From Argopecten irradians (taxonomy: Eukaryota; Mollusca; Bivalvia; Pectinida; Pectinidae): 64,000 nucleotides of DNA. Below are positions 1 to 64,000 of the stretch, one piece after another. The stretch covers positions 4,150,001 through 4,214,000 of the forward strand of contig NC_091134.1 of NCBI RefSeq assembly GCF_041381155.1, written 5' to 3'. Positions within the stretch are counted from its first letter, which is position 1, and each line of letters starts with the position of its first letter. The notes below the pieces were generated by a model. That model did no database searches, was not told where the DNA came from, and saw only the letters and a program-made list of their open reading frames with translations. Both the position numbers and the translations under genes were made by a program.

Positions 1-660
1 ATATGTTTAGTACAGTTTACACGTATAGTACAGTAAAAAACGTACAAATGGTCAAACTCAGAAGCCGAGTTGTGGTCTACAATATCATTTAAAGTTATAT
101 GTGCCGTAACTGGGCGAAAATTTTGACATGCTATTTTTTTCATCGTTAATCTATTAAGAATCATAAGGTTTGATGAAATAAAGCTGTAAAAATCATTCAG
201 ATGGCTTCAGAATACTTAAAAACGTTATTTATGACACAGAAATTTTGTACTGTAAATTCATTGTTTTTATGCCTTAAATATGTTAACATGGAAACATTCC
301 CTGCAGAAATCACTTTACAATTACTAATAACATTGTAAAAATGTGTAATGAAATTGTAGACCACAATTTGGCTTCATGGTCTGACCGTATATACTCATTT
401 CACTTCATTATTGATGTAAACAAATGATTTTTGGCAGTACTTATTTGTACATGTAAAATTAAAACCTATACATTGAAAGTACTGTAATTTTCAAAAAGTT
501 GGTAATTTTTGATGATAAATAACATATTAAAAACTCTTCTTGATTCGTGAGTATGAAAAATACGGCACATATAACTTTTACATTTTTTACGGAATTTTAC
601 CGTGCAAAATTATGTGTTGTGAATAATGTTTATATTTGAATGATTTTTACAGCTTCAAAA
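1..660. repeat. Dispersed palindromic repeat, copy 1
   Basis: A non-coding AT-rich repeat with several internal inverted matches. Bases about 52-82 reappear inverted at about 354-384 (shared core TTGTAGACCACAA), 91-110 reappear inverted at 563-581 (core TACGGCACATATAACTTT), and 178-200 reappear inverted at 634-656 (core TGAATGATTTTTACAGCTT). The part at about 240-560 is clearly related to 45960-46290 in a TRPC intron (shared words include TTTGTACATGT and CTTTACAATTACT). It is probably a non-autonomous transposon of unknown family. The left end may lie outside the window. Confidence 0.55.
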
Positions 661-1935
661 GTTATGGTTTTAGATAGGTTACGAAGGAAAATAAATTAAA
701 ATGTTCACCCAGGTATGGCGCATATATCTTTCTTTAAAAAAAATAAAAAAAAAAATAATAGGTTGCAATGTACATGGATATATTAGTATATGTGCATTAG
801 TCTGGTTCTCTTTCTACTACAGAGAATCGGACTTAATACCCTTGGCTAACGAAGTTGATGTGCACCATACATATAGGTTTTAAAACTTATAAATAAAACA
901 TTCACAAGGAAAAATCAAGAACATCCATCAATACATACAGTATCAAAATACAAGATAGCGTAATTTGTAAGGATGTATCGATTATAGACAGAGACTTCTA
1001 ACTAAAATTATCTTAATTAAAGTAGCTTCATACTGAGGAATTAGTCAAGAATTCAGTCTTGTTCGCATAAAAGTTTATCAAGGGCAAATTTCAATAATTC
1101 GTCTGTAACATAACTCTAAAACTCGTTCTCCTGGAGAAAGCGGCTGCAGCGACTGGAATCGAATGAGTCACGAGATCATGAGCATAGCCGTGTGCATGTA
1201 TACATGTGTAATCGCCTTGTGACGCAGCGTAAACCGGAAGTTTACGATTTTTGTTATGAGTGTTTATGTCAGCTGTTTGTGGAATACTGCTAGTATGTAC
1301 CGGTCACCCATTCCTACAGGGTCGAATACTCCTCGTCTTTTATAATGATATGACCGTAAGAGAATATCGACGGTATTATATCCAGTGTGAGGTACGTACA
1401 TGTATATATATAATGTCTGTGTATGATTTCGCTGTTTACCAAAACCATTGTATACATGCAGACTATATGGTCACAGGTCGCTAACACAGTTGAATACAAT
1501 AGGACCGAACACAATAACCTACTAACACACACACACACACGGTTGATCAATGCATTATGATATTGTATTAAAGCGATGTGTGACACATGTGTATACCACA
1601 GGGACCTGATATTCAGTAACAGTTTACATGAACTCTCTACACTCATTATTGTACTTGGTTCTATATTCTACATTGTATATGTATAGTAGACCGGTTTCAG
1701 ATGATTTAGAAAACGATAAAAATATAGTAAAATTCTGTATATACTATAAAATTAATTTATATTTACATTGACACGGCTACTATTTCTAGGTCTTGGTAGG
1801 AGATGCTCACTAGCTATTACGTACAATATAGTATTTGTCTAGGTTTTAGACGATCGTTTTTATGTTGTATATCAACAAGAATGGCATATAAGGGCAAAAT
1901 ACAACGAAAATTAGAACACAGATACATGTATCTAT
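661..1935. other. Intergenic, no gene seen
   Basis: No coding exon or RNA gene is recognised here. Short open frames at 701-883, 1260-1484 and 1314-1646 show no domain or codon signal. There is a short CA microsatellite at about 1521-1541. The stretch could hold the TMEM144 promoter and 5' UTR exons, but nothing pinpoints them. Confidence 0.4.
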
Positions 1936-2304
1936 TTAAAGATACTCCACCACTAACAAATAGTATTTTTTCACTATCAAAAACAGCAGCAGAACATTTA
2001 GTATTTTTCTTCAGCTACAAAAGTTTTATATATTTACTTTACACCATTACTGCCGTTGAAGTTTGAGCTTTTAATTTTACTTCAAGTTAAAAATATAAAA
2101 AATAACTAATTGCACCCCGAAAAAATTCCGTGGCACTAAATCCTATATGGAATGAAGTACTGATTGCGCATGATCCAAAGGCAAAATAAATCATTTTTAT
2201 AGTATTTTTTGTGTTAATTAGACTTATGTTTACACGATTAAACACTAATTATTGTTCAAATGATGAATATCATTTATGCTCTGTCGGCAGTGGAGCATCT
2301 TTAA
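1936..2304 (-). mobile_element. TTAA-flanked inverted-repeat MITE, family A, copy 1
   Basis: A non-coding element of about 369 bp. It begins TTAAAGATACTCCACCAC and ends with the near reverse complement (GTGGAGCATCTTTAA), so it has terminal inverted repeats with TTAA at both outer edges. Its whole length matches, in inverted orientation, the element at 8624-8987, including an internal stretch around CAAATGATGAATATCATT. It has no ORF of its own. TTAA at both ends suggests a piggyBac-type target, but TTAA could also belong to the inverted repeat. Confidence 0.75.
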
Positions 2305-3202
2305 GATAAGCTTGGTGTATGGGTTGGAGGAAAGTCGGGGTATGTACGGCACTTGCGAGTTAATGTTTTACTATAAGGCTAATGTTGAAAACATAAGTGT
2401 AAACATGTGATTTAACATGCATACAACCAATGAAACCGACAGAACAGTGGCCTACTAGAGTGAGCACACCTTATACATGTACGTGTTATATGTTATTGGT
2501 TGAGTTAAGAGATAGGATATTATTGTACTTTACAGTCATTGAATCTACCGCCAATCTACAGGTTTAGGTTAAATATATGTACACGAGGAAAGGTGACAGA
2601 ATATGTTTAACGAAGTCTTCGCAAAAAGGAAAAGAAAATCAGGGGTTTCTACGGTAAGAAACACCGCGATCTCGTTGTCTTACAATTCTGATACCACAAA
2701 AATACATGTACGTTGTAAAATAAACCGAAACAGAACTAAAGTTGAAAAGGTAGGTGGTTTTTCCTTGGGAACTCCTAGAGGTGGTGGGTGGGTGATGGTA
2801 AAGAACTGGTGATATGATGGGCATTTATGATATTTCACTGTACTCATATACTCACTTTCCAAAATTTCGCATACTTGCGGCCATCGAAACTCTACCAAAA
2901 AGAGTAGAACTACAGTGCAGCCTTGACCAGCAGATACCGATGTAGTTGGACCCATGATACACCTGGCCCTAGCTAGGATCATGGAACAATCTTAAGTCCA
3001 AAACTAGCTTTAGTGTATACTAAACCAATCAAAGAGGACATTACAAAATGTTACATAATTAATGATTGGCTATGTCTAAACTTAAATCTAAGATTGTTTC
3101 ATGATTCTGGCGCCTGATAACCAGCCAGAGACGGATGGTAAGGGACAGAATGTCCAACAAGTTTAGTCGCTGTTTAGAGAATGTCTTGATTATTTTACAG
3201 CA
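2305..3202. other. Upstream region and 5' UTR side of TMEM144
   Basis: No coding exon is recognised. A pyrimidine-leaning stretch ends in TATTTTACAG at 3191-3200, a good 3' splice site just before the TMEM144 start codon, so the 5' UTR is probably spliced. A donor-like CTACG/GTAAGA near 2650 and GGATG/GTAAGG near 3137 could belong to leader exons; neither can be confirmed. Confidence 0.35.
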
Positions 3203-6200
3203 ATGATGTATTCGAACACGACAGCGATCCCATCCAATGAGTCAACACTGGCCCCCACGACTGATAACGTCATAGCCCCGTTTTGGGGGTACATCTCAGC
3301 AGCTGCCGCTGTTCTTATTTTGGGAAATGTGGTGGTGCCAATCAAGCGGTTCGAGACCGGCGATGGTAAGTAAGAAATTTACTGAAATCTGTCGAAGGAA
3401 ATAGAAAGGTAATGTTTTGGATATATGTATATGTTTATTAAAAATGCTATGATGATCTTTTAAACGCATCTTGTGACAAAATTTTAAGTTGTTGAATAAA
3501 ATTTAGCGTAGGACTGAGAAATTTGTTTTTATAACAGCTAGCATCTTTCTTTGCTGAATCACAGTAATAAGCATTTATCCGAGAAAATTCAAAATAAATC
3601 TGTGTTTGTTGTTTAACAGGATTGTATTTCCAACTCATGTTTTCTCATGGGGCTCTCCTCGTCGGCGTCATCGTGCAGCTGTTCCGGAGCGAGGCTACAT
3701 TTTATCCAATCGTAATGCTCGGTGGTGTGTTGTGGATCACGGGTACGTGTCTCCATAACTACTGTTGTAGTGGAAAAGTATGGAGCTAAAATGTCTTCAT
3801 TAATGTATACTTTAAATAGTTTTACTAGCTAGAATTATCTTAACAGGGGTATTGTTAGCTTAATAAATTTTGTAATAGCTAACATCATGCTTGTACCAAG
3901 AAATAGTATTATGTTGCATAATCGATTTGATTCTCTACACATGAGTGCATGTCTTGTTTAATGTTTTTTTTTTTTTAAATTTTTATCTCATAGCCACAAG
4001 TTTCAGCTGTTAGTGTTAGTATATGTTCCTGGATTATTCAGCTAAATTGTGATGCTTTATTTTTGTCTGCGTTTAAGCCAACCTGTTCATGGTGCCGATT
4101 GTAAAAGCCGTTGGTATGGCCCAGGGGATGTGTGTCTGGGGGATCTGTAACATGCTGAGTGGCTGGGCCACAGGGAGGTACGTACCCGGGGGATGTGTGT
4201 CTGGGGATTTGTAACATGCTGATTTTCTGGGCCACGTGGAGGTACGTACCCAGTACCCAGGGGATGTGTGTCTGGAGCCAGGGGAAGGTACATACCCAGG
4301 GGATGTGTATCTGGGGCCAGGGGAAGGTACGTACCCAGGGGATGTGTGTCTGGGGGATCTGTAACATGCTGAGTGGCTGGGCCACGTGGAGGTACTTACC
4401 AGGGGATGTGTGTCTTGGAGAACTGTAACATGCTGAGTGTTGTCTGGGACCACGGATAGGTACGTACCCGGGGGATGTGTGTCGTGAGCCTCGGAGAGAT
4501 ACTTACCCAGGGTATGTGTGTCTTGGGCCATGGGGAGGTACGTACCCAGGGGAGATGTGTGTCTGGGGCCAAGGGGAGGTACTTTCATTCTCCCATAAAT
4601 GGCAACTGAATGTGGTCCAATGCTTATAAAATCCAAAGAGATTTCGCATCTATAATGAATAACAATTCATTATCATCAAGAATGGAACAGATATTTGAAC
4701 AGTCATTTTCTCTAATCGTGATCGCTGACACGACGTAGTCACAATGATAATGACGTCAAAATAAGCGGATGGCAGATTACGCACTGGTGTACGCCTACTG
4801 TGTTTGATAAGGTTACAATGTGGGATTGCAGTGAAAATGTAAATATTACCTAGCAGACTCTTGAGTGTTGGTTGTAGGCGATATATTGTGTTAATTTGAT
4901 TTTAACAAACTCTTTGCAGATAAACATCACGGATATCGAGAAAGGTATATTATTTAAAGCAGGATTGGTTTTCCCTTTTACAGATTCGGTTTGTTTGGTG
5001 TTCAGAAGGAAGTGCCCGACTCCGTTCTACTCAATTATGGCGGTGTCCTGTTCTGTATCTTTAGGTGGGGATTTACTCAGTCTTCTATTATTAATCTTAT
5101 TGATTCGTTTTATACGCACTTATACTAATGTTGTTAAACTCTGTAGAAAATCAAGTGGAACTGAATTCCGATACCCATTATATTACTTGATCTGAACCCA
5201 CTTTACTTCTCAACTTGGCACTCGTTATAATATTAAATCAAATAAAGTGCCAGATGTTTGGCATGAAGCTCTTGAAAAAGGAAAACGCCGATCTACGATA
5301 ATAGCTAAAATCAATGCTTAAACCGCGTTCAAAAGTTGAGGACTCGTGACGTAACATCCCATAAAAATGCATTAATTACTATTCATGTCTTTAGGTTTTT
5401 TTCATGTTGGTATATTTCTTTTGCAGTGCAATAATATTTTCATTCTTAAAACCTGAGATACGCAAAATCAATGAACAAGAGCAGAAAACCTCGCCTACGT
5501 TATCAAATGGACAGTATAATACATTCGATGTAAGTATCAATTCCCTGCTGTATTACTCTAATAAACGCTATTACATACTATAACCCATGTGCCACAGTAT
5601 AAAAGTTAAATTATCAACCAAAGCTAGCTTACCATTTAAAATGATGAAGATATAAAACCACAGAATAGTCAAAATCAGAGAATCTGAAAGCTATATATGA
5701 AAACTATAAACAAAATTAGTTATTGAGGACAATGTGTAGTAAACTGCATGAACATTTTTGAAATCACAGCACTAATTTGAATGTTAGAGTTGAAATTAAT
5801 GAGAGTCTTATTGACATACATATTATGAATGACTTCAGTATGATCTGGAAATGAAAACTAATTTAGATTCATTTTGCTGACAGTTAATTTCTGTTTTATA
5901 ATTCTGTATACTTTACAGCCCATCAACAACTCAGCATCTCTAATGTCGCCATCAGAGGAATGCTTGTTATTACCCACTAACGTCAAACGCACAGAGGATG
6001 TGACCATATTTGTTGATAGATTGTCTCCTATGAAGAAAAAATTCTCGTGAGTGCATTAACTTTAACTGTTACGAATTAAAATAAATTTTTGATTGACTTT
6101 TTATACTTTGTCATCGTTGTTTCAATTAAAACTTTATTTCTAATGTTTCCTGAAATTATTATGTGTATCCATCTTTCATTCTGTTTTGTCATAATATCAC

Positions 6201-7648
6201 CATGAAATTCTCAAATACATTAAAATGCAATTACAGGGGTTACATAATTTTCAATTTCATTTTCGAGTTTTCGATTGATTTATTTAAAAATGTTTTTTCC
6301 GAATTTTGAGTTGTTTCATTCAAAACTATATTCTTGTAATGGTTTTCTTATAACAGAGGAATTGTAATGTGTGTGATATCGGGAGTGTTATATGGCCAGA
6401 CCTACACACCATCTACCTACATACAACAATCATATTTAAACTCTAGTCAATTTGGTACGTATATCGACTATATATTTTACCCCTTGTTATATTCACCAAG
6501 AAAAATAAAAAAAAGTAGATACTACATTGTAGTATTTTGTTATGGTACTTATTTTGAGACAGGCTAATTTAAGCGCAAATACTTTCATGGACATGTTAGC
6601 CAATGATGAATCCCCGCAATTCCCATCATAGCTTTATGAACACATCATAATTCAGCGCGACATCTCAGGCACACAAAAGATAGTTAAAATAATATTACCA
6701 CTGAAATATTACGTTGACAGTATTTCCTTTACACATTCACCTTTGCGGTGGAGTAGCAGTCCCGAGAGATTGTTGTCACCTTGCAGCATATGACCATGGC
6801 ATGTTTAGGCGTTTTCGGTGGCCTCCCTTTCAACTGAAAACGTCTCTTTGGAATACTTAGCATTTGTATGTGAGTCTGAAAATATAGGTTTGAACTATTT
6901 TCAGATTTTATTTTTCCGCTTTGATTAAAACATTTGATGTATTACGCATTGAGGCTGATGTGTTTTTTTGTCTGACCAGGTATGGACTATGCCTTTGCTA
7001 CCATGTGTGGGTTGTTTGTGGGGAACACCTTCTATTTCTCGGTGTACTGCCTTGTTAGGAGGAACGTCCCCCGGGTCTACCCCCGGGCTAGCTTCCCTGG
7101 CCTATGTACCGGGGTACTGTGGGGGACTGCCAGCGCCCTCTGGTTCCTGGTCAATGACACACTGTCCGAGTCTGTCTCCTTCCCCATCATGACCACCGTG
7201 CCAATCGTCATCAATGCCATAGTGGGCGTGGTCTTCTTCCGGGAAATAAAAGTAAGGTCCTTAGGCTGGTAACAATTCCTATTTACTTGATCATTTACTA
7301 TGTTTTCCTGATAGACAATTTGGCCTTTTGGCCTCCTCAATTGCAACTTGCGTCGCTGGCAATCTTTGTTGCAACCACATTTCACGTCTGCAAACAGCCA
7401 TATCTGTTAATGGAACATTAATATAAGCACCTACTCTCCAACTTTTAATGGATTTGATATGTTTTAAAGTAACAAATAGACTATACAATTATTATGATGC
7501 CTCTCTACAAAATGGTCGAATTTTAGAAACAATATCAACGTATGCTTCTTTCCATCAGGGCCGACGGAATCTCTGCTTGCTATTGGTGGGTATAGCTGTG
7601 ACTGTAGCCGGGACAGTGATGTGTGCTCTGTCTAAACACCCAGTATGA
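3203..7648 (+). CDS. TMEM144: TMEM144-family multi-pass membrane protein (complete, nine coding exons)
   Basis: A TMEM144-type protein of the drug/metabolite transporter fold, with about ten membrane helices. It is thought to be a carbohydrate-type transporter, but its substrate is not established. Coding exons: 3203-3365, 3620-3742, 4078-4177, 4984-5064, 5427-5529, 5919-6046, 6357-6454, 6980-7251, 7559-7648. All join in phase with GT-AG introns, giving about 385 residues against about 345 in human. Family hallmarks are the exon 1 end (VPIKRFETGDG), the exon 3 helix (GMCVWGICNMLSGWATGR) followed by FGLFG in exon 4, GVLYGQTYTPSTYI in exon 7, and in exon 8 YPRASFPG, GVLWG and SESVSFPI. The final exon gives TVAGTVMCALSKHPV then stop. 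Exons 5-6 form a longer hydrophilic loop than in vertebrates. The start is the first of two adjacent ATGs just after the acceptor; the second (3206) is equally possible. Intron 3 carries an exon-derived array. Confidence 0.93.
4119..4582 (+). repeat. Exon-derived tandem array repeating the TMEM144 exon 3 splice donor
   Basis: About nine irregular units run from inside exon 3 into intron 3. Each starts near CAGGGGATGTGTGTCTGG and ends in GGAGGTACGTACCC or a close variant. The exon's last 50-odd bases plus its 5' splice site (AG/GTACGT at 4177/4178) are the founder. The unit at about 4337-4393 is an almost perfect second copy of that exon piece, with donor AG/GTACTT. Other units are internally shortened to about 38-45 bp. 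Several copies keep a usable-looking GTACGT or GTACAT donor. The reading frame is not maintained across units, so the array is intronic. Confidence 0.85.
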
Positions 7649-8623
7649 CGAGGAACTCCATCAGTGTAATATTAGATCTTCAGCATACTTGATATTTAGT
7701 AATCACTTACTATTGACGCAATTTACATTCACGCGGCAAGTATTCAATATAAGCCGTTTTCATTTGTTGCCATGCATATTGTCGTATCGGTTCAATTTAA
7801 GTTGTGCGAGATAATGGTTATCCATTTTATGTTGTATGCCATGTATTTACGAAGCCTTCAAAGGCATCCGTCAACAGATACAGGTCTGCCAAAATTACTT
7901 TGATCCTGAATAAGTAAATTTAAAACTTGACGAAACCATTCTGTTAATTGAACCGAATAGGCAATAGATAATAATTCTATTCATTCAGTGCAAAGTAATA
8001 TTTCAAGTCAATACATTTTAGAATATCTTGTTTGATGTCGACTATGATATCAGTGTGTGTACAGTTGGAAAACACAATAAACGAACTCTTAAACCAAAAG
8101 GTTGGAAGATCCATACCTAGTATCATAGACATTTAAGTATTGAAGCAATTTGTTGTAATTCTTAAAATCTAATTTCTATTTCTTACACAATGCTTTTTAT
8201 GATATTGTTTTGTTATTTAAATATGCAATTCTGTACAAGAAACTGTGATGCCATTGATTTTATTTGCCAGTAGATTATTTTAACATGGGCTCGTTTATCT
8301 AACAAACTATGTGTTTTATTGTTATAATTCCGACCCGATTTCACGGTGATATTGTAATGAATCTTAAGAATCCGTGAATTTTCTTTTATATCATCTCTTA
8401 CATTAACTATCATAGGGGTTTATCCCATTGAACGCCATTTGAGAAATATCGGTGCGAAAATTTGGGCATTGGTAATATTTTATGATATTTTATGCCAGTT
8501 ATTTGTTTTAACGTGTACACGTATTAATATGCTAAAAATAACAACATGTTTTAGTTATCGAAAGTTTTAACGAATCCAAGGTGCTCGCACTAGGCTTATG
8601 TAGATATGTTATTATAATATAAT
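7649..8623 (+). other. TMEM144 3' UTR and following spacer
   Basis: No further coding sequence is seen. The 3' UTR probably runs from the TGA at 7646-7648 to shortly after the AATAAA at 8076-8081. The remaining bases to the MITE at 8624 are AT-rich with nothing recognised. Confidence 0.45.
8076..8081 (+). terminator. Probable TMEM144 polyadenylation signal
   Basis: A canonical AATAAA hexamer about 430 bases after the stop codon. It is the first such hexamer noticed downstream on this strand. Assignment to TMEM144 is by position only. Confidence 0.5.
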
Positions 8624-8987
8624 TTAAAGATGCTCCACCGCCGACAGACCAAAAATGATATTCATCATTTGAACAATAATTGGTGTTTAATCGTATATAT
8701 AATTGTCTAATTGACACAAAAAATAATATAAGATAATTTACTTTGCCTTTGGTACATGCGCATTCAGTAGTTCATTTCATATAGGATATAGTGGTACGGA
8801 TTTTTTTCGGGATGCAATTAATTATTTTTCATATTTTTAACTTGAAGTAAAATTAGAAGCTCAAACTTTTCAATTGTGGTAATGGTGTAAAGTGAGTAAC
8901 TTTTGTAACTGAAGAAAAATAGTAAATCGTCTGCTCCTGTTTTTAATAGTGAAAAAATACCATTTGTCAGCGGTGGAGCATCTTTAA
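8624..8987 (+). mobile_element. TTAA-flanked inverted-repeat MITE, family A, copy 2
   Basis: About 364 bp, beginning TTAAAGATGCTCCACCGC and ending GCGGTGGAGCATCTTTAA, with near-perfect terminal inverted repeats and TTAA at each edge. The full length is related to 1936-2304 in the opposite orientation. It lies just beyond the TMEM144 3' UTR. No transposase ORF, so it depended on an enzyme encoded elsewhere. Confidence 0.8.
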
Positions 8988-9062
8988 CAGGTGCTCTTGT
9001 AATGATATGATTGCATCTGATTTGTTTGATATTGAATCTCGCAAATCGGATGCGAGATGTAG

Positions 9063-9940
9063 ACTTGTATACAGTGTAGTACGATCTTAATGCTATGGGA
9101 GTGAGTTGGAGACTTATATAACTTGATCTTGATTTTATGGGAATGAGTTGTAGACTTATATATACTTTGATCTTAATGCTATGGAGAGAGTTTATTGAGA
9201 CTTTTATAATACGATCTTAATGCTATGGAAGTGAGTTTTATACTTGCATAAATTGCTCTTAATGCTACGGAGTGAGTTGGAGACTTGTATACTTTGATCT
9301 TAAGGCTATGGGAGTGAGTTTTAGGCTTATATAACTTGATCTTAATGCTATGAGAGTGACTTGGAGACTTGTATACCTGATCTTAATGCTATGGGAGTGA
9401 GTTGTAGACTTGTATACATTGATCTTAATGCTATGGGAGTGAGTTGTAGACTTGTATACTTTGATCTTAATGCTATGGGAGTGAGTTGTAGACTTATATA
9501 CTTTGATCTTAATGCTATGGGAGTGAGTTGTAGACTTGTATACTTTGATCTTAATGCTATGGGAGTGAGTTGTAGACTTATATAACTTGATCTTAATGTT
9601 ATGGGAGTGAGTTGTAGACTTGTATACATTGATCTTAATGCTATGGGAGTGAGTTGTAGACTTGTATACTTTGATCTTAATGCTATGAGAGTGAGTTGTA
9701 GACTTGTATACATTGATCTTAATGCTATGAGAGTGAGTTGTAGACTTGTATACATTGATCTTAATGCTATGAGAGTGAGTTGTAGACTTGTATAATGCGA
9801 TCTTAATGTTATGGGAGTGAGTTGTAGACTTGTATAATGCGATCTTAATGTTATGGGAGTGAGTTGTAGGCTTATATAACTTGATCTTAATGCTATGAGA
9901 GTGAGTTGTAGACTTGTATACTTTGATATTAATGCTGTAG
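9063..9940. repeat. 42-bp minisatellite, about 20 copies
   Basis: The unit reads GATCTTAATGCTATGGGAGT followed by GAGTTGTAGACTTGTATACTTT. The period is exactly 42 bp in the central, well-conserved part (for example GATC at 9421 and 9463). The left end is more diverged and irregular. Because 42 is a multiple of three and the unit lacks stops in some frames, it creates long artificial open frames on both strands (a 14-residue repeat containing KYTSLQLTP on the minus strand). It lies between the convergent 3' ends of TMEM144 and the Kv gene. Confidence 0.92.
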
Positions 9941-9945
9941 AGGAT

Positions 9946-11759
9946 AAGAGATGTTTTATGAAAGGTTGAGAAATGAGATCCTAATGATATTGCCCATCGT
10001 TGAATTTCTAAGGATGATCTCACTTCGGGCCACAAATTGGCTCATTCGTCGGATTCCGACGATGTACGATGTCAGGATGTATGTTTCACTATGTATGTTG
10101 GCCGACGAACGGTTATCTTTTTTAGAATCTTGAAATATCAATTTTGCCACATATTGTTATCTACAGTTCTGAGGAGGAATAGATAAATCTTTACTTGGAG
10201 AATCGATTTGTCTATGAGAGTAACGTTATAATGTTGTGCACATATGTTTGAACAGAGGTAATTATATCAACTCTAGTATGTGTTCAAATGAGCGTTAAAT
10301 TTTACCTTACAAAAATTCCCTTTGTGATACTGACTGCTGGTAAATCTAGCATTTTAAGTGCATGCCGATTAAGCTCTTTTAGACTCTCGAAACATCAGAA
10401 ATTCGTGGATATGTTTGGCATGACTGCGCTGCGTTGAGGTGTTCTTTTAAAATTTGGATTACAAATATTCGAAAGGTTTATGAATGGAGCTTGATTTTTA
10501 TATTTACATTCCATTGTTGAAGAAATAAAAACAAAAGAAAGTTTTGTGGAGATGATTTATTAATATTACAGTTATATACAGAAAAAAGATAATTGCATAT
10601 ATAGGTCAATGAGCACTTTTAAGAGAACTGCACTTGATATTACAAAACGTCATCAAACTCTGCCTATGGAAATCTGCCATTGTATATATATCTAGTCATC
10701 GTCCGAGTTATGGGTGGATATGGGTATTGATTAACCTAAATTTGTGTATATATTGCTAGTCTACCTCGTAACAATGTGGATTTACTAACCCTGTAAATAA
10801 TTGTTACATCATTAACTTGTGGGAAATATCCTTATCTTTATCTAACCATTATGACGTAAATTCCCGTCTTCAATACAAGATAAAACACAATACAAGCAGA
10901 TTGTTCATCTTGGACAAAGTTGCTAAAATGTATTTACAATGTAACAGTCGACCACTTAATGTGCTATAACGCACATGTCAAGTTTCTTTACACGCACAGT
11001 GTAAAGTGTCCGTATGAAAAAAAAACTTGAGCGTTATCGTTGACATTTTGGTCCTCATGGCGAATATTAAACATTTTTTGTAATCTTCTCTTCATAAGTG
11101 TTATATCAGAAATCTAGATAGTGTCTAGTTATATCGATCGTGTTCGAATGAATCAATTGATTTTGTAGGTTTTTTTTCTTTGCATTTTCGTAATAGAACC
11201 ATTCCAGAAACAGAACTACCTGGACTCGTACCCAAATAATCTTAGTATATACATTAAAAGTGTAAAAAGACAACATCTAAATTGTTAAAAATCGAAATTG
11301 CATACCAGATAAAAGGTAATAGATAAAATAATGTTAAAACACAGATGAAACCTTCATATGAATCACCATTTATCGCCCCTCGACACATACATGTGGAAGT
11401 AATGAGGTCAAGGTCACGTTACCACCCAACGTATCTAGGCACTTACGTCATTTCCTGTCGTATCTTAACAACCTTTCTAATACGCTAAAACAGTTGTCCG
11501 CATAGCATACATAGCACTTGTGTTAATCTCAGCTATAATCGACCTTGACCTTCTTTAGATATGAGGTAATGTCCACATGCATCGATGTATACATATCTTC
11601 TACATCAGACATATCATATATCACAAACAACACACGGATTTCATAACCTAAGGTTACGTCGAACGCGAAGTACATCGCAAAAGGCTGAACATCAAAGTAA
11701 CTACAAGACGAACAATTTTAGGCCATTAAAGATGTCACCACGTGTAGAATTGTTTTGTT
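9946..11759. other. Spacer between minisatellite and Kv gene, no gene seen
   Basis: AT-rich sequence without recognised coding exons, RNA genes or clear repeats. Short open frames at 9951-10133 and 9956-10150 overlap on opposite strands and resemble no known protein. It may hold alternative 3' ends of the Kv transcript. Confidence 0.4.
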
Positions 11760-11773
11760 TTTATTTTTTTATT
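11760..11773 (-). terminator. Candidate Kv polyadenylation signals
   Basis: Two AATAAA hexamers on the minus strand, at 11760-11765 and 11768-11773, lie 41-54 bases after the Kv stop codon. They would give a very short 3' UTR. Assignment is by position and orientation only. Confidence 0.45.
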
Positions 11774-11813
11774 TGCATATTCCTGAAACACAAAAAGGCG
11801 CCAATGGGTTTCG

Positions 11814-12920
11814 CTATGGACAGGATAGTTGAACTCTGACCTTTGCCTTGGTGTTATGAAATTCTCGTATTTCGTATTCTTTCCTCACCATTGAGGCAAG
11901 GCCATCTTTATCTCTTTTTGGAATGCGGGCAAAGCCTATAAATAGTAGAAAGTTTGTGACGAGGACAGGGATGAGAACGGCTAAAACAAACACACCAGAA
12001 ACTGCGCAGAGGCAGCCGATTATTTTACCCGCCATGTTCCCTGGATGCATGTCTCCGTAGCCAACTGTTGTCATGGTGATAATCGCCCACCAAATGGCAT
12101 CTGGTATTGATGGAAACTGTTCACGGTCGAGGTAAAACACGGATGTTGAAAATATTAAAGCAGCCACCATAAGTAAAAATACCATTAACATCATGTTGGC
12201 GAAACTTGCCTTTACGGAATACACAAGAACTCGGAAACCAATGAAATTTTTAATGAGACGAAATAATCGGAAAACTCGTGCAATTTGTATACACTCAATT
12301 ATATCAAGTAGAGAAAAGCTTGTGAATCTTTCCTTCGGAAAAATGGTTTCAAATATCATGATGAGACATTCGGACGACAGAGCGACAATATCCACAATAT
12401 TTAAAATAGATTTAAAAAATCTTCTTTTTACGGGACAGAAGATAAATCGGATCGCAAACTCGATGGAAAAGTAGGTCACCATAACATAGTCGACGATGTC
12501 GAGGAAGTGGTATCGAGAGTGTAAATTCGTTGGTAGGGTTCTGTTGAAACTTGAAATTTGATTACTCGACAAAGTTTCATTATTAATTTGGTTAGCATCA
12601 TTACCGTCGCGCTTCTCCCGAGTTGGAGTTTGCGCACTTCCTGAAATATCACGTGATTGAGCTCCACCATTTCCTGTTTTATCCCCCCGAACTCTAGTTC
12701 TTTGAATGTCGGAGGTTCCTGAGGATTTTTCCGGTGGAAGTGTCGGCTTAGCAATAGATGCTTTCTTGTTTTCAAACATTTCGTCAAATTTCCCAGGTTC
12801 GCTTTTGTAGTATTCTTTCCATTCCGAGATTTCCAGCTCCCTCTGAAAGGCGGGATGTGTACTAGCACACAGGACAAATATGGAAATGACGATGAAGCAG
12901 GCAGAGATTCCAACGTAAGC
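11814..12920 (-). CDS. Kv coding exon 2: S1-S6 transmembrane core and C-terminus
   Basis: A single 1,107-base exon. It opens directly in S1 (AYVGISACFIVISIFVLC), runs through a Ser/Thr/Asn-rich S1-S2 linker, S2 (YVMVTYFSIEFAIRF), S3, S4 (ARVFRLFRLIK), the S4-S5 linker (VYSVKAS), S5, the pore helix with IPDAIWWAIITMTTVGYGD, and S6 with LAVLIPVLVTNF. It ends in a short basic tail. The in-frame Met at 12779 is internal, not the start: the frame stays open and conserved up to the acceptor at 12921. Confidence 0.92.
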   Translation of the reverse strand, partial: AYVGISACFIVISIFVLCASTHPAFQRELEISEWKEYYKSEPGKFDEMFENKKASIAKPTLPPEKSSGTSDIQRTRVRGDKTGNGGAQSRDISGSAQTPTREKRDGNDANQINNETLSSNQISSFNRTLPTNLHSRYHFLDIVDYVMVTYFSIEFAIRFIFCPVKRRFFKSILNIVDIVALSSECLIMIFETIFPKERFTSFSLLDIIECIQIARVFRLFRLIKNFIGFRVLVYSVKASFANMMLMVFLLMVAALIFSTSVFYLDREQFPSIPDAIWWAIITMTTVGYGDMHPGNMAGKIIGCLCAVSGVFVLAVLIPVLVTNFLLFIGFARIPKRDKDGLASMVRKEYEIREFHNTKAKVRVQLSCP

Positions 12921-15900
12921 CTACAACAGAAAAATGAACTGAATCATAGTTCTGTAAACACGAACTGTATATTGGTAATTAAACCTTTGTTGAGTACCAT
13001 GAAAGTCAATGCATACGTACATGTATTGTCAAAGATTAAAGCACGGTTTAATACCGTGTGATGTGACTCTAGTCTATCAGCTGGATGTTACAAAGTCCAG
13101 ACATAATAGATACCAGCGATTTTTTCTATTTTGGTACATTTCAGAATAATCTTAGACCTAAACTGAGACTAGATAAAAGGTCATAAATAGCATTTCCAAT
13201 ACGTTTGGCCTTATTGAACAGGTAACGGTTGTTGATTGGGTAGCCACATATACCTTATTGAGCAGTCCAATGTAGACATGTGGATACACAAGTGATAATT
13301 GAAGTCGTAGTGTTAGGCTGTAATTAAAGTATTTCAACATTACAACAAATGATTCGGCGTTTGCATATTTTTTTATCAAAGAAAAGTTTATTTAATTGAA
13401 TGATGTACGATAGACATTTTCGCCATTACACTTGGCTCAATCAACCATGAACGGTTTCGGTTTTTATTTTTTTTTTGATGGGGTTAAAAATGGCTCCATA
13501 GAAGCGATAAAGATCCCTAAAACTTTACTCTCTCTTACAGTCGTTGCATCATGTAATGGCCTTAGTATCTCTTTCGGATAAGGACATACACGCGAGGCAC
13601 CCATCCGTTACATTATCAACTGACAGCAGAAGACGCTATAGCGGAGATATACATCGATGATCTATTCTTCCTTCGCACGGACAATTTGCCGGACAGAAGG
13701 CTACATACAATGGCGTGTGCTAGAGCTATAAGGCGGCGGTTAAGAACAATTTGTCAGGCAGACTCTCTCTGAATAAGTCAGGCAGAAAATAATGCCTACA
13801 TTTATAACGGCTGTATGTTGCTGGCATTGCAAAAGAGATTCTCTCTGAACGCGATTGCCGGAGTATAATGGCTCGTTACGTAATGTATATGTGTAGCTGA
13901 TATAATGTTAGGAAGAAGCAAAGGTGGGCTAACGAAGGAAAAAATAACAAGTTAGTGTTTAATAGGAGCTATCAAGTATCATAAGAAAATCAGTGGACAT
14001 TCTAAGCTTTATATTATCAATATCATAAGAAAATCAGTGGACATTCTAAGCTTTATATTATCGATTTCAAAACCCTGTCATTGATTATACCAACGAATTC
14101 AACGCCAAGGACCAATGACAAGTTGTTTCTGTTGTTGTAATTGCAGCTACACAAGTACTACTAATAACTAATTAAAAGGTTAACTATGTCATTATTCTAT
14201 TTTTAAAAAAATCTTCAGACAAATTGATATAAAATCATGTTGGATTTTAAACTGTTTTGATGTTTACTTTGCCATGGTCGTTAAACACTGAACTCACAAT
14301 CCTCACATAGAAGCAGAAGTATAATGTAAAATGCCTACCAACATTGTATATGAGTATGGTGTACATATGCACAACTGGTCGCTTAAGCATACAAGAGTAG
14401 TTCACTGCACGTGTATTGACATTTAAAATTATAATACCTCAAGTGCGCATCCTGCATTGTGATTGGTCAAGAGATATTTGGCATTTCACATTATCACTCG
14501 TCAGTTATTATTGAAGACAATAGACACATACGTACCAACCCCCCTAGCAACGAGTGTATTTTTGATAGTGCAAAATATTAACCGCCCGAAAAAGATGCAC
14601 GTTTTGTTTTTTATGAAGTGACGCTTTAAAATTTATTTTAAGCTATTTGTTTATCAACATTTTTCTTTCAAATTAAGTACGGAGCTTTACGTTTACATTT
14701 TTTCGCTTACCTTCCAAGCGCTATATTCTTTGAGATTTACAAAAACTTTAAGATTTTAACAAAGCAGGGGATAATACAACAAGAATATTTCACTGAAGTC
14801 TTATTGAGAGTATTCTTTTATACAATGTAACGGTAATAAGCTCTACCGAGTACAGTATGGAAGCTGATATGTTATTTTACTGCCGACGGAGAGTTTTTTA
14901 CTTTTGCTAAAATAAGTAAAATGCACATACTTGAAAACTAGTTTTGTTTCTAGACTTTTTGGTATCATAAAATAAATACTACTTGCATTAGAGGGTCATA
15001 GTGCCTAGTGTCACCCCTTGGAATATCGCCTCGGGTGACAGTGATATCCTCGGGGTGACACTAGGCACTGTCACCCTCTAATTTACATTTATCTAATATA
15101 TTTGTACTGAAGTAATAACACCTGAGCACTAATCAAATAAAAAAGCCGATTTAACCATTTATTAGTGTCAACAATGGATGATAGATCGGACTTATCACCA
15201 AAAGAACAATAGATGGTAAATAAAGCTTCAATAGAAGTTGTTTCGACTGCTTATTCATTACAAGGTTCGGTGCACGGGAGATAATGGAACTGCACTGTTA
15301 GCTCATACAACAGTACAACGTCTAAACATATTGTTCTCTTTTGTATCGATTCTATCTAAGCAGCTTTAGAAAGTGCAGTGTCGTCATTTGAGTTTGTTGC
15401 TTCTAAGAAATAAAACGTGGAAGTGCTCATCCTATTTTATGTCCAAACAATGTACTGTTTTATGCTAGATTCGATTACGAACCACTGATGCTGATAACTG
15501 ATATTAGTTTTAGGATTCATTTGTTTTTATAAACGAGTAATACCCGTACATACAGGATATATCGTTGTTGGTTAGGACTTCTGAAGTTACGACGATATTT
15601 TACATACATGTGTATCATATTTACATGGGTTAATAAACATTGACAACAAAGGACATATGTTACGGTCATACGTCTGTCAAATGATATCCATGAAGCTTTT
15701 CTTAGTTATTGAACGGTATTCTAACTACAGAAAACAAACGTTTCTTATCAATTAAGGAAGCTATAATTTTATGAATAACGAACATGGTCGAACCATTAGA
15801 TCATTTCTTACAGCAATAGCAAGAAAACGAAATGCTATGAACGAACGGATAAACAGACTGACATACCAAATCGATATCTCTCATATCTGAACGAGAAAGG

Positions 15901-18900
15901 AATTTCACAAATCCACGGAAAGGTAGCTGCCATATTAAATTTTCTAAAGCATGTCAAAAGTGTTATAAAATATAATCGATTTGACCAGATGTACCCTTAT
16001 ATATCTTGCCTAGATTCCTATACAAATCATATTAACTCCTGTATAGAACACACAACCAGCTTACTCGACAGCAAATAGCCCGGCTCTCCTTTTTAGATAA
16101 CAGTTGCAGTAGCCTCCGTTTGGCGTAAATGCATTATCTATAGTCTGATAGTACGTCTAATGAAGACAGCAGTTGCTGTTAAAAATCACAAAACAAGTAC
16201 CCTAGTGGTTGTACTCAACAACCCTTTTATGAAATGTCCTTTGTTATAAGCCCGAAAAACTGCCCAATGCCACTAGATGCCCAGAAGGAATTTTGTCATA
16301 AGCATTAAGATATTAACAAAATTGCCATTTACAATTTAAACTTATCATATGTATCACCAGAACTTATTTATCAAACAAGCCTACAACAGGTGACATTGCT
16401 ATTGAGTAAAAATTCACAATTTCTTATTGGATGCTAAACCAAAATTACGAAACAGAGAGAAAAATGCCATCGATTTTGTTTTGTATGTTGATTTATATGG
16501 ACAGAAAGTGTGTATTGAACAGGAAGCATGGTTAAAGTGAATAGTCGTGAAAGAAAACCAGTCTAAATGCGTTCATTGGCCTTCCAAAAGTTCTCACATA
16601 TTAATACGACGGCCAAGTTCTGCTTACGTTTCCCAGTTCTGACCATTAAAGTAAAGGAAAGTTGAAAGCATTGAAAGCGAGGCTGCGTGTAAATGTAACC
16701 ACGGACATAGTCAGCCGGGAGGACGTTTTAGGATTCCTATACTTTAAATTAATTTCTTCGTACGCAGACAGATTTTGGGGAGAGATTTTATTTTTCCATT
16801 TCATAAGAAATTATACTGGATACATTCACACCATTTTTACCGACTTTAGCCATCCTTGCCCGACTGTTCACTTTAAGGTTTCATATTAGAAGTAAAGCCT
16901 ATTTTAGATATATATTCAACTATTTTAGTGCTAGGCTTATTTACATTTAAATTGGTCATTTTTTGTTTTACTAAAATGGGTCATTTATCTCCCCTTGTTC
17001 CTTTAAAATAACATTCCGGGTCGATGTTTCTCCAGTGTGAGAGAGTAGAGTCGTAACGAGTTTGCTGTAACGGATTTGGGATAGAACGAAATTGTTTCAG
17101 CTTTACTATAGTTCTAATTATACCAGCTTCCTTTACGAACAAGATCTTATTAGATAAAATCGGATTCCATCAGACTCTTGTGAACAATAGGGGATTGGTG
17201 GAGCCATCTAAAGTGTTTGAGTTATGTAGATTGTGCTATGAATGGCCGCTGTTCTACAACCAGAGGTAAACCTGAGACATGACATTTTTCCCGTATATAT
17301 GAGGTAAAATTTTTACCCTAAACCATCGCGACCTCAATATCACATAAAAAATATTTTATCTGTCTTCTGTGGTCTTTAAAAGCAGTACAAGTCTTGTAAA
17401 TGCGAACAATTTGATTACCTTCATTTTATTTTGCTTTAGAGATACATTTGATTTAAAAAGAATTTGAAATGAATGTTTAACATGCGTGCATTTATACAAT
17501 AGTTCTGCATTTTTTTTAATACCATTACCGTATTTTCATTTTTTTGACGAAATGTTATCTGTAAATGAAATTCAAAAGACCAGAAAGTTTCAAGCAAATT
17601 TTACGAGTTTGGTGCACGAGTCAAATGTGCTAATGTATTTTTGTTTTAAATTTTTTGTTTTATTATTCGAAAAAAACAGCAGTTTTGGCGCCATTCTTAT
17701 ATGATATTTTATAATCAAATATATTGTGTACGTAGAAACATTGAAAACCATTTGTGACGACTTTTATTGCAAGTGATTGGACAATGTAGCCACCAATTAA
17801 GCTGTTAAAATACTTATTTACACGAGAAATTATGTCATGAAATATCATATGATGAAACTTACGTGGCCATTTGATATGGTGGAAAGACACTTGGCAAGCA
17901 TTTAAAAAAGTAAACCCGGCACAGATAATGTGTACCAAATAAATGGTATGTTAGTAAAATACTTTTTGACATATCATATTGAAACTAAAATGCAACTTTA
18001 TTATTTCATCGGCATACAAATATCATACTTATATATTCTAGTCCTGTTAGAAAAACGAAATTGGTGTTATCATAATTAAATACATTTTTTTCAGATTTAT
18101 AGCTTAACACTCATAGCAAAAGTAAGATGCTTTTGTCAGGTAAATATCTATATCATGAACCCAGAGCTTTGCAATAGTCATTATGGATAACGGAAATAGC
18201 AAAATTAACAAAATGATATTGTCGACCTTATATAAGGTTACTTTGACCATTGTGCTCATTTCATCTTCGTTCGGAAACCGTAATGAAAGTTAATGTCTGA
18301 TTTTATCAAATTATAAATAAAACCTATTTAATATATACGTATCACAGATACGTGTTTGGATTACATAGTTATATTAATAATGATGAACTGATAAAGTAAA
18401 TTTTGCTGTATACTCACAAAGATGGAACCAATACCATAGTAACACGTCATTACCACGTCAGTAACATATTACCGATGGTTCCTTTGTTAAAGGCCCACTA
18501 CCTTTCCGGAGCAAAATATAAAGGTTTCTTAAAAAGCATTAATAACATCAGAAAATACATACCGATGACCTAAATTAAGGTTACGACACCAATTATATGC
18601 AAGATTTCCTGCGTAATATATGAAAACAGTGGAGAGTCAATTCGCTGTTTTGCCGTCTGGCGCAGTGATAGTCAACTACCGCGCGGTATTTAGGACGACG
18701 GCGGGAAACATAATACGACCCGCGTTATGAAAATAAACATTTTATTTATTTTAATCAAATCGTTCAGAAGGTAATGATAAATGTAGTATTAACGGTAAGT
18801 TAATAATTTTTAAGACTCTACAAAATTATCGATCTTGTTTTACATTCCCATTTTAAAAATTAAAAGCCGTTTCGGAAAGGTAGTGGGCCTTTAATCATAA

Positions 18901-21900
18901 AAAAATAGCATACAGAGCGGACCATAACGGGCTAGCGTTGACATAACAAAAGACAGAGTCGCCTGTCAAGTACAGTAAGAACCGAACACACCACAATATG
19001 CGATTTAAACCTTCCCGGAGGACCAGCGTTCGTGGGAAGTGTATTCAACCTATTGACGTCACAAATACAAACCAAAGAAGCAAAAGTATGGCGTGTGTCG
19101 ATAGACAATACAGCCACTGAAGTACCCCAAGGAGAGATCAGTGACTTATCATACATGCAGATTGGGGGAAATGGCTATTTATTGGCAATTATGTATACTT
19201 GAAGAAACCATACGATGAAAATTGGTGACATCATACTACAAACGGAGTTTTTTGTTATTTTGAAGTGCCTTTCTCAAGTATGGAATAAGCAATGGATATC
19301 TAGATAAATTGCAATCACCATTTTGTCACAGACCAGTCGTTTTCTTTTAGCTTTGTACATTATATCATCGTTTAATTTTAAAGACGTCGTTCAAAAGACT
19401 TGAAAAAATATTTCGTGAAATCAGGGTACATTTTTGATATTTAAATAAATTCTAACAGGCGTGGTTTCATTTCGTTTGAAAACTCACTATAGTTTAATGG
19501 TAATTTCCGACAACTTCCTCCTTCGATACATTTTTTCTACGTTGAAAATATTGAATTAGTTAAATTGCTGATAAGATTTAATAGTAATATGTCATTGTGT
19601 ATTGTATCACGGTCGTACACTAATTGATAGCCTACAGAACCGGTATGTAATCATATTTCCAAAACTTCGTCAATATTACTAGAACATTAGGAAGTGGACG
19701 TTTAATTCAATCTAATAATTGGACACCCAGACAGATGGATCTCCAGTAATACATAGAGTGGTTGTGGCTTCCTGGTGTCACATTGGATGTAGTTAAAAAG
19801 AAATATTCTAAACCAGATCGTAAAACATTACATGGATTCCCATCGGAAACACACAACAAACTGCCATTGGTAGAACATTGAATGAATTCAGCTTTGTGAC
19901 GATTTAAAAAAATGCTGCCGTTAAAATATACAGACGACAGAAATAACATAGGAACCAACACAGACTGTCCTAATATATGTGGGGAGATTTTACTCCTAAA
20001 GCAAGACTGTCCTAATATATGTGGGGAGATTTTACTCCTAAAGCAAGATATTATTACTCTGTACTGAACGGGTTCTTCTTATAATATTTCTGCTCAGCAT
20101 GACCAATGTTGAGCAATTCTAGCGAACTTAATGTTTCCATCGAATTCATTACTCTAATAGCTATATCAGCGGTAACAGTGTACGTAAGGAGCCGCATTAA
20201 TACTGGATGAAATGCTTCGTCGAATGCCTCGAGAAAAAGTTTAAACAGCTAAACAATATCATTCGCGATTCAACTACATTATAATTCAAAACGAGACGTG
20301 AAAACAGCAATTTAAAGCTAGTAATAGGCAATGTAATAAAGCGCACATGGTGTTCATCACGCATGATCTCGTAGATTCATGTTGCTGTACTGTCGTTTGG
20401 TTAAGAATTACAGCATATATTACCATTTATAATTGCGATGCTGCTGCATTATCGAAATCCTAAGAACATATGTTTTCATTTGTAGTGTTTAAGTTCATGA
20501 TTAAAAAGCAACATCTTTATACACAAGTTTGCAGTATGATCAAAGTAAGCATTTATTTGTAGCTATTGTTCCGGCACGACAAACAGAAGGTCCGTATCAC
20601 TGTCAGCTGAGATACTACATATGGTCTGATTACTGTTCTGAGAAGATGTATATTTCGTATCGAAATCGATATTGAATCCGACAAGCAGCTGTCTGACATC
20701 CTCCCATAATCCTCTTTGACTTCCTGTGTCTCTGGATATTCCAGCTCAACGCGGACAATGAAAGGAGAACCTGGCTTCATATAGCTATACACATAGCGGT
20801 TATGGAGGCTTCATATAGTTATGCACACAAAGGGTTATGGAGGCTTAAACCGCTTTATTTAAGCATTTTACTATTTTTCTATGGCATCTATAGTTTCATA
20901 GATGCCAGAGCTTTGCAGAAAATCTTCATAATGCGCGCTAGCGCATTATGAGATGATTGTCTGCAAAGCTCTGGCATTTATGTAGAGCATAGATGCTATA
21001 AGAAGATAGTTTAATGCATATATTTACATTTTCAACTCATTTTGGGTCTCTGCATTAACATTGTTTAAGCTAGACCAGGAAAACCGTTTATCAACGACGA
21101 TTTCATCGATGAGACGGAACAGCCATTTTGACGGTGATCAGTTGACGTCACCACGTCAACGTTAGTGACGTCGTAATGGTCACGTTTTGGGTGTCAGTTA
21201 TACCGTCAAATACTTCACTTTGCCTTGGTTAGTTTATATAGTAGAAGTGACAAGCAAATGTAAATATATAGTTATACACACAAGGGTTATGGAGACTTCT
21301 TATAAGTTTACACATAATGGTAATGGAGACTTTATATAGTTATAAACACAAGGGTAATGGAGACTTCATATAGTTATACACACCAGGGTTATGGAGACTT
21401 CATATAGTTATACACACCAGGGTTATGGAGACTTCAAATAGTTATACACACCAGGGTTATGGAGACTTTATATAGTTATACACACCAGGGTTATGGAGAC
21501 TTCATATAGTTATACACACAAGGGTAATTGAGGCTTCATATAGTTATATACACCAGGGTAATGAAGGCTTTATATAATTATAAACACAAGGGTTATGGAG
21601 ACTTCATATAGTTATACACACAAGGGTAATTGAGGCTTCATATAGTTATATACACCAGGGTTATGAAAGCTTTATATAATTATAAACACAAGGGTTATGG
21701 AGACTTCATATAGTTATACACACAAGGGTAATTGAGGCTTCATATAGTTATATACACCAGGGTTATGAAAGCTTTATATAATTATAAACACAAGGGTAAT
21801 TGAGGCTTCATATACTTATACACACAAGGGTAATGGAGATTTCATATAGTTATACACACAAGGGTAATGGAGATTTCATATAGTTATACACACCAGGGTT

Positions 21901-24900
21901 ATGGAGACTTTATATAGTTATACACACCAGGGTTATGGAGACTTTATATAGCTATATACACCAGGGTTATGGAGGCTTTAAATAGCTATATACACCAGGG
22001 TTATGAAGGCTTTATATAGTTATAAACACACAGGTTATGAAGGCTTTATATAGTTATATTTCTATTCTACTTTAAGTTTCTAGTTTGATCTATGTTAAAA
22101 CCAGATCGGCAATACCAGGCTATGAACTCCAATCTGGTCAAACGTATGAATATTTCACGTTTCCGCCGCGTCACTGACAATGTATACAACGTATGCTTAC
22201 GCCTACACATAACGGTCAACTAATTTTAAATGGGGTTTAAAAGTTGTGCGGTGTATGAAATCTAATAGTATTATCATGTTGACAAAATGGAATGTATAAA
22301 AAAATATCATCGCATAATTTTAACTTGTTCGCTTGTTTCGAACCGTTTTGTGTTGCACTATATTCAGAAACTGATTCTTTTGCTGATCCGTTTATTAAAC
22401 TTGGTGACGTCCACACTAGCGAAAGCGGGGAATTCTAAGGATATACCTGTATCGTTTTGAATTTTAATGGTCGTAATTGAAATATAAGTAATAAACTGTT
22501 ACCAGATTGGACATACAGTTGAAAGTCCGAAAAGATAAATATTATGCCCATTCTATTTATCTTCCTTCCGGATGAGCTTCATATCAACTGTATGTCAATT
22601 CTGGTTAACAGTTTATTGCTTAAACACATAAGGGTTATAGAGGTTTTATATAGTTATACAAATAAGGGTTATAGAGGATTCATATAGTTATACATACAAG
22701 GGTAATTGAGGCTTCATATAGTTATACACACCAGGGTTATGAATGTTTTTTATAACTGTAAACACAGTTATACAGTAATATATATGTATAATGTATAGTT
22801 GGATTGGTGACTTACAGTACAATATATTTATTTCATTTTATATACTTATTTAACAGGCTGTAGATTACGGCCAGTAGACAACCTCTGACCGCCGGTCATG
22901 CTATGGCCGCTAGCAGTCTATCGAGAAAACACATCCGTGTACTTTTTGTCTAGCCACTCCATCATTCTAGGAAAGCCTGCCAAAATGTCTTTGATCAAAT
23001 CAGCTATCCCCTGTGTATAGCTGTAATTTTGTATTAACATATGCTGTAGAATATTACTTAATCAAACCCATGATGTTCCCATACAAACCGCACCGTTCTA
23101 GTTTATTACAAAGTTCCCCGACATCACCGGGTAGAATTTGATCCCCGCATAATCCGCGAGACAAGAAGTCGCTCAGATTATAGAACCCGCAGTCGTTTGT
23201 TTCCCAGATTTATATTGAATTACCCGATTTCTTCCTGTTAGTAACACATCCACGCCCGCATCAGTTTGTTTTACATGTATTCCACATCATCTCCTGTAAT
23301 CTATTTTAAATGATTTCCAGCTTCTTAGGCATCGCCTCTTATGCGTAGGACATAACATATATTGGCATTTTACAAGGAGTCCCATTTTTAAATTGCAATT
23401 GCAAGCTACGGTCTCAGCGCATTTGTTGTATTGGACAGAGGAATGGGAAACGGAAAGTAATAGAATATCAACTACATTTTTGTAAGAAGTATTTTCATTG
23501 GTTTAAACGTTGGTGTTATCGTTTGTAACATTGCATTTGTTTGGTTGGTAAGGTCAAAAGATGTCTGTTTAGGGTTACATTGGCAAAACAATAGGGTCGG
23601 TAGGTCGGGAGGATTTTTTTTAGTTTCTCTCACTCTAAAATAATGGCCGGAACCGGAGTCTGAGATCGAAATCCTGGCTTTTATTTATTTTTTTCGTTGA
23701 AAAGTGGGAAAAAATTAGGGTCGGTCGGGTAACCCTGAACAGACATATTACCTTTTTTGCCGAAGTTGCACTATAAATTACGTTAGAGATAAACTTGACT
23801 TGAATGTAGAATAATGATTAATTCATTTAGAGAAATAAAATAAAAAAGAAAACAAAATCTTAACATTATCATGATAATCGCTTTTTAGCTTATTTGGGAT
23901 ACAATATTTATTCCTGTCAACATAAAATGTGTGTTCCTTATCATAAGATCATAACCATAATAACAATCGATCAGCTGACGATCAATCAGGAACGACTTAA
24001 AGGAGATGATAATGATATAGACTTGTTTGCGCAATAGAGTACGGACATCTCAAGGATTATTTGTTAAATGTCAGGGATGAGGGAAGAATCTATTCATAAA
24101 TGATAGATCTCATCCTCTTAATGTAAGACATGTCAAAGAAATGGTGAATCATAACATACGTATATGGATGTTATCAGTTCTTACTTAATTATAGGTATAT
24201 CCCGTCAAGACACTTCATGAAATATTCAGCGATATTTTGCTTTTAAAACAACACACTTGCCAAAAATATCTTAACAAAATACCTCAGCATTTACGATCTG
24301 ACAGCTTTTCCTTCAAGCTCATGCATGCATTAGTTTGTGACACGCAAGCTAACCCCCAAACCAGACTGTCAACCTCGCTTTCATTCTGGATTGACGCCTA
24401 TATGTACTATAATGAATCTGCCAATCAAGTCAGCGGATAAATAAATGTACCTAGACTAGTTTAATGTAAGGTCGTGCATGTCAAAGTAAGTTGTGGTTCT
24501 TGGAAGAAATAATTGTTTCATTTAAAGGCCCACTACCTTTCCGGAGGAAAACATAAAGTTTTCTTAAAAACATTAATAACATCAGAAAATATATACCAAT
24601 GGCCGAAGATGAGGTTACAACACCAAACATATGCAAGATTTATTGCGTAATGTTTGATAACAGTGGAGAGTTACTTCGCTGTTTTGCCGTCTGGCGCAGT
24701 GATAGTCAACTACCGCGCGGTATTTAGGACGACGGCGGGAAACATAAGACGACCCGCGTTATGAAAATTAACATTTTATTTATTTTAATCAAATTGTTCA
24801 GAATGTGATGACACGTGTAGTATTAACGGTAAGTTAATAACTTTAGCGACTATACAAAAATATCGATCATGTTTTACTTTCCCAATCAAAAAATTAAAAG

Positions 24901-26607
24901 CCGTTTCGGAAAGGTAGTGGGCCTTTAATATATACATACCAAGTACAAAATTATCGACTACTTTCTGGTAATTTCCTTATGTGTGTTCACGAAGAAATAG
25001 TAACGTTAGATGCTATATGCACCAATACGATAACATTTCATAAAATGCACTGAGAGTAAGGTGTGTACGGAAAGGAATGATACATGTTTAAGTAAGTTCG
25101 TACATAAGATTTAGACGAATTTAGGTGTACCATCAATAGTTATTTTGGAGAGTTTTCAAACATTAAATCTTAACATGTTCCGTTGCTGACACAATAACAT
25201 GAATGTTGCTGATTTTCTGCGATATATTCCATAAACAAATGGGTTTCACTCAAGCCAAACTCGCAAAATTGAAAACCTTAGGAAATTGTTGCAAAGTATC
25301 ACATGTATTCAAGTTAATGGAACGTTCAAAGGCGATTCGCGTTACAAAGGCGATTCGCGAAAAATAAACCATAACGAATTGGTTTTACATACATGATCAA
25401 CTTCATCATGATATATTGGAAATTTACAGTGAAATATTCGTGATCAAATATATATTTATTCTTATTGAATTTGATTTGGTTTTCCTGATTACTTGAAGCA
25501 CTATTAAACATTCGAGAAAGCTTATCATTTACTTTCAATCAAATGATTTCCTTGCTTGTGATGAAAAACAAACTACTACCATATTTTACATAAATATACA
25601 ATTTTCCACAGAACTTTTTTTTGTGAATGCCATAAATCGAGTAATGACATTGAACTCCTCAGTGTCATATTTCTAGTGGTTTTTCTTTCTCATTCTCTAT
25701 GTTCCATGGGCTACGAACTGAATTAATCACAGGCTGGCAGATTACGGAGAGCGACGCAAAACTTCAAAGCCACAGAGTGTACCTTCTTTCGGTTCTGTGG
25801 ATGTACATCAAAGGACCAAATTACCTGCTCACCTGGTGTTGCTCACGAATCCTTCAGTTTCGTTATGGCATAGTCCAGGAGTGGATATGTTTACAGTAAT
25901 AGTAAGCTTAGGAATATCGAGGATGTTTGTGCGTGGGACAACCAAATCTGTCGACTACAGAATAAGACGTAGATATAAAAACTCTAATAGTAATAATAAA
26001 ACCACTGACCTACATTTGTTGCCTCCAACAGGTAATGTTACACGTGCTTTTAAATTCGATATCATAGAAATGAGACATCACTCCTTACCTTAGCTGTGGT
26101 AGATGATGTGGGATCGTCCAGAATATCCCAGACTTTTTTCCTGAATCTCTCCCATTTGGTGTTACTTAAGTGAATGCCTTTGTCTATGAGGGCATTCTTG
26201 TTTTCCACCTCCTCCATGGACTTCAGTAACGCCTGGTCGGAGAAGAACGAAATAAACCTCATATTACAACACCGCGACAGTCTTTTCGGATCAATCTTCC
26301 AGAACTGAAGTTCCCTACTGAAGACAGCTGGACAGACGGAAGTTGGCATGTGTAGTTCGCCATGCGTAAAGTACCACAAAATGGCGCTAAAACATTGCGC
26401 ATGTCCTTCTATGTAATATTCCTCATGAACACTGCTCTCTATCTTTATTGCCTTTTCCAAGCAAGATGGCGGAAGTCTGCGGAATGTTCCACGTTTTAGG
26501 TGGTAAATCGTCCCACTGATGTTTATAACTACAGGGTCGCCGTTAATGTTAAGGAATGTGTTGGGCTGGTGCATGGTGTTAGTTCGATCAAGGCTACAAC
26601 CCGACAT
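11814..26607 (-). CDS. Voltage-gated potassium channel alpha subunit, Shaw/Kv3-like (complete, two coding exons)
   Basis: Encodes a six-helix Kv pore subunit of about 541 residues that should tetramerise in the plasma membrane. Coding exon 1 is 26607-26089 (T1 domain, residues 1-173); coding exon 2 is 12920-11814 (S1 to C-terminus). The 13.2-kb intron is phase 0, with donor AAG/GTAAGG and acceptor TTCTGTTGTAG. T1 has the exact HX5CX20CC zinc motif (H86, C92, C113, C114) of Kv2/3/4-type channels, which Kv1 lacks. Selectivity filter is TTVGYGD (457-463). S4 carries R388, R391, R394 and K397, spaced by three. The S2 glutamate (FSIEFAIRF) and S3 aspartate (NIVDIVA) are present. Odd points: the S1-S2 linker is about 120 residues and polar, and the S6 Pro-X-Pro motif reads L489-I490-P491. 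Kv3-like is the best guess; Kv family membership is certain. Confidence 0.92.
13979..14064. repeat. 44-bp tandem duplication
   Basis: Two nearly identical 44-bp copies (ATCATAAGAAAATCAGTGGA ...) start at 13979 and 14023. The lack of divergence suggests a recent slippage duplication inside the Kv intron. Confidence 0.85.
14988..15081. mobile_element. 94-bp hairpin element
   Basis: The left arm, starting TTAGAGGGTCATAGTGCC and continuing TAGTGTCACCCC, is matched by the right arm GGGGTGACACTAGGCACTG then TCACCCTCTAA. The inverted arms are about 31 bp with one or two mismatches around a loop of about 32 bp. It is likely a very short MITE or MITE remnant. No coding capacity. Confidence 0.75.
18487..18894 (+). 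mobile_element. TTAA-flanked MITE, family B, copy 1
   Basis: About 408 bp, beginning TTAAAGGCCCACTACCTTT and ending AAAGGTAGTGGGCCTTTAA, with TTAA at both edges. It is collinear with and closely similar to 24522-24928, sharing the GC-rich middle (CTACCGCGCGGTATTTAGG). No ORF. Probably a piggyBac-like non-autonomous element, judged only from TTAA and terminal repeats. Confidence 0.85.
19962..20045. repeat. 42-bp perfect tandem duplication
   Basis: The unit starting AGACTGTCCTAATATATGTG occurs at 19962 and 20004 with no visible difference, pointing to a recent event. It is unrelated to the 42-bp array at 9 kb. Confidence 0.9.
20854..21027. mobile_element. Long hairpin element inside the 34-bp minisatellite
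   Basis: Inverted arms of about 85 bp meet at GCGCGCTAGCGC (near 20934-20945). The strongest stem is ATGCCAGAGCTTTGCAG against CTGCAAAGCTCTGGCAT. The outer parts also pair, more loosely (TTTAAGCATTTTA with TTAATGCATATA). No coding capacity. It is a foldback or MITE-like insertion, or a cruciform-forming sequence. Confidence 0.75.
22486..22621. mobile_element. 136-bp inverted-repeat element
   Basis: Termini AAGTAATAAACTGTTACCAG and, reversed, AAGCAATAAACTGTTAACCA continue for about 36 bp, ending in ATACAGTTGA on each side, around a spacer of about 60 bp. It abuts the third block of the 34-bp minisatellite, so its insertion helped split the array. Confidence 0.78.
24522..24928 (+). mobile_element. 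TTAA-flanked MITE, family B, copy 2
   Basis: About 407 bp, same orientation and ends as 18487-18894, again with TTAA at each edge. The copies agree over their whole length with scattered single-base differences, so both amplified from a common source. Non-coding. Confidence 0.85.
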
Positions 26608-26614
26608 TTGAGTA
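26089..26614 (-). CDS. Kv coding exon 1: T1 tetramerisation domain
   Basis: The exon opens at 26614 after a strong acceptor (TTTGTCTCTCTTCTAG), has seven leader bases, then ATG at 26607, so the 5' UTR must be spliced from further upstream. Residues about 20-120 form the BTB/K_tetra fold: INISGTIYHLKRGTF, the zinc motif with LHMPTSVC, and RELQFWKIDPKRLSRCC. The usual DRHP segment reads EGHA. It ends WERFRKKVWDILDDPTSSTTAK, the standard sequence just before S1 in Kv2-4-type channels, then donor GTAAGG. Confidence 0.92.
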
Positions 26615-29600
26615 CTAGAAGAGAGACAAACTCTCTGTATTTTCTTTTGTTGAATTATCTATTTAGACAATAAAATTATTCCTCACCACAAGTTTACTTG
26701 CGGGAGGTATCCGTATCTCTGTAGCAAAGGTCCAGTGGATAGCTATAGATTCCAGATCGTATCCAGTCGGATCGTTATGCTACAGCTTATTTGCACACAA
26801 TCGAAGTTAGTTATTGATGTCGAGAAAACAATTTTATCGCCATCCTTTACTGACTAATCCGGAAGGTCATCTCTTGGCACGAGACAAAGGCTATTCCGTC
26901 AAGGCTAATCAAACACAGGGACTAGCGAGGAAGCTACCCCACCAGGTTGATCGGAGTGAGGGAGCACTGAAGGACGTCCATTCGATTTTACGACATCCTC
27001 GGCATTGTTTTAATGACGATGTCGGTAATTCACGTTTCATTAATTGAAATACAGATACACATCAGCGATACAATACAAAGCTGAGCGCGTTTGTATAAGC
27101 ACACATATCACGCAGAAGGATTGGCTGTTAATTGTTTATACAGTACCATGTCAGCGGAACGTCATGTAGAACTGGTAACTCAAGGTCGGTCTCATGTAAA
27201 CTAGCCTGTACATTGGGCATTACTATTTACCGTTTCTTGTCAGAGACGTTTTAGTAGGTATCTTTACTTTGTATCATTTCTGTAAAAAGTTTCACAATGC
27301 CATATTGTTAATTACAACAATAGAACGACAGGACTATCTGTTTCCATCCTCAAAAGTATTCGAAACATTCTAAAATTTGTTTTCAAGACGTCATGTCGCC
27401 AACTCGTTGACATGAATTGCAAAACATCTTTTTTAAATTATCTAATGTACAGTCTGCCGTTGATTTTATTTCGTGGAGACACAAGTACAAACTAACGATT
27501 CAAACTACTTGATGCATGTTCTGTCAAAATCTAAATCAGCCCGTTCATGCCAGAAGGATCTGATGAAGAAGTGCAATTATATATGTCCCAAGTTTAAATT
27601 AAGTTCGACAGCGACGTAATTATATTTCACAGGCACAAATTGGTAAAATGACTTCGTTTTCTTTTTTTCTGTACAACAGTTATCTTTCCGAACCATGTCG
27701 ACATGGTTTTATTAGTTAAACAAAGAGAACATGTCATTTCCATTAAGATTCAGAGATATGGATGTCGATTCGTACATCTATTGAAGTGTATAACCCTTGC
27801 TAATATTTCTGTCAATGCTTGACAGGCAGCCACCATGCCTGATAGATGGTGAAACATGCACGCCAGCCTTTCCCGTACAGCACTCCCAACGTCGGTCGCA
27901 TGTCTATTGCATATCCCTATTGAATTTGACACAGCTGTATACGATTCTCCACATGGTAGTATTTTGTGTTGTTGTTATGATCCCCAGAACAGTTCAACTG
28001 TTTTGACATCAGTTTAAAACATCTATGCTACAGCACGTCAACTCTGTAGACTCCTCTATCCATCACTATGACGACGAAAACAGAGAGTCGTATGGTAGCC
28101 TACCCTGTCATTAGTCTTCTACTCTCGAATGATCACGTGACCCGCTATACAGTTCTGAAAATATAAGAAAGATGAGATGAATAATCATTATCATCCTATT
28201 TAATGATCGATAAAAGATATTAAAGCACGTTATGGAGGGGAAAGACAACCCCAATGGATCGCATGTGTATATTCCATAAACGGCATTTTATGTACGATCA
28301 GGTAGTGAAATACGAAATCTGAGTGACAAAATCAAAGGGTAGTAGGTAGAAATGGATATAGAGATGATGAAATGAATTATATGAACAGTCTTCCATATTT
28401 TAATTATCATTATCAGACATAAATCCCACTGAGGATGTAAACTATAAAACGCTTGTATCGCTTTATTACCAGTCAGCATTGCTAGGAACTAAGCTTTATT
28501 CAACTAGTTATATTGTATCTCCTAGCATATTCATACTCTGAACTGTGCCAATAATTGGAAAAAACGAAAGTTTCATCTTTATGTCCAAACGGTGTATTAG
28601 CGTTAAAGACGCTTAAAAATACAAAAAACATAAAACAATTTCGTTCTTCTAGAATTCGTCAGTCATGCTGACGGAAAGCGTGGGTAAGCGAAAGTCAAAT
28701 ACATCCAAGGAAGTGCTAAAATATGGCAAATGGAATGTCGGCTCTGAAAGACACTGACATCTTTTATGTATCATTTACTGCGATTTTTCTTACACGAAAC
28801 TTTAAAAACATAATTTTTGATGACATGGTTTTTCTACACAGGAGCAGTATTTTCATTACCAATGTTCCGTTTCTGCTGTTTTCGGTTTAGTTCATATGTA
28901 CTTTTATCTCCCAGCCGATTCCTTATTACGTGGGTCGTGGCTGAAGCTGTTGTAAGCTGCTTATAACACTGAATGTCTCCTGAGGATTGAGATGTTTACA
29001 GATTGTATAATGTGGACAGATGTTTTTGTCTTAATTGTTTCCATGTACTGGACCGTTTGCATTCATGATATTCTCGAAAATCGTGAAAGTATATCTCGGC
29101 AAATTCGTCTGCTATTACAAACTGAACTAAATTTGGTAAATTATTTTTTCATAAAATACACATCATTTATCTAAGTCATATATATGATTTACATTATTTC
29201 GAAGATTTTAATGATATTGCAAATATAAGTATACGCCGTTTTATTTTAATATCTAGACAAGGTAAAATGCATACTGCAATCCTAACACATGTTAGGTATT
29301 GACATACGTGTCAATCAAAATATCTTCATTGTAACAAGCTAAAAACAAATATTCAAACTAATTTATTTAAGTGGAGCTGCGCATGGTTTTTTCATATTTT
29401 AGTGTGTTTTTTTTGTTGGAAGCGTTATATCAAAAACTACAATTTCAAACATCATATTTAGTTTCCAGTTTCTATTTTCAATAGTACCTGTGTCTGATCT
29501 ATATCTCCGATATTGAATACTGAAAAAGTATTAAAAAAAATAAAGTGAACGAAAATCCAGTTTTATTTACAATAGTCTTCCGCGATAACCAGATTCATGG

Positions 29601-32600
29601 TAACTATCTTTCTGCGAGTTAGATATGACCTTAGCATCCACTGGGTAGTCTTAACTACAATACGGCAAAACACTGGACAGTGATTGTTACTATGGGAACA
29701 ATAAAATCCATTGTTACCTTGGAAACTACAAGATTGGCAAATCATGGTTATGCAAAGATGATCCAGTACTTTATTCATCACGAAAACACGCCATACCAAA
29801 ATGGCCCTTAAAGACCAGCCTTTACCGAACCAGTTGATACTGCCTTTGTTCGGCACAATGGTGCGGTATATTTTAGAATATACAGACCATTCCCTAGAGA
29901 TGTCCATTACTATTGAGCTCAAACAGACCTATGCCACCCGGAATCTAGTTACTACCAAAATTAATTGCATTAGAAAAAATGTACTGTGGAAAGGAATCAA
30001 TGTAAAAGTTTCCCAACAAGTGATTGTTTGATTTTTATGTTTATCAAACTTAAGGAATGGATCATTCCAAAACCTTAACTCTATTTTTTATCGTGATAAT
30101 CATAAAAAAGTTTCTCATCAATGAAGTTAACCACCACATATTGTCTTATATCGTTCCACTGTAAAATATAGAGCCCTAATAAAGTGTTTATATTCTGATG
30201 TTTATGCAAAGTTAAACAACTACCTTTAATAAGTGAAATTCAAAAGAAAATACGCATTGAAGTTATCCACTGTCAAAAGCAATGTGCAAAGTTTTTGGTG
30301 TTTTTTTAAGGTTTCAAATTTGATTAAAATATGTAGCCTCTCACAGGAGGTCTCTTTCACTTCTTTTACTCGATCGCTGTCATTTCGTCACATTCAATTG
30401 ACTCCATTAATTTTTCAAACTCATTCATAGAAATACAAATATAAGTATACAAATTTACATTAAATGAAAGGATTTCTCTTGCATTGATAAATGAAATAAT
30501 TTACATTATTGATGTGGGGGTTGAGATGACCAATGAGAGGTGCCGTATATAAGTGTTTATACACTGGTACATTAGTATATGTAAACATAAACGATAACTG
30601 CAAGCAGTTTCTCACAGAATTATGAATAAATAAGCTTTAATCGTGTTTTAAGATACATTGTACTTCTTTATGTATTATATTGCTAAATGGTGAATAGTTA
30701 AGTAAATTATTAGTTGTGTTTACCAGTTCAGTTAGTTCACTATAGTTCCAGATGTAATGGGTAACTAACAAGAATGTATAGTACATCTTCCATATACCAC
30801 ATATTTCACCCTAGAGACAAGGATGTTTTTCTTAAAAACCTTCAACTTTGATAGCAATCGAATCCCAGTAGTCATCTCATTTTTCAGATATAGAAACCAC
30901 AGAAGAAAGATCCAATGCTATGTTTGTGGGTCACTGATCAATTTCAACAATCAAGTAAATTGACTTTCCCGAGGAACAACATCTATCTCTTGTTTTACAG
31001 CGGTCAATGACATCAACCACGGTTAGTGTGGGAGCTCTACAATGTACTCTTCCTTCTCTATGGTAATCTATAGCGTTTGAAGATAATGACTAAAGCGTGA
31101 TATCTAGTAGGGCAACCGGTACAGTCTGTTTTCACAATTGTAAAGTTTTAGCAGTTTTGAATAATAGTTTAGAATCCCAATATCATGGATCAAAATGATT
31201 ACAAACACCGTATTTGTAAACATATCTTTTGTTTATTACTGTATACATACGTATATATCATTCCTGTATACATACGTATATTATTACGGTTGGAATTACT
31301 TCATTGTTCCATATTTACCATTTGAAGTAATTCGTATCCAACAGACTTACGTTTGATTGGATCCCGTGTCATCTGGAAAATCCTGTTGATATTACTTCTT
31401 TGACCCCTACGTATATTATTATTAACACATCGCTCGCTGTCTCTAATGGAAATCTCTTATCAGTCCGCATTGATTGATGTGGTCGGTTTTATCCGGATTG
31501 TTATTACACGTCTTACACTTCTAAACACCAAACACGCCGATTAATGGCACAAGAAAACGTTCCAAAGACAAATGCACTCTAGAATTTATTATTCCTATTA
31601 GAAAGGAAAGCGATTGAAAGTTTTCCATAATCTTATTATTTTACAATAAAATCGGTTTAACTTAGCCGTTGTCGATAATTAATCAAGACTAAGAACTCCA
31701 AGTCACATTACACCAGGGAAGTTACCAATCAGAGATGTTACTGAGACTTAGGATAAATGGTGTGATTGTTGGCAAGTTTAAATGATATTTTCTGAGAAGA
31801 AGGTGCTATACTTGCCATGAATAATACCTTTATATAAAGTTAGTGTTTGACGCAAACTTTGATTATTTTGAGTTTTAAAATATGAAAAATCTTCTTCCGT
31901 CGCAAAGTTGCAAAGAAGGTTAGAATGAGATTGCCATTCATAGATATGTACTTTATAGAATCGTTTATGAGATAAGAAATGAAAACAACAAACAAAGCAC
32001 TAATGTCGTTTTCTGTAAATGATATTCACATCGGATTGCTATTCGAAATTCCTGTTCCTTCCTTATTATGAAATACCCCTACCTAATTTGTAATTTGTTC
32101 AGGTTGAGGAAAATTTCCCTGTAATCTGTAAGCACCTATATTGTTAAAATAATTCCCCATGTGCTTTAATCTTCTATCTTTTCCACTGAAAAGAAATAAA
32201 TAAATGTATCATAGCGTGCATTCTGTCAGCATATCCTAACATTTTTAAATTTAACTAAGAGGTAAGAGTACGTTACAATTATATTATTATAATACATCCT
32301 TTCTAATATCCAATATGTACACATAATGAATTTGTTTTAAAAATAATGTATAGCATTTGGATACGATAAATGCACCCGCCGCCATCACTCCAGTAATCTA
32401 TTCAAAACGTCTTTCTTCCTTCAACGGTATTTTCTTCCTTTTATTTATTTGGTAAAATCAATATTATTGGATGGTAATTCAGACGAGCTAATCCAACTGA
32501 TATGACACAATGTGGGTGAAGTACGATTTACCGTCTATTAGCCCCATGCTATACGGTATCTGTGACGTCAGATTATGACGTGGTTCTTGTGGTGTCACTC

Positions 32601-34664
32601 TATGAATTATGTACACAATGATTATACTATAGCTTTGTTTTGGTGTTAGCCTTATTATTAAAGCAACACTATTCTAAGAAATATCCGCGTATTCCATAGA
32701 TTTTACCATTCACATATTAACACATACGAAGGTGATACAATGATTAATAACCAAGATTAATTTTCTATTAACCTTAGAATGCTATGGTGGAAAATCTAAA
32801 TTAGTATTGATTTGTCATGAAGCTATGAAATTTGTCTTCCGATAGGAGGGTTTATCGAACAGAATGTGATGACAACTCTTAATATCGCTACAGCAGTAAC
32901 ACACAAGACATTATACTGGTCAATCGCAATCGTTGATGTTCAGAAACCTAAAGAAACATAAAATTATGTTCAGTTTGTTATCATTTTCATGGCCGGCATT
33001 TCAACCAAAATTTAGAATATCGTTTATTACTGAAAAAATCACATTCACAATATAACTACCACGGCTACCTGGACTCCCAAGCAGTAAGTAATGCTTTTTG
33101 GTTTTATTGTATCTACTGAAATACAAATACTCCCTGATTGCTGCTATAAAACCTCCTATATTCCTTATCATTTAGCGAGGTTTCGATTCCATTGTCTATG
33201 GCGAACCATGGGATTCTCTGGTGAGCATTTAAATATATAACATCGAGGGCCGACTGTCGACATAGCGGTCGTGAACCAATCCGAGTCGGCCTTCCACAAG
33301 AGGTCACTGAGTCGAGATCAGTGAAGCTAATGGTGAGTCCTACCATATTGTTGGCTAATTCTGGTTCTAATGGGCCGCCCGAGAATCAGTATGATCGAGT
33401 TATTGCTTTCTTCAAGAATCACTAGCAGTTTATTGTAGTTTGATGGCCCTGTGGGGATTAAATTTAGCTGTAACTGATTCCTTATATATCAGTATATATA
33501 TATAAAAAATAAGTTCAAGACGCACGTGATATGTTCTTAGGAATGCGAATAAATAATAGGTTTTTCGAGATATCATAACGTAGAAGCTATGATAAATATG
33601 TGGACACCTCACATTATCGTTTATTAAAACGGCAAAAGGAAATGTTATGGAGCACATCATGATGTAAATATTTACTACATGATACAAATATAATGTTGTG
33701 CGATTAAAATATCTGATCACGTTACAACATATCTGCCATTAGGATAACTTTATCTGATCATGTTATTTTAAAAAAACGTTTAGTCTTGTGAAATAAACAA
33801 AAGGTTCTGCGATTGGATTATTTATTCAAATTACAAAATAACGCATGACAAACACATAATTATGTTTTACAAAATCTGATGATATCAATTAAGCATTTGA
33901 TCATGTGACAACGTCGGAGACCCACGGGTGATCGCACTACACTACGCTACACTTATCAACGTTAGTGTATATATATTAACGTTAGTGTATATATCGCCTG
34001 GGTTACCGAGGATGATCATGTGACAAAGTGAATTGATGATATAAATGAAGAACTTGAGATAACATTGGGAACAACAATGCGTATGTCAATGAATCATGTC
34101 TCAGTACATATAGAACATTTTTGAGTTAATTCTAAGAGAAAAAAAAGTTTTCCGAACGGAATTAGATCAAATGATGCCCTAAGACTTATCTGTCCGATGT
34201 TAATTAGACAAACATTGTATTATCATTTATCAACTTATATCGAGCACACCAAAATTGATTAACGCCACTCATAGCAACAAACACTCGTTTAAATCATGAC
34301 TAATTTAAAGTTGAAATGTCTTATTTCTTTATCAATGTGTTGTAATGAGTGGCCATGGATGCGTCTTAGTTCTGATATAACTCATTCCTGGCCCTATGAC
34401 TTTGGGCTGTGTTTCTCATATGATTTAAAATTATAAAATCATAACACACACGCCTAGTCATGAAAAATGATTTGTTTGATTAAGATTATCCATTTGAAAA
34501 TAAATTTTTGCTTAAGGAAGATTATCCATTTAAAAGTAATGCTATGTTTCCGTTTTCAGAAATCGGTGTTATTGTTTTTTGTAAATTATCCTGCCTGCCT
34601 TTGGTATTAGCAAACAAGTTCGGCGACCAACATTATTTTGAACAGATTATTTACATGTTGATAT

Positions 34665-34700
<36 letters not shown>

Positions 34701-36119
34701 ATTATTCGAGGTTTCTGAAATCTGTCTATGCATCGTGTATGTTTCATTGTCCTTTTCTAATTTTCGGAGTAAAATGGTCACTGAGAGCTGATAATAGCAA
34801 ACACTTTGATTGATGAGAAGGTGCAAAAGACTTTCTAAAAAGATTTCTAAATTTTGAACGGACTATAGATGTCCTAATCATAGAATTTATGTCATTATTT
34901 ATTTTCTCTATTAAAGCGACAAATCCCCGACCGAACTGTGTGCGTATAGATATAATGTAATATTGATAACCGTACATTCCTGTCTGAAATGGGTTTTTAA
35001 TATATACTGTAATTTGTTGGAGTAGAAGCGAACTGGCACTGATATTTAATTACATTGAGTCTAGGGAAACACTATAACTAATGGTCATGGCTTGCCAGAA
35101 CTCGTCATATGTCGTTCGACTGTCGTTATTGTGGTTTGTGGCTGGACCTAGAGTGCACTGTACAGTAACTATCATATATATACTGTAATTATAGGCTCGA
35201 TAACGTCCATTCCCGTCAATGGAATGTACTCCATTAACGTCCACCATGTACAAATGTCACAAATACTCTCAAATTGAATAAATCCTGTGTATATTATCAT
35301 CGACAGACCATTGTATTGGTAATTATCAAATGGGAAAAAAAATCATTTGCAACATGACAGACATTGCATACTGTAATATTAAGAAGAACCTCCTTGTATT
35401 AGCATGAGAGACTTTCTTTAATTCTGAAGCCTAAGAATGGTGAATATGGATCCTCTCTCACGAATGATATAGATTTCTTGGCGTTCCGTCTAGGCAGGTG
35501 TTTCATGGGAGAATTTTCAATCGAGCCTTCTTGACATGCTCGCCGAGACTTAATCAACCTATGAATATAAAATCTCTCCTTTTATGCTGCTCCATAAAAC
35601 ATGTATCACACGGGGTCTGGTTTGCATACGTGAAAAGAAACTTACTATCCTCTATGCTGCCCGTAACTGTTGCTTGATGCCATCGGTGCTTAATTGCTGA
35701 CAAATTGCTTTGACAAATTGCTATTCAATTACATCGCCGTTTTCTTACGATACCGTGCGAGGAGAGAAACGGTCACCGTCTGTTTTAAAGTTATCATAAC
35801 ATGTATTTGTGTTTTGAATAAGTATTTGTTAGATTTATTTTCAAATAATGGAAAAGAACTGATTGGAAAACAAACGAAATATTTCTTTGATAGAAAGGTC
35901 ATTTTTTGAAGTTATTGCTCGGCAGCAAATCAGCAAGATCTTATTTTCACCATTTAACACGACCTTTACATTTAAACGTTGATACCATTCCTAGCACGTA
36001 GACGATAAGATAACACAAACTCTGATTTTTTTTCAAATGTTCCTTTAGAGATTCTAACTTCCAGTTCAACAGTAAATATAATTAATGGCAACACACACGA
36101 CTATTGTTGCTGGACTTAC
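26615..36119. other. Region upstream of Kv coding sequence, no gene recognised
   Basis: Probably the Kv 5' UTR intron and regulatory sequence. Open frames at 26814-27047, 29563-29922 (minus), 29801-30031 and 33113-33346 (minus) overlap other frames and resemble no known protein. A small hairpin lies at 31289-31342 (arms around GAATTACTTCA). A run of 31 A lies at 34669-34699. A short duplication of AACGTTAGTGTATATAT lies near 33960-33995. Otherwise nothing is recognised. Confidence 0.45.
34669..34699 (+). repeat. A31 homopolymer
   Basis: Thirty-one consecutive A. The preceding sequence does not resemble a retrogene, SINE or LINE 3' end, so it is recorded only as a simple repeat. Confidence 0.95.
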
Positions 36120-36200
36120 CTTGTAGCGCCGGGGCAGTTAGTAACCCTGCTGAACGAATTTCTCATCAGCTGTATCCTTTGTTGTCACTAGATAAGTGTA
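36120..36200 (-). other. Candidate 5' UTR exon of the Kv gene (3' part)
   Basis: On the minus strand GGCGCTACAAG/GTAAGTCC at 36120/36119 matches the U1 consensus very well, next to a small GC-richer patch (CTGCCCCGGCGC). The Kv coding exon needs an upstream donor, since it starts at a strong acceptor with only seven leader bases, and this is the best minus-strand donor noticed upstream. The exon's 5' end is unknown and the link to Kv is inference. Confidence 0.3.
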
Positions 36201-38136
36201 ACAGTTCACCTTAATCCATATAGATGTAAACCATAGCTAGACAGTAACCACAAAATTTGTTACAATGTTTTAAATGTTGTTACATTCAAGTTATTATTAG
36301 ATGTCACGTTTCATTAGTCGCTTTGAGAGAAAATATTTCTGAGGCTATAATGACAGCTTTTTGTTTTTGACTGAATCTGGTTGATAAGTACTAAATGTAA
36401 AATCACGGCATCCCACGATCACAAAATATGTTAACAGCTTCATTAATCCACTAGTTTACAAGGTATAAGCTTCAACAGAGCTCCCGACGAAATGCCGAGT
36501 CTTCAATATGATACTTAGAAATAGAGTCTCTTTTGTAAACACCGTATTCCATACACGTTTTAAAGTTGTTTTCTCTCGTAAACTGGTGCAAAATGATTTA
36601 CATTAATACGAGACATTCTGATCACATCGGGTTCATATCAACTTCTCTAAACTAGTTTCCCACTACGATGCGAAGCGTTGGAAACCAGGCCTTTATTTTT
36701 CTTTGGTCTGTGGAGACGTCTCTGTGAAATGCCAACTCGACTGTATCGATCGCCGGTTGACACAAAACGTGCGTGTGTCTAGTCGGCTGACGGGGGAGGA
36801 GGCTTTCTAGAACATCTCCAGCGAACAATATGCAGATTTTACACTGCGCCTTACAAGCTACTATCATCTATAAACAAAAGCTTGATTTTAAACCATCTGT
36901 CAAATGGATATATTTCATGTTGTAAATACGGCGCTTTAAATATAAAAAATAGAGCGTCGTTTCCGGTATATATGACATACAAGATTCAATGACTATTTTT
37001 TTTATTCAAATATATAATTTTTTCTGTATAAACCTAATAGTAAATTTTATTGGATTTAGTCGGGATTATCGAGAAACAAGTACAATCGTACTTCTTTGAC
37101 CTAGCTTGTGTGTAATGGTAAACAAATTGTACTACCTGGTGTTTACAAACGGCCATTAATGTAACATATTTATAATGTGTCATATTATACATTTTAGTTC
37201 GCTTGTAAAGTTTAATTATAATTGCATTTAAAGAGCGGAATGTTCAACAACTGTATTTCCTTATTGCAATGTACGATCTCGAAGGGTAGTGGTATCAAGC
37301 AATGAGTATGCCTTCCATATGTACCTACTGTGGTATTGGGTTTGTCTCATCCGAGATACTCATGTCAGTTTAAGCTGCATTGCATGGCTACCCATCGCTA
37401 TCCTACCCACGTCAATTTCCTCGGGATCACATTAGACAAACACTAAGTACAATGTACAGCCAGGGGGTTGGTGTTTTGATCGGAGACTTTTCTCTAGAAT
37501 ATAAATTTACAACTTCCTGAAATGATAATAGCTTTTATTACGACATACAATTAAACTAATTATAAAGCCGTTTACCTAAGTGGTCGGTACACCTGTGACC
37601 ACATTCTGTACACCATTGCTCCTCCTGACTAAACGACCCTCCATATTACAAGGAAGCCTTATCCGTGGATATTTGTCACGCAATCAATCCCATTTTATTA
37701 TGTACAACGAAATAACAGGTAATCATAAACATATACTGTGTCGGGATATATCTCCTTAGAGGAAAAATCAATAAATGACGTAACAGCTTATAGATTCATG
37801 TGACAAAGTCCAGATTACCGTTAATTTCCTGTGAAATGGACGCACCACAAAGACTTATACTTCAAAAGCATAATACATCCATAAAATTCAATTATTGGAA
37901 GAAATCACATGGAAAAAAAACCCACTTAATATTATTGGAATGTGTCCAAATTCATAATATAACGTCTGTTTTCCGAAATTTCGTTCTGATAAAGTTCTAA
38001 ACTTGGTCACTAGTCAATTTCAATCCTTCGTAAAGAAGGTGTTAACTGCTGTTAATGATTCAGCAGTTTTTCTGGGAACTCCGGATGGTTTCTTCCACTA
38101 AACCTGGCAAGCAATTTTTCGGGTATTCATTTAAAG

Positions 38137-38266
38137 ATTGAACTTCATTTTGACTGCATGCACGGCAGTATGAACAAAGTTGACGTTAGCGGTCCATAAA
38201 TGTATATATGTTCGTTGTGTCAACTGAGTTCATACTGTCGTATACGCAGTAAAAATGAAGATCAAT
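38137..38266. mobile_element. 130-bp hairpin element
   Basis: Inverted arms of about 50 bp: ATTGAACTTCATTTTGACTG at the left against ATTGATCTTCATTTTTACTG reading in from the right, both continuing through CAGTATGAAC to GTTGAC. The loop is about 30 bp. No ORF. A short MITE is the likely explanation. Confidence 0.75.
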
Positions 38267-38947
38267 CCTTATATGTACATCTTTTTTTAGACAGGATAAG
38301 CTGATAACTACGGTTGTTGTGGTTGCTAGGCTAAATAGTCTGTACATACGCTTTAGTATACGCAATAAGACTTTACAGAGCCACAGAGGAGAAACAAATG
38401 CATATTTTTCGTATCCCTCCGATCATAATCTTCTGCAAATATGTCGACTGCAATCTCAATGGTTTTGCCCGATAAAACTTTGGATTTAAGTCTTAAAGAC
38501 AAATTAGAATTCATTATATATAGAGATTGAACAGTGTTAGAATAAAAATTAAGATAACCGAGGTGGAATGACTGCCGGTATATATCGTTGTCAGGATAGT
38601 GATGCGGTCCGAAGAGGAGCGAACCGCTTTATTTGATTTCTAACCGAGGAAAGTTAATGTGATACTGCCTGTTGATGGTATGACCGTTGAGCTGATGAAT
38701 GTATAGGTCTACGAACCCGATTTAGACTAAAGACTTCAAAGTCATAACTTTCATTTTATTGTACGGAGGAAAGACACGTGTTGTCATGGTGTGTGTTTGC
38801 ATATTTTGAATGCAAAGACGGAGGATAAATTATAGCTGATGATACAGTTTCGGATACCTGTGATTTTTTTCTGGACATGATCTGTTTACCTGTTGTTCGC
38901 TCAGACGCTCCTAGAATTGTTCTCCGACAATCAGATGTTCTGTATAT

Positions 38948-39170
38948 TTAGGTGAGAGGAGTGGCCGCACTCACATACTTAGAATTATCCCAACAGTCCT
39001 TAGGAAAGCTCGGGGCCCAGGTTGTTGCCCCAATCAGCGACTCATTCTGTTGTTTATTACCGTTACAATGCTTGAACACGTATTCTGTTTTGATTTCATA
39101 TCCGTCGTCGAGGAAACTTTGTTTAAACTTCATACAATACTGCAAACTGAGTAGGCCCACTGACGAACAT
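38948..39170 (-). CDS. Possible terminal exon of an unknown small protein
   Basis: The minus-strand frame reads CMKFKQSFLDDGYEIKTEY, then a segment with KHCNGNKQQNESLIGATTW and PKDCWDNSKYVSAATPLT, then TAA. It has three cysteines and an N-glycosylation sequon (NES). An acceptor-like TTTGCAG precedes it. The amino-acid mix looks protein-like, but the opposite strand is also open here (38952-39326) and no homologue comes to mind. It may be chance. Confidence 0.15.
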
Positions 39171-42109
39171 GATACCAATAGAAGACCGAAATCGCTTTTT
39201 AATTTTTTTTTTAGTTTATTATCAATTCAAAGCAAATCTGTCATCTGTGTAAAGGTAAAATGTAAATTATGTAATCAAAATTTATTTAGATTATCATATG
39301 ACACAAAACCGAGTTGTATCACCTGACCGACATCGGCATACCCGTATAGATCGGAATCTCAGAGCAGTATCACGTGGTCAATATCGGCAATATCCGTACA
39401 GATCTGGATAGAACGGAACAGTTCGGATACTTAATATTTTAATTTAATTGTTTAATAATTTTGCGAATACGAACTTTACAAAAGTGGGAAAATATCGAAA
39501 GTTTAAAACTTAGAAAGAAGAAGAAAAATATGTAAAACATTCTAAATACTTTTTCTATGCCAAAGCCAAACAAGTCATAGACCATACAACTTTAAACTAC
39601 CCTGTGTCACCTTTCAAAATGGAGGAAGGACTTCAAAGCAATGAATCATTATGTTTTTTTTAGATTAACATACTTTTGACGGTTATTTTTCTCTTTCTAT
39701 TGTTAAATCATTCTTTTTGTTGATATGAATTTATATATAAGTTATTATTAATAAACAGTATTAAAACGATTTGATATTTAGTTACTACTCTTCCTTGCAC
39801 ATTGGGTTTAGATGAAGCCTTTAATAAATTAAAATTTCTGCAATGTTAAAAAGATTTTAAAAGCTATTCGTCAAAAAGATCTGTCGTACTTTTAAGTTGT
39901 TGCAAAGAATATCTAACACGGACCACACCTTAAATACATGTGTTGTAGAGTAAAAACAATCAATATTGATAATTCCAGACAACACTTGGTGATATAAAGA
40001 GTTTTTATTGATTTTATAGCAAGGATTAGTTCGTAAATTAAAGCAGACACGGTGAAGCGCGATAAAGTCATCGCAGTGAAAATAAAACCAGAGTTTTACG
40101 ATATCAGCCATTACTGTGAGGCGTAGCCAGGCAAGGTACCCGACCATCAGGCAGACGACAGGATACAAACGGTGGTGGGGGATCAGTCACGGATTGAATG
40201 GAGTTGTGTCGTACTTATATTAATTACAAGTGAGGAGTGATGTATACAAATGGTATCAATTTAGAATCAGACAGGGAGATTGTAAAACATTTGGTCGGTT
40301 TGGTCTGATACAAACATTGACGTGTTTACGTATGGCTACTAATGTGTAACGCTTTGTCAGCACATTCCCCCATTCAATGACATTACCAATAAAGCTCGCG
40401 TTAATTAACCTATATTCAAAATGCTGCAGACCATGATATCCTTATCACGTAATACACTTAAAGCTTTATTTACCTGGCTGGAATAATGAATACGATTCAC
40501 TTTAATTACATTTGCAGATCCAAACGGGTTGGCGCTGAATGAGAAATGGACTGGTGTGTGCATTCAACAGTCATGAATATGGACTTTTCAGCAATGACAG
40601 TGACGATTCAGATGTGACAGCTAGCTCGGCAGTCCATCCATGTTAAGTGATGTCTTGTAGATAAGTGTAACGCTCTAGGGAACCGTCCCGTTGTCTACGG
40701 TATCAAACATGGAATCACGATTGGCACAATATCTGTTTTGTAAATACAATATTCAACCAGACCGTTTTATTGTTTACATTCATTTAGTTTATTAGTCTAT
40801 ATTTAACATTTAGTAGTTGCAGATAGGACGACAAACATGAATGAATGCATTAACATATAATAATTATAAATTTTATATAGTATCAAACGTTGCTGAAGGG
40901 TTGTCAAGAGCTTGACGTAATATATACACATTACAATATGTAGCAGAATCATTAAAACAAACAGATTTACATCCACTACAGTGTCCGATAGGTTCCATGT
41001 CAATGTAAACCATGATATTTTGTTGGTTTGGTTTGCAGATGTCTTAGACAGGTTTTCCCTGATGCTAAATCCTTTTACATACGCCAAAAAGACTTGAATT
41101 GTAGAAATACAACAAATAAAATACCGACACTTTTTACATTTCTCTTTGTAGAAGGTATGATTGTTTAAGCTTGCTTCAAATTATTGATACATAATAATTT
41201 TGTCTAATTATTATAATTAAAAAGTCCACCAAAGCTATGCCTAATACACATAACAAAATGGCTTGAATTTGACACTTTAGATGATAACGTGAATCTTGAC
41301 GAGTGTCAGCGGTATTGCATTAGCATTTACTGTGCTCTTTATCGGAGCCGATGTTTGTTCTTTTGATCTTTGAATATCACTTGCTTATAATTTCCATTTG
41401 GTAAACAACGACACCATTTCAAAAGACTAGAGCTATGTATAAAAGTATAATAAATACTAACAACAAATATGACTGATGTTAATACAATACTGCATTATAT
41501 ATATCTAATAATTACATACTAGGCGAAACAATAAGTAAGTCACCCTACCCCATCTATGATATTTCGTATATAAATGACCTACATGTATTACAGAGGATGA
41601 TGAAACAAATCTGTATGTAAATGTAATAGCGCATGAACCACCACTAATTCAACCGCTGTCTAGCAATAAAGTGGCATTATGTTTTAGTCATTTTCCAATC
41701 ATCCACTTTTTAGAGTCAAAATAAATTTCCCTTACCATATTTGATCTACAAAATCGTCTCTTTTAGATGTGTGGATGTGTAAGCTATCATTCTTAAGATG
41801 AGGTTAACAAGCTGAATTATTTACAACCTGTGTAGTTCCGCTTGCTATCACGTTATTTGTTTACTCGTTAAATACTTTTGCCCTGATAAAAGCTGCCTAT
41901 ATTGTCTATTCGACAACTTCTACTAGGGGACTAAGACATCGATACCCTAGTACGTTCACATTTCTTTGTGCATTTCAATACTAGCATGTAAAAACGAAAA
42001 TTATCACGATATAACAATACACTACATAGTTATCTGTCCTTGTGGTTAGTGTAATGGAAACCTACCCACAGTGGAGATACTTCTATAGTATACAAAGACT
42101 GAGTGCAGA

Positions 42110-43324
42110 TCAGTTAATTGTAGTCCGAGGTATAAAGTCGGCGTCCTCATATGTATCGATGATCTCATCCTCCATGGCCTGCGCCTCAGCTGCCTTCATG
42201 TCCTCGATAAGCTTCAGACGCTCCTGCCTCATGGCGCGAATCGCCTCCATCTTGGAATCCCGGAAGATCTTTCCATCCTCCCAGATTTCACGCACCATCT
42301 TCTGATAGCCTTCGTGTGTTGAAATTAACTGCAACAAAGGATAAAAAAGGTAAAGCTTAACGACACAAAACAAGCAATTATCCTAACAATGTATATTCGC
42401 ATCATTTGCAGACTCGTCGTAAGTAATGTTCAACTGCTACCGAAGAATTTATTTATCACCTATGTTTTAGTCAAAGGTATCGAATTACATCAATGCTTTT
42501 GACAATCGCCCCTTGAACAGTAGAAGAAAGACATGGCGATTCAATGTCGTTACACTGTAAAAGGTTATAATACAGTAAGTTATAAAATTAGTGAACTATT
42601 GCCATGGGTATTTAATTCCTTAATTTATTTGTAAAATAACACCAGTCAAAGTTCTTTTTCCAGCTAGATTAAAGAATATTCGAATAAATCATTGGACTTA
42701 AAAAAAATTGCAATGCTGAAAGATAATATTAAACTGTAGTGCTTGTGATCACTTAAGGAACGGTTGCCACTATAGATACACTTACGGTCTGGGTAAGGTC
42801 TATTTCCGATTTCTGCATTGTCTGTATATTCATGCCCCCTTTCTGTACGTTGTTGACATTGTCACTGACGTTCTGTAGATGTGAGTCTATGTAATCTATT
42901 CTCTCGTCTAGTTTCTTTGCAACATTCTCAATCAGACGCCGCAGTTTATCTTCTGCTGCATCTATTACCAAACAAAATGAACGATTAAACAATGGATTCT
43001 AGATTCCGGGGCATACCGAGACATAATGTTGCGTTTTAACATGTTTTGAGAACAGCGTCATCAGTTTGACTTCACAAATTATCGGTACTCGTTTTACAAT
43101 TAAAAAAACAGTTTCAGAAACGTAGAAGGTCTTTAAAACTGAAGCCATACTAATATAATACTAGTTATCAAACTATAAATGTAAACTACGAATAATTAAG
43201 CTTAATTCTCTACGAGATGATACACGTCTTAAAGGTTGTTTTCAGGTATCCTACCTTCTCCTTCTTCTATCTTCTCTCTCTCCGACTGGAGTATGTATCG
43301 CCTTACCAGACTACACATCACATT
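42110..43324 (-). CDS. TRPC: TRPC C-terminal exons 10-12: LVRRY motif and coiled coil
   Basis: Exon 10 (43324-43255) codes NVMCSLVRRYILQSEREK, the calmodulin/IP3-receptor-binding-type segment after the TRP box. Exon 11 (42961-42786) codes a heptad-rich helix (DKLRRLIENVAKKLDERID) expected to form the four-stranded coiled coil. Exon 12 (42328-42110) is a charged helix followed by an acidic tail and PRTTIN. No PDZ-binding terminus like that of TRPC4/5 is present. Confidence 0.85.
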
Positions 43325-46300
43325 CTACAGAGGGTATAGATATCAATTACACCAAAACCAGAATAAAGTATTTGAAATGAAAATGAACGTTATGATAACA
43401 AGACGAAGTACAGGTGATTCACTGAACAGTGTTCCTTACAACAAAGAGGAGTCTTAGAAAGACGAAACTATTTTGATGTCGGGAATAACATTGATAAGTC
43501 CTAGAATGACCAAAGAGTTATAAGGTATTCATTGGATTACAATAGAGAAGGGCGATTTTTTTGCTGTTGTGTTACGCCATATTGACAACCAATACCATTT
43601 AAGGACGTGCCATGTGTAGGGTACGGAGGACCACCGTGTTATACGGGAAATCACTGCCAATCTCTGGTCTGTACATGGTCACTGTCCCAGGGTGGATTCG
43701 AATTCGCAAACCAGAGGTAGGATATATATATATATATATATATACTGAGACCATTCGGTAATCGCGACTGTTTTAAAACAATCGTTTGATGTCCCTGAGG
43801 TTAAGGTTAACGAATTCTAGAAGGACGAAACAATTGGGTATATCACTAACATCACTTATAGGTATCTGGAAGCTAAAACGATACCACTCTATGATGCACT
43901 CTAATTCTGAAAAGCTTTTGATTTGTAGTTTACCCTTCATGTAAAAGCTATTATTGTCATTTATGCCGCATTTACAGTGTACCAAACTGAAAAATCGTAG
44001 CTTTTTGATTGATGCCTCTACTTTATAACAGTATGCTAGTGTATATAGGCCATTTTGGGGAACTAAAAGCGCTAGTAAATCTTTCTATATATTCTGCAAG
44101 ATACGTTCGTGATATGGAGAAAATCGATTTATGCTCAATTCAGACATTTTATTACATCACGTTTGAAACGCTGATTAAGTTGTGTATATCTGATTGTTGG
44201 TTAGATATAAGGATACCTTGCTGCAGTGATACAACACAGAAAACTGTATTACTACAAGTGTAGATAGCAGTACACAGCAATCTCACGGGAGCTAGCACAA
44301 ATCTGGCTCATCGTTTCTGGTTTAATACAATGAGTTCACATTGATGTATGGTGTACATGTTTCTATTAGAAAATATATCTATATAGAAAAGGATGTATGA
44401 GTTTGCTTCATTTTGCCCATCATCATATTAGTCAGGACCAAATTTAACATTTTACTGACATCGGGCAAACCAGTCTCCCCACTCCCTTACCAGAAACCAC
44501 TGTTTTATAACATAGGGTATCTCGGCCAGGGGACTGATCCCAGATGCCAACTCAATGCGGTGTTAGGGGAGATGAAAGTAAGTAAATAAGAAAAGATAAG
44601 ATAACAATTTTAGTCATATTTTACGATCACGCAATGAGGACACCAGGCACAATTCTACTGTCCTACCGTTAGGGCATATTTGGGAGGTGGAATGGAAAAA
44701 ATATCGACATGCGGTCAGTTCCTAACAATTGCCCCACGTTGGTTTATAAATTGGAAGGCTAATCAGGGATGCACGCAATTACATAGCAATGCAGTTAACT
44801 ATTGTATAACGAGATGTTATTGCAAGACTGATACTGTACTTTAACGATGGTGATGTGATCAAAGAAGAATAAACCAGTCAAGGGAGATAACAAGTACTAG
44901 GGAATCATTATCAAGTATTTCGTGTGTTGAATAAAAAATTAGGTTCAAACCATAAATAGATTCATAAACGCATTTACGAAATAACCCAAGAACATTATAA
45001 CTTCTAGACAGCTGTACCACGATATCTTCTTATCGTAACCCCAACTGTGAAAACTGATAAAGCACCAAAACTACGAAAAGTATCGTGGGTGTTTTTGTCA
45101 TAAAAATGTGGCCAATTAACCGAAAACAATGAAATTATGCCACTCTTTATGGCAAACTACAATACAAATACAGTGTAAACGCCATTACAACGGATAGGGT
45201 TGTGTAAATGTAAGAAACAGCTGCTGAAGACTTATCGTGTTTCGATACGTCCATAACCTATGTGCTGATTTATCGACTATATATTGACGACTGCGATAAG
45301 CTGTGAGGAGGTATTACCTCACATATAAATGGCACTGGTGTGAACGCATGCAAGGCAGTGCACCCAACGACCTTTAAACTGCATTGTCTTTTTATCACAA
45401 TGGTATTGATTTATGTGTTAACTAAAATTAAATGGCTGTTATCCCGAAACGTGATACAAACAGGGATATATACCATAAACATGTGTAAAGTTGCCTTAGT
45501 GAAGGAATGAATGCTGGAAATAAATCATAATACGTGTCTCAGGAAATGTCAACTGCAGCTTTATGATATTTTAACCATGTTAAATGTGACATGGAAAGAT
45601 GTGCAACTCATCTTACACCCAATCGATGGATTAAAGCAAGAAGATAATACCAGATAACATCATGGTTTCAGTGACTGAGACAAGTCAAGGGAAATAATCT
45701 GTAACAATTTCATGTCCTTTACAATCTTGAACTGCAGTGAATCGGAAAAAAGACAACTTAAAGAGTCTGTATCACTTTTCCTTTCCTTTAAAAAGCTGTA
45801 ATTATTTTGGTATTCGATGTAATAAGTGTTTTAATTTGATACCATTCCTGATACCATTCCTTTCTTGCAGGACGGCATGTTTAACCTCTCCGTGTAGTTT
45901 ACGGCAGTAACAGTAGAAGTAGTAGTGCTAGTTTTCAGTAATGCATTTGAAAACCATAAAGTTTGATAAATTTAGTTGTGAACATAATTTGAATTATCAG
46001 TCAATCATTTATCAAGTTAAAACACACAATGTATACAATCTTGTTTCTTATGCCTTTTGTATGTTAAGATTAAAACATACCTCCAGACATTACTTTACAA
46101 TTACTTATTACTTATAACACTGTAATGATTTCAAATACGTACTGCTAAAATCAATATGAACCATTATTTGTACATGTTAAATAAAAACTATACATTTTAG
46201 ATTTTGTAATTATCAAAAGTTTGTTAATTTTGGTGGTGATTAACATGAAAAATTCGTCAGCATAGGAATTACGGAATCATGAAACTCTTTTATTCGTTTT

Positions 46301-49300
46301 TATCATCTGTGGATATTAAGATGCCATATCTTTCAGTCATCAATGAATAATAATAATAAAAGAGATTTTGACCCTTGGTGTACAACATAAACCTCCAAAG
46401 AGCCATGCAACTAAACCTGAAGAATTTGAAAAGGACACCTGTTGTTCTGAACATTGTCACCAATTAAATGAAAAATAGGAACTAAGTAATCGACTACGTA
46501 CCTGACGGGCGATATACTGTGCTTCCTCTAACTCAAGCTTCTTCTGTAGTTTCTGTGAATCAATAGAACTATGAAACAGATTTGCAAACTTAATTACTAG
46601 CAGATATGTTGTCTAAGAATTGTTTGAGGTAATACTACCAATGTATTTAACAATCTTTCAATTGGGTACTTTTAGAATGGCTACATTACCTAGAGATTGT
46701 CTCCGTTATCATACGAAACATGACCCTTACCTAGTTAATAACAAAAAAATATCGACAACGACGCACATATGTTTGCTGAACGTTGTAAACAATTACTTTC
46801 TTTGTTCAAAACCAAATTAACAATAAAATCAATAAAACTCGAACTACAGAAGAGTAATTAAATATTTCCAGGATCGTATAAAACATATACCATGTGATAA
46901 TAATGTATGTATGTCTTTTTTAATTTATCGCTTTTTCAAATTTATTGTGATTAATAACACTAAACTTTACCAAAACCAACAGAATGTCGATGTTTAACTT
47001 TATGGAACACTCTGTTTTTGTACTTGTACGTTGTCTTTTTGCACTTATCCGTACGCACAAACCTTCAGATTAAGATGTTTACCTTTAGCGAACGTTCTCT
47101 TTTTGTACTTCTCCGTACAGGTTTATGACACCTTCGGAAAAGTCGGCGGAAGAATTTTCTCATAGAGCCAACCAGTTTATAGATGTCACGTGGTGTCGGT
47201 ATTACATTAAATGGCGGTGCGACACAGCATCCGGGCTCTATAAATGTTAACCACAATTCTGTTCTGACGAACTTCCACTCCGTATCTCGTTCGTCCTAAT
47301 AAAAATGAGATGCGTTAGTATCACTGTTATCATTTATAAAGGAAATGCTAGAATATGATTGACACAGAGATATTTTTATTCGTAATGGTTGATGCTTGTT
47401 CAAACAATTTCGCAGTTTGTAATATAAGGGAAGTAACTGTTATTGATTGTGATGGTTGCTAAGATGGTGCAGGTGTCACGCAGTACTGCAACATGTCACA
47501 TTATTTATGAAGGTAAATTCCTCTGTTATCTGTCCGACTTATTTCTGTCTTGTCATGTGTATGGCAGTTTATTTACAGAAGGAGTAGATATCATTGATAT
47601 ATTGCTATTGTGATGGTCAGGAGAACTTAATAGATTCTTATGTACTTTATATAACGACATTTTTAATAAATTTGTATTTTAGAACTCTACACAAATTATT
47701 ACACAAAACAGTTTATGAAGTTAATAATTTAGTACGCTGATGTCAATATACCTTTGTTATTTCTAAAACTAAAGCTTATGAAGCTAGTGTCGCAATGGAC
47801 ATATTCCTGTTCTTTTCTCCGATTTCATTTTAATTTTCCTTGTTAATTTTGAAACTTATATATACGGGTTTTTTTTTAGATCATAACGGATTTGTATTGA
47901 TGAACACTGTTTGGTTTCTGGACTTAAATAGAATTGTGTGGATGGTTTCCTTTATAGTACATATACACACAGTTGTATTTATTAGTTACCTTCGTTCACT
48001 GACCTGTATTTCCTGGAAGGTGTTTGACATCACAGCAATGAGCAGATTCATCAGAACAACAAGCGCCGCAAAGACGTAGATTCCGTACAGAATGTAGCCA
48101 AGAGCAACCACAAATACACCACGGGATGGGTTGTTCGTTAGTGACGTCATAGGTGCGTCATAATGCAGGTCCGGTGCTTCTCCGGGACCAAATCCTAGCA
48201 GTGACCACACAAGCAGAAATAATGTCCCGGAAAATCTGGTGATAGCAATAGTAAAAATACAAAAATTGTCTGAATACAAACATGACTATTCGCACACATA
48301 CTATAGAAAACAATGCACAGAAACGTTTGATTATGGTCTAGCGGAATACAATGATATTTAATGTTTAACTATGTTTACCTTACGTTATTCAATATCATTT
48401 TTAAATGAAGTCTCGAATTAACCTTAAATGTTGTAGTTCAATGAACAGCAGTATTGTATTTTTGAACTAGAATCAAAATGATGGACAGAAAATCAGAATG
48501 ATTTATTTCATAAGATTACTGACCCTTTAAAACTTTCCGTTTGACACGCATGTGCAGCGTAGAGTCCTGCAATGCCACACGTGAATGCCAACAGGATGAG
48601 AACAAACATGGCGAACAGCTTGACGAGATCAAAGAATGTCCTCTGGAAGGAAACAAGCATCGTCCCGAACGTCTCATTGGCGGGCATGATAAACGATATA
48701 CGACTAACGCTGAGGATGATTCCAGCAGAGAAAAGAACGTCGGACAGAAATTCCGGATCAGGTACCCATTCAGATGACCAGTTGGCTAAAAATGTAGAAA
48801 AACAAATGATGCTTGTAAAAGGAACTCCATAATATGAAATATTCTTGAGCTTTCGGATTATCCTGTGGATTGTATCTTTTTCACAGTGTAATGTATAGCA
48901 ACCATGAAAATAGCAAATGAAAATTTAATGTCAAAGAGTATTCAATATGACAAAGGCGACATATGATAGACATTCAGTTTGGTATAATTTTGGTGAAATT
49001 TCCATTCATCCAAACGATACATTCGTTGTAAAATATCTTACCCATCATCGCTAGCGTAGCCGGAGCCTGGCAATCCTGATATGACGTGGACATGTTGTAG
49101 ACGTCATGAGCGTAGCAAAGGGGTAACATCGTCATGTTCAGGAGAAAACCGGAAGTGTTCATGGATGGCTGATAATAGTGGATCATCTGTCTTATCCTGA
49201 TTGGTAGGACTACATCAAGCGTGAAGGAGGCTAAAAGGAACGTCAGCATGAACGAGTCGACAAGGTTCCAGATCGATAGCAGATAATCCTGTGCTCCAGC

Positions 49301-52300
49301 CCGGTAAATCTGCTTTACTTCTTCCCAAATCAAACCTTTACAAAAAAAAAATGTTTTCGTTAGCTTTCAATGTCATGTGCAAAGATTCTCGATTTCAAAA
49401 AAATCATATCAGTTGTCTAGCCGATTGTCATTTTCTAAAACTATACATTATTGGCAACCTTCCAATAGAGAAATTTTCATCAAAATTACAGGTATACCAT
49501 GATCTAAACAAAATACTAAACTCAAAATATGTGTACTTATTCATACTGTCGTACATGATGTCTGCAACAACTTAAAGACGGGATCTCAAAGTTTTAAATT
49601 TGGATTACAAAGTTTGACTGCAGTGGTAGTATATTGAGAAGTTGATGGAAAGGTAAAACAATTTTAACTGCAAAAAACATGCCTTCACTTACCAATTATC
49701 CACAGGAAGACCAGGCCAATGAGAACGTAGGCAAATAAGTTGGTTTCGTCACAGGCAATGGTGAGCCATACCGTATTATACTTGAGTTTACACAGACATA
49801 TTACGATTAGAAATGACAGGTAGGAACAGGTGTAACTCAGGAATCTCATTAAAGGTGTGTCCAATAGTATTGTTACCTGTAATTAAACGTACCGGCAATG
49901 GTGAACATACGACCTACACGATATGGTAGCGAAAACCGATCATTTTCAAGCGTAATTATTTTTTATTTTCTTAATTTGTATGTGCTTAGATTGGAATATT
50001 CTGTATTGAATTGGATAAGGTTAATGAATTTGCTAATACCGTAGCTGTTCACATGTGATGGGTTCAAATTATCTGTTGAAAACTATAACATATGTCTACA
50101 TCGAATTATTTATAGAACAAATGCGTAGTCTAAACCATATCTTATGATAACCTAATTGCCCAACAGGGTTTACTGCCTCTAGATATTCATATGAAACAGA
50201 TATTAATAGTCGGATTTTGTTGTTGTTGTTGTTTTTTTTTTTTTTTTTTTTTTAACGCAAAATATGGTTTAATGCAGACAGCATCATCTTATTTTTATGA
50301 TTAGATAAGTATTTAAAATTCCTATAATTGAACAGCCACATTTAAAACACTGTTCCTTTTTGTTTCATTGATTTATTTGTCTACATGTATATAGTTTGCT
50401 GCTTAACAATAATTTGGGGATGACATCCATGGTACCTCTATTGTATGCCATTAGGTCTTTGCGGCTAATATTGGCTCAATCCAATTTCGTCTTAAATAGT
50501 TTCTTTGTATGATTTTATTTTGAAATTTCATAGTTGCCAATTTTCATTTCCTTATTTTTGTGTAAAATTTGGACTACAGTAATAAAATAGATTTTAAACT
50601 TGTTGGAAAACATTTTAATTAAACCAGTTGAATAATTGATAGCTTTGGATTTTATACTTGTTGGAAAACATTTTAATCTAACCAGTTATCATTGAGTTAT
50701 ATATAGATGTGGAGATGCGTAAGTAGGTACTAGTGATATTGCATTGTTAGGCTCTTTTATTTGACCTATCTCTATAACATTAAAAAACTAAATCTTCAAC
50801 TGAATTGTAGACCGACCTTACTCCACGGCGCCACGACGTAGACAAGTGACAGGATGGGGAGGAGGATTATACCGAGAGGTATAGCCAGCATCAGGTAATC
50901 AAACCTGTTCAGTAGTCGTAACATCTGTAGTCCACTGAACCAAAGCTCGGACACCTGGGCCTGGCACTTCACGTGTCCTACAAACTGAACAGAGAAATAC
51001 AAAAGTCGCAAATACTTTTTCCAATCTACATATTATCTATAAAAAAGATTTATGGGATGAGTAATATTCTCCTTTGATGTATTTGGAATTACAATTATCA
51101 TTTGACCACATTCCCTTGAAAACAACATGCTCTTCATTTAAAATTTGAAGCATTGTCTTATATGTAGTAGCATTTAATGATGCTACCGAGAGCATATTTG
51201 TATGAACTCTAAGTTATAGTATAAATATTAGGTACAAAATTGCTTTGATGTTCAGTAACTTACATCGAAATAGACGACCAAATCAAAATTAATTTGAAGG
51301 AAAGAGAGACATTTAAATTTTTTATTGTATATAAATTGAAAAAAAAACACCTTATATGATCGTCAACATCCGGACTGCTGCAATCAACGTCTAATGTACA
51401 AAGGACACAATTTCGCCATGTAAACAGAAGTAAGTATGGTAATCGTCCTGACGACCGAATGGCTGACCAATCGGCTTTCTATAACTTAATTGCATCAAAA
51501 GGTCGAGAATACTCTAGACAGGCAATATAGCTATGAACGCAGATTATTGACTGAAAAAGTGCATTATTTAAAAAAAATTGAGATGAAACGACCTTTATAC
51601 TTTATCGTACCAGCGTGCACACGACCATGATGGTTTTCAGAAAGAAATTAATAATTTATGATTTTAATGTTCAATTTGCATAACATAACACTACATGTGT
51701 CAGCTTACGGGATATCAATACTAGTATTATATGATTTTATATATGTTACCCGTTTTTGTATTATATACCACTTCCAGCTTACAGGACATCGATACTAGTA
51801 TTGTATGGTGTTATATATGTTACCCGTTTTTGTATTATATAACAATGCCAGCTTACGGGACATCGATACTAGTATTGTATGGTGTTATATATGTTACCCG
51901 TTTTTGTATTATATAACAATGCCAGCTTACGGGATATCGATACTAGTATTGTATGGTGTTATATATGTTACCCGTTTTTGTATTATATAACAATGCCAGC
52001 TTACGGGATATCGATACTAGTATTGATGGTGTTATATATGTTACCCGTTTTGTTTAACACTAGGTATCGATGTATTATATAACCGTTATAACAATCCACT
52101 TACGGATATCGATACTAGTATTGCATGTGTATTATGTTACCCGTTTTGTATTAGTTAATTTACCCGTTTTTGTATTATATAACAATGCCAGCTTACGGGA
52201 TATCGATACTACCAGTATTATGTGTTATATATGTTACCCGTTTTTGTATTATATAACAATGCCACTTACGGGAATCGTACAGTATTGATGGTGATTATAT

Positions 52301-54763
52301 ATGTTACCCGTTGTATTATATAACAATGCCAGCTTACGGGATATCGATACTAGTATTGTATGGTGTTATATATGTTACCCGTTTTTGTATTATATAACAA
52401 TGCCAGCTTACGGGATATCGATACCAGTATTATAGGGTGATATATATGTTACCCGTTTTTGTATTATATAACAATGCCAGCTTACGGGACATCGATACTA
52501 GTATTGTATGGTGTTATATATGTTACCCGTTTTTGTATTATATAACAATGCCAGCTTACGGGATATCGATACCAGTATTGTATGGTATTAGATATGTTAC
52601 CCGTTTCTGTTCCATACGCATAGCTAAAGACAGAAGAGGAAAGCTGTCGTCTTTGTTGAGTTGAAATGCTTTATCATCTTCACTCTCCTCCTCATCGTCA
52701 GACGACCTGGCGCTAGCCCCGGACAGAATACACTTAACGTCATCCGACGACCGACAGTTGTCCATCAGGCCTAGGGTGAACGTTTGGCATTGTTCATCTA
52801 GCTCCTGGTACGTTTTCTAGTCAAAGGCAAACACAAAAATGGGCTAAAATGTATATATTGTTTTTGTCATGCAAATCTATATATAAATCATAAGGTTGTT
52901 CCATTTTAAACAAAAATAACAATCAATTGTAATTTACAGGTGATGGTTTAACAGCATTAAAATGTTTCGGGGAAACGTAATAAAAATAACGTAATGTTAC
53001 CTAATCGGTTGAATCACTTACATAGACATAGCATCATATACTGAGGTGATTGTGCAATCATATATACCCCCTAATATCTTAAGCATTTTAGTTATAACTT
53101 TACAAATGTATAAAAAGTAAACTTTTATTTGGCATTGCCATACATTTGGCGGTTTTACATTTTATGCAGGAGGATGTTTTTTTCAGAAATTTATAGTTTT
53201 GCTATTTACATCTTTAAACGTGTCATAACTGTTTGTCAATATCAATGCATATAGTTAGCTAAACACTAATAATTGATCGAGTTTCTTCGTGTACAATGCT
53301 TCAAACTAGTGATTCATAGGCTGGAAAAAACCATACTTCTATACATAGCATTCAACGGGATTCAAAAGGAAACGATTATGTTTGCCTTTCATCTTTTACG
53401 ATAACTATACATAAAGCCAGTGAACTATCACATGCATTACTAATTACGTGTTAGCAGATTTAAATTGTAGCAAACAGAATGCACTTGAGTTTCGATTAAT
53501 GTAAAATTATCGCTCCATATACTGAAATTGATTCGATAGTGTTATTTGGTATTTAAACTTGTGTAGTAATGGTCTGCAGTGACTACGAATGCACTGTCCA
53601 TTAATATGTAAGATATTTTATATGTGTATTAAGTTTACATCGATATAAAATGTGATGGAGTATCAGAAACTGCTAAAATCAAAGTAGATATTACCTACTT
53701 GGCGGAATATCAGAAACTGCTAAAATCATAGTTAATATTATCTACTTGACGGAGTATATAATAAGATATACGATGCAACAGGTGATGGAATATGTTTTGT
53801 AAAAATATCCTTTTCGTGCGAGCATTTCATTCATTCTAATTGTTAGCTGAATAAATCCGAAATAAACAAATGTCCTAAAAACTATACGCATTTCGGAAAC
53901 AATAAATATCATTTAGCCCAGTTTCATCAACATTTCTGAACTTTATGGAATTCTAACTTTAAATTCCCCAAAGAAATGTATTACATGAGTGGCGACAAAT
54001 AACTTGATGTTACCTGATTTTCCGTCTCGATCATCTGTAGCCGTTTGAATCCCTTACTGAGATGGAAGCAGGCCATAATGGGATCCTCCTCAGTGAGTGA
54101 GATGTAGGCGGGGCTGGCCAGGGCCCTAAAGGTATCTAACCGGTTATTACAGAAGACCATGTAATCCCCTTCCCTATCATCAATACACTGGCGACACGAA
54201 CAGAAGTAGTCGTGGGGGATCTCTAAATAAACCGCCCTCAACATTATCATCTGGACAATCTGAAAATTATTCTTTATTGCCGCCCTCATCAGCGCCTCTT
54301 TTAACATTTTGTCTACCTTTGTGGCTCCCTTGCTCTCAATATCCTTTTCTACTATTTCAGGTTGTTTGCCATTTTGGAGCTCCTCGGTATCATCCATGTA
54401 AAGGTGCACGTCAGATTCCACAGTTCGACGTCGGTAGATTTGGTGACGTAATAGGATTTCACATAGTTCTGTTCTATTGTTATCAACCGCGCAAAGTAGA
54501 CCTTGGTGAACCTTTGGTCCAGATACCTTAGCGACCAAGAAAACAACCAGGGATTCCTTCCCTGACATAATCGCAAGGTCAAGGCCGGTACGTCCGAGTG
54601 AGTCTTCACAATCAGGAGATACAACGTCATTTTCAAGGACCTTTTTCACAACCTTTTCATCCCCAAGCTCGGCGGCGTCCAAAAATGTCCTTTCTGATTC
54701 ACTCAAACCGGGACGTAACCTCTCTGCAAGAACATTCAAACGGCGCTTCTTTTTGCAGCTCAT
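42110..54763 (-). CDS. TRPC: TRPC-family cation channel (complete, 12 coding exons)
   Basis: A canonical TRP channel of about 944 residues, a plasma-membrane non-selective Ca2+/Na+ channel of the receptor-operated type. Minus-strand exons: 54763-54014, 52816-52601, 50984-50817, 49876-49693, 49335-49042, 48785-48524, 48235-48004, 47295-47083, 46552-46502, 43324-43255, 42961-42786, 42328-42110. All phases agree. In order: ankyrin region; TRP_2 domain (FRALASPAYISLTEEDP); a TRPC zinc site HDYFCSCRQC; six helices; MPANETFG before S5; pore LVWSLLGFG; S6 LMNLLIAVMSNTFQEI; TRP box EWKFVRTELW; CIRB-type LVRRY; and a coiled coil. Exon 2 has a highly acidic insert (SDDEEESEDDK). Donors of exons 3, 6 and 7 are GTCGGT, GTCAGT and GTCAGT, unusual at +3. 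Intron 2 begins with a donor-repeating array. The subtype (vertebrate-like TRPC or fly TRP/TRPgamma) is undecided. Confidence 0.93.
43078..43140 (+). mobile_element. Degenerate fragment related to MITE family B
   Basis: The sequence ending AACGTAGAAGGTCTTTAAAA and the preceding AATTAAAAAAACAGTTTCAG line up with the 3' end of the family B elements (AATTAAAAGCCGTTTCGG, then the terminal repeat). Weak similarity by eye, in the short TRPC intron between exons 10 and 11. Confidence 0.3.
43722..43744. repeat. AT dinucleotide microsatellite
   Basis: An uninterrupted run of alternating A and T (about 11 repeats) in a TRPC intron. Confidence 0.95.
45960..46290. repeat. Dispersed repeat, copy 2
   Basis: Related to about 240-560 in this window in the same orientation: shared words include CTTTACAATTACT, ATTTGTACATGT, AAACTATACATT and TTTTGTAATTATCAAAA-like strings in the same order. 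It lies in the TRPC intron between exons 9 and 10. More diverged than the MITE pairs, so older. Family unknown. Confidence 0.55.
48004..49876 (-). CDS. TRPC: TRPC membrane-core exons 4-7 (S1-S6 and pore)
   Basis: Exons 49876-49693, 49335-49042, 48785-48524 and 48235-48004. Exon 5 starts GLIWEEVKQIYRAGAQDYL, which matches the TRPC G-I/L-W-xE-K-I/Y-x-G pattern ahead of the second helix. Exon 6 carries ISFIMPANETFGTMLVSF, the TRPC S4-S5 linker. Exon 7 carries the pore helix (FSGTLFLLVWSLLGFG), where vertebrate TRPCs have LFW; the tryptophan is kept. It also carries S6. An extracellular NMT/NMS sequon pair is visible in exon 5. Confidence 0.9.
51702..52606 (-). repeat. 74-bp tandem array repeating the TRPC exon 2 splice donor
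   Basis: About 12 units with a regular 74-bp period at each end (CCAGCTTACGGG at about 51775, 51849, 51923, 51997 and so on) and several shortened, irregular units at about 52020-52320. On the coding (minus) strand every unit contains ACAAAAACGG/GTAACATA, almost the same as the authentic exon 2 edge ACAGAAACGG/GTAACATA at 52601/52600. The array starts at this junction and fills the first 0.9 kb of intron 2. Each unit also has a second donor-like CCC/GTAAGC. Confidence 0.9.
53655..53757. repeat. 47-bp tandem duplication
   Basis: Two diverged copies starting near 53661 and 53708 (TATCAGAAACTGCTAAAATC in both), in TRPC intron 1. Confidence 0.75.
54014..54763 (-). CDS. TRPC: TRPC coding exon 1: ankyrin region, zinc site and TRP_2
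   Basis: Codes residues 1-250 in one 750-base exon. Ankyrin-type helices start at ERTFLDAAELGDEKVVKKVL and include DSLGRTGLDLAIMSGKESL. A non-conserved charged loop (about 118-150) follows, then the HX3CXCX2C zinc site (H184, C188, C190, C193) and the TRP_2 segment. ATG at 54763 is chosen because the conserved domain begins 25 residues later and the basic N-terminus (CKKKRR) is typical. Donor CAG/GTAACA is phase 0. Confidence 0.92.
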
Positions 54764-57647
54764 ATTTATAGTAATTTATGTATTGCTCCTAGTCTCCAAA
54801 AGTCTTAAACACTGGTTAAAATACTGCAATAGTTAACTTGACTCTCTTATGCGTTGTTTTTTGAGTCATTGACCACTGCACATCAGTGCATGCCGTCCTT
54901 AGTAGATATTGTCTATCGATGTGCCTGCTGTAACAAGTTAGCTCACCATCTACATCAATAATGTAATGTAACTTATATTTTGATTGGACGAAATCGGTAT
55001 CCTATAACGCGCTATTGTTCCACGCGCGCTCGAGCAAGTCATGCGACATCTGTTGCACTGGGTTGTAATCCCGTTTTTTATGTTAATGATAATTGATGTA
55101 AATCATAAGTCGGTCGTTGAATGCTGCATGGTTGGAAGTCTATTATAATGCTTTCGTACTGTTGACATTTTGACAAATTGGAAGGATAATTTCTGTCGAT
55201 TTCCGTGTTACACTTGAGCACTATATGTGGTATCGGGTTAAAGTCAATATCATAGATATTTCGTATCAATCATGTCTTACGAAAATTGCAAATAGATATA
55301 CCTTTAATGATCTATCGAAAGTTAATATTACATGCATTTTAACTAGATAACTATTAGATGTGTGTGATAGGTACCTGATGAGTATTCAGGATCATTCTAT
55401 TACGTACGACGAAAATATCACAGTTCCGCACCACTTTAATCCAGCCGATTAGAAAACCATCAGAAAACTAACAGTTTGCGCCCTTGTTTTCTAAATTAAT
55501 ACGGTGATGAGACGGAGAACATTCGTACCACCTACATGCATAGTATTACCGTGAGCAAAGAGGATTTCGACGTGACATTTTATTATTTGCTGATATCATA
55601 ATTATATTACGCCAATGTAAGCTGAAATATATATAATTAGAGCCAACCTCTCTTGAATCAGGATGTTGCTGTATTTTGAAATGTGCATCTCTCCATCATG
55701 CATAATTAATGAAAAAAGGCACCCAATGCATTTATTTTTTGGTGGAAAGGTCAATTTACGCCGGCTATAAAAATGTGATTTTCAGCTCAAATGTTACCGT
55801 TAATGTTGTGGAGAAAGAAATTTCTGGATACTACACCAAATGGCTGTGGCGTTTGGATGTTTTACACAATAACATACTGTAAAGGATGCGTCCGTTGTGT
55901 GATGAGACCTTTGGGTCCCCTTCCAAATCCGCCATAGTTCCACATCAAAGAAAAAAATAGCTATACTGTAGCCGCATGCCTTTTTATTGATCGGAAGTCG
56001 GTGCATAATGAACTCATTATTAAACACCAAATTACAATACGCCGAATGGAAATGTCAGGCAAATGTTTTGGACCATTACACAGAAGATATTAGTAACTTT
56101 TTAGCTCCCCAGGCATTCCATCTCCTGTATATTAATAATAGTAGTGTTGGGTAGGTATCTTTGGGAGTAGTTTGCTGCATGATCAAATCGTGTGTAATGG
56201 ATATAGGCTTGGCAGTGAGAGAAATAACGAAAAGACTTCTTTGCTTGAATCCACGTGTTTATCAACCGGAACTGTTACAAGTAAATCTCCAAACAGAATA
56301 TGGACAATAATTCCGGATACTTCTCTGGTGGTCACATAAATATATATTACATATATATATATTACACGTGTATGATGCTCTGTCTGTCATGGCGACTTTA
56401 TTGGAATGTTGCCTTAATAATTCACAAACTGTCTGTTAACAAATAAAAAGTCTACACACGACTTCTTGATTTTTGTCCAGTTAATGTGTTTTTTCTCATA
56501 ATGTTTAAGTTATTTTATGTTCGTATACCATTTATATTGTGACTGAATTACCAGAAATTGAAGGCAGTTCATTAAACATTAGTAATTCTGCATTTTTTAA
56601 GTCTCGTCGACTCCTCCATGGTAATTACGCGATTTAATTTTCCTGATGTCTAAACTTACCATAAATATCATATCTATAAAGTGGTACAGTAGAACTTTGT
56701 GTATATATGTACTTGGACTATGATCGAAAAGTGTTCATCGTATGATAGTAACAGTAGCGGGTTCATCTAAAGGTCGTATGCAAATCATTAAATTCTTATT
56801 ACATAGTGTTCAAAACTAGATAACAATGTTATGCTTAACGTTCTATTCTGAGTTCTATGTTTACATTGAAAAGGTCTGTCTAGCTTCCTCAAATTAAACT
56901 TGTAAAATGTAGGCTGGGTCTTCTTACAAATCCTAGTATGCATTATAACATGGCTGAGATATAGTGACCACATTAAGTTTGACTATTGAACTGACTATTA
57001 AGAAACCTAATGTGAGCAAACTTATAAAGTTTTACTAGTAGAAGGACAACAATAGTTGAAGGAAATCAGTAAAAAAAAATGCAGATAATATACCCCCTTT
57101 CCCTTTCATGGCGCCAAGATCCCTCTGCAATATAGGATTTCTTTTCAAATATCATCTAAATTACAATCAATGTCGGAGGTATCTTACAATTATACTTATA
57201 AACAGAGTTGATACTAACGCAATAAAGATGTTAATTATCTGTGTGAATTAACTATTATAATAATGTTCATTTATATTTTTCAGAAATACATGTACATAAT
57301 GTACATGTTTCTGGATTTTCTAATTCAAGCTTTAGAAAAAAAAATAGATCAATTTAAAAAAAGAAGAAACAAAAATGTTAGCGTAAAAATTTCAGTAAAA
57401 ACGGTAAACTACATATTTTTTTAAATGACATGCGATGGAGGTACAACATGTACTTAAAAAATTAACGCTTTCCCTCCACCGAAAAAATATCCCACTTGGG
57501 CCTCACACCTATCAAAAGTTCGCGGTTCCGGTAGGGGGAGTAACTCTAATACGTCGCTGAGAAATTTACCTGGATGATTGCAACATGTCCCTTGAGCTGC
57601 TTACCGACTACTATATATAAACATCGTTAGATTTTGCGGAATTCAGC
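54764..57647. other. Bidirectional intergenic region between TRPC and MFSD8
   Basis: TRPC (-) and MFSD8-like (+) start codons face each other across 2.9 kb. No coding exon is recognised. Short open frames (55078-55269, 55800-56030, 56788-56973, all minus) show nothing familiar. TRPC 5' UTR exons may lie here. A TATATAAA at 57613-57620 is only about 30 bases before the MFSD8 ATG, which is too close to be a convincing promoter. Confidence 0.4.
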
Positions 57648-60600
57648 ATGGTTACACTGAAAACAAGAAAACGCATATCATACGTAACTCTGGGGTTCTT
57701 CTTTTTAATGGGAGGCATTGAATATGGTAAGTAACTACTGAGATACACCGATGTTACAGTAACGAACAGGCCTAACAGTACAGTACAGATACACTTGTAC
57801 AATAACTTCAGATACACATGTACAATAACTACAGATACACACGTGCAATAACTACAAATACACATGTGCAATAACTACAAATACACATGTTCAGTAACTA
57901 CAATACAGATTACAGTACTTACATGTATGTAGTTACTGAGCAGCACTGACAGTACTAGGTTATACAGTAACTTACATGTAGAGCTAGCTAGTATACATGT
58001 AACCGAAAACTCAGTGTGTAACATCATATTCAGAGTGAAGACCGAAAACTCAGCGTGTTACACTATATTCAGAGTGAAGACCGAAAACTCAGCCTGTTAT
58101 ATTATATTCAGAGTGAAGACCGAAAACTCAGAGTGTAAGATTAAATTCAGCATCTCAGAATTCATATTTATTTGTCCTTGCTTCCGATGACCAGTTAGCC
58201 GACCGGACACAGGTAAATCTGTCTATCACAGCAGGAGGCTGAAGAGTGTCGTCTGTGGATGAGGCTTGCATACATTTAACTTAAAATAAAGGCCATCTTC
58301 ATTAGACAATGAGTATGAAACTCATATTGAGAAACCGATAAAGTTCCTTTCTTAAACAATTCCTGGAAGTATATTGGTAAAGCTATATAGCGGTCGTTAG
58401 CTAAATTAGAGACGATACACTATACGTACACAAGAAGGTTTTATGAATTCGTATGTCATAACAAATTAGTTATTGACCACGGACAATTGTATTTAGTCCT
58501 GGCTATAGTTTTAGACATGTTACGATGAAAAAGACTAGTGATGGTAAGTTCAGAAAAGGTCGTAATAATTCAGACGGTCAATATAAATTTAAGAATGGAC
58601 ATTGATAATCAGTGATGTTTTTCGAAAAATGGTGTCAAAATTCATATTAGTAGAGACACTTTAAGGTGCGGGATAAGGGAATTTGGAGTCCATTGAATTA
58701 TTTGTCATACACATATAGTTGTTCGTATCGTCGAGATCTAGTAATAGAGTCTACATGTTGTCCTTCAATATTTGACTCGGACTCGGTCGCTTCATTTGAC
58801 CGTCTCTATTATATTAGACTGATGTCACCAACATTAGATCCCGTTGCTGAAAATTATGCCACCACTATAAAATTAACATAAATAATTATCAATTGTTTAG
58901 CGGCTATATCTCGTACGTGTACATTTTGAGGACCTGGATATAAACATTCTTTGACCTCACACTATTTTTTCTGAGGAACAGTGCCTGTACCGGGCCAGTG
59001 ATTGACAGCTCAACTACGCAGTAGCATACGAGGTGTGATGCCCCCCGTGGCTAGGTAGGACCGACCCGGGGTCCCAGCTCTGCAAAAGTTTGATTGACAC
59101 AAAACTCTGAATTTAACAGAACACGCTGAATATAATTGGACATGCTGAGTTTAACCGGACAACTCTGAATTTAACAGAACACACTGAATATAATCGGACA
59201 CGCTGAGTTTAATCTGACAGGCTGAATTTAATCTTCCACTCTGAGTTTTCGGTCTTCACTCTGAATATAATGTAACAATTTGAGTTTTCATGGTTCACTC
59301 TGAATATAATGTAACACGCTGAGTTTTCGGTCTTCACTCTGAATATAATGTAACACGCTGAGTTTTCGGTCTTCACTCTGAATATAATGTAACACGCTGA
59401 GTTTTCGGTCTTCACTCTGAATATAATATAACACGCTGAGTTTTCGGTCTTCACTCTGAATATAATATAACACGCTGAGTTTTCGGTCTTCACTCTGAAT
59501 ATAATGTAACACGCTGAGTTTTCGGTCTTCACTCTGAATATAATGTTACACACTGAGTTTTCGGTTACAATTCTGAATATAACCTGACCACACTGAATAT
59601 AACCTCACCACTCTGAATACAATCGTAACACGCTGAAAAACTCAGAGTTGTTGGTTAAAACTACCCAAAAACAAGGAAATTCAGAGTTTTATATCCACCA
59701 GTGACAGTACTCCAACAATGTTAGAGTTAGGCCTGACGAGACACTTTTGATCATTAGGTCGGTCGATATTGCCCATCAGAATTTTCTCAATATCGACGTC
59801 TAATATTATTGGATTAACGGGCACTGATCATGAGGCACAGGAGCTTGACGTTCTGTCCATAATATACTGTATATAGCATAAATATATAAAAGAATACCCC
59901 CGAGGCCTATATACTACATGTATTATAAATATGTATTTTTTTTATATACATGTAGTATGTAGCAGGATTGGACTGGGTCGATTTCGGTGACCAGGTAGCT
60001 CAACCGATAGAGCACTCAGCTAGTGTTCGGAGGGTCCCAGGTTCAAATCCCGGTCTGGCCACTACATTTTCTCCTCTCCTATTACAGAATTGGCGCCCAA
60101 CTAAGTCCAAAGTGGTGGTTTTTAGAAGGGTCCTATATGTCTTCGAGAGCGAAGACATCGAGAAAGGAGGGAGGAGTGTAGCGGGATTGGACTTGAACGA
60201 TCATCGGTGACCTGAGGTAGCTAAGTGGGTAGAGCACTCCTCTAGTGTTCAGAGGGACCCAGGTTCAAATCCCGGTCTGGCCGCTACATTTTCTCCTCTC
60301 CTGTTACAAGTATATAAGGCGAATTTTTTATATATATATTTATGCTATAATATATTATGGACAGAATGTCAAGCTCCTGTGATACAGGCTTCACTTGTTT
60401 CGGCGATAAATTAAAGATAATTTGAGTTGTTCTTCAAGAGACATTGAGAAAATCAAAGCTGTTGTTGAATCTTATATTACGAGGTATACTCTTTGGTGCA
60501 TTTATAAAAATTTTTTTTACATTTTGATTTTCACAGGTTATTGTTAATATGTTTAACATCTTTAAATGAAAAAGTAACTTGTGTGGCATCTGGCCTTATG

Positions 60601-63600
60601 CTTATAAGGCCATTATGGCATTGTTTTTGCCAACCTTTTCTAAAATGTTTCAAGAAATTTCAAATTACATTTCCTTATAATAATAAATCAGTTAAAATAA
60701 ATTGCATCCCTTCTATATTAGGGATCCTATTGTTTAGTGTTTATTTCATGAAAATTTGAGCAGACAAAGCTCGAAGTATGAACCAAGCCTTAGCTAACTG
60801 GATTGAATCTAGGTATGTATTTAGCTTTAGTCTTTAGTAGGACAAAAAGAGGCTGATGTTGACTTGTTTGTTACAGCTGTGGTCCTGCCTACCCTGTGGC
60901 TGTATATCCAGCAGCGGTTTGATTCCCCAGAGTATATGTTAGGGATCCTACTATCAGCCTATAGCCTGGCCGCCATGGTATCCAGCCCACTTCTAGGACG
61001 GTAATTAGGCAGTGATAATTAAGGACTCATACTTTCTATTCTAATTGTAAGAGTTAATGAATTTAGTTTTAAACACACATTTTTATTAAACAATTAGCAG
61101 GCTTTGAAGATGCAGAAGAACAAGATGTATTTTGGTTTTCAGCAAACTTAACTCAAATACTTGGGTTACACAAAAATACTGTTTACTTTAAATTGTACAT
61201 TTGTATTTATAGAGGTTTGACTATTCTATAATTTGACTTCTCTGATTAGCCAGAGTTGACAGTTTTCTTACATTATAACTGTAACCTTACATACACTAAC
61301 AATAAACTGCTAATTTGTTAGAAATCTTTTAACCTTCTACCCTTTAATTTTTACACTGTAGATGGGCTGACCGATCAAGGAAACCTAAAGTGATAATTAT
61401 ACTATGTGCAGTAGTCCAGGTGGGAGGAAATTTCATGTATTTAATGGGAGTGAGTCAGTGGTTCCTTCTGGCCAGCAGATTGGTTGTGGGTATGTAATAC
61501 ACATGTGCACACATACAGTTTAAATGGCATACATTTAACTTGGTACATGGTATATCTGTTTTACATCTTGATATATTTATCTACATTGTATCTGCTTTAT
61601 TATATTTTAATATTTTATTTTATCCTATGGTACAAAAGTATTTTTCCTACTTTTCCACTCAATCCTGGAGAATCTTTTAATTTTGTCTGTAACAAATATG
61701 AAGAAACAATAGAAACACACTCTTATTTATTTTAATTTTATCATTGAATAGTCTTGATTCCAAAATGTTAGTCTTGATTCCAAAATGTTGTTTTGTAGAA
61801 TACAGTATATAATTACTGCTAAAAAGTCTTAGAATTGAAGGTCTGACCTGCAATTTTGTAAAATTCATTAACAAAGAAGATATATTTCACATTTCTCAAT
61901 ACATTTGATTTGGTTTGCCAGGTTTTGGTGGAGGAGGCGAGTCTGTAATCCTCGGGGAAATTGCTCGCGTCACCACAGAACAGGAGAGGACAGGGATAAT
62001 CTCTCTAATGATCTCCATCAGACAGTGTGGTCTTCTCCTAGGTAGGAATGGACAAGAACTTCTACACATGTATCTTCCAGCTTTTAACATACCTATTATT
62101 TAAAGTGTGCAAATGTTGTTACTACTTATTAATTTAGTTCAATTCATATTGTGTCTATATATAGTAGAAATCAATAACTATCAAAATTCATAAGAAAGGT
62201 ATTTTCTGAAAATAAATATAGGACTTATCTAATATCATCAAGACCATGAGCATCAATGAAGAACCTGACATCACATTGTTGAATGTTAACGATTGAGCCA
62301 TTCTTTATATTCACAGGACCAGGCTTGAATTTATTCCTACGTTTAGCAAACTTCCATATTGGTCCATTTTTGGTGGATAAATTCAGCGTACCAGGGGTAA
62401 GTCATACAGACCGGTTGTGGACTTTTCATAATGAATACAAATTTTACTTTTTGATTAATATACCTTGATTATGTAATTTCTATTCTATATATTAAAAGTA
62501 ATTTTGACCATATATATTGTAATACCTTATAAAATGAATGTACATTAAGAATCAAATGTGAGTCCACAACTGAATTGCTATAAAAGTGTTTTCGATATAT
62601 TTGTTTTTACCTATTTGTTTACATGGAATATCCTGGGTAAACATTTGAAAGAATGGGGGCTAGCATATTGAATAAGGTTCTATTATGTTGTACAGTAATT
62701 ATCCATTTTGGATTTTTACAGTTATTCATGGCAGTACTTTGGGGCCTTCAGTCTCTACTTCTACTCATCATGTATACAGATCTACACAGGATCCAGACTG
62801 AGGCTGCCGCTAAGGAGAAATGTAAAAACAAACCTGAAACAATCCAGAACTACAGTGCTGTTCTAAACCAAAGTACTACCGAGAGGGATTTACTTCACAC
62901 TGTAAATGAAAGTGAACAGAGATACATGGAAATACATGGCAGTTCATCCTCTCAACAAGAATCCAACATTTCAAGGGGAAATAATTCCAAGCCCCGTCCA
63001 CAAGAAATTTCTTCCACAACTGAAGATTCAAAAAGTCCTGCTATTCAAAAATTATCATGGAGTTTTATCTTTAAAGGTAAATTTTGAATGAAGAACAAAC
63101 GAAATGTTTTAAAAAATAAAACAAAATATTTCTGGTTATGGCTGTGGCAAAAAATAGGCCATATTGGAAATTTACCATGTACATTGTATATCCTCTTTTC
63201 AATGACAACTTTTTAAGTATTTTCATTTATCCCATAAACTTTTTAAAATGTCAGGATATTTATCAGCAGATTCTGATACACATTTAGGTATGTCAATGTC
63301 ATTCCTATCACTTATGTAACATGAAAACAAGCGGATGTACACTGTACATATGTTTGTTGTAATTTTAATTGTGTATCTACCTTATAGAATACATTAGAGA
63401 GGAAGTAGTAGTGTTGATGGCCGTACAATTTAACAGCTTTTTCAACCAGGTTGGATTTGAGGTTAGTATATTCTTCATTCTTGAGTGGAAATTCATGTAA
63501 GTTATTTGTAAATCGTGAAATCACCATTGGGATACCAATATAATATTGATGGGAAGACATTCATTTTTATGTGTTAAAAAATTAGTTGTCCTATTTGAAT

Positions 63601-63843
63601 CGCTCATATTTTTATTAAAAATTAACATTAACTGTAAAGCATATATGATTAGCGGGTACATAATTAAATGAGCTTTTTTATGAAATTTTGTACCTATATT
63701 CTTTTCTATTTTACTACACAATTATATGTTTTTGTATATTTATATTCTGTTTGTTTCAGACAATGGTGACCTCTACACTACAGAAACTTCTACACTGGGG
63801 AGAACTAGAGAACAGTATAATGTACTGCTGTGCTGCTGTAGAG
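57648..63843 (+). CDS. MFSD8: MFSD8 (CLN7)-like major facilitator transporter, 5' part (eight coding exons)
   Basis: MFS carrier resembling MFSD8/CLN7, which in vertebrates is a lysosomal membrane protein. Exons: 57648-57726, 60877-61000, 61362-61489, 61922-62041, 62317-62396, 62722-63076, 63388-63461, 63760-63843; phases agree and give 348 residues before the window ends. Exon 1 codes MVTLKTRKRISYVTLGFFFL, the start of helix 1. VVLPTLWLYIQQRFDSPEYM and the helix 2-3 motif GRWADRSRKPK follow, then EQERTGIISLMISIRQCG and LLLGPGLN, matching the MFSD8 QERT...LGP pattern. Exon 6 holds a Ser/Asn-rich central cytosolic loop of about 100 residues between helices 6 and 7. Exons 7-8 give NSFFNQVGFE and HWGELENSIMYC. 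The C-terminal helices lie beyond the right edge. Paralogues are common in this family, so orthology is not proven. Confidence 0.82.
57786..57904. repeat. 23-bp tandem repeat in MFSD8 intron 1
   Basis: About five units of CAATAACTACAGATACACAT plus GTG, with starts at 57800, 57823, 57846 and 57869, followed by a partial unit. Confidence 0.88.
57998..59640. mobile_element. Foldback-like element with 39-bp subrepeats in inverted arms
   Basis: The left arm (57998-58155) holds about four units containing GACCGAAAACTCAG and CATTCAGAGTGAA-like strings. The right arm (about 59100-59640) holds nine or more well-conserved and several degenerate units of the same 39-bp sequence in the reverse orientation (CTGAGTTTTCGGTCTTCACT). 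The spacer of about 0.95 kb has no recognised gene (a 71-codon open frame at 58666-58881 matches nothing familiar). Inverted arms built from short tandem subrepeats around a unique loop are the hallmark of foldback (FB) transposons. Ends and target duplication were not resolved. It lies in MFSD8 intron 1. Confidence 0.6.
59232..59565. repeat. 39-bp minisatellite core (right arm)
   Basis: About nine units with a strict 39-bp period (TTTTCGG at 59322, 59361, 59400, 59439, 59478, 59517 and so on). Since 39 is a multiple of three it gives an artificial open frame with a 13-residue repeat (ENSACYIIFRVKT) on the minus strand. Confidence 0.92.
59989..60060 (+). promoter_or_regulatory. tRNA-like domain with Pol III A and B boxes, first LTR
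   Basis: TAGCTCAACCG (59996-60006) fits the A box and GGTTCAAATCC (60040-60050) fits the B box. The D stem GCTC/GAGC is perfect. GACCAGG can pair with TCTGGCC in an acceptor-like stem. The anticodon arm is poorly formed, so it is not a working tRNA gene. It resembles the head of a tRNA-derived SINE. Confidence 0.7.
60209..60282 (+). promoter_or_regulatory. tRNA-like domain with Pol III A and B boxes, second LTR
   Basis: TAGCTAAGTGG (60218-60228) fits the A box and GGTTCAAATCC (60262-60272) the B box. Here the anticodon-like stem CCTCT/AGAGG is perfect around a 7-base loop, but the loop lacks the usual U33. The domain starts with GACC and ends TCTGGCC, as in the first LTR. Confidence 0.7.
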
Positions 63844-64000
63844 GTAGATTTTACTAGTTTTGATTTGGGATTACTTATCAGCCCTTCCTCACCCAATTAC
63901 AGTATATGTAGTATAACTAGTATGAGGACAGGTGGACTGTTCATTAGTATTTTCCGTTGTGTTTATTTGTCCTTCTGTCAGTTCTTTCTCACATTATTTT

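What the first reader, a model, noticed from the sequence alone, without database searches (positions are those of the whole stretch)
59958..60308. TRIM-like element whose LTRs carry tRNA-like Pol III promoters
Seen directly: TG...CA direct repeats, primer-binding site, polypurine tract and AGTA target duplication, plus consensus A and B boxes and tRNA-like D and acceptor stems in both LTRs. Plant Cassandra TRIMs carry 5S rRNA sequence in their LTRs; a tRNA-bearing version in an invertebrate would be a parallel case. The primer site fits tRNA-Lys(CUU), and the D arm of the tRNA-like domain also resembles tRNA-Lys, hinting at a link between the primer and the LTR-borne sequence (inference).
Basis: partly seen in the sequence, partly recalled or inferred. 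Interest (0 to 1): 0.72.

Follow-up and report, generated by a model that had tools for sequence, protein, structure and literature searches.

The report
tRNA-bearing mini LTR retrotransposon (Helenus-type)

Summary
Window 59958-60308 is a 351-bp TRIM: two TG...CA LTRs (129 and 132 bp), a 90-bp non-coding interior with primer site and polypurine tract, and an AGTA duplication. The 846-Mb host genome holds 1,098 exact matches to a 25-bp LTR end. Of 63 non-redundant complete-ended entries, 41 have perfect 4-bp target duplications. Identical LTR pairs, single LTRs and tandem arrays occur. The LTR domain is a tRNA relative (Rfam 50.2 bits in two young copies, 34.6 in the window 5' LTR), nearest to host tRNA-Lys among the few tRNAs compared. 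The primer site matches the 3' end of host tRNA-Lys(CUU) over 11 nt. This is the kind Kojima named Helenus in 2024 (PMC10886601), found in pteriomorph bivalves, with 4-bp duplications in animals and tRNA-Lys among its primers; so it is not a new kind. The host was not identified, nor was the family matched to a published sequence. One mechanistic point stays open: 82 of 86 LTRs carry TTTT, nearly always just after the tRNA-like domain, so a full-length Pol III transcript must read through a terminator in the 5' LTR. The window copy is old and has an extra internal TTTTT.

The parts
59954..59957 (+). 5' target-site duplication AGTA
59958..60086 (+). 5' LTR, 129 bp, TG...CA
   Evidence: 90.8% to the LTR of L003
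59989..60061 (+). tRNA-like domain of 5' LTR (Rfam RF00005, 34.6 bits)
   Evidence: L082 186-258 converted to window coordinates
59996..60006 (+). A box TAGCTCAACCG
   Evidence: sequence; pattern counts in 100 LTRs
60040..60050 (+). B box GGTTCAAATCC
   Evidence: sequence
60067..60070 (+). TTTT, putative Pol III terminator in 5' LTR
   Evidence: TTTT present in 41 of 43 5' LTRs
60087..60176 (+). internal domain, 90 bp, non-coding (93 bp in typical copies)
60091..60101 (+). primer-binding site, 11 nt complementary to the 3' end (with CCA) of host tRNA-Lys(CUU)
60119..60123 (+). TTTTT private to this copy (0 of the 42 other internal domains has TTTT)
60138..60155 (+). small internal hairpin GTCTTCGAGAGCGAAGAC
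   Evidence: sequence; the corresponding stem of L003 is in the fold (z -2.0 for the whole interior)
60160..60176 (+). polypurine tract
60177..60308 (+). 3' LTR, 132 bp, TG...CA
   Evidence: 89.4% to the LTR of L003
60211..60284 (+). tRNA-like domain of 3' LTR, decayed (below the Rfam threshold); BLAST covers 60215-60284, the first four bases are extrapolated
60218..60229 (+). A box region TAGCTAAGTGGG
   Evidence: sequence
60262..60272 (+). B box GGTTCAAATCC
   Evidence: sequence
60289..60292 (+). TTTT, putative Pol III terminator in 3' LTR
   Evidence: TTTT present in 41 of 43 3' LTRs
60309..60312 (+). 3' target-site duplication AGTA
59836..60381 (.). host MITE-like repeat with 56-bp inverted repeats (59836-59891 / 60326-60381, 82% complementary) that the TRIM interrupts

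Best explanation
It is a decayed copy of a non-coding Helenus-type LTR retrotransposon (TRIMp3). The tRNA-derived part of the LTR supplies A and B boxes. RNA polymerase III starts a few bases upstream of the A box in the 5' LTR, reads through the TTTT there in a fraction of rounds, and stops at the TTTT of the 3' LTR, so the RNA has a repeated R region made mostly of the tRNA-like domain. Proteins of an autonomous 4-bp-duplicating (Gypsy-like) LTR retrotransposon copy it: tRNA-Lys(CUU) primes the minus strand at the 11-nt site, the polypurine tract primes the plus strand, and the integrase inserts it with a 4-bp duplication. Recombination between LTRs, or template switching, then gives solo LTRs and (LTR-interior)n-LTR arrays. 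Shown: anatomy, repeat ends, duplications, copy number, primer match, tRNA homology, arrays, T-runs. Inferred: Pol III use, read-through, R region, helper. The confidence given is for identity and mode of insertion; for Pol III as maker of the full-length template I would say about 0.6.
For: 1,098 exact LTR-end and 255 exact primer-site matches, backwards controls 0. 43 of 66 complete-ended entries with a perfect 4-bp duplication, random pairing mean 1.7 (maximum 8 in 2,000), shifted registers 0-2 of 66; without repeats of one insertion 41 of 63 perfect and 53 of 63 with at least 3 of 4. The 41 target sites lean to a symmetric ATA-CATG-TAT pattern, as expected of an integrase. Identical LTR pairs in 5 of 43 two-LTR copies. 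Of 5 arrays (3 or 6 LTRs), 3 carry one perfect duplication for the whole array. Rfam tRNA 50.2 bits in the LTRs of L003 and L099; 75 ARAGORN tRNA calls on 100 LTRs, 31 Thr and 42 without an assigned amino acid. Primer site 11 of 11 to the host tRNA-Lys(CUU) end. TTTT in 41 of 43 5' and 41 of 43 3' LTRs and in 1 of 43 interiors. Published Helenus has the same anatomy, 4-bp duplications in animals, and tRNA-Lys among bivalve primers.
Against: No transcription data. A TTTT in the 5' LTR should stop much Pol III transcription before the primer site. The lack of T-runs in the interior is not significant (77% of Markov shuffles also lack them), and part of the copies were chosen by a motif that contains the TTTT. 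A and B boxes are not better conserved than the rest of the LTR; strict A and B together are in 69 of 100 LTRs. The 74-nt domain does not fold better than shuffles. The primer match stops at 11 nt. No autonomous partner was found: two Lys-primed LTR-like loci examined of 49 share only 13 nt with the TRIM, and Pfam finds no family in their partial frames. One copy (L068) has a 5-bp duplication and one array (L004) a 9-bp flank repeat.
Confidence: 0.9

Rival explanations
1. Same element, but the retrotransposition template is a Pol II transcript, and the tRNA-like domain is a passenger or serves another purpose (short tRNA-like RNA, insulator, decoy for silencing).
For: TTTT lies before the primer site in 41 of 43 5' LTRs, so Pol III alone would mostly make a short RNA; boxes are no better conserved than neighbouring sequence.
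Against: Consensus A and B boxes in the copies printed and together in 69 of 100 LTRs; Cassandra, by the published account the validated case, uses Pol III; the length of 353 bp is in the range that Kojima links to Pol III processivity.
Confidence: 0.25
2. A tRNA-derived SINE or SINE dimer.
For: tRNA-derived part with A and B boxes; high copy number.
Against: Outer ends are TG...CA, not the tRNA start; 74 of 100 chains start at LTR position 1 and 82 of 100 end at 130; A-runs in the 3' flank of 2 of 66; 4-bp duplications; polypurine tract and primer site.
Confidence: 0.02
3. A tandem duplication of a tRNA-like gene with spacer, not a mobile element.
For: Arrays with 223-bp period exist.
Against: Matches on 15 of the 16 large contigs in the list, separate target duplications, single LTRs, and an interrupted MITE-like element at the window site.
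Confidence: 0.01

Closest known systems
Helenus (TRIMp3; Kojima 2024, PMC10886601), molluscan families
   Same: TRIM with tRNA-like sequence in both LTRs, tRNA-Lys among the primers used in bivalves, polypurine tract, 4-bp duplications in animals, solo LTRs, tandem arrays (reported for zebrafish LTR-11_DR), tRNA-Thr predictions in seven bivalve families.
   Different: No difference of kind seen. Sequence identity to a published family could not be tested (supplement not readable here).
Cassandra (plants; via Kojima 2024, PMC10886601, and passages of Kalendar 2020, PMC7215508)
   Same: Non-coding TRIM with a Pol III gene-derived LTR domain and long tandem arrays.
   Different: 5S rRNA, not tRNA; plants; by Kojima's account its RNA has 18-bp end duplications, whereas here a Pol III R region would be about 85-90 bp (inference).
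biv-TRIM (Satovic 2019, PMC6934838; abstract and passages seen)
   Same: Bivalve TRIM with solo and tandem forms and small internal inverted repeats.
   Different: No canonical primer site could be identified there; the passages seen report no tRNA-derived LTR domain.
tRNA-derived SINEs
   Same: tRNA-derived internal Pol III promoter.
   Different: No LTRs, mobilised by LINEs with variable duplications and 3' tails (established knowledge).

Membership tests
Helenus / TRIMp3 | Short non-coding element with two LTRs (TRIM, mostly under 1 kb) | tested here: met
   351 bp in the window, 353 bp in many copies, interior 90-93 bp
Helenus / TRIMp3 | tRNA-derived sequence inside the LTRs with A and B boxes | tested here: met
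   Rfam tRNA in both LTRs of L003, L007, L091 and L099, in the single LTR of L012, and in the 5' LTR only of the window copy; strict A and B consensus together in 69 of 100 LTRs
Helenus / TRIMp3 | Primer-binding site after the 5' LTR | tested here: met
   11 nt to host tRNA-Lys(CUU), four bases after the LTR
Helenus / TRIMp3 | Polypurine tract before the 3' LTR | tested here: met
   60160-60176 and the same stretch in the eight full copies printed
Helenus / TRIMp3 | 4-bp target duplication (animal Helenus) | tested here: met
   41 of 63 non-redundant complete-ended entries perfect, 53 of 63 with 3 of 4 or better; exceptions L068 (5 bp) and L004 (9-bp flank repeat)
Helenus / TRIMp3 | Transcription by RNA polymerase III | not testable with these tools
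   sequence signals only; also unproved for Helenus in the defining paper
Helenus / TRIMp3 | Mobilised by Gypsy-type LTR retrotransposons (animal Helenus, proposed) | tested here: inconclusive
   49 exact 18-nt Lys primer sites exist in the genome; the 2 of 49 loci read share only 13 nt with the TRIM and gave no Pfam family
Helenus / TRIMp3 | Sequence match to a published molluscan Helenus consensus | not testable with these tools
   consensus sequences are in the supplement or Repbase, not held here
Cassandra | 5S rRNA-derived sequence in the LTRs | tested here: not met
   six loci scanned against Rfam: ten hits, all tRNA
tRNA SINE | Ends at the tRNA unit and a 3' tail, no LTRs | tested here: not met

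The most novel reading that the evidence does not exclude
The element's R region is bounded by Pol III signals alone: start just upstream of the A box and stop at the TTTT after the tRNA-like domain. It would thus live by terminator choice (ignored in the 5' LTR, used in the 3' LTR), a Pol III analogue of retroviral poly(A)-site choice, and would make two RNAs: a short tRNA-like one from any LTR, solo LTRs included, and a rare full-length template.
Probability: 0.4. Interest if true: 0.5.

Novelty: already known. Interest (0 to 1): 0.25.

Why it matters
It confirms, with host-genome counts, that tRNA-bearing TRIMs are true LTR elements that have made recent copies in this animal. It also makes an open point testable: whether a Pol III terminator inside the 5' LTR is read through to make the template. 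Practically, such LTRs can inflate tRNA annotation: ARAGORN makes 75 tRNA calls on 100 LTRs.

Tried and rejected
SINE dimer: rejected by ends, duplications and lack of A tails. A pairing link between LTR and primer site: not seen (longest exact complement 6 nt). A tRNA-Thr origin from the anticodon call: the whole domain is nearer to host tRNA-Lys (54 of 73 for UUU, 52 of 73 for CUU) than to Gln or Gly, but only Lys, Gln, Gly and one odd, intron-like call were available for comparison; Thr, Ala, Val and others were not compared. Selection against T-runs: not significant. Better conservation of A/B boxes: not seen. RNA fold of the domain: no better than shuffles. Autonomous partner: four primer-site hits without an exact LTR end nearby (L117-L120) were all TRIM copies, L119 with one LTR only; two Lys-primed loci gave no match beyond the primer site. 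An asymmetric form of about 289 bp looked like a new subtype, but the 4 of 40 sampled loci that have it share their flanks: one insertion carried along by another repeat; a second such group is also 4 of 40.

Rows dropped before counts: chains within 8 bases of a locus end, and repeats with the same 10-bp flanks (134 rows to 100 unique); 34 of 100 without both outer LTR ends; L086, L087 and L106 as repeats of other insertions (66 to 63). Three of the non-matching entries kept in the 63 (L019, L104, L120) are 3' LTRs of copies interrupted in the interior, so their left flank is element sequence; without them it would be 41 of 60.

Full report
1. The observation. A and B boxes can be read in both LTRs. 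ARAGORN finds no tRNA in the window, and Rfam's tRNA model reaches threshold only in the 5' LTR (34.6 bits).

2. The family in the host genome. The window lies in an 846-Mb genome held here without a name. The whole element gave 49 matches from 40 scored of 2,454 candidates, many of them 353 bp. A 25-bp LTR end has 1,098 exact matches and a 25-bp primer-site stretch 255, with 0 for the backwards controls. These 40 loci hold 42 chains with that end: 29 LTR-interior-LTR (full or internally deleted), 9 single LTRs, 3 one-LTR fragments and 1 array. Of the 9 single LTRs, that of L104 is probably the 3' LTR of an interrupted copy and those of L093, L098 and L111 are truncated. The sample was chosen by an intact LTR 3' end, so it says nothing about decay of that end.

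3. Mode of insertion. Among all loci read by then, 100 unique chains were found and 66 had both outer LTR ends; 43 of 66 carry a perfect 4-bp duplication exactly at TG...CA, against a mean of 1.7 for random pairing (maximum 8 in 2,000) and 0-2 for shifted registers. Three of the 66 repeat other insertions inside amplified flanks; without them it is 41 of 63, and 53 of 63 with at least three of four. Three of the remaining misses (L019, L104, L120) are 3' LTRs of interrupted copies, so the true rate is a little higher. Exceptions are L068 (5 bp) and the L004 array (a 9-bp flank repeat). The 41 target sites lean to a symmetric ATA-CATG-TAT pattern. The window copy interrupts a MITE-like element with 56-bp inverted repeats, and relatives of that element run across the site in at least 15 places (identity about 70%, so these are paralogous, not allelic, empty sites).

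4. Age and arrays. Of 43 two-LTR copies, 5 have identical LTRs; the window copy has 16 mismatches and 3 gap positions between its LTRs (K = 0.124), the second most diverged of the 43. No date was computed. Five arrays were seen with both ends: three with 3 LTRs and two with 6 LTRs; LTRs are shared between neighbouring units, and 3 of 5 arrays carry one perfect duplication around the whole array. They therefore arose by recombination after insertion, or by concatenation before it, not by repeated insertion (inference).

5. The tRNA-like domain. In young copies it covers LTR positions 33-106 and scores up to 50.2 bits to Rfam tRNA. There are 75 ARAGORN tRNA calls on 100 LTRs: 31 Thr, 42 unassigned, 1 Ser, 1 Ala; the unassigned ones shown (L006, L007) have a four-base anticodon, that is, a loop with one extra base. 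The domain agrees with host tRNA-Lys at 54 of 73 (UUU) and 52 of 73 (CUU) positions, with 20 identical bases in a row across the D arm; other tRNAs compared were only Gln, Gly and one odd, intron-like call. Kojima's Figure 2 aligns molluscan Helenus with a tRNA-Lys (legend), and he reports Thr predictions in seven bivalve families. A and B boxes are not better conserved than the rest, and the domain does not fold better than shuffles.

6. Primer. The host has 34 exact tRNA-Lys(CUU)-type 3' halves; five were read for this and all are tRNA-Lys(CUU). The primer site matches their 3' end plus CCA over 11 nt and then stops. There are 49 full 18-nt Lys primer sites in the genome, so other Lys-primed LTR elements probably exist. 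Two of the 49 were read: both have the site 1 nt after an LTR-like CA and share 13 nt with the TRIM; their partial frames match no Pfam family at E 0.01, although one holds a DSG motif that I read, from recall, as retropepsin-like. The helper is unknown.

7. Transcription model. TTTT is present in 41 of 43 5' and 41 of 43 3' LTRs (nearly always around position 111, after the tRNA-like domain) and in 1 of 43 interiors, the window's own; part of these copies were chosen by a motif with the TTTT. So Pol III starting in the 5' LTR meets a terminator before the primer site, and would have to read through it to make a template ending at the same place in the 3' LTR. This gives a natural R region, but the read-through is inferred, and lack of interior T-runs is expected by composition in 77% of shuffles. 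The one mention of terminators in Kojima's main text concerns Cassandra.

8. What is known. Kojima 2024 (PMC10886601; parts 1-4 of 6 of the text, and tables and legends, read) defines Helenus as TRIMs with tRNA-derived LTR sequence, in six animal phyla, with 51 families in pteriomorph bivalves including Argopecten irradians, 4-bp duplications in animals, Lys among bivalve primers, and tandem arrays in zebrafish. The features that could be decided here are met; transcription, helper and sequence identity to a listed family could not be decided. Satovic 2019 (abstract and passages) reports another bivalve TRIM; Kalendar 2020 (passages) reports Cassandra arrays. A search for TRIMp3 found no paper on these elements other than Kojima's; the listings showed me no further description of tRNA-bearing TRIMs by title and abstract start. 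The host seems to have 16 chromosome-size contigs (C16 34.5 Mb, C18 0.41 Mb, C17 not seen), and bay scallop has 16 chromosomes (passages of PMC8328476); that is compatible with Argopecten but was not tested. Novelty is given as already known because the kind, in this sort of host, is in print; if the host proves to be another species, this family would be a new member of a known kind.

9. Verdict. The open and useful part is the terminator inside the 5' LTR.

Noticed in passing
window 58002-58150 and 59222-59582: The same 39-bp minisatellite unit occurs as two arrays in opposite orientation about 1 kb apart, just upstream of the TRIM; possibly the inner repeats of a larger mobile element.
   Followed up: no
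window 59836-60381: MITE-like element with 56-bp inverted repeats; its relatives match on both strands at the same places, so it is close to palindromic; many diverged relatives in the genome.
   Followed up: partly
G000 C15:3407578-3435147, C16:16665617-16684913, C762: tRNA-Lys(CUU)-type sequences in tandem arrays, on C15 and C16 in units of about 2.75 kb; the unit read also holds a tRNA-Gly. tRNA-Lys(UUU)-type sequences lie in arrays with many spacings of about 1.6 kb; the unit read also holds two tRNA-Gln genes.
   Followed up: partly
L080, L087, L103, L105; and L086, L100, L106, L109: Two groups of four C1 loci, each a single TRIM insertion copied along with its flanks by another repeat or duplication; in the first group the 5' LTR has lost the B-box half of its tRNA-like domain.
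   Followed up: partly
G000 C18:202225-213145 and C9:182075-198878: Full 18-nt Lys primer sites spaced about 5.5 kb apart, suggesting tandem arrays of an autonomous LTR element too.
   Followed up: partly
window 11814-12920 (-), 53981-54775 (-), about 60900 onward (+): Voltage-gated channel exon (Pfam Ion_trans, Ion_trans_2), TRP channel exon (TRP_2, ankyrin), and what looks by recall like an MFS transporter (MFSD8-like) gene next to the TRIM.
   Followed up: no
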